64,000 bases of DNA. It comes from Schizochytrium sp. TIO01. Lineage: Eukaryota > Sar > Bigyra > Thraustochytrida > Thraustochytriidae. A model generated the notes under the pieces. It was not told the origin of the DNA. It ran no database searches and saw only the letters and a list, made by a program, of their open reading frames with translations. The stretch covers positions 471,501-535,500 of the forward strand of contig SMSO01000005.1 of assembly GCA_004764695.1 (NCBI GenBank), written 5' to 3'. This document shows positions 1 to 64,000 of the stretch, in pieces (position 1 is the stretch's first letter; each line of letters opens with the position of its first letter). The position numbers and the translations under genes were made by a program.

Positions 1-664
1 CGAGATTATTCGAACTTCTTCTGTGCCATTCGACAGAGTCTTTTTTGAGTCCCTGGTATTCTTTCTCTTGTTCGTGGTACTGCTGTTGCTGTTGCTGTTG
101 CTGCACACGATCCGCACGACTTACGCGCTGCCCGGGACGGCTATCCTGCTCTGATAGAGGACGCTCGATAGGGGAAGTTGGTGACAAAAGGTTTCCACTA
201 TCTGGTACCACTGCAGGAAGCGAGATTGGCGAAAAAGGTCCAATTGAACGCGGCGTTGTAGTCGACCCAGTGCCCACTGACGTCATTAAAATGCTGGAAG
301 GCGATGCTGGCATTTCTTGATGGCCCAAAGAAGGTTTGGGTTGTGCTAAATACGATTGACTTACGTCTTCTGAATCTAGCGGGACATTATTAGACTCAGG
401 GTTGTTGTGCGCAGGATCGGTGCGATCCAAGGAGGCCAGTCGAGCCCCAGCAGGTGGCATGTGCGATAGAACAAAGATCAACAAGTATACACCAAAGACT
501 CCGAGACGCAAGTTGTCTTGCCACCACTCCTCTGTCGGCCTTCCGTGCAAAAGGGTTCGTGCTTCGTCCGATAAAGTGAGATGCGTTTGAAGCAGCTTCG
601 TAATAGGATGCTCTAAGTACTCCGGCGAAAGAATCCCAAGAACTGGGTCCTGCTTATGGTTCAT
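1..664 (-). CDS. Partial hypothetical single-pass membrane protein (5' part; runs off the left edge)
   Basis: The minus strand is open from an ATG at 664 to the window edge (221 codons, no stop), so the C-terminus is missing. The N-terminal 45 residues look soluble and include EEWWQDNLRLG. They are followed by one hydrophobic segment at about residues 55-70 (VFGVYLLIFVLSHM), then a Ser/Pro/Thr-rich stretch and a Q tract encoded by a CAG/CAA repeat. I do not recognise the family. An in-frame TAG lies five codons before the ATG. It could belong to an intron whose acceptor is that same TAG, in which case the frame would begin WKDFMNHK and the protein would extend upstream. A single-pass membrane protein with a flexible cytosolic or lumenal tail is the most that can be said. 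Confidence 0.55.
   Translation of the reverse strand, partial: MNHKQDPVLGILSPEYLEHPITKLLQTHLTLSDEARTLLHGRPTEEWWQDNLRLGVFGVYLLIFVLSHMPPAGARLASLDRTDPAHNNPESNNVPLDSEDVSQSYLAQPKPSLGHQEMPASPSSILMTSVGTGSTTTPRSIGPFSPISLPAVVPDSGNLLSPTSPIERPLSEQDSRPGQRVSRADRVQQQQQQQQYHEQEKEYQGLKKDSVEWHRRSSNNL
82..103. repeat. CTG/TTG codon repeat (poly-Q on the minus strand)
   Basis: Alternating ctg and ttg triplets read as CAG/CAA on the minus strand and encode the Q run of the partial membrane protein. The mixed codons show it is maintained as an amino-acid tract rather than as a pure triplet repeat. Confidence 0.8.
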
Positions 665-2589
665 GAAGTCTTTCCACTACTTCGCTGCTCTTTGGACACC
701 GCAATTGTGTTGTTATTGAGACAAAGAGCCAAGCGAGAAGACGACCAAGGTGGCTAGCCCAATTGGGTTTGGTCAATAGTTCTCTTTAACGGAAGTTCTC
801 GTTTCGTAGCCCTCAGGAGCTGCGAACCCTTCAGTAGAAAGCCTGCGAAAGATCCAGATGCCTGATCTCGAACGCTCTCCAAACGAGACTTGCCAGCCAA
901 AGAAGCACTGGGGCCCTGCACTATCTGCACCTGAATCCTTCGCCAATAATCTTCCAGTTTTTCAAGGTTTGCCGAGTTTCAATCGCTCGCTTTCAGGTTT
1001 GCAAGCTCGCTGCAGAAGCTTCGTTCAAGCGCAGAGAACTTCTGTTCTCTTACCTAGCACCGTGGTCGCCCTAAACAAGTTTGCTAGGGTTTATGATATA
1101 TGTCCTATAACTATACCTCCTAGCTGTCTAGCTAGCCACTGAGCTATGAACCTTCACTCTCCTCCCTCGCTCGTTCTTTCCACGAATTCCCTGCCCACGG
1201 CCGCTGTCGCTCTCCTCTGCCAGCTCGCTCAAAGTTGGCTGCTGCTGTCTCCCTCGCTATAGGGCAGAGTTCTCCAAGTCACTGCCTTCGCTAGAGCTTG
1301 CCGTCTCCAACTTCAAGATGATCTCTTTGAAATATGCGCTCCCACAGATCACTCGATCGTTTCACTCACAATTATTCTGTCTTCACTTCAACTCGACTCG
1401 CCTGCGCGCCGCTAGGCCAAGGCCTTGCGCGATCTGCAGCAGCAAGCGGGCTGTGCACTGCTGGGAATGGTTCTCTTGAGCGGCCTGCGATGGTGGCGAG
1501 GCGCCCAACAAAGCCGAACTGGAGTCGGGACTTGCCGCGTGCGAGGAGGCTCGCTGGTTAGGGCGAACTGGACTAACTGGACTCGGCTCCGCGCTAGGTA
1601 CACAAGTCACGGGGACACTTCGGGGACCCAGATCAGGTCCCGCGGGACCCTGGCCACGCTCTGAACGCCATAGCAGCTGTTCGCAGGGATCGATCGTACC
1701 CTGATCAGAGATTGAGAAATAGCGTCAGTGCGGCTGAGAATGTGTGTATCTTGTTCATACGCGAAAGGGCTTTGGGCAGGCATCTGTGGTCATGTCATGT
1801 CGATCTTCTAACTATTTTCTTTTTCTTTTCTTCTTAATTATAAAAACAGAAAAGAAAAAAGAGAAATAAGACTTATAGTATTGTCATTTAGGGATTAGAT
1901 AAGACCTGTCTATTCATATATAGGGCTCTCTCTCTCTTGTTTTATTCAAATAAATAAATAAATAAATTGAATCTGTGAGAGAGAGGCTAGGCAGGTATCA
2001 TTCTCTGCCTCTAACATAAAATTCGCAAGTGCAACACGAGAGAAGCGTTTGTGTTTAGAGGTTTTTAGTTGGCACCTGCAGGAATAAGACCAGACAGTTT
2101 GGTTGAGAGAAAAACTGTAATGGGGAGAAAGGCAGAACTAAGATACTGTTAACGGTAAAGGAAAAAGTTACCTGGAAGGGACTGGAAATTCAACACGTAC
2201 ATGTTGCTGAAGAAGCCGACAAGACCGTTGTGGCCTGCTAATTTGCACACACGCGCTTCCTGACTAGTAAGGCAACAATAATGTGCTAACGACCATGCGA
2301 CAATTGAGCCGGACTATTCCACAGGAGACAAGTTGTATCTGCTCCATAGTTCTGAAGAAATTAAAAACCAAAACGAGAAAACTGCTTTAACAGTTCAGTT
2401 CTCCTATATATTTCCAAGGTGATTGAACAATATAGCAAGCGAGAGTTCAACTGCACAGAAAAAAAAAATGAGACCGTGTACAGTTGTTCAATTTATGTTA
2501 TTGCTAGATTTAAAACGCGACACGCATGACATATCGTAATAGCTAGCAGCTGAACTTGACATTAAGAGGCAAATCATTTCCGGAACATT
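665..2589. other. Intergenic, 1.9 kb: upstream of the partial gene and downstream of the PhyH gene
   Basis: No firm gene. The minus strand between 754 and about 1060 reads as a coding-like frame (ending TIDQTQLG then TAG at 754-756) interrupted by one in-frame TGA at 979-981; it may be upstream exons of the partial gene or a decayed copy. Around 1150-1660 the DNA is GC-rich and stop-poor in several frames without similarity I recognise. From 1800 to 2000 there are pyrimidine/purine inverted tracts (T/C-rich then A/G-rich, and a CTCT run facing a GAGA run around an AAAT repeat). Confidence 0.5.
1948..1966. repeat. (AAAT)n microsatellite
   Basis: Four and a half copies of AAAT, flanked by ttattc on the left and gaat on the right and, further out, by ctctct and gagaga runs, so the block can fold back on itself. 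Confidence 0.85.
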
Positions 2590-3528
2590 CTAAAGTGCTG
2601 GAAACTGTTGGCCAGGAGGGTACTGGAGCCAGTTCTTTGGGCTCCAAGTAATGCCACGTGTTGGCCCTTCAATAAGGTGCAATTGGAAAGTATGACGCTG
2701 TTTCTCAGAAGTGTTGCGAAGAGAAAGATGCTCAACCTGGCCATGAATCAATACCAAGTCTCCGGCCTTGCACTCAACGAGCACAAAACCTTCCTTCCGT
2801 AGACGCTCTTGCGTCTCCTCACCCACATCTTTGAGAGCAAATCCCTCCAAAGGAGTCATCTCTTCATCTTCGACCAGCTGGAGGAAGTTCATTCGCGTCT
2901 CGCCATCGTCCCCTGTGATACGCTGAAAATGCCTGCGAACGGGCTCCTTGTGTGAGCCAGGACGAAACCAAAGGGCACCATTTTCTAGTGTAGCATCATC
3001 CAAGGCAAGCCAGAGACCCAGGCAAGTGGGCTTTGGCGTAGTGTATAGGAAAGTAGAATCCTGGTGAGCTGTGACCTCTCCGCCAATCTTGGGGTTCTTT
3101 AAAATGTACATGCTCTGCGGAAGTACCGGTGCTTCCCAGCCAAGCTCACGCACAAGTTTAGCAACCTTCTCGCTTTCAGAGTATGTCTTGAACACTGGGT
3201 CTGTGACGTGCAAACCGTGGCCGATCTTGTTAATCTTGCGCATTGTCGCGGCCGGGTCATCCTTGCAGACAGTCTTGTCAGAATCGCTCTCCCAAAAGCA
3301 GCGAATTTCACGAGCACTGCTGATGAAATAATCATCACTACCTTGGGCTTCTGTTTGTCCCGCGTCCGTGCGAAACTCCGTCGTAGTTTTGCCATCCCAA
3401 GCCGCCACGAGCTCCAGCGCTCGGGCCTTCATGGCTTCCACCTCCTCGACGCTTGCGAACTGCTTCACTACCGCGCATCCGTCGCGCCAGAACTCCTCGC
3501 TCGCGATGCTCTTGCCGTCGGACGTCAT
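2590..3528 (-). CDS. PHYHD1: Phytanoyl-CoA dioxygenase domain protein, PHYHD1 type
   Basis: A 312-residue protein starting at the ATG at 3528. It belongs to the PhyH family of Fe(II)/2-oxoglutarate oxygenases and matches the PHYHD1 branch along its whole length: INKIGHGLH (about 100-107), PQSMYILKNPKIGGEV, the iron-binding HQD motif (H155, D157), LWLALDDATLENGALWF, and a C-terminal IHGQVEH (H262/H267) followed by RNTSEKQR, whose Arg278 is placed to bind 2-oxoglutarate. It ends ITWSPKNWLQ, a block shared with animal PHYHD1. All metal and co-substrate residues are present, so it should be an active oxygenase. The physiological substrate of PHYHD1 proteins is not settled. No clear mitochondrial or peroxisomal targeting signal is visible. 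Length is typical of the family (about 290 residues). Confidence 0.93.
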   Translation of the reverse strand: MTSDGKSIASEEFWRDGCAVVKQFASVEEVEAMKARALELVAAWDGKTTTEFRTDAGQTEAQGSDDYFISSAREIRCFWESDSDKTVCKDDPAATMRKINKIGHGLHVTDPVFKTYSESEKVAKLVRELGWEAPVLPQSMYILKNPKIGGEVTAHQDSTFLYTTPKPTCLGLWLALDDATLENGALWFRPGSHKEPVRRHFQRITGDDGETRMNFLQLVEDEEMTPLEGFALKDVGEETQERLRKEGFVLVECKAGDLVLIHGQVEHLSLRNTSEKQRHTFQLHLIEGPTRGITWSPKNWLQYPPGQQFPAL

Positions 3529-4212
3529 CGTTGTTTGAAAGGTCGCCTGGTGAGGCTAGCTTAGTCGAAACCTCGACCTCCACCGCAACTCTCCTGCGGA
3601 TTTGACTCTAGAGAATTAGATTTGCACAATTTAATTTGATCACATTTTTTAAGTTCTTTCCATTTTCTTTTATGCCTCAAGGACGCTTCCACTTCAATAC
3701 ACCTAGTACCTACGTAGAATGTCTAGAGCTAGATATTGCGCATTGAAGTTCTGAGTAGCCGGAAACTCTCTGAGAAGATTATTTCACAAAAAGCCTTGGA
3801 AACAGGGTAGGTACTCATAAGTATATCTAGAGCTACAAACAGCCGGGGCGGAAGATATGTTCGTCATTTAAAATGATTCTCATCTCGACGAGGTGTGAAA
3901 AATACAATTGCTGTCAGTAGTAGCAGCGACAGAAGAAGCTGGTTGATGTTGGTGTGTTAACTAGTGAAGATGAAAGCGGAGGGAATTTGTGCCAAAAGAC
4001 GCGTTTTAAAGGTTGATGAGAACTGACATGAATTATTGAAGTAATCTTACTAGGGAGTCAGAGACGTTTCTCTTCTGGAGAATGGAGAAAATAGAAGCAA
4101 ATTGGGCTATAAAATAACTATGATCATACTACTAACTATAGAAACAGAAGGGAAAAGAAGGAGCGACAACAAGGACATTTCTAATCTTGCCGTGGAAAAT
4201 TGGGTTCGCTCC
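3529..4212. other. Intergenic, 0.7 kb: PhyH promoter and C2-gene 3' flank
   Basis: AT-rich, with stops in all frames. I see no gene, RNA or repeat in it. Confidence 0.6.
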
Positions 4213-5664
4213 TTATTCGAGATTATTTTGCTCAAACCACGTCTTTAAACGTTCGTCATCTCGGTCGAGAGCGAAAACAGGATAACGATGACCCAAATTG
4301 AGCTCAAGCAAGGCTCGCAAGTTGAGAAGCTTACTCGGGGTTGGGGCAAAGGTACCCGAGTTATTGTCGATGATAAGTGCCGGCAACTTTGTACGATGAA
4401 AACGCTCGCTGTGTAAATCAATAAACATTTCACCGGCATAAATCACCTCTTTGCTACAGTTCGCATGTAGTGCATGCTTGGACAGCAAATCTTGTCCTGT
4501 CTTTTTACTTGTTTCTGAAAAATGCATAATACCGTCAGGCATAATTACATACGTATAGCGAACAGAACGACCTTCAACTCTACCATAATCAAGGACTCTA
4601 AAAAGCTCCTCCATTCCTTCTACATGATAAATGTGAAAGTAGCCGCCCTCGCTGTCATTCTTGGAGTAAAGCCAACGATGCTGCATGCGAATGCCTGCGC
4701 GCACCATGGCACAAGAGAGGCCTGGTCCATAGATCCGCTGGCCCTTGCGGTAAGTTTCGCTCCAATTACAAACAGAGTAATCAAAGACAGCATTAACCTC
4801 CCATAAATTAAGTTGGTAGGTATTAAATGTATGAAAATGTGAATGATCAAGGATTGTCCGCAAAAAACCCGCCCTGTGGTTGAAATTAGACACGAGACGT
4901 AGTTTTGGAATCGGAAATGGTTGAATGTTTCGTAACGTGCGGCGAACATCATCGTCCACAGTATCCGGCCATTGGTAGTCCTCATACCAAATTTCTAATA
5001 AAACTACTCCTCCCTTTTTAGGACGATTTGTAAATGTCCCGAAACGAGTAAGTTCATACCAGCCCCGACTCTTGTTGATAGACGTCGCACGTTTGTATAC
5101 TGCTGGCTCTGGCGCACAAGTACCGAGAAGGTCGTCCTTGGTGTAAGTGTCATGGTCAATCACTGACACTAAGAGGCCAGGAGCATCCATTGAATGAGCT
5201 GGAAATTTGGCCTCCCAGTTCAAAACCACCTCGCTTCCAGCCTCTCGATGAACCTTGGAAAAGCTGCAGTTTTCTCCGACCCTTATCATAACGTAAGGGT
5301 CATTTTTGGATACGTGGTCGCGGTCAACAAGTTCTCTGGCCTCAATCGCTTTCACACATAGCAACTTTCCAGGTTTATTATTTACGATCGCACCGTCCAG
5401 AGACATTGCCTGTTTAAAGACATTTTTCCCATGCGACTTTCTGTAAGGATTCGGGTTTACCTCATCTAATATTGAGTCTTCTTCGTGTTGCAGCATTTGC
5501 CCGAGGTTCTGCGCTGAGCGCACCTCTAACACGCCATCATTTTCATCCAGGCCCAGCCTACTCTCAGCACTCTGCGTAACGTATTTGATCGGCTGGCGAG
5601 GGCCCTCCGCCTTGAACGCATCCGACGGCACGCCCCCAGCGAGCCCAGGTCTCGCAGGCTCCAT
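4213..5664 (-). CDS. C2-domain protein with a conserved DNNSGT-type C-terminal region
   Basis: 483 residues from the ATG at 5664. A C2 domain spans about 98-227: KLLCVKAIEARELVDRD, NDPYVMIRVG, then VSVIDHDTYTKDDLLG. The Asp residues expected to bind calcium are present (about D116, D122, D170, D172, D178), so calcium-dependent phospholipid binding is likely. The C-terminal half carries TYVIMPDGIMHFSETS, SKHALHANCSKEVIYAGEM and LIIDNNSGTFAP, then VFALDRDDERLK. From memory this block also follows C2 domains in fungal proteins of unknown function; I infer a shared family, not a known activity. There is no transmembrane segment. The gene lies in a run of minus-strand genes with no sign of co-regulation. 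Confidence 0.82.
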   Translation of the reverse strand: MEPARPGLAGGVPSDAFKAEGPRQPIKYVTQSAESRLGLDENDGVLEVRSAQNLGQMLQHEEDSILDEVNPNPYRKSHGKNVFKQAMSLDGAIVNNKPGKLLCVKAIEARELVDRDHVSKNDPYVMIRVGENCSFSKVHREAGSEVVLNWEAKFPAHSMDAPGLLVSVIDHDTYTKDDLLGTCAPEPAVYKRATSINKSRGWYELTRFGTFTNRPKKGGVVLLEIWYEDYQWPDTVDDDVRRTLRNIQPFPIPKLRLVSNFNHRAGFLRTILDHSHFHTFNTYQLNLWEVNAVFDYSVCNWSETYRKGQRIYGPGLSCAMVRAGIRMQHRWLYSKNDSEGGYFHIYHVEGMEELFRVLDYGRVEGRSVRYTYVIMPDGIMHFSETSKKTGQDLLSKHALHANCSKEVIYAGEMFIDLHSERFHRTKLPALIIDNNSGTFAPTPSKLLNLRALLELNLGHRYPVFALDRDDERLKTWFEQNNLE

Positions 5665-6724
5665 CTCTCCTTAAAACTCTAGCGACCTCTTCGTTTCAAG
5701 CTCTAAACTCGCCTCCGTCTACGTACAAGCTCTTCCGGCTCTCAGTGAGCTAGACTAGACTTTTTGCTATCATAGACTATTGAATTACTGGTCCCGAGAT
5801 CTGGGATACGGTGCTCCTCTGTCCCATCATGATTGCGCTGTCTTCTCAACAATTTGAGCTGCTAAAAGTGATTTTTGTGTGTGGGAACTTGAAGGCTGAA
5901 GACAGAAGGTTTGGTGGCTTGCATAAAAGGGAACTCGGATCAGATGAGCTTCTTTTAAAGATTTGGGAAGAGGGAGGACAGAAGTCAGAGCAAGTCAAGC
6001 GACGGGTTTGGAAAAGCCAGAAGAGGCGTTCCCAGGTCTGGCTGCAGAGACACTGCTGGGAAATTGGTGTAGTACATGTAACCTCGGCGATGGTTCTACC
6101 TTAGAGAACCATGGCTCCCTAAGGTAGTGTAGTAGTACTTGGCTGACGATTTGTTCGGGGTAGTTCATGATTTCTATATCATATTATTACGTTTCAGATG
6201 TCTGGGATTCATTAATGAAGATTTCGCAAAGGTAAGCAGGCTAATCCTCATAGTCACAGCTACGAGGAAAGAGATATGATATCAATGTTCGTCTCTTTTA
6301 AAATCAAAGGTTATATTATCGTTGGAAAGGGCATCCCCCATGTGCGAGTGCATACATGCTTATGTAAATTAGGGTGACTCACATTTTGTTCCTGCCGGAA
6401 ACTAAGGTTAGCCACTTCAAGTTTGTCTATTTTTATAATAAAATTAAAGGGAAGAAAAAAAGAAAAGCCTTTGCAAGCCTAAGTGTTTCAGTAGTGTTGT
6501 TATTGTTTAGTTTAGTTTAGTTTTGAAATCCCAAATGACTACTTCCCAAATTAAAATCTTATTTCTTTAATTAAATGTGTGAAGATTGACGCAAGAACTC
6601 AGAATTAAGCCACCGAAGCCGGGGTACGCATAAATGGAGTATACCTGAGGTGCCGTCACAAAAACAAAATGAAAGAAAAAAGTGCGCCTCAGATTATGGA
6701 GTTTCCCCACCTAACTAGTTATTC
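5665..6724. other. Intergenic, 1.1 kb, with a long palindrome
   Basis: Upstream of the C2 gene and downstream of the LRR-IQ-WW gene. A plus-strand frame with an internal ATG at 5832 runs to 6104 but has no recognisable similarity and probably is not a gene. The palindrome at 6096-6127 is listed separately. The remainder is AT-rich. Confidence 0.5.
6096..6127. repeat. 32-bp near-perfect palindrome centred on CCATGG
   Basis: Nine-base perfect arms (ctaccttag / ctaaggtag) enclose a centre around CCATGG. Only two base pairs in the whole 32-bp dyad fail to match. It could form a cruciform or bind a dimeric factor; function unknown. Confidence 0.8.
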
Positions 6725-9700
6725 TTAATACGTTGTATACTCCGGCGAAGCAGTTACGACACTATCCTGAGAAACTCCTGGTGGAAGTTCCCACATTGTC
6801 TCTCCTGTTATGGTGTCATAATAATATTGCAATTGATGCTCTTCATCAAAGTGCATCGTGTATCGACCAGGTTGACTCACTTCCGAAGTACTTGCATTTA
6901 CATCCGATACACTTGCAGCTGAAAGTGTCGAGGTACCCAGGGGTTCAACGATATCATGATTTGGACGATTCTGTAGATAGGCAATGCGAACATGTCGAAA
7001 CATGACCCAGGTATCATAGTCAGGGTCATAGATCTGAATGTTGGTTTCGTCTTCTTTAAAATGTAGCCATACATGGTCTGGGTTAAACGAGGCTGCAATG
7101 TACTCATAAAACTCTACACGATGTTTCTGCTTCTTACGATTGTAGCTTGCAACTAATCCTTCACGCCATTTTTGTAATGAAATATCAAGAACTCGTACAA
7201 AATGTCCAACTAAGGATTGCTCGAATTCATCGTCAGCAAACTTATCCCACGAGCGAAGATTTCGGCTAGGCGAGAAGTAAAAGACACGTTGGTTTTCTGG
7301 ATCCCAATGTTCTTGCCAATCGTCATCATCATCGCTCTCTACATATCCGCCGAGCTCACGGATATGCTCGTCTCCTGACGCTGAATCACGGTCAAGTCCA
7401 AGTTGACGAAGATACATTCGGCGTACCACCATGGTCTGCGACTTTTGATGTGCATCATCACTTCGAGATTTAACCATATCTCGAACCATTTGAAACCGAA
7501 GTTTGCGCCATGGAGGTACACGCTTGGATCGTATTAAGCTTTGAATTTGGGTGGCAGCAGCAGTACGACGGAGGTGTTCTTGTCGACGTAATTGGAAAGC
7601 AAGTCGACCCAAGTAGCCTCTACGCATGCGCTGGATATGACATGCTGCTGCACGCAAGCGCTCCTGCTCTAAAGCGTACTCTCGCATGCGATCACGATAG
7701 ATCCGTCGACCAATCATGCCGCGTGCAATCCGCTGAATTGCTGTAGCAGCTCGTAATTGCTTTGCGTACTTGCGCTTAAAGCGTTGTTGCTCACGAAGCA
7801 TGCGTAAATATGCCAAGCGGCGGCGAACGACTGCTTGAATGTGTACACTTGCATATTCCATATCTCGGCTACGTTGCTGCAACTCTTCTCGTCGAGCAGC
7901 ATTAAGAACATTTGAAATACGACATCTCACGACAGCTTGAATACGAACTACTGCTGCACTGTTAGCCTCTTCCCAGCGATCTTCCTTCAATTGAGCAATA
8001 ACTGCAACGACTTCTGGGTTAGCTTCTCTGGTCTTTGCTCCTCTGAACGCAGCTTGTATTTTGACTGCATACTTTGTATTTTTCCTCTCCCAATCAAGCT
8101 GAGCGAGTCGTACTGCTCGTATTAGTCTTGCTGTGTGGCCACGCCAAACTCGTTGGACAAGCAACGCAGCTTGAAGTTGCTGGCGATGAAGCCACATGAG
8201 TACATATGTTGCTCTTCCGAAACAACCCCGAATCCACCGTTGGATGAGAGACGCTGCATTGAATTCTAAAAGCATCCTTGCCTCTCGCTTCAAGCGCAAG
8301 CGCGTTCCGTGCGCGCGAATAAATGCACTAATGCGGCAAGATGCATCATCTTGCACAATCTGTAACTGTGCATCAAGTTTGAGTTGTGCAGCCTTACTTC
8401 GAGGCTTAAACCCAGTGTAGCTTTTGGCTAGCTCTACAAATTGCAAACCTCGGAGCATCTGTTGCAGTCCTTCCTGGGAGATAAGCTCGCAGCCAGTTAC
8501 ATTGAGAATTTGCAAAGCTTTGTTATTACGCACAACAAAGTAAATACCCATTTCAGAAACTTCGATGCAACCAGCAAGGTTAAGGGCCTGTAGCTTTGTC
8601 GCATCCTGGCAGAGAGCTCGTAGCCCCTCGTCGGTGATACGGCTACATCGCGAAAAGTTAACAGACCGTAATTTGATACATGATTGACCCAAAGCTCGCA
8701 GAGCTGCATCCCCAATCTCTAAACACGCAGCTGCATGGAGTACACGAAGATTATGACATCCTAGTGCGAGTCCTTCAAGACCTCGATCTGTAACTTGTAA
8801 GCAGCCGGAGATATTTACATATTGCAAACGCTTACATTGCTGTCCAAGAGCGATTAAGCCTTTGTCGCGGATCCCAGCACAATTCTCTACGCTAATGGAC
8901 TTTAATACTGCGCAAGCACTGCTAGCAGCTCCTGAAACGCCTGCAATCCACATGAGGGCATCTTCTGTCATGACAGGGCAATCTGAAATGTCTAAACTTG
9001 TCAATGATCTGTGCGTACCGACAGCAACTGCGCGTAAAGCTCCATTGGTAAGCTTTTGGCAATTGCGAAATACTAAATGCGTGAGACAGAAAAATCTTGC
9101 TGTGAGCATGGAGACCATTTCATCGTCTAGTGGACTATCGGAAAGGTCAATCTTAAGCAGCCGCTCACCAAAGCCTAAGGCTACAGCCCGCAAGCTAGCC
9201 ACAGAAACACGTTTCCATCCGGATAAATTTAATGATACAACATGAGGGCACATTTGACCAAGCTCCCATAAGAGTTGATCTTTGGCTTTATTAATATATT
9301 TGTGCAAATCAAGCTCAGAAGGGTTCACCTGTTCAGCTCGTAAAGCCTTGTATGCTTCCATAGTTTCTCTCTGACTTAACATTTGAGCTCGTTTCTTTTC
9401 TTTCACTGTCATATAAACCGATTCATTTGCAAGGTTCGTGACCTCTTCACGAACTGAGAACTCTTCACGTTGACTCAACGTGTATCTTCGATCTACACTC
9501 GAGCTCTTTTCCGGAGACAAGTACCCTGATCTCGCGCGTTTTCTTCGTACACGTCTGCCATTCTTACCAGGACTTGAGGAGCCACCACGTGAAGTACTTG
9601 CAAGTGACGTATTATCCCGACCTAGAACCAAGGAATCAAACTCTGAAACTTCGCTTTCATCTAGCACTCCACGGGCTAAATGGATAGCCAGTTCTCGTGA

Positions 9701-9748
9701 CCTACGATCGGTTGGTCGTCGTGCACGCTCGTACGCAGCAAGCTCCAT
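6725..9748 (-). CDS. LRR - IQ - Tudor-like - WW scaffold protein
   Basis: 1007 residues from the ATG at 9748. A charged N-terminus (1-160) is followed by about ten cysteine-containing leucine-rich repeats (about 168-440) of the AMN1/F-box-LRR type, e.g. LQYVNISGCLQVTDRGLEGL and LQALNLAGCIEVSEMGI; no F-box is evident. Residues about 495-745 hold roughly eight IQ-like calmodulin/light-chain binding motifs (AAFRG, VWRGHTAR, IARGMIGRR, MRRGYLGR). After an acidic DDDDD run comes a WW-like segment (WQEHWDPENQRVFYFSP), a Tudor/PWWP-like stretch (KWREGLVASYNRKKQKHRVEFYE to VWLHF), and a clear C-terminal WW domain (YYYDTITGETMWELPPG). Family knowledge suggests a protein-protein scaffold that binds calmodulin-like and proline-rich partners. 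I know no named orthologue, so cellular role and location are open. Confidence 0.88.
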   Translation of the reverse strand: MELAAYERARRPTDRRSRELAIHLARGVLDESEVSEFDSLVLGRDNTSLASTSRGGSSSPGKNGRRVRRKRARSGYLSPEKSSSVDRRYTLSQREEFSVREEVTNLANESVYMTVKEKKRAQMLSQRETMEAYKALRAEQVNPSELDLHKYINKAKDQLLWELGQMCPHVVSLNLSGWKRVSVASLRAVALGFGERLLKIDLSDSPLDDEMVSMLTARFFCLTHLVFRNCQKLTNGALRAVAVGTHRSLTSLDISDCPVMTEDALMWIAGVSGAASSACAVLKSISVENCAGIRDKGLIALGQQCKRLQYVNISGCLQVTDRGLEGLALGCHNLRVLHAAACLEIGDAALRALGQSCIKLRSVNFSRCSRITDEGLRALCQDATKLQALNLAGCIEVSEMGIYFVVRNNKALQILNVTGCELISQEGLQQMLRGLQFVELAKSYTGFKPRSKAAQLKLDAQLQIVQDDASCRISAFIRAHGTRLRLKREARMLLEFNAASLIQRWIRGCFGRATYVLMWLHRQQLQAALLVQRVWRGHTARLIRAVRLAQLDWERKNTKYAVKIQAAFRGAKTREANPEVVAVIAQLKEDRWEEANSAAVVRIQAVVRCRISNVLNAARREELQQRSRDMEYASVHIQAVVRRRLAYLRMLREQQRFKRKYAKQLRAATAIQRIARGMIGRRIYRDRMREYALEQERLRAAACHIQRMRRGYLGRLAFQLRRQEHLRRTAAATQIQSLIRSKRVPPWRKLRFQMVRDMVKSRSDDAHQKSQTMVVRRMYLRQLGLDRDSASGDEHIRELGGYVESDDDDDWQEHWDPENQRVFYFSPSRNLRSWDKFADDEFEQSLVGHFVRVLDISLQKWREGLVASYNRKKQKHRVEFYEYIAASFNPDHVWLHFKEDETNIQIYDPDYDTWVMFRHVRIAYLQNRPNHDIVEPLGTSTLSAASVSDVNASTSEVSQPGRYTMHFDEEHQLQYYYDTITGETMWELPPGVSQDSVVTASPEYTTY

Positions 9749-10503
9749 GCTTGCTGCGTTGGACTGCTAAGCCCAAAGATGATGACTACTTTTAGCCGAT
9801 TATTGAGCTCATGTACCTCACGAGGATAGAAACTCACTGTAGGTGCCTGAGTTGTTATTTCATGTGTAATTTATTTCTGCTTAATATATTTATGATAAAG
9901 TTCTTATTAGACACCCTAAGTACACACCTTACGAACGGCTAGCGTTAATTTAAATCATAACTAGATCAATAATAGGCGGGTCCTAAATACCTACTACTAA
10001 TGTATTTACTACAGAAGCATTATTTCTATTTTGCACTGTGAAAGGTGATCGACAATATTGGGATTGGTCAGCAAGACGGCGAGGTTTGCCTGAGTCAATG
10101 CGGCTCAGGAGAAGGGATCAGGTTAAATAACATTTTCCTGAGGTTTTGCAGTAACTTTTCAAGTTCTGTAGTGTTTCTGATTAAAGAAGCATTTACTCTA
10201 TATAAATAAAACCATAGCTATTAGTATGATGATCTCCTTTTCTTCAAAGATAATGGTAACTTTAGATGCTACTTTCATCTTTTCTTTGAAGACCCTTACC
10301 ACCGCTTGGTGACCTTCCGCGGTAAATATTGCGCGATTGTGTGATCAGCTGTTCTTTGAGATTCTTTTGTCACCACACTCCCATAAGCAGTTAGTTTTTG
10401 GAATCTTTATTTAAAAACAAAACAAAAAAACTCTTCAAGTTGTTTGTCTGTTTTATTTTTAAATTATATGTATAAAACCTCCGTCAAAGCTAAGCAGCAT
10501 ATT
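9749..10503. other. Intergenic, 0.75 kb: LRR-IQ-WW promoter
   Basis: AT-rich with stops in all frames. One pair of facing repeats near 10235-10290 (ttttcttcaaaga / tctttgaag) could form a hairpin. No gene seen. Confidence 0.55.
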
Positions 10504-11017
10504 CTAACTCGTGATGTTGCACGATGCATCTGCAACCCTGGCGCCATCTTCTTTCCATGGTTTCCCTCCATCCCAGTCCACAGGCACCAATCCATTCTCC
10601 TTCGCCAATGTCGCTTCCCAAATGTGTCCGTGCCACTCACTCTTTTCAAAATACTCCGCCACGCTCTCCACCTAAGCCATCCACATTTGTAGGAACGTGC
10701 ACCATCAGTCGAACTAAGCACCCTCTGGCGCCTCCAACAATCCTCACGCAAACTAAACCCCCCAAACCAAGTTGCCCAAGCGTCAACCAAGGTTGTTCTA
10801 TCGCTGCATCGGCGGAATCCAATCCAATTCACCTCCATTATCGATTCTTCATCAAAGCTGTTATCATGATACCAGAGTGACAATCGTGGCTCCTGCAAGC
10901 ACTCCAACGCGAGCTTGAACTTCAACCCGGACTCCAAAGCACTGCCTCCTGCAAGTGCGACGCGAGTCAGTGATTAGATTAGATACCTTCTACTTCATCA
11001 AGATTGCCAGCATGCAT
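10504..11017 (-). CDS. Small three-exon hypothetical protein
   Basis: Predicted by hand from splice signals and frame. Exon 1 is 11017-10987 (ATG, starting MHAGNLDEVE), exon 2 is 10948-10722, exon 3 is 10671-10504 (TAG). Intron 1 (38 bp) runs gtatct...cacttgcag with a ctaatc branch-like site. Intron 2 (50 bp) runs gtgctt...ggcttag. Phases agree at both junctions, giving 141 residues, hydrophilic and tryptophan-rich (EYFEKSEWHGHIWEATLAKE, then VPVDWDGGKPWKEDGA). Exon 2 also stays open into intron 2, so an unspliced 157-residue frame exists, but its C-terminal part is Arg/Trp-rich and looks artificial. I do not recognise the family. Transcript data would decide the structure. Confidence 0.45.
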
Positions 11018-12957
11018 TGGCGACGATATTCTTCATCCTGAAGGCACTTCCTTTCGCGTGAGAAACACGAATCAAGTCCATGCGCGAGTCCGTTTCATAC
11101 AAGTCTGTCATGCCCTCATTCCTTCTACTCCCGCCTTAGGCCCCTTCTAGCGACGAGATTGCACTGGTCCCCACCAGCAACCGCTCTCCCAGTGTTGTTC
11201 CCTCCCTTCCCCTCTACGCTTTTTATATCCCCCTCTGCTGCAGGGGGGCTTCAGGTCATACGATTTGAATTTCTCTGCGAAGCTTTCCCTCCTATCCCAC
11301 TGCCACCCCTCCACTGACCGCGCCCCATTCACCTTTTACCTTCCAGTGCCTAGTGACGGTTGCCTCTCACGTCACTGGGAACTTCTCCAGTTTCCTTGAG
11401 AGGACGTTCATAACTGGAGCTCCTCACATAAGAGGGGGCCTCCATTCGCGCCTCCGTCTCCCTGGCTGGCAGGCTCCTATTGGTCCCCTAGCTGGTCCTA
11501 CTCGATACAGAAATAAGCAGCGGAGCGGCAGTTAGGCGGCGGCATCCATATCCCTAACTAATAACAAGCAGCGCCGTGGTCGTTAGGTCGCCCGCGCCGC
11601 CTCGCTTCGCCGCTTCTCCTCGCCGCTTCGCTGCCTCTGTTGCTCGCTGCGCCGAGCCTGCTGCTGGCCGCCCTGTGCTGCCTCGCCGCCGCCTGCTCGC
11701 CTCCCCTCCAGCCTGCTGGCTAGCTCTGCGGCGGCCTCTCGTCTCCTCGGTCTCGAGCTCCACGGTGGTTGTCGGCCATCGTTAGGCCAAACAAAGGCAA
11801 GCTGCCCTGGTAGGAGCTACTTAGCAGGGACTAGCCCCCGGCTAACGACCGCCTCTCGAGGAGTTCGTTAGGCGCACCTCCTACAGTTTGGGGTAGCTGG
11901 TGCTAGTGTCCGCGCCCATAACGACGGATACGCCAGAGCTCCTTAGGACTCCCTATAGCCCTTGTTGCTCCTGGATCCTACTGTTTTGGGTAGTGGGGGG
12001 TAGGAGAGAAGATACTTCACTTCTGCTCAAAATCACTCTTAATTCTTTCTCCGTCTGTTAGAAAGAGCCCCTTTATAAATTGCTATATAAAGGTCCAATA
12101 TCTGAGACATCAAAAGAACAGAGACGAGGGATTCTGGGCCTGCGTGTGCTAGAGTATTGTGTAGTTAAGCTCAGCCGCTGGTGACTTCGCCAAAAAGCGT
12201 GTGGCGGGACTCGCTCGCTTCGATTGAGCTTTGAAGAGGAAAGCAGCCGCCAAAGACGCGACAGCAGCCTCACGAAGCTCTCTCTCCGGTAGGTCTGTTT
12301 TTTCGACCTGCAGCGCTGCTTCATCCAGTCCATCCTCTTGGCTTGCTTGAATTGTTTGCTTGGCGTTCTGCTTGGCGTTCTCTTTCATAGGTGTTCTTTG
12401 TATCTGGGCTATCTTTTATTCGTAGCTAGGGTCCCGTTCTTTCTTTCTGTTAGGATTATAGAAGGAGAGAGAAAGAATAAGAAACAAGAAGTAAGACAAG
12501 ACAGTAAGACAGACCTCGAAGAGGAGGCGCCAACGTTCACGTGAACGTTGGCGAGCTCGCTTTGGGAGACAGGGCGCCTGCGTCTGGCAGGGTAACTCGA
12601 CCGGTCCCACGCATACCGGGATCGTCCCTATCATCAGGTTTCTACCGGTCTTCTAGTTTGCCAAGCATCGCATCGCAGACCGTTGGCTCACCATCAATCA
12701 ACTTGACTTACTCACTAAATCAAATCCATCCATCAGCCTGACTTTCAAGTTTACTACGCTGCACCGCACGTTGTGCTTCGCTCCGTGTTCTCAGAGGATC
12801 GCGGAGCTATTTGGAGGTAGGAGAAGACATTGCGTGGAAAGGGCTAAGTTAGCTAGCTAAGGTGATTGATTTCGGTTGATTGCAATTTATTGATTGTCAG
12901 TTATTCGAAATTTGTGATTGCCAACAGCTTGCTTGGAGATTGAGTGATCTGCCAAAG
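11018..12957. other. Intergenic, 1.9 kb: divergent promoter region upstream of the Myb-CXC gene
   Basis: No firm gene. 11540-11790 is very GC-rich with repeated cgccgc / gctgct words; open frames there on both strands are low-complexity. A 79-codon ATG frame on the minus strand at 12149-12388 (Ala/Lys-rich, LREAAVASLAAAF) could be a small gene, but nothing supports it beyond length. The perfect palindrome at 12528-12553 is listed separately. The last 350 bp before the Myb-CXC ATG are probably promoter and 5' leader. Confidence 0.5.
12528..12553. promoter_or_regulatory. 26-bp perfect palindrome with a CACGTG core, upstream of the Myb-CXC gene
   Basis: The dyad is exact over 26 bases and centred on CACGTG (an E-box/G-box). 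On each side lies AACGTT, then gcgcc/ggcg-type ends. It sits about 405 bp before the Myb-CXC ATG. A perfect dyad of this length is unlikely by chance and suggests a binding site for a dimeric bHLH or bZIP factor, or a cruciform. Which gene it serves is inference. Confidence 0.6.
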
Positions 12958-15900
12958 ATGTCGGCGAGCGAGAACAGCAATGGGTGGGAAGCTCGCGAGA
13001 GGCTGAGCAGCTTTGCAGCCATTGCGTCGCAGACACCGCCAATTGAAACAAGCAGCATGAACGCGAGGCTCAGGTCTGACCTCTCACCATTCATGGCGAC
13101 GAACCAGGCTTTCGTGAATTCGCCACTCTTCTCAGAGGGTCAACCAATGTCGCCTCTGTGTATGATTAGACACTCACGCTCACCTGGCACGAGCCTACGC
13201 AGGAACCTCGCAAGATCCAATGCCCTACAAAGCATCACACGCGCAGAGTCATCGTCATCCTCGAATTTAGGTGATGGTAGCGAAGACCTGAAGTCATCAT
13301 CTGCCAACGCAAGGCGGGCTTCCTCAGAGTCTGAAAATGATGCCGACGATGGCAATGCATCTTCGGACCGCCAAGGACGGAAAACCAAAGTCCGGCGCAT
13401 ATCAGGACACGGCGCTAGCGCAAGCTCACAGCCCTCGGGCGCGTCATCCTCCGCAGCGGTGCCAACGGCGAGTGCTGCGACTGCAAATCCCCATGGTACA
13501 CGGGGGTCTATGAAGTCAAAACAACGTGCTAGCGGGAAATCCTCAAGCAAAAATCCATCGGGTGCCACCTATGATATCCCGGCTGCTCCACGAACGACAA
13601 ATGGCCCTCGCACAAAGTCCCTCAAGAACATGGTTACTAACATGGCAGAATCAGGCCGGCGATCCCAAAACCGCGGTCAGTGGACACCTGAGGAAGACAA
13701 ACGCCTTATTGCATTGGTACGTGAGAATGGCGCAAACGGCTGGACGCAGATCGCAGCTGATTTAAATACAGGTCGAAATGGTCGACAGTGCCGTGAGCGA
13801 TGGTCAAACCAGATTAATCCGAATCTTGTGCGAGCCAAGTGGTCTAAGGAAGAGGATGAGGTGATCCTGCGAGCGCATAGCGAGGTAGGTAACCGCTGGG
13901 CAACGATTGCAAAACTTTTGCCGGGTCGCACGGACAACATGGTTAAGAACCGATTCAATGGATCGCTGCTGCCGAAACAAGTTCGCAAAGCGCGCGAGAG
14001 CGGAGAGGAGCCTACAATTTTAAAGAAGTCCAAAGAGCCTGTACCAAGGAACCCTGATCGTAAAAAGAAAATAGAGTTCTCAGACGAAACATTGGCATTG
14101 GCAAACCAGCTTCAGGAAATGGAAAGATCAGCGCCGCTGCTCAAAGCTTCCACTCGTGGCTTGCCACCATCCGGTGGTAGCGGATCAAATTTGAACTCCG
14201 GTTCTCCATCGGCAGATTCTGATGATGGAAATGATGGTCATCTGACACGTACTGCTTCTGGATCATCTGCAGGAGTGTCTTCGATCACCAGTAGCAATGC
14301 TGGAAAGCTTCCCAAATCCGACGCTCCAATTTCAGCTCCCATTCGGAGGCCTGCCGTACCTTCTTGTGTTCCAGGTAGCATGGCGCAACCTACGAGCACC
14401 AGCAAGCCTAAGCCACGAGTTGGAGGCTCTGCCTTCAGTACCGCCTCGATTAACAGCAGCGGGAGGTCAAGCAGTAGCAGCAGCAGCAGTGATCGGTCGG
14501 AAAGTGCAGGTCCTAAGCGAGGAATTAAGCGCCGGCCGACGAAACAGCACTCTGATAGCATGACATCCGACATGGCCTACAACGATGATGTAATGTCAAG
14601 AGTTACCAAGGAGCTCCCAAATACTAGCAGCGCCGCGTACAACCCTGCAAGCTTTTTCTTTGACAGCAGGAGCACTGTGAATGATTTGGAGACCCCTAAG
14701 TCGCCACCTGAACGTTTCTCTGGGCTCTTCAACGCCAGCCCCGGTAGCCTTGCTAATGCAACACCAGGTCAAACGTTTGGACTTGATATGTCAGAGACTT
14801 TTGTTGGCAGTAGTCGTGAGCTCTTCAAGGGCAATAATGATGTTCCTCCGTCTCCCATGATTAATTTCAATTTGTTTGCTTCTCCCGTCATAAAAGTCAG
14901 CGAGAGTCCTGCTCCGACTCAACAGATGCTGCGTGAGAACATAACAAACATGCCAGCCAAGCGTCGTTTGAATTTGCTTTTCGCCGACAACATGGATGCG
15001 ATAGCCGACTCAGATAAGTCTAAACGATTGGTTCCTGGTCAGCAAAGTCCGGCTCCAGACGACCCTTTTTCAAGAAGCTCACTTAGTACCCCACGTGCTA
15101 GCTCGAGTCGTGAATTCGCTTCTACGCCCATGACAGTTTCATCTGATTTTGAGAATGTTTTTCTCAACAGCCTAGCGAAGGGTGGTGACATGGAGGATTT
15201 TATCCACCAACTCGCTCTTAGTTCTGTGAAACGAAGCCCTAATGGACCAGATGCAATGAAGGGTCTTCGTGATCCATCAGGCGTGCGCCGAGCTTTGGAT
15301 GGGTCTTCTCCTGAAGCAACACCTTTGAGTAAGTTTGGAAAAGATACTCCTCAAGAATTGGCAAAATTGCGCTCTCACAAGCTTGATTTACTAAGCTCTC
15401 CTAGTAAAACGGCCATCAGCAGTAACAACACTGGAAACACCTTGAGCCAATTAGCTAATTCCTCATTCCTCAACGGACCTGTGCGCCTTGGAGAATCACG
15501 ATACTCCAAAGTCACATCAACCGGATCTACTAGTGGAAACCCGGGAAACGGGTATGAGGCGGGTTCTCAGGATCAACACTTGAATGCTTTTACCGCTTTG
15601 AAGTCAGAAGACGTCGAGCATCCTTCGAAGAAGCTTCAAGTGCTGGAGCCCGCCGCACAGTCAATTCACTCTCCAAACAATGACGAAGATCATGACGATA
15701 ACAAGATCAACAAAAATCATGATCATGACAACGAAGATCATGATGAGGACGATGAAAAAAAGTCCGATCGCCCCGGTTCAAGCCAACTGACCGATGACGC
15801 CGGGGCCGCTGAAACTTGCTCTCGGTCAAGTGCGTCAAGTCCAGAACCTTTGGACTCTACGCATACAGGCAAGGAAGTTTGGGAGGTCAGCAATGACCTT

Positions 15901-16383
15901 CCGTGCAAATGCCGTCGTTCTAAGTGCCTCAAACTCTATTGCACTTGTTTCGCTGGTGAAATGCATTGTGGTGATTTATGTCTTTGCTTAAATTGCTCCA
16001 ATCGTCCAAACAATGACCGCTGGAGGAAGGCCGCGCAGTTTGCTTCGGAGAAGAAAGTCTCAGAAGCTTCTCCTATTCAGTGCCGCTGCCGCAACTCTCA
16101 GTGCTTAAAGAAATACTGCGATTGTTTTCGTGCCTCAGTTAAGTGTGGTTCTATCTGCAAATGCACAGATTGCCACAATACTGAGGCAGGCCAGCACCTG
16201 CTTGATCGCACGGATGCAGCATCACTGGAGTCGTCCTGTACTGAAGACTCAAATAGCCGTGAAGCGTTGGAATCCTTCCGTAAACAAACAACCCCGCTCA
16301 GCGCAGATCGGGATTTCGCCACGAAGAATCTTGCCATGCTGGCTTATGAAAGTCCTCGCGGTACGGCGATGACGGGCATTTGA
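12958..16383 (+). CDS. Two-repeat Myb plus two-repeat CXC (tesmin/LIN54-type) transcription factor
   Basis: The reading frame opens at 12880 with a TTG; the first ATG is at 12958, giving 1141 residues. A Ser-rich N-terminus leads to two Myb repeats at about 236-341: GQWTPEEDKRLIALV with Trp 242, 262 and 282, and AKWSKEEDEVILRA ending in NMVKNRFNG. A long Ser/Pro-rich linker and a D/H/N-rich acidic stretch (about 905-935) follow. The C-terminus has two CXC repeats starting at Cys983 (CKCRRSKCLKLYCTCF) and Cys1042 (CRCRNSQCLKKYCDCF). Tyr994 and Tyr1053 match the tyrosines that LIN54 inserts into the DNA minor groove. In animals Myb and LIN54 are separate subunits that meet on MuvB complexes at cell-cycle genes; here both DNA-binding modules are on one chain. 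A nuclear regulator, possibly of cell-cycle genes, is inferred. Many SP/TP sites in the linker could be CDK targets. Confidence 0.92.
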   Translation: MSASENSNGWEARERLSSFAAIASQTPPIETSSMNARLRSDLSPFMATNQAFVNSPLFSEGQPMSPLCMIRHSRSPGTSLRRNLARSNALQSITRAESSSSSNLGDGSEDLKSSSANARRASSESENDADDGNASSDRQGRKTKVRRISGHGASASSQPSGASSSAAVPTASAATANPHGTRGSMKSKQRASGKSSSKNPSGATYDIPAAPRTTNGPRTKSLKNMVTNMAESGRRSQNRGQWTPEEDKRLIALVRENGANGWTQIAADLNTGRNGRQCRERWSNQINPNLVRAKWSKEEDEVILRAHSEVGNRWATIAKLLPGRTDNMVKNRFNGSLLPKQVRKARESGEEPTILKKSKEPVPRNPDRKKKIEFSDETLALANQLQEMERSAPLLKASTRGLPPSGGSGSNLNSGSPSADSDDGNDGHLTRTASGSSAGVSSITSSNAGKLPKSDAPISAPIRRPAVPSCVPGSMAQPTSTSKPKPRVGGSAFSTASINSSGRSSSSSSSSDRSESAGPKRGIKRRPTKQHSDSMTSDMAYNDDVMSRVTKELPNTSSAAYNPASFFFDSRSTVNDLETPKSPPERFSGLFNASPGSLANATPGQTFGLDMSETFVGSSRELFKGNNDVPPSPMINFNLFASPVIKVSESPAPTQQMLRENITNMPAKRRLNLLFADNMDAIADSDKSKRLVPGQQSPAPDDPFSRSSLSTPRASSSREFASTPMTVSSDFENVFLNSLAKGGDMEDFIHQLALSSVKRSPNGPDAMKGLRDPSGVRRALDGSSPEATPLSKFGKDTPQELAKLRSHKLDLLSSPSKTAISSNNTGNTLSQLANSSFLNGPVRLGESRYSKVTSTGSTSGNPGNGYEAGSQDQHLNAFTALKSEDVEHPSKKLQVLEPAAQSIHSPNNDEDHDDNKINKNHDHDNEDHDEDDEKKSDRPGSSQLTDDAGAAETCSRSSASSPEPLDSTHTGKEVWEVSNDLPCKCRRSKCLKLYCTCFAGEMHCGDLCLCLNCSNRPNNDRWRKAAQFASEKKVSEASPIQCRCRNSQCLKKYCDCFRASVKCGSICKCTDCHNTEAGQHLLDRTDAASLESSCTEDSNSREALESFRKQTTPLSADRDFATKNLAMLAYESPRGTAMTGI

Positions 16384-17363
16384 AAATCATTCTTGGCCTA
16401 TGTAACAAAACTTTTGAAGAAAAGTCGCAAATATGTCCCCTTTTCTTTCTATGAATGTGCATCTACTTTTCTCTCATCCTTTCTTCTTACTGTACTCCCC
16501 TTCTCAATGTTTTGTCAGCGAAAGTAGGACTTGCACTTTGTCTTTGTTGCAACTTGTCGAAACACTTCACAAGAAAATACTCTGCTTGCTTCCTCTGTAG
16601 CGAATAGAGGAGTCTCATGTGTGGCATTTCAGTCAATCGGCAATTTCTTCTTTTCTCATTTCATTGAGGCGCTCGCCGCCAAAAGGAGAGCATCAGCATT
16701 ATTTCAGACGCTACATCTACTCCATAACACCTAAATGTCCCTGCACCAGAAAAAAAAAAAAAAAAAAAAAAGAAGCGAAGGAAAGAGACAATTCAACTCC
16801 ACCTGCTCTGATACGATTCGCTGACCTGCACTACATCACTTCGTTTTATGACTCACGCATGACACAGTCAAATAGCTCTACGAAAAACTATCTGGCTTGT
16901 GTATCGTTTGCATGTGAATCAAAGTTAACCCCCCTTTTGGTCCTTCCATCACATCTTTTCCGTATTTCTTTAAATCTGGTAACTGATCCTGTTTTGTTTA
17001 TATAATTTTTCAAGTTCCTGATGTCGTTGACTACCTTTAATTACTCTATTACGAGGGGTGTCTATGTAAACTTTCAGCTGGAGAGGCGAAATTATGGCAG
17101 CCGACTAACGCCGTTTCCAGATTATTTTGCTTTAACGGCCAGAAGCTCCACTGTTGTCCTCTCTGGAGTATATATATAGGCGCTGTATGTATAGTATGTG
17201 GAAATATTTTGCTAAACAAATGAAGCTGATTATTTTTTAAAAGAAAAATATTGAAATGGGAGATATCGCTTAAGTAAATACCTCTTACTATTCTATTGCA
17301 AATATGAATTAAATCATTCTGAGTTTAAAATGGCAATTACAGCAAAACATCGGGACGATCTAA
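16384..17363. other. Intergenic between convergent genes, 1 kb
   Basis: 3' flanks of the Myb-CXC gene and of the minus-strand gene ending at 17364. It contains a 22-base A run at 16750-16771 and T/C-rich tracts. No gene seen. Confidence 0.6.
16750..16771. repeat. Homopolymer A run (22 bases)
   Basis: Uninterrupted A22 about 370 bp past the Myb-CXC stop. It may be a replication-slippage tract; there are no target-site duplications around it that would mark a retrocopy. Confidence 0.9.
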
Positions 17364-18245
17364 TCACCACGACTGCCAAGGTGCAGGTTCTCTAACATTC
17401 AAAAGGATGAACTTTTTGCCTGACTGCCGGTTCTGCTTGGCAAAAAAGTAGGCCTTTACACCAGTAAAATGCTCCTCGCCCTTTCCAGCAATTGATGTTG
17501 AAACTGCGTGGCGGATCTCATCATAACCAGGCATGTCAGGATGAATAAATGTCGATTTACGACGGTCCTTATCATAAGCAAGCATAGGCTGAGGCGTTTC
17601 GGTAACAGGCATAGCAATCTGTACCTTTAAAATAGTAGCACCCGGGACATTGGCGGATACTGAAGGGTCATCGGTACTTGCGACAGTCTGGCGCATTTTG
17701 ATGATAGCTTGGTGTTCAAGCTTACCAGAGCGATCACCTGGTACATCAAGCTCTACAGGGATCCATCGTCCGTTGCTTAAGTCACCCCCCTGGCTTAAAG
17801 TAGAGTTTGTGTTAGGAGCTTTTGCGTGCACATGTGGTCGAGACGCGTCTCCTACAGTATACATTTGAATGACACCTGCGCGTTTGTTATCTTCCTCAAG
17901 TTGGCTTTGCAAAAGTCCATTCTTCTTCATAACTTTGCGAAGCTTTTGATCTTTTAGCTTACTGTATGGTCCACCGAGCTTCTGGATTTCCTTGAGAATC
18001 TTGTTAAAGCCAAACTCCGGGTGCTGAAATTTAATGCCCTTGATGTGCACAAGCAGCTCTTCAGTGTCGATACCATTCCCCGTTGCTACTGATGGTGGTG
18101 GCACTGCAGGTGACGAAGTTGATGTTGACATCTTGTCAGAGGATGCTGGTGTTGGCGCTGTTGCGATGGTTGGAGCTCCTTCCGTTACCTTGGGTTTCTC
18201 CTCTGCCGTGGCTTGCACGCCTGGATTTACCGTCTTCTCTGCCAT
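17364..18245 (-). CDS. Hypothetical protein with a small helical N-terminal domain
   Basis: 293 residues from the ATG at 18245. Residues 1-55 are Ala/Pro/Ser/Thr-rich and probably disordered. Residues about 57-110 form a predicted helical module (EELLVHIKGIKFQHPEFGFN, then KLKDQKLRKVMKKNGLL) built like small helix-turn-helix or protein-docking units in which a His-Pro-(E/D)-x-G turn joins two helices. The second half is mixed, with PGATILKVQIAMPV, RKSTFIHPDMPGYDEIRHAV and a well-structured end (FTGVKAYFFAKQN, then KFILLNVREPAPWQSW). No signal peptide or membrane segment. I do not recognise a named family. The compositionally ordinary C-terminal half suggests a conserved folded domain. Confidence 0.75.
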   Translation of the reverse strand: MAEKTVNPGVQATAEEKPKVTEGAPTIATAPTPASSDKMSTSTSSPAVPPPSVATGNGIDTEELLVHIKGIKFQHPEFGFNKILKEIQKLGGPYSKLKDQKLRKVMKKNGLLQSQLEEDNKRAGVIQMYTVGDASRPHVHAKAPNTNSTLSQGGDLSNGRWIPVELDVPGDRSGKLEHQAIIKMRQTVASTDDPSVSANVPGATILKVQIAMPVTETPQPMLAYDKDRRKSTFIHPDMPGYDEIRHAVSTSIAGKGEEHFTGVKAYFFAKQNRQSGKKFILLNVREPAPWQSW

Positions 18246-20782
18246 GCTTGCAAAGGTCTACCAACTCAACTTGTATGAGCAATCAATTTCAGCTCCAAGG
18301 AGACTTACTCGTACGATCAACACAACCAGGGCGTAATTGTCTCACCCCAAGACAATATAAAACGTGACTTGTGAGTGAAGGTTCTTGAAGTCTGCCTGCG
18401 CAACATGACTCATGCTAGCTAGAGACAATATCCATCAAGTCAGTATCGTCTCCGACTATATGGCGCTAACAGTAGGTAGTAACAATAACTACCTAGCTAG
18501 ATGGAGTAGCTGGAGCACTCACCTCTCACAAGTTTCCAGACGCTGGGTCAAGAGAAGTAGGGAATTATGATGGAGACCAAGTCAAGTCACTAGATTCACT
18601 TTGCTTTTTCCCATCGCCACTGCTTGGGCAATGCAGTATGATAGAGAGTCATTGAAATAAATAGGCATGCATCTTATAGCTTTACTAGGTAGATGTAAAC
18701 TTATGATGCGAATCTGGCAAAGTCGCTGTTGTACTTCTCTATGAAAGAGACTTTGTTGGACTATAACTCTCATCAAAGGGAAACGGAGCAGACGTGGGTT
18801 TTCACTCAAAAGCTTCGTTTAATCAAAAGACAGAATCGCGTGACATTTCGTTTCCAAGGCGCCAAGGATCTGCAATCTGCTATAGAGAGGTGCCCTACTT
18901 ATATACTACCTACCAAATTTATCGATTGCTACTGGGTACCACATATGTACGGTAGTATTACTAAGGATGTTCGTACAAGCTGCGAGTACTTTTCTTCTGC
19001 TTGGTTCTCAAATTAATCAGCCATTGAATACTCGCAAGCTGATACTCAGTGTTTCTGTTGCAGTATCTTGAAACTGGACTTCTATTGCCAAGGTGTCTCG
19101 CCAAGGGGGCTTGAACAGCGCTCCAAACATGCTGTTATTCAGTGGGCGAGAAAACAGCCAATGCTTTCTGTATCGTCTTCAGCAGCGACGTTTTGAGATG
19201 AAAGAGCTGAGTTTCTGGCTGCCGTCGGGATGTCAGCCCTGAAATCCCAACCGCTAATACTAGCTTCGTCTCATCTGGCAGCTGACATTAGCTATTTTAC
19301 TTTTCATCTTAATACCAGCACAATGCAGGTATTATTCGAGGGTTTATACTCAAGTAGTGACACCCAAAAGGCTTCCCTGCACACTCAATTCTCAAGGACT
19401 TATTGTATGATAGCCAGCTTAAACGCTGCTCGCTTCCGAGCTGTGTCACCACTATTCCAAGAATAAAAAACTAATTTTTAATTAAGCAAGAAGCACCCTA
19501 CCTGTACTCGATGCTTCACCCATATTCTCTTGTGCTCAGAAAAGCACATATCTATTCACTACCCTCTGCATTGACTCAAATATAGAGAGCCCAATCCAGT
19601 CCAAGCCTTCAAGTTCAACTTCGTACACGACAATCTCATCGAGTTCTTCTAAAACCAAAGCTCATCCGCAATCTCTCACGAGAGCTAATGGGGTAGGAAC
19701 GTAGTATCATCATGATAGTGCTAACCTAGAAACGTAATCTATCCGCAGTCCTATTGAGAATTCTTTCCTGCTTAGCCGCCACTTAAATCCACAAGACTAT
19801 GTAGTCCACATTCTTCTACTACTACCTAACAGCTTCCATGTTATTGTTTGCAGGCCTGTGCCCCATCAATCTGCACAACCCATTTTCCAATATTTGGTAA
19901 AAGAGGCGCTTCTCATGTGGATACCTTTACCTTTTCTGGCCGTGGCCTTCCATTTTCACAAGGCGGCCCAAAAAGAGGTCTAAAATGTGCGGCCGTGACG
20001 CCACGCATAACCCTACCCTGGAAAAGAGACCCAAGGCGACTGGCGATTTCACGCCTCGACAGGCAGGACCCGATCGATTCGCGCAAAGTCTGCAGGTAGG
20101 TGCCGCGACGACGCGCTGGGCGCTGCTGCATGGCGCAGCTGCGCAGCTGAGGCCTACGGCCTCGACCCCGCTTTCGCTAGCTTCACTCCACCACCGCTGA
20201 CACTCGGCATGTCGCGATGGCGTTGTGGATGGGAACACTCATTGCTGCCATGGCTTGAAACCAACTCAAACCAGTGCCGTTCAGGGGCTACTGCGAAGCT
20301 CAACAGCACAGTTCTACGTGCCTCCTGGGATCAGCGATACCGAGCTTGATACAAGGCCTACACAGTCTTTGTCATCATCACCCTTTGGCGCACGCGTTTA
20401 TCTGGCCATATGTTCACTCTTTAACTTGGCTTTTGGACCATACATTTACTTTCCATATAATGAATGGAAACAAAGAGATAACGAATAGTGACCACTGCAG
20501 AGGGAGGAGCTCAAGACCAGAACAACAACATCATTGTAGCAGCAGAATTGCATTACTGTAGTCGCTGCAACAAAGTTGGACGCTGTTGAGGCTATTGACT
20601 GATTGAGTGGGTGTAGAAGGCTGTGTACAGGACTGGTTGTTTCTCGCTGGATAGCAGCATATAAGAGCAATCCGTAGCGGCGATGGATTACAGCAAAAGA
20701 ATGTAAATACAGTGCATGAGAACGGAGGAACTGACTGAGTGATAATTTGTTTGTGATTGTACGTGAATGTTAAACAGAAACC
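18246..20782. other. Intergenic, 2.5 kb, between divergent genes, with coding-like fragments
   Basis: Upstream of the hypothetical gene (-) and of eS19 (+). No convincing gene model. The minus strand has open stretches that read well: a frame from 20238 to 19927, which would continue in the same frame past a TAA for about 30 codons, an ATG frame at 20131-19913, and a segment near 19650-19567 (ELDEIVVYEVELEGLDWIGL). Plus-strand frames such as the ATG frame 19230-19466 oppose some of these. Either a multi-exon minus-strand gene or decayed coding DNA is possible. Confidence 0.4.
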
Positions 20783-21313
20783 ATGGCGGAGCCGTCCGGT
20801 ACGACCGTGAAGGATGTGCCTGCCCAGGCATTTATTGAGAAGTATGCCCAGCACCTGAAGCGTCAGGGCAAGATGGAGATCCCCAAGTGGGTCGACGTCG
20901 TCAAGACCGGTACCCACAAGGAGCTCGCCCCCTACAGCGCCGACTGGTACTACATTCGTGCTGCCTCTATCGCTCGCCGTGTCTACCTTCGCCCCCACTC
21001 TGGTATTGGTGGCCTCGCCAAATGGTACGGTGGCCGTGAACGCCGTGGTGTCAAGACCGAGCACTACCACAAGGCCGCCTCTGGCCTCATCCGCCACATC
21101 CTCGCCCAGCTCGAGCTCATCAAGGTGCTCGAGAAGGACGGCAAGGGCCGTATCATCACCCGTATCGGCCAGCAGGATCTTGACCGTATCGCCGGCCAAT
21201 TGAAAGAGGAAGAGGTCGAGGAAGACGAGGACGAGGAGGATGATGATGAGGACGAAGACGAGAGCGAGGAGGAGAGCGAGAGTGAGGAGGAGAGCGACGA
21301 GGACAGCGACTAA
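20783..21313 (+). CDS. RPS19: Small-subunit ribosomal protein eS19 with an acidic tail
   Basis: 176 residues from ATG 20783 in a good context (aaccatggcg). The first 143 residues align with eS19 throughout: VKDVPAQAFIEKYAQHLKRQ, IPKWVDVVKTGTHKELAPY, DWYYIRAASIARRVYLR, GGLAKWYGGRERRGVKTEHY, then GLIRHILAQLELIKVLEKD and GRIITRIGQQDLDRIA. eS19 sits in the head of the 40S subunit and is needed for pre-40S maturation. Unlike the usual protein of about 145 residues, this one ends in about 33 almost purely Glu/Asp/Ser residues. Codon choice is C-ending and GC-rich compared with the neighbours, as expected for a highly expressed gene. No intron is visible. Confidence 0.97.
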   Translation: MAEPSGTTVKDVPAQAFIEKYAQHLKRQGKMEIPKWVDVVKTGTHKELAPYSADWYYIRAASIARRVYLRPHSGIGGLAKWYGGRERRGVKTEHYHKAASGLIRHILAQLELIKVLEKDGKGRIITRIGQQDLDRIAGQLKEEEVEEDEDEEDDDEDEDESEEESESEEESDEDSD

Positions 21314-22605
21314 AGCAACCCTTATCTGCATTTCAATAACTCGTGAGCTTATCGGTTTGTGCCGGCCCGTGACCTTTTTTTCTTTTTAGTTCAACCCTCG
21401 TGGCTGACACTGCTGCTTCCTTGCCTGTTTTTCTTGTGCCTCTCAGCTTGTCTGTCTTGTATCTGGTAACATCGGAATCAGATCATTTCGTTCCTTGATA
21501 GATTCAAGTTCTCTATTGTTGGTTATCCACCTTTTTCCCTATTAAAGAAATGTGAAACCATCTGCTTCATATAGCTTTTGTTTACGCTCTTGATTTTAAT
21601 ACTTGTTGACACAATTCCAGGTTTCTCTTGGATCATGGACTTTCGTTGGGCTGTGATACGAGACTGATCAGCCTCTTCATTTCCGAATCTAAAGACCTCG
21701 CTTAGTGCTCTATCTTAGGTGTTTGAATAACTGTGTGTTATAAAAGCAATCCTTGTGTTGATATGTGTCATGCCAGTATAAAGCTACAAACTTTCTTTTT
21801 ATATACTCATGTGTCAACATTACTTTTTACTTGTAGAATACTTGTTTTCCGATTTAGGAACAATTAATCCTGAGATTGGTTCAGAAACTTTGCAAAGCGC
21901 ATAGGACTCTTGCGTACTACATTTCAGAACGCACCCAATTGCACTAGGCCTGCTCGGAGTCTAGTATTGGCGCCTTTCGTACTTTTCAAAAGGTCGTGCA
22001 GTGTTCGTCAACAGCAATTTAAACCCAATTGATGTCTTGTCAATTGACAAAAAGCAAACCAAATAAAACTCGGCAATAGGAGACATTCTTGAAATACTGA
22101 TTTCTAGTTAATTCTCCAAATCCATGATCCAGGCTTCTAGGAGCGAAGTTCTTGCGTATCATGGTATGAATTATCCTCCAAATGTAGTGGTTATCATCAG
22201 CAATGTCACTCGCAACAGTGATTCTTCTCACAGCTGTTGCTTGGCCAATGCTCTTATCCAAATTTAATCAAATTCCTCGCAAATGCAAATATTTACAAGT
22301 CTACTCATGCTGGATGTAACCTATTTTTTACTAAATAATTCCCATATAATATAAAGGAAAGAATAATAACAATACTATCGTGTAATAGAAACGAGCACCT
22401 AATTCCTGTTCTCTAACCTGCTCAAGCCCCTTTTGGGAGGCCGGGGAGGTTTCGAGGGGGGGGAAGGGGGCAACAAGTGTTACGGGCCCTTCTCGTTCTT
22501 ACCCTACCGCCCTACGCGGTCTTTTGCTCGTGCGGCAATCTTTTGCTTGGTCTACTTGGGGGTTTATCCCAAATTTTGTTTACCCTGCTTGATCGGCTTC
22601 GCCTC
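21314..22605. other. Intergenic, 1.3 kb: eS19 3' flank and promoter of the ubiquitin-like gene
   Basis: T-rich eS19 3' region, then AT-rich DNA. A G-rich run (22433-22470) lies shortly before the next gene. The frame of that gene is open back to a GTG at 22477 (hydrophobic, no ATG), so a spliced N-terminal exon cannot be excluded. No gene seen. Confidence 0.5.
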
Positions 22606-23523
22606 ATGTCGTTCGGGAGTGCTGACAGACAACCTCTAGGGCCAGGGCTACTCAGCAGCGAGCCTCGGCACGCAGATTCCCCCCCTGAACCCGCTGCTTC
22701 TCGTGCTCTCGGCGCTTCAAGGCGGTCCCGAATTTTCGTTAAAACGCTCGACACGACTATTGCCGTAGAGGTGGACCCCGAGACTACCGTTGCAGACCTT
22801 CGCAGGAGACTTGTACAGAGCGAGCTTAGATCATACACGGTGGGACGAAAAGTTCGTTTTATCTACTTAGGTTTCCTGCTTAGTGACGACACCGTGCTTG
22901 TGAACCGTGTGCCGCAGGATGGAGTCATCCACTGCGTTATCTCAGAGCATAATGGTCTGGAAGGATACGAGAATAACCCCGAAGGTCGAACAGTCCCACT
23001 GGATCTCGAGGCTCTTATGGACGAAGACAGGCGTCTTGCAGAGATCTTGGAGCGTGGAGGCGAGATTGATATTGATGATGCTGGGAATGTAGACATATCT
23101 GGATACCGATCGACCTCAAATATGTCTGGAACAATGCCAAGGAGAAGCGGAGAGCGGGGTCGCCGGAGGAATGGTGGTGGCCCGGGGGGCGCGCTTGACA
23201 GTGATGGAACGATCAGTGAGGGCAGTGGAGGGTCTATTTATGGGTTTCTGCTGTCGTTTGCGTTTGGGTTCATATTTGGGTTCTTTAGTTTACTCTTTGT
23301 AAATAGGCTGGACCGTCGCCAATCTGTCGGTTTGATGCTTGGCATATCGCTCAACTTTGTTCTTTCCGCCGTAGGCCAAGCTAGTGCAGAGACCCGTCAC
23401 GCAAACCGCGCGGGATCCTTGCGTGGATCCGCCGCAGAGATAACTGTGCTAGACCGCTTTGGCAATGAGCGAATTTTCCGAGAGACTGACTTTTTGGACA
23501 GCAGCGCCCAAATCAGTCATTAA
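22606..23523 (+). CDS. Ubiquitin-like domain membrane protein (Dsc3/TMUB-like)
   Basis: First ATG in frame is at 22606, giving 305 residues. A ubiquitin-like domain occupies about 42-114 (SRIFVKTLDTTIAVEVDPET, then VADLRRRLV, RKVRFIYLGFLLSDDTVL, GVIHCVISEH), and a basic Gly-rich stretch follows. Two C-terminal membrane segments lie at about 201-221 (GFLLSFAFGFIFGFFSLLFV) and 230-246 (VGLMLGISLNFVLSAV), with RLDRRQS between them. UBL followed by paired C-terminal membrane helices is the layout of fungal Dsc3 (a subunit of the Golgi/ER Dsc E3 ligase) and of animal TMUB1/2, which act in ER-associated degradation. I infer a role in membrane-linked ubiquitin ligation, most likely at ER or Golgi. 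Which of the two families it belongs to is unresolved. Confidence 0.78.
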   Translation: MSFGSADRQPLGPGLLSSEPRHADSPPEPAASRALGASRRSRIFVKTLDTTIAVEVDPETTVADLRRRLVQSELRSYTVGRKVRFIYLGFLLSDDTVLVNRVPQDGVIHCVISEHNGLEGYENNPEGRTVPLDLEALMDEDRRLAEILERGGEIDIDDAGNVDISGYRSTSNMSGTMPRRSGERGRRRNGGGPGGALDSDGTISEGSGGSIYGFLLSFAFGFIFGFFSLLFVNRLDRRQSVGLMLGISLNFVLSAVGQASAETRHANRAGSLRGSAAEITVLDRFGNERIFRETDFLDSSAQISH

Positions 23524-24087
23524 TCTTTGTTGTACTTTCAAAGGCCATGTTCTGATTCTCTTTGCAGGGATGCTTAACTTGCCAAACTATAGTCTTGTGC
23601 ATATGCTATGACTCGCTTGCCACATAATTTGTATGTATGTCTTTGCAGCATGAAAATACCTTAAACACAGAAGTACCATTTTCATTTTAACTGATTACTT
23701 TTCTTACTTGTTCGTAAAAGGACACGGTGCTGGCTTATAATTCGATGTGAACATGTGCAAACGGTTTTATAATAAATCAAATTGGAGAGGAAACAGAATA
23801 TTTATTCAAGCTCTTTTCGTTTAAAAGCAAAACAAAACAGAAATACACTGCCGGCGTTCTTTTGAAGTGCAATTCCAGTATACTAACCACCTAAGGCACT
23901 CGTCATGTGAGATATCCAGTACTCTTAAGCTGTTATATATGTGTCTATCGATAAGTTTGAACGGGGAGAGATTTAGCCGGTGACCTGACGAATTGATAAA
24001 GTCTGAGGACATCAAAGTTATGTACACCCATCATGCATTCTATAAGGACTAGACACAAGAATATTATAACAACTGTTGTCTAGAGTG
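23524..24087. other. Intergenic between convergent genes, 0.56 kb
   Basis: AT-rich 3' flanks of the ubiquitin-like gene (+) and sulfotransferase gene (-). An AATAAA at 23771-23776 could be the plus-strand polyadenylation signal. No gene seen. Confidence 0.55.
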
Positions 24088-26700
24088 TCAGTTCCAATTG
24101 GAAACATCAATGCCGAAAGTCGTTTGCAAAGCTTCATTGTAAGGAATGTAGAAGCTCTGTAAGTCTGCACGCAGTTCATCAGGTATGGGTGACCTGGACG
24201 CGGCTGATTCTGGTGCCGCATTGTAATTTCGTGCAACGGTTGACTCCACATCCATGACACTTGGATCAAGCCCGATAAAGATGAGTGACTTGCGAAGGGT
24301 TGCTGCAGGGTCGGCAAGAAAGTCTTCGCTTTTCAGGACCAAAATTTGGCTTGCCGGGTAGTGCTTCATCCATCGTGTCAAATGCACAATGTACATTCCA
24401 GACCACACTCCATTAAAATAGTCTTGCTCGTATAAGCAAGGTATATTACCTTCACTATCTTCCTTGGTCCACCATTGCGGATCTGTGGGAATCGCCTCCC
24501 TAATGCTGGTGAGATCATGACGAATAGACTCCTGAATAGTGAATCCCTTAACAGCTTTTTGCAAACGATCTCGCATCTTATAATTGGATATAATTCGCTC
24601 AATAGGGTTTCGTACAAGATAGATGAACTTGATGCGCGGGTTTACACCACATGCTGCGGCAATCTGTGCAGGGAGTTGGCATGCAGGGCCGTATGCTACG
24701 GTGCTCTCACCGGTTCGTGCAGCACCGCGGATAATGTCGTCCATCCAATTTGAATCATCCCCCTCCTGAGAGCCAAAGCTCACCTGTAACTCTTCTGCAA
24801 AACGGTGATTATACTTCTTGCGAAACGTTTTAGAAGACATGGTGCGTTTCAAATCAAGAAGGTGTGCGTAAAGTAGTTCGCCACTTTGCGATTTTTTATC
24901 GAGAAGGACTCCGTAGAATCGAGGATGGGCACTGATGTATTCGTAAAGCGAAGTTGTACCACCTTTCCTTGCGCCTAAAATGAAAACAGAGGGAAGACAG
25001 GTTTCTAGACTTTGAAGCGCAGTTCGAACTTTGAATGGTAACTTCAATTTGGTTGCCAGAGAAGCGCCTTTCATATTATTTTGGGCCTTGGTTTCGACCT
25101 CTGTTTCATTCTTTTGAAAGGGGGCCCTGACATCAGTACGCCAGCAACCTTGCTTTGGGGAACAAAGTTGCATCTCTTTTGCTTCGCCTTCAGATTTGAA
25201 ATGAGCCAAAGGATCATTTGTGAGCGGCCACGCTTTTTCAGTAGAGTTTTTATTCCAGCAAATCTTCTCTTCATCACAAACAAAGGAGAACGGCTTATAA
25301 AAGGGGTCGCGCTGGTTCAATCTCATTTTAGCGACACGCGATCTGAAAAGTTCCTCGGCATACTTGTATAATTCAATATCTAAGTTGTTGTGCTTCTCAA
25401 GTACTGCTTTTGCGTGCGGACTAAGGTTCTTATCATATTCATTCAAATTGAATGTCGGAACGTAATGTACAAGATCTGTTCCAAGAACATAGCTGAAAAG
25501 CTGTAACGACTCTGTCCATTGCTCAAGAATACCAAACCATGCCATATCCTCAAGGCGCTTTTTCGCCAGAGCCAACTGTTCTCGCGAACTGTTTTTAGTC
25601 GTGGGTGCCAGGTATTTAGTCATGATGTTGAAAGCTAAGTCACAGTTCTGGCGCTCGTCATCAGGCAAACGCGCCCAGTCTTCAATCGTAAAGTCAACCT
25701 GTTGCATCGCCTGCGATGCTGCCGAACCTGGTCGGCAGAAGAAATGCGAATCCCCTTGAGCCCCCGTTCCCCCAAGGATAGCAGAACGCTTCTGAACAGG
25801 ACGCCGACCAGACACGGTGTTGCCTTTTCGGCCAGTCATAGTGTAAAATGCCGATAATACTCGACTAATTGGTTCACGAAGAGTATAGATCCAACGTACA
25901 CAGAGTTCTGGGGTGGTTTTTTCACAGGAGCGTGCCAGGCCTTGGGGAACCGGCAGACAGTGTTTTGCTCTGGCGAGGGCCGGGTAGGTGCGGTGGTAGC
26001 TGTACATGGAAAACTTATGTGTCTTGGACCTCGGCTCCGCCGACACGTGTCTGTACCTCGGGTCTTTCCCAATATCGTCGAGGTCAAAGAACGTCGCATC
26101 TACTGTACGCCCTCCCCCTTTATTTAGATGCGGGTAGTACAATTCTACCTTTGAACCTGCCGGGCATCTCCTTCGAATGTCCTCAGGGTCCTGAGTTATT
26201 TCCAAATTCTCGCTTGCGTCATTAGATTCTACATCCTCAAAAGTCTTCGCAGCATCGCCATTCTCGTTTTGAAATTCAAACGAGTTCACCGCATTCGTCT
26301 CCTCTTTGTCCTCTATACTCTTTAAGGTATTTTCAGTATCAGATCCTGGTCTGCCAAGGCCACCATTTGGCACAGACTCCATGGAATCCAAGATGCTCAT
26401 AATTGGAGTCTCCCTCTGTACGCCGTGGTTTACGATGAGCATAAGGATTACACCAGCAATTACCATGGCCGCCCAGAAGAAGATCTTTCGCTTGGCAACG
26501 CCTGAGCCTGGATGATTTCTGCCTGACATTCGTCGATTGCGAGAGAGCACCCCGGACATGAGACTACTGGCATTCATAAGAGGTGCACTCTCACTTGGTT
26601 CTTGTGGCGTCGTCGATGCTGAAATGCTGTCCATGACAACCACATCACCGGCATCGTCTCCATTGTTGGCGTCGAGGTCGCCGTGACGTCGTCGTTGCAT
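24088..26700 (-). CDS. Type II membrane protein with two sulfotransferase domains
   Basis: First ATG in frame is at 26700 (the frame opens at a GTG four codons earlier), giving 870 residues. A short cytosolic tail and one membrane anchor (about 73-91) are followed by an acidic stem, the layout of Golgi glycan sulfotransferases. Domain 1 (about 175-490) starts PHLNKGGGRTVDATFF, like the His-x-x-Lys-x-Gly-Gly PAPS loop of 2-O/6-O sulfotransferases, and has WIYTLREPISRVLSAFY as its 3'-phosphate motif. Domain 2 (about 565-870) has FILGARKGGTTSLYEYISAH as PAPS loop and FIYLVRNPIERIISNYKMRD as 3'-phosphate motif, closer to the NDST/HS3ST type. Both appear intact. The likely job is PAPS-dependent sulfation of cell-surface or matrix polysaccharide at two positions. 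Labyrinthulomycetes make sulfated wall polymers, which would fit; that link is inference. Confidence 0.86.
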   Translation of the reverse strand: MQRRRHGDLDANNGDDAGDVVVMDSISASTTPQEPSESAPLMNASSLMSGVLSRNRRMSGRNHPGSGVAKRKIFFWAAMVIAGVILMLIVNHGVQRETPIMSILDSMESVPNGGLGRPGSDTENTLKSIEDKEETNAVNSFEFQNENGDAAKTFEDVESNDASENLEITQDPEDIRRRCPAGSKVELYYPHLNKGGGRTVDATFFDLDDIGKDPRYRHVSAEPRSKTHKFSMYSYHRTYPALARAKHCLPVPQGLARSCEKTTPELCVRWIYTLREPISRVLSAFYTMTGRKGNTVSGRRPVQKRSAILGGTGAQGDSHFFCRPGSAASQAMQQVDFTIEDWARLPDDERQNCDLAFNIMTKYLAPTTKNSSREQLALAKKRLEDMAWFGILEQWTESLQLFSYVLGTDLVHYVPTFNLNEYDKNLSPHAKAVLEKHNNLDIELYKYAEELFRSRVAKMRLNQRDPFYKPFSFVCDEEKICWNKNSTEKAWPLTNDPLAHFKSEGEAKEMQLCSPKQGCWRTDVRAPFQKNETEVETKAQNNMKGASLATKLKLPFKVRTALQSLETCLPSVFILGARKGGTTSLYEYISAHPRFYGVLLDKKSQSGELLYAHLLDLKRTMSSKTFRKKYNHRFAEELQVSFGSQEGDDSNWMDDIIRGAARTGESTVAYGPACQLPAQIAAACGVNPRIKFIYLVRNPIERIISNYKMRDRLQKAVKGFTIQESIRHDLTSIREAIPTDPQWWTKEDSEGNIPCLYEQDYFNGVWSGMYIVHLTRWMKHYPASQILVLKSEDFLADPAATLRKSLIFIGLDPSVMDVESTVARNYNAAPESAASRSPIPDELRADLQSFYIPYNEALQTTFGIDVSNWN

Positions 26701-27426
26701 CGCAAAGGCCACTCCTAAGGGAAACGCAGTGATTTATGGTGTAGGAATAGAGGTTGCACGCCACGCAGACGGGCGCGAGGTCGGTTTGGGGCTTAATGGT
26801 ATGTTGTCTTGTTCAGTTCTTCTGCTCAAGTACTACCGTTTATTCAAGGTTCGTGATACGATGATTCCAATTTACCATTTATTATTATTATTATCTTACT
26901 TTATTTTTATAAAGTTTATCATGTCTATCATTCTCAACAACTTTAGCATCGTGAAAGCAACAAGGACAATGGATTCAACGCAAATATAAGAGAAGTTATA
27001 ATGGCTCAAGGCCTAAAGCCAACTTAATCCTCTCTGCGTCTTTTCGTGCTAGATGGGAGAAAGTGAATGCCCTGGGCCAATCTATTAATATATTGCCTGT
27101 TTCTAGTACTTATTAATTTCAATAGTAGTAACTTGCAAAACACAAAATGGTCTAGAAATGAGTTGCCCAAATCAATGTTTGCTATGCTTTCAGAGCAAAT
27201 TGAGTAGGTGCTCCACTACCAACGACTTGGAGTTTACGTTTACTAATTCAGTAGCTTCGAGGTCCTCACGAACTGCGATAGCCTCAGTGTTGAATAAACG
27301 TCTCTGGTCGATACTTGAGTTGGGCTCGGACTTGGGCTGTAACATGTTTTGAAGGAGTGAGGATCAAACTAAAGTTTGTTTCCCAGTTGCAAGAGTCAAG
27401 AAACCTACAAATATAAACTGTACGCA
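26701..27426. other. Intergenic, 0.73 kb, shared divergent promoter
   Basis: Lies between the sulfotransferase (-) and TFIIA (+) starts. Very AT-rich around 26870-26960, including a TTA repeat. The TFIIA frame is open upstream to a TTG at 27376. No gene seen. Confidence 0.55.
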
Positions 27427-28464
27427 ATGACAGAGCTGATAAGTTCGGAAAATATCCCGTTTCGAGACATGGTCGTCGAAGACGTGACGGCGAGAATTCA
27501 GGATCTTCCTGGTTGGACCCCCGAGCTGGCCATCAAATTAGAAAAGCGGTGGAAGGAACTGCTTGCAGCAACCCCTAGATTTGTTGGTGGGTCAGCTGCG
27601 ATACCTATCCATGAAGGACATTGTGTTTCGCCAAACAGCTCACTAGCTATAACTTCACAAAGTAAACCCGCGCGTACTTGGCCTGGGCCATTTTCCGATC
27701 ATTTCGGGGTTTCTGGAAATCACTTCTTTGGACTTGATGCTGACATGGTAGCGGCTTATGCAAATGGCTCAGTGGATGACCTTGTGCGGAACGGACCAGC
27801 GTCATATCGAGGACCTAATTGCAAGTCCACCTCCCTACAAATCCAGCAAAAAGAGAGTGGCGGACTTCAGCAAGAAACCCTTGTTACATTAGCATCACAC
27901 AATATTGAGGAAACACCTCCAAACCCACCTATTGAAGTGTCCCTGAATAGGGAGGATACCTCAACCGAAAGGGATTTGACTGTCAAATCAGACTCCCGAG
28001 AAGATCTGAGTGTTCTTCATGAATATTTGTCTTTAATATCCTCTTCGAAAAAACGGAAAAAAATAAAAACTCAAGATGGTGTAGTTGAAATATCAGACAG
28101 CACACGCCCTGTCGAAAATGGTGGCAACTCGGATTCTGATTCTGACTATGGAGAAGATGAGCAGCGGCGGCGCAAATCAATACGTCGTGTATATAAGCTA
28201 GAGAACTCAGAGGCGTATCAACGGGAAACAGAGGCACTAGAGCGAGACCCGGAGATTTTTGCTATGCTTCAACCTCTCAATGTTGAGGAGAAGATTTATA
28301 GCACTGATGCGCAAATCATAAGCGGATGGGTTAAATCAATCAAGTCATCCTCGAACCACAAAGATGATGCAACTTGGAGAGTTAAACTACAAGGTGTCTT
28401 TGCTCGTGTGAATAAATGCGAAGTCTTTTTGCCAAGTTGCAACTGCGAATTATCATTCAACTAA
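27427..28464 (+). CDS. GTF2A1: Transcription initiation factor IIA large (alpha/beta) subunit
   Basis: The first ATG is at 27427, giving 345 residues. The N-terminus (about 8-48: IPFRDMVVEDVTARIQDLPG, then WTPELAIKLEKRWKELLAA) matches the pattern of the TFIIA alpha helices (YxxVIEDVI...V...L..LW..KL). A poorly conserved linker follows and then an acidic block (SDSDSDYGEDEQ). The C-terminal 60 residues (STDAQIISGWVKSIK to DATWRVKLQGVFARVNKCEV) match the TFIIA beta barrel, where W-K-x-x-L-x-x-G leads into the last strands. TFIIA binds TBP-DNA and stabilises preinitiation complexes. The linker length and the acidic hinge are family traits. Overall similarity is modest, so I rely on N- and C-terminal blocks occurring in the right order. 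Confidence 0.72.
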   Translation: MTELISSENIPFRDMVVEDVTARIQDLPGWTPELAIKLEKRWKELLAATPRFVGGSAAIPIHEGHCVSPNSSLAITSQSKPARTWPGPFSDHFGVSGNHFFGLDADMVAAYANGSVDDLVRNGPASYRGPNCKSTSLQIQQKESGGLQQETLVTLASHNIEETPPNPPIEVSLNREDTSTERDLTVKSDSREDLSVLHEYLSLISSSKKRKKIKTQDGVVEISDSTRPVENGGNSDSDSDYGEDEQRRRKSIRRVYKLENSEAYQRETEALERDPEIFAMLQPLNVEEKIYSTDAQIISGWVKSIKSSSNHKDDATWRVKLQGVFARVNKCEVFLPSCNCELSFN

Positions 28465-28607
28465 GCAATAAGGTAAAGTGGTGACGACTTAGCTGCCAAG
28501 ACGATGAAACTAGAGACATTATTGTTAGAGGCATACTATAATGAGTCGACCAATATTTATAGATTTATTTATTGTTCAACAACAACAACAGATTAACACG
28601 CTGGGCA

Positions 28608-31600
28608 TCATCGCATTCGCAATGAACAGAAAGCTTCGTATGTAGAAGTTCCTTTCTTTTCTGCATACGTTTCCAGCTTATTAAAGAATTCACGCATCTC
28701 GCTTACAGCAGTACGAGCTTGGTCAAGATCCGCATCATCAGCAATCTTCACGCGAACCAATGAACGCAACGAATTTGCGCTTGCTACCATTTGCCGTCTT
28801 GTCTCAAAATCCATTACAGAGTCTAACGGCGAATCTCCTGTTACTGGAGTGTTTGCGCGTTGTTCTGCAGCGGCTGTATCTTCACTATACGGAAGTAGCA
28901 TACGAGATAAAGTTCCTCGCAAAACATTTAGCTCTGAAGCCTTTCGATCTAATTGGTCTAAAAACCTCAAGCTACGCAGCGCGGTTTCTCGAATATTGCA
29001 AAAGTCCTTCTCAGAATCGATAGGCTTACGCAAAACAAAGATCAATTCCGACCAGCGTTTTTCTAGCTTTTTTCGTTCTTTTTTCTCTGCTCGGCGTGCC
29101 TCACGAGCAGATAAAGATTCTTCGTATTCGATGCTACCTTCAGCTATCTCATCGCCATCGTTCTGTGGTTGAACATCAGAATTTTGGGGACCAGAAGATG
29201 ACGATGGATATTCTGCGAGGGACATTCCATTTGCAATCTTTGAGTTAAGCCGGCTTAACGCATTCTTTGGGTTTGACGAGCGATCCGAAGGACCGTCACT
29301 GCCAGAAGGCATTGAAGGAGGTGCTGGCGCAACTACTGCAGACCTGCCTTCAAAATCACTTTCTCGATACGAACCGGGGCTCCGCAGTGAGGCGGTGGCA
29401 GATGCAGTACTCATACTTTGGGATAGTTTGATAGGAGGAAGTGACAGGAGTCCCGTCGTACTGGGCAATGGGCTGCTTGGCGGGCGTTCAGTCTTTTTCT
29501 CCTCGTAGAAATCTGCACTATTATTCAGATCCTGCGAAGATTGGAACAAAGTTCGATGCCGCCTTCCATTGCGAACATGGTGTTTCTCAGAAGGCATATC
29601 CAACGAATAAGCAGGAACTTGGGACATTGATTGCTGATGGAGTGAATCTTCAAGATTGTTGTTGCTTCGTGTCATCACTGACGATGACGGCATACTCGGT
29701 GAATGGGGAGGGGCACTTCTACCCCCTTGGGTATCTCCATTACTGCTACTTGCACCTCCTCCACTATAGGAACTGTTGTTGATGCTACCCACGGGCAAAA
29801 CACCATTTGTGCCACTGCCATTGTTATTCAGTGCATTGCTTCCCTCTTGTGTTGAGAAATTCGCAGCATATTGTCGGCTTAGCCAGGTATTTGTTTTCTT
29901 TAGGCGGGCTCGAGCCTGCTGTTGGCTTCGCGAGACATTAGATGCACGAAGACGTTGCTTAGCTGGGATTCCGACGGCCGTGCTTGACCCTCCCGAGGAG
30001 CTAAGTCCTTGATGGCTTGCAGATCCGCCAGGTCCTGCTGGGGGCATACCCATGGATAATGATTTCATGATGTTGTCTTCATAGCACTGTCCTGCGGCAG
30101 GAATTGCAGCGTTGCTTTGCGTGTTTATATTTCCAGAACTTGAGTTGCCTGCATTAACGCTGAGATTCGAGTTAGAAAAACCATTGTTTGCTCCACTACT
30201 GCTATTTACTGGGTTGCTAGGAAGACATGCACCAGGTGTGCTTGCGGTGTTTGAAGAGGCGGTATTGGAATTTGACGAGCTACCTCGCGCCTTGTTTTTC
30301 GAGCGCGATGATTTGTCACCCTTTTTAGGAAGGGCACTGTGCCTCAAATATGGATGTGACTTTTTAACCTGATACGGGCCAGTCTGATGGCTCAATAAGA
30401 CCCTGCGGCTCATTTGCTTTCGCCGATCGCGATCAAAATTACCATTTCCAAGGCCTACGCTTACTTTGGTTCGCCCTGGGCGTCTTATTCCGTTAGGAGC
30501 ATTCGAAACCGGATTTGAATCAGAGCTGTCATTATTGCCTTTTGTTTTTGAGCGCGAGGACAAGTTTCCATCGCTGTATCGGCTGCTCTGATGACTCCTT
30601 GCACTACTCAAAGTTGAATCAGTACCTCCTAAGCGTGGGATGGAGCCCGCAGCACTGACTACGGTCTGACGAGCCCGAGGTGCTCCTGCAGATCCAGGTG
30701 TGTATGGATTACTTAGCTCGATGCGACGAAGCTCTTCTTCAAGTCGATGTAAAGGAAACATCTGCCGTCCTGTGACTGGGGAGGGTAAACCATAAATTGA
30801 ACTGCGCGCGTATAGTTCTTGTTGCTGGTAATTTGGGTGTTGCTGTTGTTGTTGGTTCTGCTGATGGTTTTGTTCAAACATACCGAGCTCTTTGCCCGCA
30901 ATTCCATAAAAGGTGGGCTGTTGAATTCGCTGAGGCATGTTGTTTACTCCACTGACAGGTCTTAGAATGTTTCGTGGTGTCGGTGTCCCAGGGGCAGTGG
31001 GAGCTCCTGTGGGTAGGGACTGTAGCATATGCAAAGACTCAAGGTCTGAGAAGTGCATTTCCAATGCACCATCGACAGTAGATTCGCCAACGCCGTTGTC
31101 CTCCAGGAGCTTCCGTTGCTCCTCAATAATATCATCTCGAACTTGAAGCTGGTCTAAAAGACGCTGGATTAACATGTCTTTGTACTGCACAGAGCACCGA
31201 TGTAGCATCCTACTTCGTTCCAGCTCCATATTTTCCAGCTCCAGCATTCCAATTCGGTACTCAAGCTCCATCAGCTCACGGCGTTCCTCAGTTGTGATGC
31301 GAGTTTCCATTTGCGTTCGTAAGGCAGCAGATGCTTTTTCATTTTCTGCTAGGCGTCTTTCGATGTCGATCTTCAGTTGACTATTCTTCTGGTTTGCGCG
31401 CTGCAGCTGCTGCATTTCAATGCGTGCGCTCCGCACATTAGGGGGCTCTGTCACAATGGAGAGGTCGTTTAAGGCCTTTTTCTTCGAACGCTTTCGCCGA
31501 CGTTGTTTGCGAGACCCGCCCTTGCTCTCCTCAGGGGTATTATCTTCGTCGTCTGCGTCTGCGTCCTCGGTTCCCTCTAAGATGGGCTCTGGGTCCGATA

Positions 31601-31896
31601 AGAGAGAAGTGGCTTCGTTCTTTTCCTCGCGATAATCAGATCCCTCACGTCGCTCACGGACAGCAACTTTTCTTTGTACACTATCTTCCCATCGTTGCAC
31701 AATAACTCGGTGCAACTCCATCTCAGATTTGTTTGCAATATTTTGCGCCTCGATCTCGATCAACGACCGACAGAGCTGCATTCTTTCTTTGAAATTTAGC
31801 ACGAGTTGCTCACGTAAAAATGTCATCTGCTGTTTTTCAACGGCTTTACGTGTGCCTATATCTTTAGTGGCTGAAGTGTTCGCTTGTTGTTGCTGC

Positions 31897-31931
<35 letters not shown>

Positions 31932-34127
31932 TTGTAGGAGAAGTTGTTGTTGCATTTGATGAGCAGTGAGCGAAGGTTTCTTTAACTGATTTCGTAGTGA
32001 GGCAATCTCGTTCTTCAGACGACTGATCAAGTTGACATACTCAGTGACGTGGTAATCTACATTCAATACATTTCTCTCAGCTTGAGTCTTGATATTTTTG
32101 GCTCGATTCGCATACTTGAGAGTGTTTAAGGTCTCTTCAATCTGATTCTTTGCAGGAGAGACGGCTGCGATCATGACTGTTCGGCAGTTTCCACCGAGAG
32201 AATCTTTCAACAGACGTGTCAGCTTAGAATCACGATAGGGGACAAAAGCACCTTTTCCGCCTTCGCGTAATGCATTAATGCAATTTCCAAGAGCAAGCAA
32301 GGAACGGTTGATATTAGCACCCTCCAGTAATCTAGCACCACGATTCTGGGTTACAGAAGCACGCTCAGATCCTGCAAGGTCAATCAGAGAAAGTTTTCCA
32401 AGTGTTACATTTGACACACTCACTGCATTTGCATTGACACCATTATCCCTTCGCTCCACCATAATCTGCAGAACAGCATGCGAACGGCTTGATGCTTGAT
32501 TTGCAGCGGTGCCTTCTGTAGTACGCCGTGCATTGCCTTTTCGCAGTAGAGCCATAATATCTTCTGCAGAATTAGTTTCTACCTCAGATAGTCCTGTGAC
32601 AGTAGGGCCTTTGACAGGGTCTTCTCGTAGATCCAAATATTCTGAAGATGGAGTTAGAAGGTCGCGGATCATTTCATTATATACCTCAAGGAAAGAGCAT
32701 GTTACTCGATAGGTTCTTCCAACGGTGTTCTCAGCTGCATTTACAGAGCCGCGAGTTTCATTTGTTCCATTCTCGTCTTCCTCATCAAGTCGACTGGAGT
32801 TTAATTCGTGATCATGGTCCTCTGATTCAGGTGCAGTAACCGGTGAAGATGGCTGTGTATCAGAGTTGAGGTTTTTGAGTTGCCCAGCTGCACGTTTGAT
32901 GTTCATCTCAATCTTGTTAAAGAGATCTTGTAAGGTGAGCACCATGATCCCTGGAACATTTGTTCCAGATCCATGTTCCAAATGATCACCTGCAGAGGCT
33001 CCCCCCGATCCTGATGCTGCTCCTCCAAGCATCGTATGGGTCTTTCCCGCACCCGTGGCACCATATGCAAAGACAGTAGCATTGTAGCCAATAACCACAC
33101 CATCAATTAAAAAACGCGTTGTGTGGTTGTAAACGGTCTCTGTAGGAGTTTCGGGGCTAAATGCGTAGTCAAAGGCATATCGCTTCTCCCTCGACCGATG
33201 TTTACGAAGTACATCTTGCCGCTGTCTCTTTTTCCCTGAGTCGCTTCTATCCATGACTACAATCATCCGATCATCAACTACTTTAACAACCTCGCGTGTA
33301 GCGCCACGCTCTTTCTGATTCATAGGGCGCACTCGAACTGCCACAAGAACATTTGATTTCCCGGCCCACATCTCTTCAACTTGTTTTTCAGCAGCATCTA
33401 GATCAAAGTCTGCGACATTGTCTGGACACGGTGTCATCATCGCAGACTGTGGCCGACCTGCAAGACGAGAGTTGTCCTCGAGTTCATCCTCGTCGTCATC
33501 ATCCTCGTCATCGTCATCCTCGTCCTCGTCGTCATCATCCTCATCTTCATCTTCGTCATTGATGAGGTTGTTTGCGGCCGCATCATCGTCGTCATCGTCG
33601 TCATCGTCATCATCTTCATCATCATCTTCGTCATTCTCTTCTTCATCTTCATTCTCGTCATCTTCTTCTCCCTCTGTTGCAGTAAAAACGCCAGGGTCTT
33701 GTGTCGCAGCATACTCCTCACTGATGATTTTCTGCTCGCTCTCTAGAGACCAAGATGTTCCAGTGATGTGGCTTTCGTTTTCATTATTGTCTTTGTCATT
33801 GCTTTCGTTGGATGACCGGGCATCCATGTTTTCGCTGTGTTTGTTTGAGATGTTTGCTGGAGAAGAATCCACATCCGATTGGTCAGACTTTGTCTCCGGT
33901 TGCTTGGTCTCTGAGTCATAAGCCCAAGCCCTGCCTGAAACAGGTCTTAGATTTCTTGAGTTTGGGTGAACTAGTTTTCGCTCTGAGACGTAATCCACGA
34001 AGGATTCAGACTCCTCGTTGCGTTGGTCGCTCTTGCCCTCGGAGTCTTCGTCGTTGCCATGTTTTTCTTCATTTTCAGCAGGTCCATTGGTGCCCTGGAA
34101 GAGCCTTTCGCCAATCCGTGCAAGCAT
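28608..34127 (-). CDS. Kinesin-8-like motor protein with long low-complexity extensions
   Basis: First ATG in frame is at 34127 (a GTG lies five codons upstream), giving 1839 residues. An acidic N-terminus, including long D/E runs at about 150-215, precedes the motor at about 258-700: NVLVAVRVRP, the P-loop GATGAGKTHT near 357, NQASSRSHAVLQI (switch I), LIDLAGSERA (switch II), then GGKGAFVPYRDSKLTRLLKD. NHTTRFLIDGVVIGYNATVF matches the kinesin-8 (Kip3/KIF18/KIF19) signature. A neck and coiled coil follow with a Q run at about 731-748. After 900 the tail is Ser/Asn/Gly-rich with a further coiled coil near 1650-1700. All ATPase motifs are intact. Kinesin-8s walk to microtubule plus ends and control their length in spindles or cilia. 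The acidic block directly before the motor is unusual. Confidence 0.9.
31884..31935. repeat. CTG/TTG triplet tract encoding poly-Q
   Basis: About seventeen mixed CAG/CAA codons on the minus strand, in the kinesin just after the motor and neck. Encodes an uninterrupted Q run. Confidence 0.9.
33484..33665. repeat. Imperfect TCA/TCG/TCC triplet tract encoding poly-Asp/Glu
   Basis: About 180 bp of degenerate triplets reading Asp and Glu on the minus strand, split by one AAANNLIN segment. On the plus strand the same DNA gives a false poly-Ser frame. Confidence 0.9.
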
Positions 34128-35137
34128 TTCCGGTCCCCGCACTTGCTACAAAAAGCGTCGCTGCGGCAAACCCGCGAAGGGAGAGCCCTGGCGACAGCGC
34201 GTTAATGTAGGCTAACTTGCCAGTACCCGTCGTATTACAAAGCCTCCTTTCTGCGCGATGGATTTCTGCAAGAAGGTCTAACTCCGCTAAGATTGTCTGA
34301 AATTGAGAAAGAGCCCTGCGACCCGTTATACTTGTGCGTTCCTGTTCACACCTAAGGCGGCGTAGCCTTAGGTAGTCAGATCTCGCGGGTCTTGTGTGGC
34401 TCGCCAGGCCACGCAAACCCTTGGCCTCAACCCTTGGAGGCCGGTGCCCCTTTCGCGAGTGCCGTCTTCAGTTCTGCGTTGACAAACGCAGTCGTCTTCT
34501 TAATGTTGCGATGATTTGGAGCTCATCGTCTAAAGGGTGCTCAATGAAGAAGAAGGCATCGAAGAAGAAGATGATAACAAAGCAGAACTAAAAGGGGGTA
34601 TGGTACAAGTATAATCTATTATACTTAGAAATTAACCATGCTATATATATAGACTTAATCGCCAGTAGTATCGTAAAGTTGTATTATACCTCTGTGTGCA
34701 CCAGTCTCAACGAACACATTTCTTGCTGTCCCCTTGGCCCGGAGACTCGTTGCTATGCACTTAGTACTATTAGTGAATCGGATAACCCCGATTCTGCAGT
34801 AACACTCTGAAACAACAAAATGTACTGATTACGAAATATTAAGATTTGAGGAAGGAGGCCAATACTTTCTTGAAGAGAAGTGTCTCGAATTCATAGGTGT
34901 GGCCAACTATAATTCATATGAGGCTTTCGTGGCCTGGGAAGATTTTATTGTATGCTAGGTGTGTGCTCGTGTGCTCGTTTATCATATATACATATAATGA
35001 GTAGGTACTCGATAGGTTGCCTTGTTTGCTGTGCGAAAGGCATGGGTATTATATAGATAGGATGGGGCTCAGGAATATTTGTGTTCATTCGCAGAGGCCG
35101 GAGGTGTAATCGCATATCTGTGTTTGTTGATGACCTG
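34128..35137. other. Intergenic, 1 kb, divergent promoter of the kinesin and RCC1 genes
   Basis: The kinesin-proximal 290 bp are GC-richer, with an open minus-strand frame from about 34416 overlapping the kinesin start in another frame (probably leader). A perfect 9-bp-arm inverted repeat lies at 34350-34373. The RCC1-proximal half is AT-rich. No gene seen. Confidence 0.5.
34350..34373. repeat. Inverted repeat, 9-bp perfect arms, 6-bp loop
   Basis: Arms acctaaggc and gccttaggt around ggcgta, about 225 bp upstream of the kinesin ATG. The arms share the CTAAGG core with the 6096-6127 palindrome. Confidence 0.75.
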
Positions 35138-38100
35138 ATGTATCGCTCGGAAGATTCGCCGAGATCTACACCGTATGCAAGGAAGCGTCAGTATTCCAGT
35201 ACTGCAGCAACCACGCTTCGTCCGAGGAGTGCTTACACAAACTCGCACTACTTAGGAAATGAGCAATCAAAAACACCAATTGCCCGCGCTTCCACGCCAG
35301 CAGGGCGAATTCCACAAAGGCAGAAAGCCTTGCAATGGGGTCAAGGACTCGCTTCAGACGCCACGCCTTTGCGCTCAAGCCTAAGGCCCCGAAGTGCATT
35401 TCCTGGCAAGTCACCTGAACCTTCGCCTAAAGTAGAATCAGAGTCATTTCTTTTTCGACAGAGCATCATTGCACATGCTGCACAGCATACTCGTCCAACA
35501 CGACCAGAAAGTGCTCCTGGGAGAGATCGAAAGAGCACCGCTCAATCTGATGGATGCTATCGCCCACCAAATTCAACAGCATCCAATTCTGCTATTCATC
35601 GAAGCTCGCCGTCAGTAGAAAAAACTTTGGCGAACTACCTGGCAACACTTAACCTACAATCTGGCTCAATGGACATGGCCACCGCTCAGACATCACTGGC
35701 AACATCAGAACGCCCCGTGAAAACTCTCTTGTTTTCCTGGGGTTCAAATTGTCAAGGTCAGTGTGATGGAAAGTCAACTGGCGAAGATATTCGTGACCCG
35801 GTTTCGTGTGATGATCTCATTGTTCAAGCTGAGGTTATATCATCCTCTAGGTATCTATCAGAAAAGACTGTGGAACGTATTGCTTGCGGGCGATATTCTA
35901 CTGTAGTTCTTTGCGAAGGCAGTAAACTTGCGTGTTGGGGGAAAACACTTGGGCGTCAGCAGAGTCTTGTGTCTCAACTAAAGGTTCCATCTGCTCTTGT
36001 GACTGGAAAACTACGAATTTCTTCCTTTTCCTGTGGTGATGAACATGTTGTTGCTCTCCTTGAAGGTGGCCTTGTAGTTGGATGGGGCGCCAATGATGTC
36101 GGGCAGCTTGGTCCAAATCACCCTAGTACAGCACCAAGTGACATGGCTGTGTCACTGCCCTGTTTTATGGAAGCTGCGGAACGCATCGTTGAGGTTGTAT
36201 GTGGTGCACGTTTCACATTAGCCGTGTCTAGCTATGGGGAAATACTTGGGGTAGGAGCCAATGAATCTGGCCAACTTGGTTCCGGAGTCATGCAGGCGGC
36301 ATGTCGTAAAGCTTCTAAGATGAGGCTGCCTTCTGGTTTTAAATTAAAACAGATTGTGTGTGGGTTAAGTCATTCACTGGTGCTTTCTCAGAAAGGAGAG
36401 ATATGGGGGTGTGGTAAAAGTGGATGTCTAACCGCGGCACCAGGTGAAGATACAGCAGACCTGATGACCTTAACTCCCCAAAAGCTTGACCTAAAGCTTG
36501 AACAATCGATTATGAGTGTCAATGCAAATGGATTCTGGAGCTGTATAACACTTGACCAAGGTGGCGTGGCTGCATGGAATTCTCAATCAAGTGAGCTTAC
36601 AATATTGAGTTGTCTTCAACACAAAGGAGCAACTATGCGACAGGCTTGTGTTGCTGCTTGCGGGCGAGTTGTTGCGGTATCCTTTGCATGTAATGTATAT
36701 ACATGGGAAGATCCCTTCACTAAAGAAGAACCAAAGGTATACAACCATTTCGCATCTCAGGGAGCGAAAGTTAATTTTGTTGCAGCTGGAGGTGAGCATT
36801 TTGCTGCTGCTCGGCTCAGGCGACCGTCTCAGCCACTTTTGGAATTCAAAGAAAAACCTAATGTTATAATTCAGCCCCTTGTACCATCTGCAAGTGAGTC
36901 AATTGCTTGGGGTGCTGGTTTAGGGCGAGGAATAGCTTCACGTGAAGCATGTCGAGGAAACGAATTTCAAGTTCAACTGAAAACCGCGAGCAACGGTCTT
37001 TTCAAGCCATCAGCTGAAGATCCTCTTGAATATAAGGTTTCATTAGAATTGTGGAGGGATGCGCTTTGCGAGAGGGAGCCGATTAAGGCCGATGTACGTG
37101 TTCGTCATCTCGGCCAGGGGAGGTATGTCCTTTCGTATGGAGTGGCGAAAGCAGAAGATGTATGGTTGGCGATAAAGTTGGGCAGTGAACATATTGGAAA
37201 GAGCCCAGTCAAGGTCACCATTGAACCCAGTGCGCTGCATTTAGGGTCATGTACTGCTCGATTTTGTCCAGACTCCTGCATGGTTTTGGTCGACGAGCGA
37301 GACGTGTGCGGAAACATTTTACCACCGGGTCAAGCTTCAAGAGCAACTACCTGGAGCGCTAAGTTTTTTGGCATGGATAAACAGGACTTACTCTGGGAAG
37401 GACCTACTGACACCGCTGTCCCTGAGAATTTACGTGGGGTGTCTTCAATTGACGTTGTTCACACCAGTTCACAGTTTGTTCTTAAATGTGCGTGTGACTC
37501 TACTGCGTCAATTTGCAAGAATCCTATATGTCTTTTGAGCGACGAAATTCTCTCTCACTATAAACCATGTTTGTGTGAAGCGGTGATTGTAGAAGGCTCT
37601 CCTATTGTGCTAAAATTTAATGAGGCTTTGAAGCTTGCTGGTGAGCTAAGGTTTTGCTTTGAAGGGTCCGCACTTCCCTCAGCCCGAAAGTCACTTGTGA
37701 AGGGCCTGATGCAACTGGAGATCGACTCTCCGGATATGCTCGGCACATGTGTAGTGCATTGTGAAATGGTTCTGCATAGTGAATTTTCGTCGAGATGGTA
37801 CTCAGCGCAAGAAAGCTTCGCTACTTTTGACCTAAGTTTAATTATTGTATCGAAGTCTACAGCTCAGTTTGCGGCGACATCTCGACTTGAAGCAAGTGCT
37901 CGTATTGACGCGGGCTTTATTTTCAGTACTGAGACAGAAGATTTGAGAACACTTTTATCAAAACCTGAACGCATTTTATTCGATGCTAACACTGATTGGC
38001 TTGTGCAAAAGGCTTCTTGTGAAGCGCGCGATTTATGTGCTTACATTCCGCTGGATGCAGTCATGGTGCGTGCGAAGATTCTTGCAGGTATATCGTGCGA

Positions 38101-38329
38101 GTGGACGAGATCGACTATGGGTATGCTTCGTTCTGTAGAGGTTTCTACAAATTTTGCTAAGGCAGTTATGTCATCATGTGAGAGTCACCATAGGCTTAAA
38201 CTACAGGCAGTGTTGTTTAAGTATTTATGTGATGAGTGTTGGGTTCCATGCGCAGTGCATGCTTGTGGGGATTGTCTAATAGGTATTGAGAAAAGGCCAT
38301 TTTCCTTGTCTCGTCCAGACCAGCGTTGA
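35138..38329 (+). CDS. RCC1-repeat protein with filamin-type domain
   Basis: The frame opens at a GTG (35081); the first ATG is at 35138, giving 1063 residues. Residues 1-190 are Ser/Arg/Pro-rich with repeated RPRSA-like motifs (LRPRSAYTN, LRPRSAFPG, TRPESAPG). An RCC1-type beta-propeller spans about 195-555, seen in repeats such as LLFSWGSNCQGQCDG, VVGWGANDVGQLGPNH, ILGVGANESGQLGSG and VNFVAAGGEHFAAA. Residues about 590-700 fit a filamin/ABP280 Ig repeat (GAGLGRGIASREACRGNEFQ, then RYVLSYGVAKAEDVWLAIKL, IGKSPVKVTIEP), followed by a second, weaker beta-rich region. The C-terminal 250 residues are unassigned. A cytoskeletal or Ran/ARF-type regulatory scaffold is possible; no exchange-factor activity is proven by the sequence. 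Confidence 0.85.
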   Translation: MYRSEDSPRSTPYARKRQYSSTAATTLRPRSAYTNSHYLGNEQSKTPIARASTPAGRIPQRQKALQWGQGLASDATPLRSSLRPRSAFPGKSPEPSPKVESESFLFRQSIIAHAAQHTRPTRPESAPGRDRKSTAQSDGCYRPPNSTASNSAIHRSSPSVEKTLANYLATLNLQSGSMDMATAQTSLATSERPVKTLLFSWGSNCQGQCDGKSTGEDIRDPVSCDDLIVQAEVISSSRYLSEKTVERIACGRYSTVVLCEGSKLACWGKTLGRQQSLVSQLKVPSALVTGKLRISSFSCGDEHVVALLEGGLVVGWGANDVGQLGPNHPSTAPSDMAVSLPCFMEAAERIVEVVCGARFTLAVSSYGEILGVGANESGQLGSGVMQAACRKASKMRLPSGFKLKQIVCGLSHSLVLSQKGEIWGCGKSGCLTAAPGEDTADLMTLTPQKLDLKLEQSIMSVNANGFWSCITLDQGGVAAWNSQSSELTILSCLQHKGATMRQACVAACGRVVAVSFACNVYTWEDPFTKEEPKVYNHFASQGAKVNFVAAGGEHFAAARLRRPSQPLLEFKEKPNVIIQPLVPSASESIAWGAGLGRGIASREACRGNEFQVQLKTASNGLFKPSAEDPLEYKVSLELWRDALCEREPIKADVRVRHLGQGRYVLSYGVAKAEDVWLAIKLGSEHIGKSPVKVTIEPSALHLGSCTARFCPDSCMVLVDERDVCGNILPPGQASRATTWSAKFFGMDKQDLLWEGPTDTAVPENLRGVSSIDVVHTSSQFVLKCACDSTASICKNPICLLSDEILSHYKPCLCEAVIVEGSPIVLKFNEALKLAGELRFCFEGSALPSARKSLVKGLMQLEIDSPDMLGTCVVHCEMVLHSEFSSRWYSAQESFATFDLSLIIVSKSTAQFAATSRLEASARIDAGFIFSTETEDLRTLLSKPERILFDANTDWLVQKASCEARDLCAYIPLDAVMVRAKILAGISCEWTRSTMGMLRSVEVSTNFAKAVMSSCESHHRLKLQAVLFKYLCDECWVPCAVHACGDCLIGIEKRPFSLSRPDQR

Positions 38330-38907
38330 TGAGCATTTTTGTAAACACGCAAAAAGAAACGTTGTACCTTACTCTGCGACAGTTGAAACAGATTCAATGA
38401 TTTATAGAACCCTTCCCCCTTTTATTTTAGTATTGCTAACATCAATCTTTGTTTTGCAGTTCCTGTTTTATTTGAAACTACGCAATGCTTTGCTCTTTTA
38501 AACTGTGAAAGTTAACAGCAACTATTTGTAAAAAAGACCAGACATGAGCTTGGATTGGTTTGATTTTCTAATTTAAGAAATCTACGTGGGGCAAGTAGAA
38601 CAAGTAGAACAAGTAGAACAAGCAGATTAATGAAGACGAGAAGGGAAGCTGAGCATGTAGAAACAAAATTATGCTACGGCGAAGGACAGGGCACGATTTA
38701 TTTGTGAAAGCACTCTTTTAAGCAACTGAAAAATGTTGACACAAAGACTAAGAAAATGCCAAATTTTGAGGCAGCCTAATTAAGCCAATTGTTTCACATA
38801 TAAAATACGTCCATCTCCATGCCTGATAAGATTCTGCTACGAGTAGCAGTGTAGGTGTGTTTAATGTGAGTAATATTGTTATTGTTTGTTTGGTGTAGTT
38901 GGGGCTT
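38330..38907. other. Intergenic between convergent genes, 0.58 kb
   Basis: AT-rich 3' flanks of the RCC1 (+) and bL19m (-) genes, with a short 9-bp tandem repeat. No gene seen. Confidence 0.6.
38592..38622. repeat. 9-bp tandem repeat, 3.4 copies
   Basis: Exact copies of caagtagaa in the 3' flank of the RCC1 gene. Confidence 0.85.
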
Positions 38908-39774
38908 TTACTTCTTCTTTGGCTGTGTGACATCCTCTGCACCCTCCTCCTTGGGCACGCCGTCGATGACCGAGGGGTCGTTGTCGAGCTCAAGTCCGAG
39001 CATTTCAAGACGATCCTGACGGCGCTGATCCTTGTTGAGCGCGATGCGCTTTCTCATCTGTCTGATAGCTCCATCCTTGACGGTAAAAGTCGCAAGAGAA
39101 AGGTCCCTGGCGTAGTACAGCTTTGCTCTGCGCACGCGCTTCCTTGCCCTGTGAAGGAAGGCCTTCTGGATCACCTTGATGTCCTGAATCAGTGGCGAGT
39201 AAAGCGGCATGATGAACTCCACGGGGGTGCCTCCAATCGTGCAGATTACCCTGAACGAGGTCGACAGCTGGTTCCTGTGCATGCCCAGCACCATGCCTCG
39301 CACCCGAGTGTACCTATCGCTCTGGGTGCTCACCTTGTATGTCACCTCAATTGCGTCTCCACTCTGAAAGTAGGGAAGGTCGCGAGCACTCTCAACTTTC
39401 ACCATTGCCTCGGTGTTGAGCTGCGAGAGCAGTGATGCGGCGTGCTTGAAAGGGGCCTTCTGCTTAGTCCAGGTGTACTTCTTGGTTGTCGGTGAGGCCG
39501 GGAGGTCACGCTCGTGGGCGAGCTGTGCAGGTGCACCGAGTCCTCCGGCAGGCTGCGGACCATAGCGGTTGAGCACGGGCTTGCGGTTCATCATGGCGCC
39601 GACCTTGGCCTCGAAGGAGGCCTCCAGCTTGCGCTCGCGCTTGAACTCCTTTGTGGCCAGACCGCGCAGGCCCATGAGCCGCGACGCGGAGGTCGCGGGG
39701 GCAGCCGGTGCGGCGTTGGAGAAAGAGAGAGGGCCCATGCCCCAGCGGGCGAGGCCTCCCAGGCGGCCGAGCAT
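38908..39774 (-). CDS. MRPL19: Mitochondrial large-subunit ribosomal protein bL19m
   Basis: The frame opens at a TTG; the first ATG is at 39774, giving 288 residues. The N-terminal 40 residues are rich in Arg, Ala, Ser and Leu with no acidic residue (MLGRLGGLARWGMGPLSF), a good mitochondrial presequence. The L19 fold lies at about 115-225: YFQSGDAIEVTYKVSTQSDR, RVRGMVLGMHRNQLSTSFRV, FIMPLYSPLIQDIKVI and RRAKLYYARDLS, the last being the diagnostic RRAKLYYLR block of bacterial L19. bL19 lies at the subunit interface of the large subunit. The protein is longer than bacterial L19 (about 115 residues) at both ends, as usual for mitochondrial forms. Codon use is GC-rich and C-ending like eS19, suggesting high expression. 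Confidence 0.95.
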   Translation of the reverse strand: MLGRLGGLARWGMGPLSFSNAAPAAPATSASRLMGLRGLATKEFKRERKLEASFEAKVGAMMNRKPVLNRYGPQPAGGLGAPAQLAHERDLPASPTTKKYTWTKQKAPFKHAASLLSQLNTEAMVKVESARDLPYFQSGDAIEVTYKVSTQSDRYTRVRGMVLGMHRNQLSTSFRVICTIGGTPVEFIMPLYSPLIQDIKVIQKAFLHRARKRVRRAKLYYARDLSLATFTVKDGAIRQMRKRIALNKDQRRQDRLEMLGLELDNDPSVIDGVPKEEGAEDVTQPKKK

Positions 39775-41654
39775 GGCGAGAGGAAGGGAAGGCTGCGTGC
39801 TCCGCAAGCGCTGTCTCCTCCGCGCTTTGAGTGAGTCTGCTCTCCTCTTTTCTCTCTCACTCTTCCTCTGTTGGTCGTCAAAGCTCTAGAGAGGCAGGAA
39901 AACGCACAGTGCAACAAAGGCGCACAAAGGGAAAGTAACCCTATAGTTCACTTGTAGCCAAATATATACACAGCCGAGTAAACGAGACAAGTGAAACAAA
40001 AACACGCATATGCTTACTTACATGAGCAGGTCAGTCATAAGTACCTACATTCTTCATACAGACAGACACTGGAAAATGCCGTGAGGTTTCGACTCGCGAG
40101 GGTCGGGTTGGTTGAGTTCATTTCTTGATCGAGCGTTTACAATGATTGCGTCGAGGTCATCCATCGTCTCTCGCGAACTCATTACACGATGGTGTATTTT
40201 AGTCACCATTTTCAACCTGAGCTGTTCTTCCTTTCACTTTATAGACAGACAGCAGCACTTCATGGACCTACCTGTTCTTGTCCTCTTTTCAGGCGCAAAC
40301 TTGGCCGATTGATCGTTTCAATCACACAAAGCAAGAACAAAGCAAACTGCACCAATGCTGCTTCATGCTGCTTCATTCGCAGAGGAAACAGCCGATGCTA
40401 CGAACCCGGGCAGGTAGTGCTAGATGTTTGTTTATTCGTTCGCTTACCAGTCTGCTAGAAGTCCTAACTACGACCATAATTGTGGCAGGCAGCCACATCC
40501 TGTGGGCGTGAGCATAACTCACTTGCAAGGTGGTTTACTATAGGTTATAGGCTATTTTTACTATAGAACAAAGGCCATTAACTGTGATTCATGTGGCCTT
40601 TGCAATCGCAAAGACTGGTAGTGTTTGGGGTAGATAGGGGCTATGAGAGCAGCCGCCAATGAAGGACAGGAAGCTAAGCCTCCTCCGTGCGCGGTGCGAA
40701 TTAGGGTTGTTCAAATTCGAATAGTTTTGGAAAAAGAAGATAGAGTTGGGAGTGATTGTGACTTGAGGAAACATGCAGATTAAGTTTGAATTGCTTCATG
40801 CAGCAGCATCATCTTCTGGTTTTGCTAAAGTGGTAGTACGCAAGGCTGATCATTATTTTCGTGTAGCACGATGTAATACTGGTTGGGCTCTGAAACGGTC
40901 GCACATCAGTCAGAGTCCAAAATTTATACTACCAGCCAGCCATAGCAAAAGAACAATGCATTTCCTGAACTTGCGTTCACACCGCTAGAATAAAAACAAG
41001 AGAGTAATAAATTCGTTCTTTCTATAAAATTTCTATCAAAGGGAGAAACGAGAAATGAAGTGACACGCGCTCAACAACATAGGAGTCGGTCGTGAGCGGG
41101 TTTATCTACGGAACGTCTACAAAAGGGCTGCGTGCTGCTGTTTTATCAATTTTGCAAATGGGGTCGGGTGATGATGGATTGGTTGATTGGATAATTTAAT
41201 GAGCTCTGCGAAATAAGAGACCGCAATAAAACTGAAACGAAGACGAGGTGGCCAGACAATGAAGCTAAATCGGCCGAGGCACGGACTTTCTTCGCGCAGA
41301 GCCAAATTGATAAAAAGTGGGCAACATGCATAGTGAAGCAGGTATGTACTGCTACTCAGAAGTAAATTTGTAGCCGCTGGAATCCGCCAAAAGAACGCGA
41401 ACAAAGAATTGAGAATAGTTTGGTCATGAATAACATCGAATAGAATGTTGATCCCGCTGATACAAAATGCTGCCACAGATGATCTTTTCAGACACAGAAA
41501 AAAGAAAGCAAAGACGGTGTGAAGAAAAAATCAAAGTTGTTCACGGGCATCAAACAAGCATTCACGAGGAAGCGGGACTTTCAGCAACATGGAAAGCATA
41601 AAATCAAGAGGTCAAGAATATCTTGTTCGAAGGAACGGGATATCTTGCTTCTGA
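39775..41654. other. Intergenic, 1.9 kb: bL19m promoter and LIM-gene 3' flank
   Basis: Promoter and leader of bL19m at the left; AT-rich DNA to the right. Minus-strand open stretches near 41117-41476 start at GTG, read as hydrophobic low-quality protein, and lie in the LIM 3' flank. No gene supported. Confidence 0.5.
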
Positions 41655-43236
41655 TTATTCGCTCTCAGCGGTGCTCGGCATCTCACTATGGGCGAGCGCA
41701 TTACCATAACCGTAGCCCTTGGGACCCAACTTTTTCTTATGACAACTGCGTTAAATTCACCCTCCAAAACAGTTGTACGATTAATCCAGAAATATGAACC
41801 AAAATGTGAAAATGTGACGTAAAATAGCACAGGGCACATGTTAGTCGAAACGTTTTCCAATCTCCCTTTCAGTACGACTCTGGCGCATTCGTAACTAGAT
41901 ACTCTTTGATAGTAATCATTAGCGAATAACCGAAGTTAACTCTATCTATTCTACTTTAAATGCGCGTCTACGTGAATAACTGCTTATATTCAACAAAATT
42001 ACCCATATTTGACCTCAAGTAGAACTGATTAGAACATCAAAAGACCACTTACTTTTCACAGTAGGCAACACCACCACTATCCGTGAACTCGCCCTTGTTT
42101 AGACGCTTGTTGCACTCAGCACAACGGAAGCAATCCTTGTGCCAAGTTGCGTCAAGGGCAGTGATGCGCTCGGCAAATCCAACAGACTTGCCACACTTAG
42201 CGCACTGGTTGCCAGAACCTGCCATAAACGAGGGGACAGCTGAGGCAATCGACTTGCCAAGAGACTGGCGCAAAGTCTTGCGTGAGCTGCTCTCCTCAGC
42301 CTCGCGGGCAACGGTAGACTGTGCATAATCTACCTTCTCACCATCGCCACGAAGACCGGTCTCGCTCAGCGTACCAAAGCCGAAGCCCTTGGGACCGCTA
42401 TGTAACCATCAACAAGATAATAATCAGATTGCAGACATGCAGTGAAGGTTGTCATTTATGAATGAAATGTCGGCCATGACTTACTCAAGCCAAAAAAAGT
42501 TAGTTCTTGTTCTTCTCTATCACCTTTTGAAGAAGCAACAATTGCATCGCATGGCCGATCAAGGGGTTCACATCTTTACAAATGGGCGCACGCAACATGA
42601 ATGCAGGACTCCTTTATCATCGTTAAGAGTCAAACTTACAAGAGCTTGCCGTGGCAGGGGCGGCAGTACGGCATACCGTCATGTTCGGCCTGAGCTCCAA
42701 GCTGAAGGGTCTTGTTGCAGTTCGTGCAGGAGAAACATGTCTTGTGCCTACAACTCAAACCATATTAGCACCGGCCATAAGCATTGCATTCCACAAAGAG
42801 ATGTAGTAGGTGTCCGATTATCATTTCAATCCATCATAGTAAGTAAAACGCCAAATAAATAAGAATCCATTGTACAAAGCACGTTTCATACAAGAGTCCA
42901 GTTGTGCTTCAAGTCAGTTTTCCGAGGTCCATTTTGCAGGTCTTACTAATGACCGTGCGCCGCCACTCCAAACTTCGAGCATGAAAGCCCTCTTTCGCAG
43001 GGTCTTGGTCCCGTCGCCCTATGCATGTGCAAGTGAGCGAGTGAGGGAGTGAACAAGTAAAGATGTAGCGCACGAATAAATGATCAAGTAAATTGGCCCG
43101 CCACAATGAGCAATTCGTTCACCCCCAAGTTCTCAAGCCAGACGTACCAGTCCTCGCCCAAAGCGCGGACGCGCTCATTGAAGTAGACAGCCTTACCGCA
43201 CTTCGGGCACTTTGGGGATCCTCCAAACATCGACAT
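41655..43236 (-). CDS. Two-LIM-domain protein, CRP-like, four exons
   Basis: Hand-built model: exon 1 43236-43148, exon 2 42747-42640, exon 3 42397-42053, exon 4 41745-41655 (TAA). Donors are gtacgt, gtaaga and gtaagt; acceptors are tag, tag and cag. Phases agree at all junctions, giving 210 residues. LIM1 starts [20 protein letters not shown] with [11 protein letters not shown] and [10 protein letters not shown], followed by [11 protein letters not shown]2 is [20 protein letters not shown] with [11 protein letters not shown] and YCENCHKKKL, followed by GPKGYGYG. Each LIM has its eight zinc ligands, and the Gly-rich block after each is the hallmark of cysteine- and glycine-rich proteins, which bind actin bundlers or transcription factors. 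Exon 3 seems to stop at TAA, but that TAA is inside the gtaagt donor and the eighth ligand of LIM2 is only supplied by exon 4. Confidence 0.88.
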
Positions 43237-45960
43237 CTTCCCAGCGGCCAAGAAAGTCCAAGCGAGCGAGTGATCGATCCTTCAATTTAGAGTATTAGCG
43301 TTTTGCTTTGCTTTCCTTATTTGGCTCTTTATTTCCATCTTAGTTAACAGTTCTCACCACTCCTATGGTTTATGTTATACACAGGTTATCAATGCTAATG
43401 CACACTCTTTGTTTGCTACAGCCAGCTTGAATTATATTTGTTTATTTATCCTCTTCGCAATTTGGCCTACGTTTTCATTTCAGGTATGCATGCCAGCGTA
43501 AACATGGTCTCATGCTGAGTAGGCATCCAATTCTATCTTTTCAAACAACTGACCTAAGACACCACGCTAGTGTTAGTGTTGACCATCAGAAATTTCACAT
43601 GCTTGACGCACCACCGTTTTGCCATACCGTGGGACCTAGTACCACGATGGTTGTAAAAGTAATTTAAAAATCTATAGATGTACTACTACTAGGTAGGTAC
43701 CTAAATATTCTTAAAGAAAGAAGAATGTTTAACTCTGCGTTTTCTGCTTTTAGTACACATCGAATCCTAATGGTACTTATATACTGCTATAAAAATGGCC
43801 GCCTTGGGGTATGGGTAAAATAAAATACGGCTCGAATATCAAAGTTTTAATCATGGGTCCCACGCTCGTTCGCGCAGGGTTCATTCACGCATTCACGCAT
43901 GGTGTATGGGTGAGGTCTTTTGGAGATGGGTGCAGTAGAAGCATAGTACAATGGGGGGTTTCAACTTTGGCTTGGTGACTCTTATACCTTGAGTTTACTA
44001 GGTGCTTGCTTGCCTGGAAAGAGGGAGCGGATATTCATGTCCAAAACCGTGCGCGTGCGCACCATTTGCTGTTTTCTTTTTGTGAAAACCAAAAGTTCCT
44101 TTTCCTGTTGTAAATGAGAGTGTGTGCGTATTAGGCCTGGTACTAGCATTGGAGCCCTAATCGATTGGTAGAGTGTTAGAAGGACTCACCACCACGACCA
44201 ACCTTTTGTTCTTCAAGTCTGCGAGCAAAGATGAGAAAGTCAAATTGTACAGCACGTGCTGCACACTATTATGTAATGAGACTTTGCATCTTTGAATCGC
44301 TTGCTGATAACTTTCTCTGCATTTGACGACATACTAAATTAAATTTTTTGTTGTTAGTAGATCAACATCGGAGAGAAATGCCAAGCCAACATTTTGCATA
44401 AATGTGGAGGCCCTAAGAACTTGTCTTTCCTCTGATGGCTTCCACCCTTTGCATCTTAGTACTATAAGGAGGGTGCGTAGGAGATTCCTTTTCTAAAAGC
44501 TCGAACCAAAACCACCTTAATGGAGGGATAGCATCAACTTGAATTTTTAAAGCATAATGATTGTCGTGATATACTAAATAACCCTGTTCAAACCAAGCTT
44601 TGGCTTCTGATCACCAAACTGTAGAAATGTCTTACTTTAAAGAAGAGCATCATGGTACTTTGTTAATAGCACTGTGCATTTTATTGCACCGCAAGAAGCT
44701 TATCTCAACAGATACGACCCAATTATTGAATTCCATTACTGATCTGCAAACTCAACACCAGTCCTTTCTTAAATGCCAATAGATAATTCCCCCTTGGTGT
44801 TCCCAACGTCGTTTGCTTGCTTGTGCTGACATCACGATGCTTGTAGTCTGAAAACTGTAATGGTCATCTTCGAAATCACTGAGTTGTCCAGTTCTGCTGC
44901 TACATTTTCGTACTCGTCACTTTTGAGTGCCACTTAATCCCTGCATTTATCACAGCAGCGATAAGCCCACTCCGGATGACCTCCACGCCGCAAGAGCCCA
45001 AAAGCTAGTCAGATGCTGCGTCAACAACTTCTTGAACGAAGCGCTCCACAGGTATTCTATGCTTCCGCATAACTGCTCGCTAGCGATTCCCAGCGCTGCT
45101 GGCGCGTCCAGCCAAGCTATTCAATAAGAACAGCTCTAGGCCTCCCCACCTTTCTCACCATTAGCGAAAAAGAACGCGTTCTATACGCCCTCCAGTGAAT
45201 CGTACCACTACCATCACGCCTATTAATAACACTACTGCTGCTACTGCTACCAGTCCTGCTAATTCTCGCAGAACTGTAGAACCGCCAAGTCCCAGTCATT
45301 CCGCTACGCGATGGTCTTTGACGCGGCTGTCGCTTCAGAGACGAGTTAGGGCTGCCCTCTCAAGGCAGGCTTTGCCCTTCAAACCGCAGGAGCCGCGCCT
45401 TTGCAGAAGCCGTGGGCGTCTCGGTTTGCTGTAGGACCAGTAGTAGACTGTGCAAGAGCCCGGAGAACTGGCGGCGCAGTGCTAAGGTTTAAGTTAAGAG
45501 GGCACTATAGGCCCCTCCGTTGACGCTTCATAGCTGTCAGGGAAGAACTAGAATTGAAAGAAAGGAAAATAACTGGCTATTCGAAAGACAGTGAGCGTTT
45601 ACTTGCGTTACTATAGAGATTAGGAATCCTTTACTATAGACTTTTGAAAGCCCCGGAGTGAGTTATTCTGTCAAAAGTACCTACTAATACCGCCTAGTTA
45701 TTGGCTAGTTTTCAAGAAGTGGGAAAGGAAAGGAACAAGAAGCAAACCTCAAACTGCATTCAAACAACCACCCAGTCTGTCGATCGAACTGTTCGTTGGC
45801 TGGCTGCCGGCGACCGCTCGAGAGACCTGCCCGGCGCGGTTGGCTGTGAGGATCCTCCCGGACCGTCTCCACTCAGCTCCGTGAGCGAGTCTTTGTTTTA
45901 GTCTTCGAACAGACGACAGGTCTTGGCTGAGACCGTAGTTGGTTGGCTGTGGCTGTCACG
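43237..45960. other. Intergenic, 2.7 kb, divergent promoter of the LIM and zuotin genes
   Basis: No firm gene. On the plus strand, 44161-44785 holds three successive open stretches near plausible splice sites (the last ending TQHQSFLKCQ then TAG at about 44782), but no joining gives a unique protein. 44930-45440 is GC-richer and open on several frames, including a Thr-rich frame; again no consistent model. Words such as ctaggtaggtacct recur near 43690. The last 250 bp are probably zuotin leader. Confidence 0.4.
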
Positions 45961-48000
45961 ATGGCGTCTGTTTCCCTTTCTGTGGTTCTGGACGTGCTTC
46001 TGATCGAGGACGATGCCGCTCGCTGCGGTGCTGCCGATTGGTCCCCAGAACCTGTTCTCGTCGCCGCTCCTGCGCCTCCCAGTGGCAAGTTTGTCGAGCA
46101 GGCCGGCCATGCTTTTCATGTGCACTGCCGCCGCGTCTGGGGCCTTACGGCTGGTTCCGAGGCTGAAAGCAGCGATGCGGAAGCCGAAAACAGCGGCAAA
46201 GATGCTCCGGGGAACGGAGACATGGATGAAGACGCAAAGTTGAGGGCTGCCTGGGAGGCTAAACGTGCTGCTCGTGAGCTCGCGGCTAGCAAGGATGATG
46301 AGGACCAGGAGAACCTCTACGAGATCCTCGGAATTGGCCACATTGGCTTCAGCGCAAGCGCGAAACAGCTCAAGAAGGCGTACCAGAAGGCTATTCTTGT
46401 ACACCACCCCGACAAGTTGAGCGAGGCCGAACGTGCCAAGGCTGAGGCGGCACAGCTGGACCGCTCTATGGAGGAGCCTATGTTCCTCAAGGTCCAGCGC
46501 GCCTGGGACATTCTCAGCAACCCGGCCAAGAAGCGCGGCTATGATTCGCAGTTCGCCTTCGACGACTCAATCCCGTCTGCCTTTGCTAAGTTTGAGAGTG
46601 ACGAGGAGTTCTTCGAGACATACGCGCCTGTGTTCGACCGCAACGCGCGATTCTCCAACAAGAAGCCCGTCCCGCCCCTGGGTGACATGAGCACTCCTCA
46701 TGCCAAGGTGCAGCACTTCTACAAGTTCTGGACATTCTTTGACTCATGGCGTGAGTTCACCAAGTTCGATGAGTTCAAGGACGGTGATCTGGAGAGCGCT
46801 GGCTCGAGATACGAGCGTAGATGGATGCAGAGACAGAATGACATCATTCGCGGCAAGAAGAAGAAGGAGGAGATTCAGCGCGTGCGGGACCTCGTCGAGC
46901 GTGCAATGGCTAGTGATCCTCGTATCCAAAGAGCCAAAGAATTGGAGCGCGAAGAGAAGGAGCGCAAGCACAAGGAGCGCAAAGCGGAAAAGGAGGCCGC
47001 AGCGAAGGCCCTTCGAGCCAAGGATGAAGCAGAACGCGAAGCGCGGGAGATCGCTGAACGCGAGGCAAAGGAGAAAGCGGAACGTGAGAGAGTGGAGAAG
47101 CAAGTAACCAAGAAAGCGTTTAAGAAACAGATTCGTATCCTACGCAAATGCTGCGATGCTGCAGCTGATATGCTCGGTATCTCGCCGCAGGAACTTTCGG
47201 ATATTTCCCACGAAATTACACATCTTTCTGAGTGGTACTCAAAGGATACCGATGTCGCCGTGTGTGTAGACGCCTTCAAAGGTGACCTTGACGTCCCCAA
47301 CGGAGAATGGTTTGAGCCCGCCACGGAGGAGACAGCTCGTGCAGGTATTGAGGCAATCCACAATCTGCACAATGCAGGCACGCAAGACAAACAGGCTGAA
47401 GACGCTGACGAGGAAGAGAAACGCAAGCGCCGCGCAGAGGAAGACGAGCGTCAACGCGCAGCACAGAAACTCGAGGCTGAGGGTGCAGCATGGAACGCAG
47501 ATGAGCTCTCTGGACTTGCCAAAGCAATTCGCAAGTTCCCACCCGGAAGTCGCAACCGTTGGGTTATGATTGCCAACTACGTCAACACACTGCCCAACCA
47601 GCCCACAGAACGCACCCCCGAGGAGTGCCTCAAGCAGTCCAAGGCAGCCGACAACGACCTTGTTGGACGCCAGCAGCTTGGAACTGCGGAAGCTGCCTTC
47701 TCTCACTACAAACGCCAGCTTGCCACGAAGACTGCCGGCCCCGCCGAGGCGGCCGACGAGGAGCCTGCAGCTGCCACATCCGCTGAAGGTGAGGACGAAG
47801 TTGAAGGCGAGGAGGATGTGTGGACCCCCGAACAGCAGGCCGCTCTTGAGGCTGCGCTCAAGGAGTTCCCCCCAAGCATGGACAAGAACGAACGCTGGAA
47901 GTCAATCGCCAAGGCTGTGCCTGGTAAAAAGAAGAAGGATTGTGTTGCTCGGTTTAAGGAACTTCGTGCTAAGGTTATGGAAAAGCGTGGAAATGCTTGA
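45961..48000 (+). CDS. DNAJC2: Zuotin / DNAJC2 (MPP11) ribosome-associated J-protein
   Basis: The first ATG is at 45961 (the frame opens at a TTG six codons earlier), giving 679 residues. The J domain at about 118-195 has NLYEILGIGHIGFSASAKQL, then HHPDKL with the HPD motif near 150, and FLKVQRAWDILSNPAKKRGY. The zuotin homology region (DSIPS, FNARFSNKKPVPPLGD-like block, KFWTFFDSWREF) follows. A highly charged K/E helix at about 300-385 is the ribosome-binding part. Two SANT/Myb-like domains end the protein (about 508-560, WNADELSGLAKAIRKFPPGS; about 618-675, WTPEQQAALEAALKEFPPSM). With an Hsp70 partner, zuotin forms the ribosome-associated complex that helps nascent-chain folding. C-terminal SANT domains are present in plant and animal homologues and absent in yeast. 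GC-rich codon use suggests high expression. Confidence 0.95.
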   Translation: MASVSLSVVLDVLLIEDDAARCGAADWSPEPVLVAAPAPPSGKFVEQAGHAFHVHCRRVWGLTAGSEAESSDAEAENSGKDAPGNGDMDEDAKLRAAWEAKRAARELAASKDDEDQENLYEILGIGHIGFSASAKQLKKAYQKAILVHHPDKLSEAERAKAEAAQLDRSMEEPMFLKVQRAWDILSNPAKKRGYDSQFAFDDSIPSAFAKFESDEEFFETYAPVFDRNARFSNKKPVPPLGDMSTPHAKVQHFYKFWTFFDSWREFTKFDEFKDGDLESAGSRYERRWMQRQNDIIRGKKKKEEIQRVRDLVERAMASDPRIQRAKELEREEKERKHKERKAEKEAAAKALRAKDEAEREAREIAEREAKEKAERERVEKQVTKKAFKKQIRILRKCCDAAADMLGISPQELSDISHEITHLSEWYSKDTDVAVCVDAFKGDLDVPNGEWFEPATEETARAGIEAIHNLHNAGTQDKQAEDADEEEKRKRRAEEDERQRAAQKLEAEGAAWNADELSGLAKAIRKFPPGSRNRWVMIANYVNTLPNQPTERTPEECLKQSKAADNDLVGRQQLGTAEAAFSHYKRQLATKTAGPAEAADEEPAAATSAEGEDEVEGEEDVWTPEQQAALEAALKEFPPSMDKNERWKSIAKAVPGKKKKDCVARFKELRAKVMEKRGNA

Positions 48001-48635
48001 ATCAGTTCGCAAACCAGCTGTATGGCTCTTGGAAGGTGCTCGCTCGCTGTGATATCGCACTCAACCTAAAAGTGGCCTGCCATTTGCAATTTAACTCCTG
48101 GTGTGTGACTTGCGAAAATCTTCTTTCAAGTCACACCTACTACATTTCTCTGCCCCATTTCATTAGGGTTTCACGGGTTATTTTCCGTCCATCCTTTCTA
48201 TTTTCTGAGCAGTGTTCTTCCTCAATTCCGCAGCGAGGCCCCATCTCTTCTTCCTCAATCAACTCGCTCATTCACTCAGGCCTTCTTCTGTGTTTAGTTG
48301 TCTCCTCTTATCCCTCGTACTCTCTTTCAGGAGGCCATCATCTTTCACTTCCCTCATCTTCAGCAATATGAGCAGTAAGGGTTTTAGTGCGTATGCATGT
48401 ATGTTTAATCGAACATGTAGATCTGATTGACTTGCTCATTCATTGACTTATTTGTTCGTCCAAGCGTGCATACATTCATACATACATACAAGCAAACAAA
48501 CAAACAAACAAACATCATGGCACGTCTTTGTCTTTCTGTGCAAACACCGATCGACCAAATCTCTCTTACTCTTCCTTCTTTTCCTTTTTCCTTATCACTT
48601 TTTTTCCCTGGGCCATTCCTTGCCGCACATTTTCA
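48001..48635. other. Intergenic between convergent genes, 0.64 kb
   Basis: T/C-rich 3' flanks of zuotin (+) and the thioesterase (-), containing cata and aaac microsatellites. No gene seen. Confidence 0.6.
48493..48513. repeat. (CAAA)n microsatellite
   Basis: Five copies of caaa, immediately preceded by a short cata repeat (about 48478-48490). Confidence 0.85.
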
Positions 48636-49103
48636 TTAGATCCGCGATCGTTGAGGACCTTTCTTCACGATGCCTGTAAACGTGGCGACAATGCGTTCGT
48701 TCACATGCAACTCACCTGAAATAAACAAAAGGTATTTTGTGCTACGCATCACTTTCCCTCTTGCCTCAACCCATTCACCTAAGCGAACTGTATTCACATA
48801 GTTCATGTTCAAGTTCGCAGTCACTGACAAATTAGGAATGTAGTCTGCCCCAATAGTAAACAGTGAAGCATCTGCCAAAGTGGCCAGACAACCACCATGC
48901 ATGACATGGCCACCGTTCAGATTTTGATCCTTGCAGTACATGCCACAAGTCTTGGTAGTAGAGTTACACCACAACGGGCCAGCTCGGTCCTCAAAGCGAT
49001 CGTGTACAAGTTTCCCATCTTCATCATGGCCTTCATCTGTAGCTCAATCATTTAAACAAAATTTACACACACCAGAGAACCCAACACCAGGGCCAAGTTC
49101 CAT
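48636..49103 (-). CDS. Hotdog-fold thioesterase (PaaI/4HBT family), two exons
   Basis: Exon 1 is 49103-49073 (ATG, MELGPGVGFS) and exon 2 is 49036-48636. The 36-bp intron has gtgtgt...gagctacag ends and the codon split between exons is restored (G+AT), giving 143 residues. The hotdog core is clear: LNGGHVMHGGCLATLADASL carries the HGG motif (H57) and the catalytic-type Asp66, and NYVNTVRLGEWVEARGKV and FISGELHVNERIVATFTGIV complete the sheet. This is the PaaI/THEM2-type acyl-CoA thioesterase family (about 140 residues, usually a tetramer). Substrate, probably an acyl- or aryl-CoA, is not evident. An in-frame stop two codons before the ATG supports the start. No targeting peptide is evident. 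Confidence 0.85.
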
Positions 49104-51459
49104 GCACGGTCACACGATATTTAGTGATTCCCGATCGTTAGTCTGTTCGTTCTAAGCAACACTACCACCAGAAACCCGAGCTTAATATTGGGTGAGGACG
49201 AGCTCTATCGCATGTTATTTGCTGAGCATACGTTTTTACGATTCCTGCCTTATTATGTCGGTTTTATAAGCAAAGGTCTAGGATAGGGAGATTGAGATCT
49301 CCTACAAAATACTGCGAGCGGACTGAGTTTGCTCATGCTGTTGTACCTTGCCTCGAAGGTTGTCTAAAGGACGTTCTATCTGCGCCCCGAGTAAGCCTCC
49401 TCAATGATGCCAGTCATGCAACGTACCCCAATGCCTGTAACCTGGAGGAGGAAGCAGGGGCACCTGAGTATCGACGATCGTCATCTTGCGTCAGTGTAGG
49501 ATACTGCTATTCCAGATCTGCTTCTGCCCCTCTTTTGCTCTTTCTTCCCCAGATCACTGTAATACATAGTACCTAGATACCCGTAGTAGACCTACTACAA
49601 CCATGTTTTTCCTTAATTCCCTTTCCTTTTCAGATACGGCATTTTATAAAACTCAAACAAAAGTAGAAGGATCGATAAGAGCAGCCTTTGTAGGTAGGTT
49701 CTACTAGCTAGAGTGTTTCCGCGTTTGTCTCGAGGTCTTTTACCTCTAATCCGGAGACATCTACCTACTTAAGTAGTTTGTCCTTTCCAAAGTTAACTTA
49801 GTTGCAAGTATAGCTCCTAATTAGAGAATGCTATAAATATCATATTGCATATTCTGCCTATATGAAGGTGATTGTATGGCAGTAGGACTGATGTTTTGCA
49901 ATTGAAGCTGTAAATGAAAACATAGCCTCGCCTCAATATTAGGTAGGTAGGGTACCTAGGTTTCATTGAAAGCGAATTCGAAGGGGCGCAGCTATTGAGC
50001 GATAGAAATTCGCTTTGTTATACATACGTAGATAGGTATTTTCAGCAACGAAACAAAAATTCGCTTAGGCTTTATCTATAAATTTGGCCGTCATATTGCA
50101 TCCGAAAGATTTGAACTCTGCTAATTTACAAATCAATGTTTGTCTCTGGTACGCCCCATGCCCATACAAATATGAATAGCTCAAAGCCCAAACCATTCAC
50201 TCACCCAGGTCTTTCGATCTCAGCATAATACACACCTTTTTACCTACGAAAATGTAAGAGCTTATATAAGCTCCAAATGGTAGTGTGACTATTCCATATA
50301 AATAAAATAATACATCGTAATTGTTTTGGTCTTTGTTAAGAAGTGGAGGCTGAGTAAGAAACTGGAATGGCCAAGGAACCACCGAGCTCCCGACACTACA
50401 ACTGACGCAAACCCTCAATCGAAATAATCAAGAACCTTGTTAAGAGGCTTGGCGCCTCAGCAGGTGCTCGTTGAGTGCCCCTAGAGAGGCAATTGCATAT
50501 ACGCAAGTGACGACGTTGAGGGCGCCTATGAGCGCGGTTTATTCCTGCGGAAGCGAGCTACGCAGCACTGACTGTGCCATTTTCTATACCATAACATCCT
50601 CCGCCAAGCAAAAAGGGAATTTCAAATGCCAGATTGGTATGCCTATCCAGATGCCTCCGCTTGTTTACAAAGGCATCGGCAAAGCAGTCAACTTCAAAGG
50701 GCCAGGCTTCCGTGCCCTACTGGACTACCGAGATTTGCTCTTTGACTTTGTGAAAACAACGGTGTTATCCTTTTGCCTAAACTTGAACACTCAACAAGAT
50801 AACAAACAAGATGGACCAAAATCAAGACTGCTCGAATGATGTCTCGTTCGTTCGTTGGCTTCCGCCAAGAGCTCATAAATAGAGCCGAGCTTTTCCTCTG
50901 CCGGTGGTGTAAACTGGTTGTTTTCCGAGATGATATGATTGATTGCACTTCAAAACCATGCAATGCATGTAACCATCCACGACAAACTCTGAGCATTCAA
51001 GGTTTTCAAATGACTTTAAAATTGCAAACACGTAGCCGATCGTGATGTCCACGCCGCCAGAGGCATCCTTTTGCAGTACCTACCCAAGAACATGATTTAA
51101 GAATTGTCTTTGAGAAAAACTCGCGATTGGGCCTTAGTCCCACTTTGTCACCATAGGAAGCGCAAGTTTTGCAAATTTTATTGACGTGTGCGTACTCTTT
51201 CTATAGAAGTACGTCTTCGACGCACTAAGGTAAGTACCTAAGTAAGTACCTGCCTACTAGTTAGTTAGGTAGGTGTAGCAATACTTGCTTGCACGCGACC
51301 TTCTTTTTATTTATTTTAAAAACAATTGTTTATTTCAATTAAAAGGTTTTATTTCAAAGCTGAGATGAGAACAATTCAAAGCTTACAAGGGCTTTTGGGC
51401 TCGAATGTGCGAGAAAGACCTGTGGAGAGCCTGCGGCAGAACCTGAGCGCCTGGACCAC
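49104..51459. other. Intergenic, 2.4 kb, between divergent genes, with coding-like fragments
   Basis: No firm gene. 49600-50300 is AT-rich with repeated taggtaggtacc-type words. Between 50470 and 51210 both strands carry open stretches. The plus frame ending at 50839 has its first ATG about 57 bases after its TTG start at 50471. The minus strand reads well in pieces (near 51195-51085, KICKTCASYGDKVGLRPNRE; and near 51045-50880), joined only by assuming a short intron or a frameshift. This may be an unannotated spliced gene or a pseudogene. aagtaagtacct repeats lie at 51228-51270. Confidence 0.4.
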
Positions 51460-54400
51460 ATGAAGACATGCGGGGGCGGGGCCGGGCGGCAAGGAGAACC
51501 CTCTGCTGCCCTGGAATCTGCCTTTGATGAGGTTTTGCCGCCTGATGACTTGTGCGCTTGGGAGAACCTTGACGCTTGGTCACTGATGCATGGCCTGCAA
51601 GAGCGTCTTCAGCACGGCCGAGCCCAGACGCTCTGGGGCCACTCCACACTACTATGGATGAATTCTGAGGGAGATGGAGATGGACAACACCAGGACAAAC
51701 AACAGAAACTTGATGATTGTCCAAAATCTGCCAAGCCTGACCACATATCTGCAAGGTGGATTCACGAAGCTCTTGAGCACTCAAACACCAATGTACCGTA
51801 TCAATTCGTCTTTGTAGGACTTGATCATACAACAACGACATCAAGGAGGAAACATGTCCTTAACCAAGTTTTGGCGAAGTGTGCGCAAAGCGGGAAGACA
51901 TGTGCTCAGCGCGTAGATAAACTCCGTCAGAACTTCCGTATGGCCGAGATACTAATTCAAGCTCTGCGTCTCCCGGAAGCATCTACAGGCCTCCCATTAG
52001 TGCGAAAGTTACATCTGTATTACAAGAAAACCCTCACGGTACATGCTATGTCTGAAGTCCCAGTTCTGGATCTATCACGAATGTGGGAGTTTGATCTTTT
52101 CGTTCAGCTTGCTGGACCTAAACGTGCCAAAAACACGTACGTGCGCTGTAACTATGATGATACCCAAGACCCAATTGGTGCAGAACTCCGTTTTGCGAAG
52201 AGCTTGGAGGCTTTGCAATATTTTGGACTCAATGAGGAAGAAATTACTTCCTTATTACGTATTTTCCGAGCTGTTCTTGAACTTGGTCATATCGGCTTGC
52301 AAGAATCCCATGAAGAAGCACAAACCCATGTAGAAACTGTAAGTCACCTGTTGGGAACAACCAACCTACTTCAAACCACTCTTTTTCACCCATCTTCTTG
52401 GTCAAAGAATACACATCGCTCATCAGTGGAGCGTGAAACTTTGCTTACCCGACACTCGAGGTTCGCCCGGGACGCATTGGCAGAGTCCCTTTTTGATGCA
52501 GCATTCCGTTGGATTTTAATGCGTGTCAACCGCACTCTGATGCAGGATAGCCGGGAGAGCACTGGTACGCTAGTCCCTTCTAGCACAATGAGCTTTGTTG
52601 AGATGCCAACTCTCGCCTCTATGCAACAATTTGCAACTGGGCTGCAGACTTCAAAAACTCATGCGGTTGAAGATTTGGATAGTCTTTTGCGAAATACCAC
52701 TTGCGAGACTGTACATTTACTATTGCTAAAATCATTGCGCCAAGCAGAGGTTAAAACTCAATGCCTTCTAAATGAAGTTCGAGATACAAACTTCATTCGT
52801 GCACAAGAGGCCGTAGAAAATATCCAGCACATTATTGAAATACTTGAGCACCGAGAGCAAGCACTAAAAATTCGCCATGTCATTTCACAAAGTGTCTCTG
52901 TTGAGCACTTTTGCAATACTGCTGTTTATCATGTCAAGTCAATGGAGCCCATTGATTCTGCCGGTCTTATGCGCGGACTAGCACAAACAAGCCGGAACTT
53001 ATTTCTTTGCCGCATTCTAGATGCCTGGCCTTGCAATGCTCGCTCAAGTACAATTAAAAGACATCGGATGGGTATGGAGAGCTTAATTTCTCCACTAAGA
53101 GAAGGACGTCTTCACTTTGTTGTCTGTCTGTCAAAGACACTACAGGAAAGTCTTACTGCCTTCGGGTGTATACAACTCGCTCAGGTACGCGCAGAGGCAT
53201 GTTTCCCCTTGCGAAAACCTTGGGATCTAATTATAGACATTTTGCCGGATGAAGCTCGAGCTCGATTAGGAGTGTGCGTCGATCGCAACAAAATTCGGGC
53301 AATGCTTGAGGAATACTTGCATGACCTTGATCCTGATCTCCCATTTCATGTTGGCAAACAGTTTGTCTACTTTGTGCATGAGTCATGGAACACCTTCCTC
53401 CGTGCTATTGAATTATCGCTTGCAGACAATAGGTCGCTTCAAAGCGCCGGAGGCAGCGAAATAGGGTTGGGGAACTCGTATTGGAACGAAGATGAGGAGC
53501 CCATTGAGGAGGAGCCGTCACCGCAGGAACGTCACATTGTGCACAAATATGGGCAAAATGCATTTGAAAGAAAGACCTCTTCTCACAAGCAACATTCCTT
53601 AGGCGCGGTTGACTCAGTCGAAGTGGTCGAACTTTCCAACGAACAATTTGGTCAAGTTCGAGACACAGTCAAAATTAAGCATGATAGCCTGAATTCCACT
53701 GTCCAAGAGCAAGACCAGACGCTGAAGAGCACCTTGAGGTTTGATGAATTCTTGAGTGTAACGTGGCTTTGATGAAAATTTAAAAGGAACAGCATACTCT
53801 CTTTCACCCGCAGATGAGAAATCTGCTAGTCGAAGAATCTCACAGATCTCTCGCCACGCATCATCCCATCAGTCCTCATCTCCAATAGCAAGCGGAAATA
53901 ATCCATTCATAATAACTGGGCGACGCTCGCAACGGCTTGCTGCGTACCGTGAGCAAGCTGTACTTCTGATTCAGCGTACTTGGAGAATGTGGTCATGCAT
54001 ACGGCGATTAACAGGACTTGACGCACGCCGTAGGCGCTGGAGAAAGTTTCTTCGTCCAGATGAAGCGGTGGTAATTACCTCTTTAGTAGTAAAGACAGTT
54101 ACTGTGTGGGGACGCAGGCCGAGACGCAATGTTCAAGCTCAGCATTTAAGTTCTAAAACTTTGCAGGGGAAATCTCCAGACGTATCTTTGGATAGTACAA
54201 GGTCCCCTGGCAGCGGTGATAGACTTGAGAGTAACGTATCTCAGATTAATGGAAGTTCAGGCACTATTTCATCGACTGTGCATGCACAACATGCAAAGCA
54301 CAGTATTAAGAGCCGCAAAATTCGCCAGCTCATATACACTTCTGGACCTCATCCACGTTTGTTCTATATTGACCCTTTTAGTGGCGAATTTAAAGGAGAC

Positions 54401-55084
54401 ATTGCCTGGGAAGAAGGCTCGACCTATGCAGTGGCCACATCGAACGCAGACTTTGTCGTATACTCAATTCCTGACCCATTTAAAGCAAAGACAGAGTGGC
54501 ATTTTACTGTCATCCCATCAACAAACGACGCTCTTGCTCAAGATTGGGTCCGGGCTCTGCAGCGTGCTTATACGGTTCCTCAACTCTTTCGCTTTCCGCG
54601 TGGAGTTTTTGAATACACGCCCACACAACGGGCGATGAGCACAGGGCCTTTACTGAAAAGGACATGGTCAGCAACAGGGGCGACGTGGAGGGAGCATTAT
54701 TTTGTACTTCGGGTAAACTCTCTGGAGTGGTTTCGTCGGAAAGGAGATGTTGATTGTCGAGGTTTCATCATAATTGATCATTGCACTGGTGTTTACGCAA
54801 GTAAGGAACAGTTCAGCTTCGAAATTACATCACCATCCTTGGCGAAGCCACTTCGCCTTCGAGCTAACTCGGAGGACGAACTTTTTTATTGGGTCACAGC
54901 CATCACTCGTGCCATTACGACATCGTTCGAAAAAGCTGATTTTTTGCCCAAACCCCTTCCCCAACTTGCGTTAACACCAAAGGACAATGGCACTACTATC
55001 AGCAATTCCCAAAAAGCACAATGTAACAGTTCCTTACACCCAGCGACCAAGTCTTTAAGCATCGTTACAAGCGATCTGGTCTAA
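51460..55084 (+). CDS. Myosin-derived pseudo-motor with IQ motif and tandem PH domains, two exons
   Basis: Exon 1 is 51460-53755 and exon 2 is 53814-55084. The 58-bp intron (gtgtaa...cacccgcag) restores frame, giving 1188 residues. Exon 1 follows the myosin head in order: DDLCAWENLDAWSLMHGLQE (start of head), YQFVFVG before the P-loop site, SLEALQYFGLNEEEITSLLR, LELGHIGLQE, FARDALAESLFDAAFRWILM, VEHFCNTAVYHVKS, and GRLHFVVCLSKTLQESL (the actin-side 'HFIRC' helix). The P-loop GESGAGKT is replaced by GLDHTTTT (120-127), and no NxxSSRFG switch I is visible, so ATP hydrolysis is very unlikely. Exon 2 has an IQ motif (AVLLIQRTWRMW), a PDK1-like PH domain (about 933-1021, RQLIYTSGPHPRLFYIDP) and a second PH domain (about 1041-1137, WREHYFVLRVNSLEWFRRKG). 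A non-motile membrane-lipid adaptor is inferred. Confidence 0.82.
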
Positions 55085-56742
55085 TTTTATTTACTCTGAT
55101 AATCTTTACTCTTGAATAAGCTCTCGGGTAATCAATAAAACTACTAGCTGGTTATAGGAATAGTAAGCGATTTCCATTTTCAAAACTAGACCCACACGAT
55201 CAAGGCGGGGAAGTAGCCGCCGCTGAACTATGACGATCACTCAGATTCCTCAAACACAGTAACAAATAGAGTCTGCCCTTCTTACGACTACTAGAGCCTT
55301 TGGATACTTTTGATGTCTAAAACTGGCACAACCGATGCTCATCATTTTAGATGTTTTTGTGGGCCAGAATGACTCAAGATCTAGAGATCTCAACAGGTTC
55401 ACCTTTTAAATCTAGACCCTGGTACTTAGTAAAGCCAGGATAAGAGTAACTGGAAGTTTTTCTCGTATCCCTTCCATGCTTTGTAAAACGGAATTGAATT
55501 AAATACAAGAAACGGTCGCACCCCGACAGGAGCCGAATGCCGCTCGAGAGCCGAGTATCGGGCAAACCGAAAGCTTCCTCTGCGCTATTTCTGACAGCAA
55601 ACAGTCGCATACGCCTCAACAGTCTCTCACTTGCCTGACACATTACAAAGATACCAGTACGTAGATCTCATATAAACACAAAGCTACTCAGATCTCCTTT
55701 GTCGCATTAAGTAGCATGAGTACAACCAACCTAAGGCTCCACCGGGCTCACCCATCGCGCATTTTCTTCGCGCAATCGAACTCCAATCCACCGTCATTTC
55801 TGAGCGCCACGTATGTGGTTCTGACACAAAGCGACTTTAAGCACCTCATGTACCACGCGCCTATGACGCAAACTCCAGAACCCACCTTGATTACCCTTTA
55901 TCAACTCCTAGGTTAATCGTACGCCTTAGCCAGAAACGATCCTCTGATGTCATTCTCGCTCTGTCGGTGGCGGCCTCGCAGGCTGGTTTCGTCATCGATC
56001 TAGGAATAGTGACTTCGTTGGCTTAGGTTTGCGTGGAGCCACACCCACACGAAAATTCGCTGCTGCTGTCACTGCTGTTGTCGCAGCTGTAGGTACATAC
56101 CAACTTGCGATTTCTCAATGACATGGTACCTTGTACATAGATTGCTCGCAAAAAGTACTATTAGGGTTAATGTTATATATTGGTACTGTGTTGGGAAAAT
56201 GATGATAATGATGATGTGAGTGTGTACTAGACACTTTTGTTCCGGGCGCAAATGCTTTGCGGCAATATAAGATGGTGATGAGCGAGGCATGATGTCTGCG
56301 GCTGAACTGTGCTTAGCTTGAGACGCTGTGGCGACCGATTTCGTATGGGATGTTCTTTGAATGCACGGAATAGACGGCGTTAGCTTGCTGGAGCTGTGCT
56401 TTTAAACGATGAGCTACTTGAAGATGTACCTAGAGACTTGTTGTACTGTTACTCTTCTGTCGTGCAGTTGAGGCAACAAGGAGGAGGAGGATCCTCAACT
56501 GCTGACTTGAAGCAAAACCGAAACGAGCGGATAGGCCGAAAGCAAACCAAGAACTCAGCGTCGGTATTAAACGCAGAGTAGTACCTAGATCCGAGTGGGG
56601 CTCAAGCAAAAGCTAGAACCCTCTTGGGACGGCAAGTACTAGTTGTTCTGCCAAAACTACAAAGACAACATCAAACAATTACGGAAGGTGGCTCCTGTTG
56701 CTGGTCTCAGACACCAATCCGGGTTTCCTGAACTGGTGAAGA
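55085..56742. other. Intergenic, 1.7 kb: myosin-like 3' flank and ABCG promoter
   Basis: AATAAA at 55134-55139, 50 bp past the stop, is a likely polyadenylation signal for the myosin-like gene. Two ATG frames are long enough to mention without further support: minus 55643-55374 (89 codons, basic, MCQASERLLRRMRLF) and plus 55716-55916 (66 codons). 56396-56581 (+) opens without ATG. No recognisable gene. Confidence 0.45.
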
Positions 56743-58596
56743 ATGTCGCGACTAGAGTTCTTAGATCTGGAGTACTTTGTGAAGCCACAGAATAGCAAGG
56801 AGCAACTTCATGTACTTAAGGGGGTAAGCGGTTCCATTAATGCCGGCAAGCTGGCCGCGATTATGGGCAGCAGTGGTGCGGGAAAGTCTACTCTGCTTGA
56901 CGTGCTTGCAATGCGCAAGACCGTAGGATCTGCTCATGGTTGTATCCTGTTGGATGGAAAACCAATACCCAGCAAAGAAAAGTGGAAGCGCATGGCAGGG
57001 TATGTTATGCAGCAAGACCGGCTTATGTCCACAGCCACGGTCTTTGAAGCACTGATGTTTTCAAAACAGCTGAGGACACCTTACAATACGGTGAGTTACG
57101 CGCAGCAGGAACAACACGTGGAAAGCATTCTTGAAGAAGTTGGTCTTAGCCACCGGCGCGACGCTCGCATTGGTGGAGAGGAGAAAAGGTCCCTTTCTGG
57201 TGGTGAAACCCGGCGTGTAAGTATCGCTCAGGAGCTAGTTGCGGACTGCTCTATTCTCTTCCTTGACGAGCCCACTTCGGGACTCGATTCGTCGAGCGCG
57301 AAAACCATCATGGAACTCCTGCGATCCATTGCAGCTCAAAATCGTATTGTTGCTGCCACTATCCATCAGCCCTCAAGCCAGATCTGTGCTCTTTTTGATG
57401 ACCTTTACCTTCTTGGCCAAGGTCATATGGTTTACGCTGGCCCATGGGGAGCCACGGTTCCTCACTTTGAGGCCCTAGGCTATCCTTGCCCGCAGTATAC
57501 CAACCCTGCTGATTTCTTGCTCGATTTAAGCAGAGACGAGACTGCATTCCCAACGATTACAAAACATGCGTATGACAGTATTCTCTATTCTCTAAATAAT
57601 GAGAGCTACAGTGAATCCACTGAAGAATTCCCGGCACAATCTTTGTCTGGGCCCGCCGTGCATGACTCATGGTTGACGCCGTTCCATTTCCAATTCCGCT
57701 TGTTATGGCGCCGCTCACTCCAACAATGGATCCGTGATCCAATTATTTTGATGAGTGAGCTTGTTCAATATGTACTTTTTGGCCTTCTTATTGGCGTTTT
57801 GTACTACAACGTTTCGGACGGCGCAGTCAATGGGACATTTGATCGTACATCAGCCTTCTTCTTCATTCTGACAACGATTTGCTTTATCCCTTCCTACACG
57901 GTCGTAACCCTGGCTCGTGAAGGTCGTCCTCTTCAAACTCGTGAACTTTCATCTGGAATGTATCGTGTCACGGCAAACTTTTTGGCAAAAATGTGTACTA
58001 CAGTTCCGTTTGAGATTTGTCTCAGTTTGCTTTTTTCAGTGTGCTGCTACTTCTTAATCGGGTTCCAACTCGAAGCGGGCCACTTTTTCATTTTCGTTGT
58101 CATTGTTGTGATTTTCCAGCTTTCAAGCGAAACAATGGGTCTCATTTGCGCCGCCACAACCCCAAACCCAACGATCGGTGTTCTTTTACTTTCTTTCATA
58201 TTGCTTATTGCATTAGCTTTTGGAGGATTTGTAGTAAGCGAGCCGCGATCCTTCTATATCTGGTTCGAAAAAATTAATTTCTTCGTATATGCTTACACAG
58301 CAGCTACACTCAACGAATTCGACGGTCTTACATTATACATAGATGGCGAGCCTGTTAAGGCCATCGACTACCTCCGTGCAGAGGGACGTCTTCGCAATGA
58401 TCTTACCCTTGGAGAAAATATTGCGGTTATGATCGCATTCCTGATTGGTTTTCGTTTATTTGCGTGGGCTTGCTTAGTTTGGAATGCGACTAAATCACAA
58501 TTTACTCTAGAACCAAAGAAGAGTAGAACGTTAGTTTCTACTGTAAAGTCCAAAACTATCGAAAGTGACGACCCTTCGATTGTCTCCCAAGTTTGA
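56743..58596 (+). CDS. ABCG (White/WBC) half-transporter
   Basis: 617 residues from the ATG at 56743, the usual length for an ABCG half-transporter with the ATPase domain first. The nucleotide-binding domain has Walker A (GSSGAGKST, about 42-50), Q-loop (VMQQDRLMSTATVFEAL), signature LSGGETRR (151-158), Walker B ILFLDEPTSGLDSS (171-184) and H-loop ATIHQPSSQI, all intact. The membrane domain (about 330-590) has six predicted helices, e.g. LVQYVLFGLLIGVLYYNV, FFFILTTICFIPSYTVVTLA, VIVVIFQLSSETMGLICAAT and LLSFILLIALAFGGFVV. The pre-helix block RRSLQQWIRDPIILMSEL is typical. It must dimerise to work. ABCG proteins export lipids, sterols or xenobiotics; the substrate here is not predictable. ATG context (gaagaatgtcg) is ordinary and there is no intron. 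Confidence 0.95.
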   Translation: MSRLEFLDLEYFVKPQNSKEQLHVLKGVSGSINAGKLAAIMGSSGAGKSTLLDVLAMRKTVGSAHGCILLDGKPIPSKEKWKRMAGYVMQQDRLMSTATVFEALMFSKQLRTPYNTVSYAQQEQHVESILEEVGLSHRRDARIGGEEKRSLSGGETRRVSIAQELVADCSILFLDEPTSGLDSSSAKTIMELLRSIAAQNRIVAATIHQPSSQICALFDDLYLLGQGHMVYAGPWGATVPHFEALGYPCPQYTNPADFLLDLSRDETAFPTITKHAYDSILYSLNNESYSESTEEFPAQSLSGPAVHDSWLTPFHFQFRLLWRRSLQQWIRDPIILMSELVQYVLFGLLIGVLYYNVSDGAVNGTFDRTSAFFFILTTICFIPSYTVVTLAREGRPLQTRELSSGMYRVTANFLAKMCTTVPFEICLSLLFSVCCYFLIGFQLEAGHFFIFVVIVVIFQLSSETMGLICAATTPNPTIGVLLLSFILLIALAFGGFVVSEPRSFYIWFEKINFFVYAYTAATLNEFDGLTLYIDGEPVKAIDYLRAEGRLRNDLTLGENIAVMIAFLIGFRLFAWACLVWNATKSQFTLEPKKSRTLVSTVKSKTIESDDPSIVSQV

Positions 58597-60894
58597 GAAA
58601 TTGAGTATGGCACCATGACCTAGTTTACTTAGGCTGCAGCTTCGTTTGGTAAAGACTAGCTAGCAAGTTGACAAAGAGGCCCTAATTTGCAGTCGCAATA
58701 TCCTTTATTTTAACAGGTAGCGAAGAGGGTCAGTCCAACGAGATAAATGAAGACGAACCATAACGTTTATAAAAATAAATTAAATACTAGAGAAACAGAA
58801 AGAGTACTAGGCTACTACTATTACAATCCTCAATCCTTCCTTGACCTTTTAGCATTCATTCATTGAGAACCAACCAACTACAACAGAGATTGTGCCAATA
58901 CTGGATCCAAAAATAAAAAGCAGAGGGGAAAATACTCTGTTTTGTTCACTGTCAACTATGAAGTACAATAAGTAACCACTTTTAATACAACATATTTAGT
59001 TTCCTTAGTTCATACTGAAGTTAAATGTTTATCTAAGAACACCTAATGAGTATTGCGTTTCTTTCCACAGATATATTCTGTCATAAATAATCTTGTGCCT
59101 CAGGCCATCAAATTCAACTCGAGGTGGTTGGAAGCTAGCATAACAACCCTCGAAGAATTCTCATTGGTCCGCCTCAAGGTGCGCCACTTACTCCATCCTC
59201 CTCTCAAAACCAACCGCAATGAGTCTTGTGGTCCATTCTATTTAATTCATTCATACACCCAGTCTCTCCACACTGCCCAAGCTTGAACTATCTCACGTTA
59301 CTTGAAATAAAAAAGCAAGGCCCGTAGTCATGATCATGCTGTCAAAGAATCTATCTTAGCCCTTTCCATTTGGTCTGTTTTGATTGACCCGTTGCCCCAC
59401 GCCTATTGGCATATATATAACTCCTATGGTTGCTTTTGACTGGAGCCACGCTTTTTCTGAGACGACTCCGGGCGCACCCGAGGCGGTGCTTATGATAGGC
59501 GTCAAAGACCGATATTGCGCGTTATGAAGTATTATAGTGCGAGCGAGCAAATCTAGGGTTTGACTTGGGGGGAGTCGAAGCTCGCCATGCTCTTCGTTTT
59601 CATAATTTGAAAGCCTCCAGAAGAGAGGCGGATGTGGAGTGAAAGACACGCTTGGGCAATTTTCACAAAGAAAACATGAATAAGCAGTCAGAGAAGGTGG
59701 CACACCAAAGACTTTGCAGTGGTAAACCTAGCTTTTAAAGTTTTCGCAACAGCCAGTAAAACATCTAGGTCTACAATTTTCGCAGACTTCGATAGACTTT
59801 GGGCACGGTCTGCAGCGAGTTGTTATGACAACAACTGATAATCAAAATTGCGAAGAATGTAATGCAATGTTTGGTTGCTCGAGTGTCCTTTTTTAAACAT
59901 AATAAGTAACCTAATTTTAAGTGGACTTGAAATGGCCAGCAGCTGCGAGCCACATCATTTATAGCTACACTGTGAATCGAGCTATTTAATATTGCGAGGA
60001 TTGATGGATTGGTTAATTGATTGACGAAGGCAAAGTTGTCAAACAAAAGAAAGAAAGATGGAAGCTTTCGTTATGGAGCACGAGTATGGGGAATAGTGCG
60101 CTGTGTCGAAAAGGACATAATTTAAAAAAAAAAAAAAATTGGAAAAAATAAAATAAAAATAAAAAAGGTCTACTAGTAGAGAGAAAAGCATTTCCAGCAA
60201 TTCGAAATACATAGTTAAAACATCACGCTCCATCAGCGCCAGTGACCCCACTATCTGATAGCCTTAGCTGCCAGCACGATCCCCTTGACAATTTGCCATC
60301 TTGCCATTACGAGACCCTAAAGAAGCCCCGAATTTAATGTGAAAGACCTCACGACCCCTTGTTCTCACGAGTCAGAGGTAAAGAGGCCCAGGCCAAAGTA
60401 CCTAAAACGGTTCAGGGAGCTGTCGCATTCCAAGGCGGACGAGTGGCGGAACATATAAGCGTCCCATACTAAAAATATTTACTCGAGGGGTAGAGCAACA
60501 AGAGAAACACGAGACAGGCAGTTTAAAAGTCTAGCTGATTGTTGTTTAGACATTGATCAACGACCTCGAGCAGCCATTGTAAGCCGAACAGCTGTTACCA
60601 TATCTGACAGCTAGGCATACAAAGCCAAGAGCAGCTCTTACGGTAACAGTTCTACTTTTCCATAACCTCTTTCTGGAGCAGGGAGGAGTCCCTCTCACCT
60701 CAACCCCAACGAGCATAAGCGCTTGCCCGCTGAGCATCTGCTATTTACATACTAATAGCTCGGTACAGCTCAGTGCAGCTCAGTGCAGCTCAGTGCTGCT
60801 CAGTGCTGCTCAGTGCTGCTCAGTGCTGCTCAGTGCTGCTCAGTGCTGCTCGCGCTGCTCAGCACAAGCCAAATACATAGTAGACTGTAATGAA
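58597..60894. other. Intergenic, 2.3 kb: ABCG 3' flank and promoter of the TKL kinase
   Basis: AT-rich. Plus 59065-59286 is an open stretch following a tttccacag acceptor-like site (IYSVINNLVPQAIKFNSRWL) with no ATG and no partner exon found. Minus 59703-59356 opens at GTG without ATG. 60121-60166 is an A-rich near-homopolymer. The 10-bp minisatellite at 60771-60850 precedes the kinase ATG. No supported gene. Confidence 0.45.
60771..60850. repeat. 10-bp minisatellite, eight perfect-length copies
   Basis: Two copies of cagtgcagct followed by six copies of cagtgctgct, with a degenerate copy on each side. It ends 44 bp before the kinase ATG, so it probably lies in the 5' leader or core promoter. 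It also extends the kinase frame upstream (a GTG at 60793) into an artificial Cys/Ala/Leu repeat. Confidence 0.92.
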
Positions 60895-63800
60895 ATGACT
60901 CTCATTCGAACATCGAGTAGGCATGTCATGCCAGAGCCAATGAGTGCTTCCGTAACGTCCACAGGATCGAGCAAGTCTACTCTCATGCATCTGGGGTATA
61001 ACCGTAACACCATGGACGACGACAGCAATACGGATGACGGATTTCCACAACCACTCGAGGATACTTCAAGGCTTGAGTTTCATGCCCATGTACCATACCA
61101 ACCACAAGAGCGACCAGAAGAATCGCATCAGAATAATTATCAAACATACGAAAAGAACCTTAGTCATAACATGAATGGTGATCTCGGCGCTTCAAATGAT
61201 CTTGAAGCAGGCTACAATGCAGCTACAGCTCTAAGCGAGGTGAACCATGCTCAAATCCACCCGTTCACAAATCACTTCATTGGAGCCAACGACCTTGAAG
61301 TATTGTATCGAAGGAATCGTCTCAAGGAAACGGCGCCTCTACTTCGATGGGCATCAGGGCTGCTCCTGCTATGCCTAATTCTGGATTGTCTAAGCGTCAC
61401 TCTGCTAAGGAACACCGTGCACATTGGTCTCTACATTGCTCTTTGCGTCATTACGTGTTTTCAACTTTGTCTCTTTATATTTCGGAATCGCCTTTATTCG
61501 CATCTCCTTTTGTTCTACTATCAATATACTACGATTGCGCTCAGTGTAAGCGCTTTTGCTTATGTTATTCTTAGCGATACACTTCTGGTATGCGTACTCT
61601 ATGGCAGAACAGAACCACTATGCGATGACAATGGTGAACAGCTTTGGTACATGGAGGATACCACACGCGTAGCATACTGTATGTCGCTTCTTTTTGGTAT
61701 CCTGCCATTTGGTTTCCGTGTGAACTTCCTTGCATGCGTTGTCATTTACACATGCGCTTTAGTTCTACATATTATCTTGCGTGTAGCAGCGTTTGTTACA
61801 TCTGGATTGGAGGGCACGCACGGAACAGTTTTCAACGCACTCTTACTCGATGCATTTTTTCTCCTCATTATTATGGTAATCTTACTTTATGGAGCCTATA
61901 TGTATGAGCGCAATGACCGCGTTGTATTTTTGCGATTGCGAAAATCTCAGCTTGAATCTGATCAACTCCACAACGAACTTGAAATGGTTCGAGAGGAACT
62001 TGGATGGGCTGAAGATGAAGCCAACACCAACGAAATTAAACTCGAAATCGAACGTGCAAAGGCTGATCTTGACCGAATGTATCAACACGCACAGAAACGT
62101 CTTGAAAGCTGGGTCATCCCGATTGATGCACTCGTCCTTGACAAACGAGTTGGTGAGGGTAGTTTTGGTGAGGTTTTTCGTGGTCGTATTAAGGTCCATC
62201 ATCAAAATTATGGCGGTGATATGATGTATGATAGAGTTGGTGATGGTCTTCTCCCCCGAGTTGCAAGCACTTCGATGCGCTCATTTTCCTCTCAACGATC
62301 GACATATTTAGGCAATCTCCAATCTCCACAACATCAAGACCAGGAGTTCGAATCAGCATTTGGTGAAGATAGCTTGGGTACTCTTTATACTCATCGAACC
62401 TCTCCTGTGCGAAAGCACCATCGCAAATATTCAACCATGCCAAACAATTCAGTGGTTGCTATCAAACGTATCCCAAAACACAAAATTAACCGCAAAACAG
62501 TGCTTTCTCTGTTACAAGAGACCTATGCTATGGCTTTGTGCCGCCATCCCAACGTATTGCGTCTCGTCGGTGTGGTTTTTGACCCGTTCGTTTGTGTTGT
62601 ATTTGAATATATGGCCTTAGGGTCACTCAAAGACCTGCTTGACGCTTCGAACCCAAGATTGGCTTTGCAAACCACACAACGTTTTTCCAAGGGCTCAAAC
62701 CCAGCACTATTACCTCTTGATGCCAGTGGGAAAGGTACAAGTATGTGGCATAGTATGCGCGAAAGAGATGAGGATATTTTTCATGATGCAGAACGCAAGT
62801 TACAGCGGGACAGTGTTGTACAAGAACTTCAAGACTATGCATTGCCTGGGCAGTGTGTATGGACTCACACTAAAACACGAATGTGTGTAAACATCGCTGC
62901 TGGAGTTTCTTACTTGCATTCACAAGGGATCATTCACCGTGATCTTAAATCCAGCAATCTCATGGTAGACGCCACGCATGCAGTGAAGGTTGCTGATCTT
63001 GGAACAGCTCGCGACATGGACCCGCGTCGTGCTGCACCCCAGGATGTATCAGATGCAGACTCTACTTCGAACGAGCAACCGGGTCATGAACGGCGCACTA
63101 GGCCTCGACGCATGTCACGAGTTGGCTCTCCCCTTTGGATTGCTCCTGAGGTCATTCGTAGCGAAAATGGCGAGTATAGTTATGAATGTGATGTCTGGTC
63201 ATTTGGGGTGATCCTTTGTGAGATTATGACACATCGTGATCCCTATACTGACGTAGATGGGCGTTCAAATTTCAATCTTCTTCAGGTTGTTGAAGGGCAG
63301 CTTAGTCCCCTTGACTTTATTGACGATGCCTTAGAACATACACCTTCCGGAATTGTGCAATTAGCTCAGGCTTGTTGTGAGTTTGATCCAGCAAAGCGTT
63401 GCTCGATGCGTGAAGCCCTTTTTGAGCTTCTGCGTATTGTCGTTGAGCAGGAAACAAGTAAGGTAGAGGCTGATGCGATTGCTGCTGCAGGACCTTACAT
63501 TCGTTATAGCCAACCTTCACGCGTTAACCTTTTTCGACATCTGAGGCCCTCTTTCGAAAGCGAGCCGCATGGGCAAGATCCACGAAATCACATCGATTCA
63601 ACTCAGATGCCTACGCCATCACCCTTCATTACCTCAAACAAATGCTAACTCATGTGCTAGAAACTCGACAAATCGCAACGTGCGCTCAAATAACTATTCT
63701 GTGCACACACTGAGCTCGTCAGATGTGATTGCGGAAGCACTCCATGAGAATGACCTTGACCATCTCGTTCATAAAAGGCGGCATCCTCATCACTGCACAA

Positions 63801-64000
63801 GTCAATCTGCTGATGACGATGAAAATCTTGACTCGGACTCTGAAGAAGATGAGACAGAGAGTGAAGATGATGATCTGCATGAAGATGAATTTCCTTTGGA
63901 TATGGCTCCTTATGCTCGTGGGTCAAGCCCAGCAAATACAGCATCTACTAATTCAGGTACTCGTCTACTGCCTGGCAGCCAATCTACTTTTGGTGAGAGC
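60895..64000 (+). CDS. Six-TM tyrosine-kinase-like (TKL) protein kinase, 3' end beyond the window
   Basis: The first ATG is at 60895. Six hydrophobic segments lie at about 150-340 (e.g. WASGLLLLCLILDCLSVTLL, then LLLDAFFLLIIMVILLYGAY), followed by a coiled coil (345-405) and a kinase domain (about 415-880): glycine loop VGEGSFGEVF, VAIK lysine near 524, HRDLKSSNLM (Asp near 683), DLGTARD in place of DFG, SPLWIAPEV, and DVWSFGVILCEIMTHRDPY. About 85 mostly disordered residues are inserted between the glycine loop and the VAIK lysine. The catalytic residues are intact, so it should be active. The frame stops at 63648, but an acidic coding frame resumes after 63660. A GC-AG intron, 63573-63660 (gcaaga...tgctaactcatgtgctag), restores phase and carries the gene off the right edge. 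Without it the protein would end 26 residues later, at 63648. The signal sensed is unknown. Confidence 0.88.

Follow-up and report, generated by a model that had tools for sequence, protein, structure and literature searches.

How Myb and CXC (LIN54-like) proteins are tied to one another outside animals is an open question in the field, because the animal MuvB-binding (docking) peptide on Myb is missing there (PMC7225089). The two partners are separate proteins in animals, in Arabidopsis, in Chlamydomonas/green algae and in Tetrahymena, where MybL1 is paired with Anqa1 (PMC4974476; PMC6927116; PMC8216455). In the window, the whole 64-kb stretch of DNA that was analysed, a single open frame carries both kinds of domain (Table 1). 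Is this frame one protein, and is that protein the two partners joined or something else? A natural Myb-CXC protein on one chain would provide a simple and testable handle on the problem: are both elements read, and are cell-cycle genes the targets? The analysis indicates that the Myb-CXC fusion is genuine and has an unusual architecture. It is best read as an additional regulator, not simply both partners joined, and is classed here as a variant of the known Myb and CXC families rather than a MuvB fusion.

Table 1. Positions in the window of the fusion frame, its parts and an upstream palindrome.
Feature	Position	Strand	Remarks
26-bp perfect palindrome CGCCAACGTTCACGTGAACGTTGGCG	12528..12553	.	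CACGTG centre, CAACG/CGTTG arms; ~400 bp upstream of fusion ORF
Myb-CXC fusion ORF	12958..16383	+	1141 aa, stop-free, no intron needed
R2R3 Myb DNA-binding domain	13663..13980	+	residues 236-341; Pfam PF00249, phmmer, blastp
Linker between Myb and CXC	13981..15903	+	~640 residues, rich in S, P, A, D
KRRLNLLF in linker	14959..14982	+	residues 668-675; direct reading and regex
CXC repeat 1	15904..15996	+	residues 983-1013; nine cysteines; Y994 = LIN54 Y536
Inter-repeat linker	15997..16080	+	shortened, without RNPxAFxPK of LIN54; alignment
CXC repeat 2	16081..16173	+	residues 1042-1072; nine cysteines; Y1053 = LIN54 Y610
Stop codon of fusion ORF	16381-16383

The two DNA-binding domains

An earlier note had placed two Myb repeats at residues 236–341, and these are confirmed both by Pfam (Myb_DNA-binding, PF00249; E 1.1e-31, two stretches, far over the cut-off) and by phmmer against the sequences of solved structures, where residues 239–338 match c-Myb and B-Myb (1h88/1a5j). 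The Myb part is an R2R3 unit of two adjacent repeats with c-Myb-type recognition helices, and is 53–55% identical to R2R3 of human c-Myb/B-Myb. Of the eight base-contact positions of c-Myb, six are kept in the alignment (E132, N136, N179, K182, N183 and N186), whereas arginine replaces K128 and glycine replaces S187. The recognition helices and most of the base-contacting residues are thus shared with c-Myb, B-Myb and MYB3R. The fusion differs from these proteins in bearing CXC repeats at its C-terminus and in the absence of R1: no third Myb repeat, of the kind that defines the animal-type protein, is present in the frame. Among the chains of solved structures there was no match to the C-terminal MuvB-binding peptide of B-Myb, a short peptide that is hard to detect. 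In a quick tree of Mybs the fused domain has no well-supported sister.

At the other end of the frame, TCR/CXC (PF03638) is matched in two stretches with E 2e-22 (79.6 bits against a cut-off of 23.5), and phmmer aligns residues 981–1077 with LIN54 (5FD3). The earlier assignment of two CXC repeats to residues 983–1074 holds for their number, but the cysteine-bounded limits are those of Table 1. Alignment to LIN54 shows that 18 of 18 CXC cysteines and both minor-groove tyrosines are kept. The tyrosines previously proposed to contact DNA do indeed occupy the positions of the two LIN54 tyrosines that are needed for TTYRAA binding (PMC4974476). Tandem repeats scoring over the cut-off, each with nine cysteines and a tyrosine, place the fusion within the Tesmin/TSO1-like CXC family, and these same features are shared with LIN54, TSO1 and tesmin (CRC, CPP). 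LIN54-type proteins, in contrast, have the RNPxAFxPK linker that the fusion lacks, and have no Myb domain. Because the fused CXC is only 34–39% identical to LIN54, and its tyrosines are separated by 59 residues rather than the 74 of LIN54, its choice of site may differ. Single-sequence structure models of the two domains reached pLDDT values of 38 and 45 and were unusable.

Separate relatives and the novelty of the architecture

CXC and Myb relatives were searched for across the 64-Mb genome (G000). Besides the fusion, the genome contains three intact CXC proteins and one relic. None of the three intact proteins has a Myb domain, and the Myb-CXC architecture therefore appears to be single-copy; no second genome site was found that matches both parts of the fusion, and the viral contigs hold no relatives of it. 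The CXC copy at G000:C34:888248-888346 is degenerate and is interrupted by a stop in its frame. Genome-wide, kinesin is matched 67 times and the Myb repeat about 150 times, so that the two families seem large for a unicellular protist.

The earlier note had asked whether a stand-alone LIN54 is present or lost, and a stand-alone LIN54-like protein is present. This protein (C34) is 51% identical to human LIN54 over the domain and keeps RNPxAFxPK. It matches LIN54 with 115 bits, compared with 51 bits for the fusion, the lowest score of the four intact CXC proteins. The fusion is neither the genome's best LIN54 match nor a carrier of the linker that would mark a LIN54 orthologue. A stand-alone Myb (C7) is, similarly, 74% identical to R2R3 of human c-Myb. 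Close relatives of the canonical partners thus stand alone in the genome, and the fusion comes in addition to them and has diverged. The suggestion that the frame is a Rosetta stone for the Myb-MuvB partnership thus survives in part: domain families that belong to separate partners do lie on one chain, but the chain is not LIN54 plus an animal-type Myb, to which the C34 and C7 proteins are closer.

A description of Myb and CXC domains in one protein was not found in the literature that was searched, nor is the architecture mentioned in the algal and stramenopile surveys looked into. The earlier note had recognized that a fusion already described as common would lose its novelty, and the searched literature holds no such description. 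There is nevertheless a considerable chance, though somewhat the lesser one, that the architecture is common among stramenopiles or thraustochytrids and has passed unremarked in databases. A published thraustochytrid genome, for example, lists 50 MYB genes without their domain partners (PMC7179369); the silence of the papers and surveys argues the other way. Such a result would bear on novelty and not on mechanism.

Possible functions and promoter elements

The fusion is best regarded, with moderate confidence, as a single-copy nuclear bivalent transcription factor of a thraustochytrid that has two independent sequence-specific DNA-binding modules on one chain and exists beside retained relatives. 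DNA binding by both modules, the identities of the sites, nuclear location and bivalent use are all predicted from sequence. The R2R3 Myb would recognize AACNG-type sequence from the major groove, and the two tyrosines of the tandem CXC would let it recognize A/T-rich, TTYRAA-like sequence from the minor groove. The linker is long and probably disordered, may be a target of proline-directed kinases, and by its flexibility would allow both modules to occupy the same promoter even where the distance between their sites varies. The fusion would then act as an additional regulator next to the stand-alone LIN54-like and c-Myb-like proteins.

It is unlikely that only one module binds specifically and that the other, most likely the CXC, has become a zinc-bound protein-interaction module or a non-specific DNA clamp. 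Several LIN54 backbone-contact residues are altered in the fused CXC (N609 to K, for instance), and together with the shortened linker and the loss of RNPxAFxPK these changes might be explained by such a role. Retention of both tyrosines and of every CXC cysteine speaks against it, as does the Myb domain, in which the contacts are largely kept.

More doubtful still is the idea that the fusion is a covalent version of Myb-MuvB that has replaced LIN54 and B-Myb at mitotic promoters. The Myb-MuvB/DREAM assemblies (animals; Arabidopsis MYB3R with TCX/TSO1; Tetrahymena MybL1 with Anqa1) resemble the fusion in combining Myb and tandem CXC in one regulator, but there, as in Chlamydomonas, the domains reside on separate proteins, and their union on one chain is what recommends the idea. 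It is also favoured by overlapping Myb and CHR cores in one promoter, considered below, and by the genome searches for LIN9 (DIRP), LIN9_C and LIN52, which gave no match but carried no positive control, such that absence is not established. One survey recognized LIN52 in no groups other than Metazoa and Amoebozoa, and a published study of Tetrahymena did not detect it. A replacement of LIN54 and B-Myb is difficult to reconcile with the closer stand-alone relatives that the genome has kept, with a fused CXC that is the most LIN54-distant of the four, or with the kinesin promoters described next.

A cell-cycle transcription setting does exist, since the genome has RB (A and B boxes), DP and several cyclins, including a B-type-like one. 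A cell-cycle role for the fusion is plausible but unproven. In the promoter of the cyclin-B-like gene (L040, - strand), GGCCGTTTGAAG is located at -92 from the first ATG, and in the segment CCGTTTGAA a Myb core (CCGTT) overlaps a canonical CHR (TTTGAA). A degenerate Myb-plus-CHR composite has about a 2% chance of occurring per promoter, and several promoters were looked at. In 17 kinesin promoters there are 7 Myb cores where 12.9 are expected and 9 CHRs where 10.4 are expected, and neither is enriched. The composite element was therefore not counted as support, being a single hit that could arise by chance and that is accompanied by no enrichment at kinesins; the cyclin-B-like promoter is a lead only. 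It would seem slightly less probable even than the replacement of LIN54 and B-Myb that, in a lineage devoid of LIN9, LIN52 and the animal MuvB-binding domain, covalent fusion couples Myb and CHR recognition to make a single-chain reader of composites like CCGTTTGAA. The earlier statement that one polypeptide may read both element types can be kept as a possibility, since both domains are present and their key DNA-contacting residues are retained.

The palindrome upstream of the frame is a possible regulatory site. No second exact copy of its 22-bp core occurs among the genomic loci examined. Thraustochytrids are transformable and gene-targetable, according to work cited in PMC7179369, so that deletion of the fusion gene is feasible.

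The cell-cycle setting also includes a CDK-like kinase that is fused to cyclin N and C domains in one frame of 1033 aa (L042, G000:C31 ~3925 kb, - strand).

The linker and the continuity of the frame

Translation confirms the 1141-residue frame that had been claimed, free of stops, and its supposed lack of introns is consistent with the sequence. Within the linker there are no stops in the fusion frame, compared with 16–61 in each of the other five frames, and some 640 open codons would arise by chance with a probability of about 1e-13, given the base composition here. Very improbably, then, does the frame represent two genes or an assembly join and not one transcript: the linker is of low complexity, which would favour such a reading, but it contains no tandem repeat, the adjoining genes (kinesin, RCC1-filamin, sulfotransferase, ABC transporter and S19e) are likewise long intronless frames, and both ideas were rejected because the linker is open throughout. 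A codon-preference profile along the fusion frame gave too weak a signal, with few training genes, and the 64-kb window has no Rfam matches.

The linker contains 18 S/T-P sites where 12.4 are expected, a marginal enrichment (P about 0.05), and RxL enrichment is likewise marginal. The peptide KRRLNLLF resembles a cyclin-docking RxL motif of the E2F1 type.

Two further features lie outside the fusion. Positions 45961-48000 of the window encode a DnaJ protein of the Zuotin type that ends in a Myb/SANT repeat, an ordinary, MPP11-like architecture. Elsewhere on the window's contig, one frame (G000:C4:611495-614707) holds about ten acyl-carrier domains in tandem, which in a eukaryote are typical of the PUFA synthase of thraustochytrids and point to such an organism.
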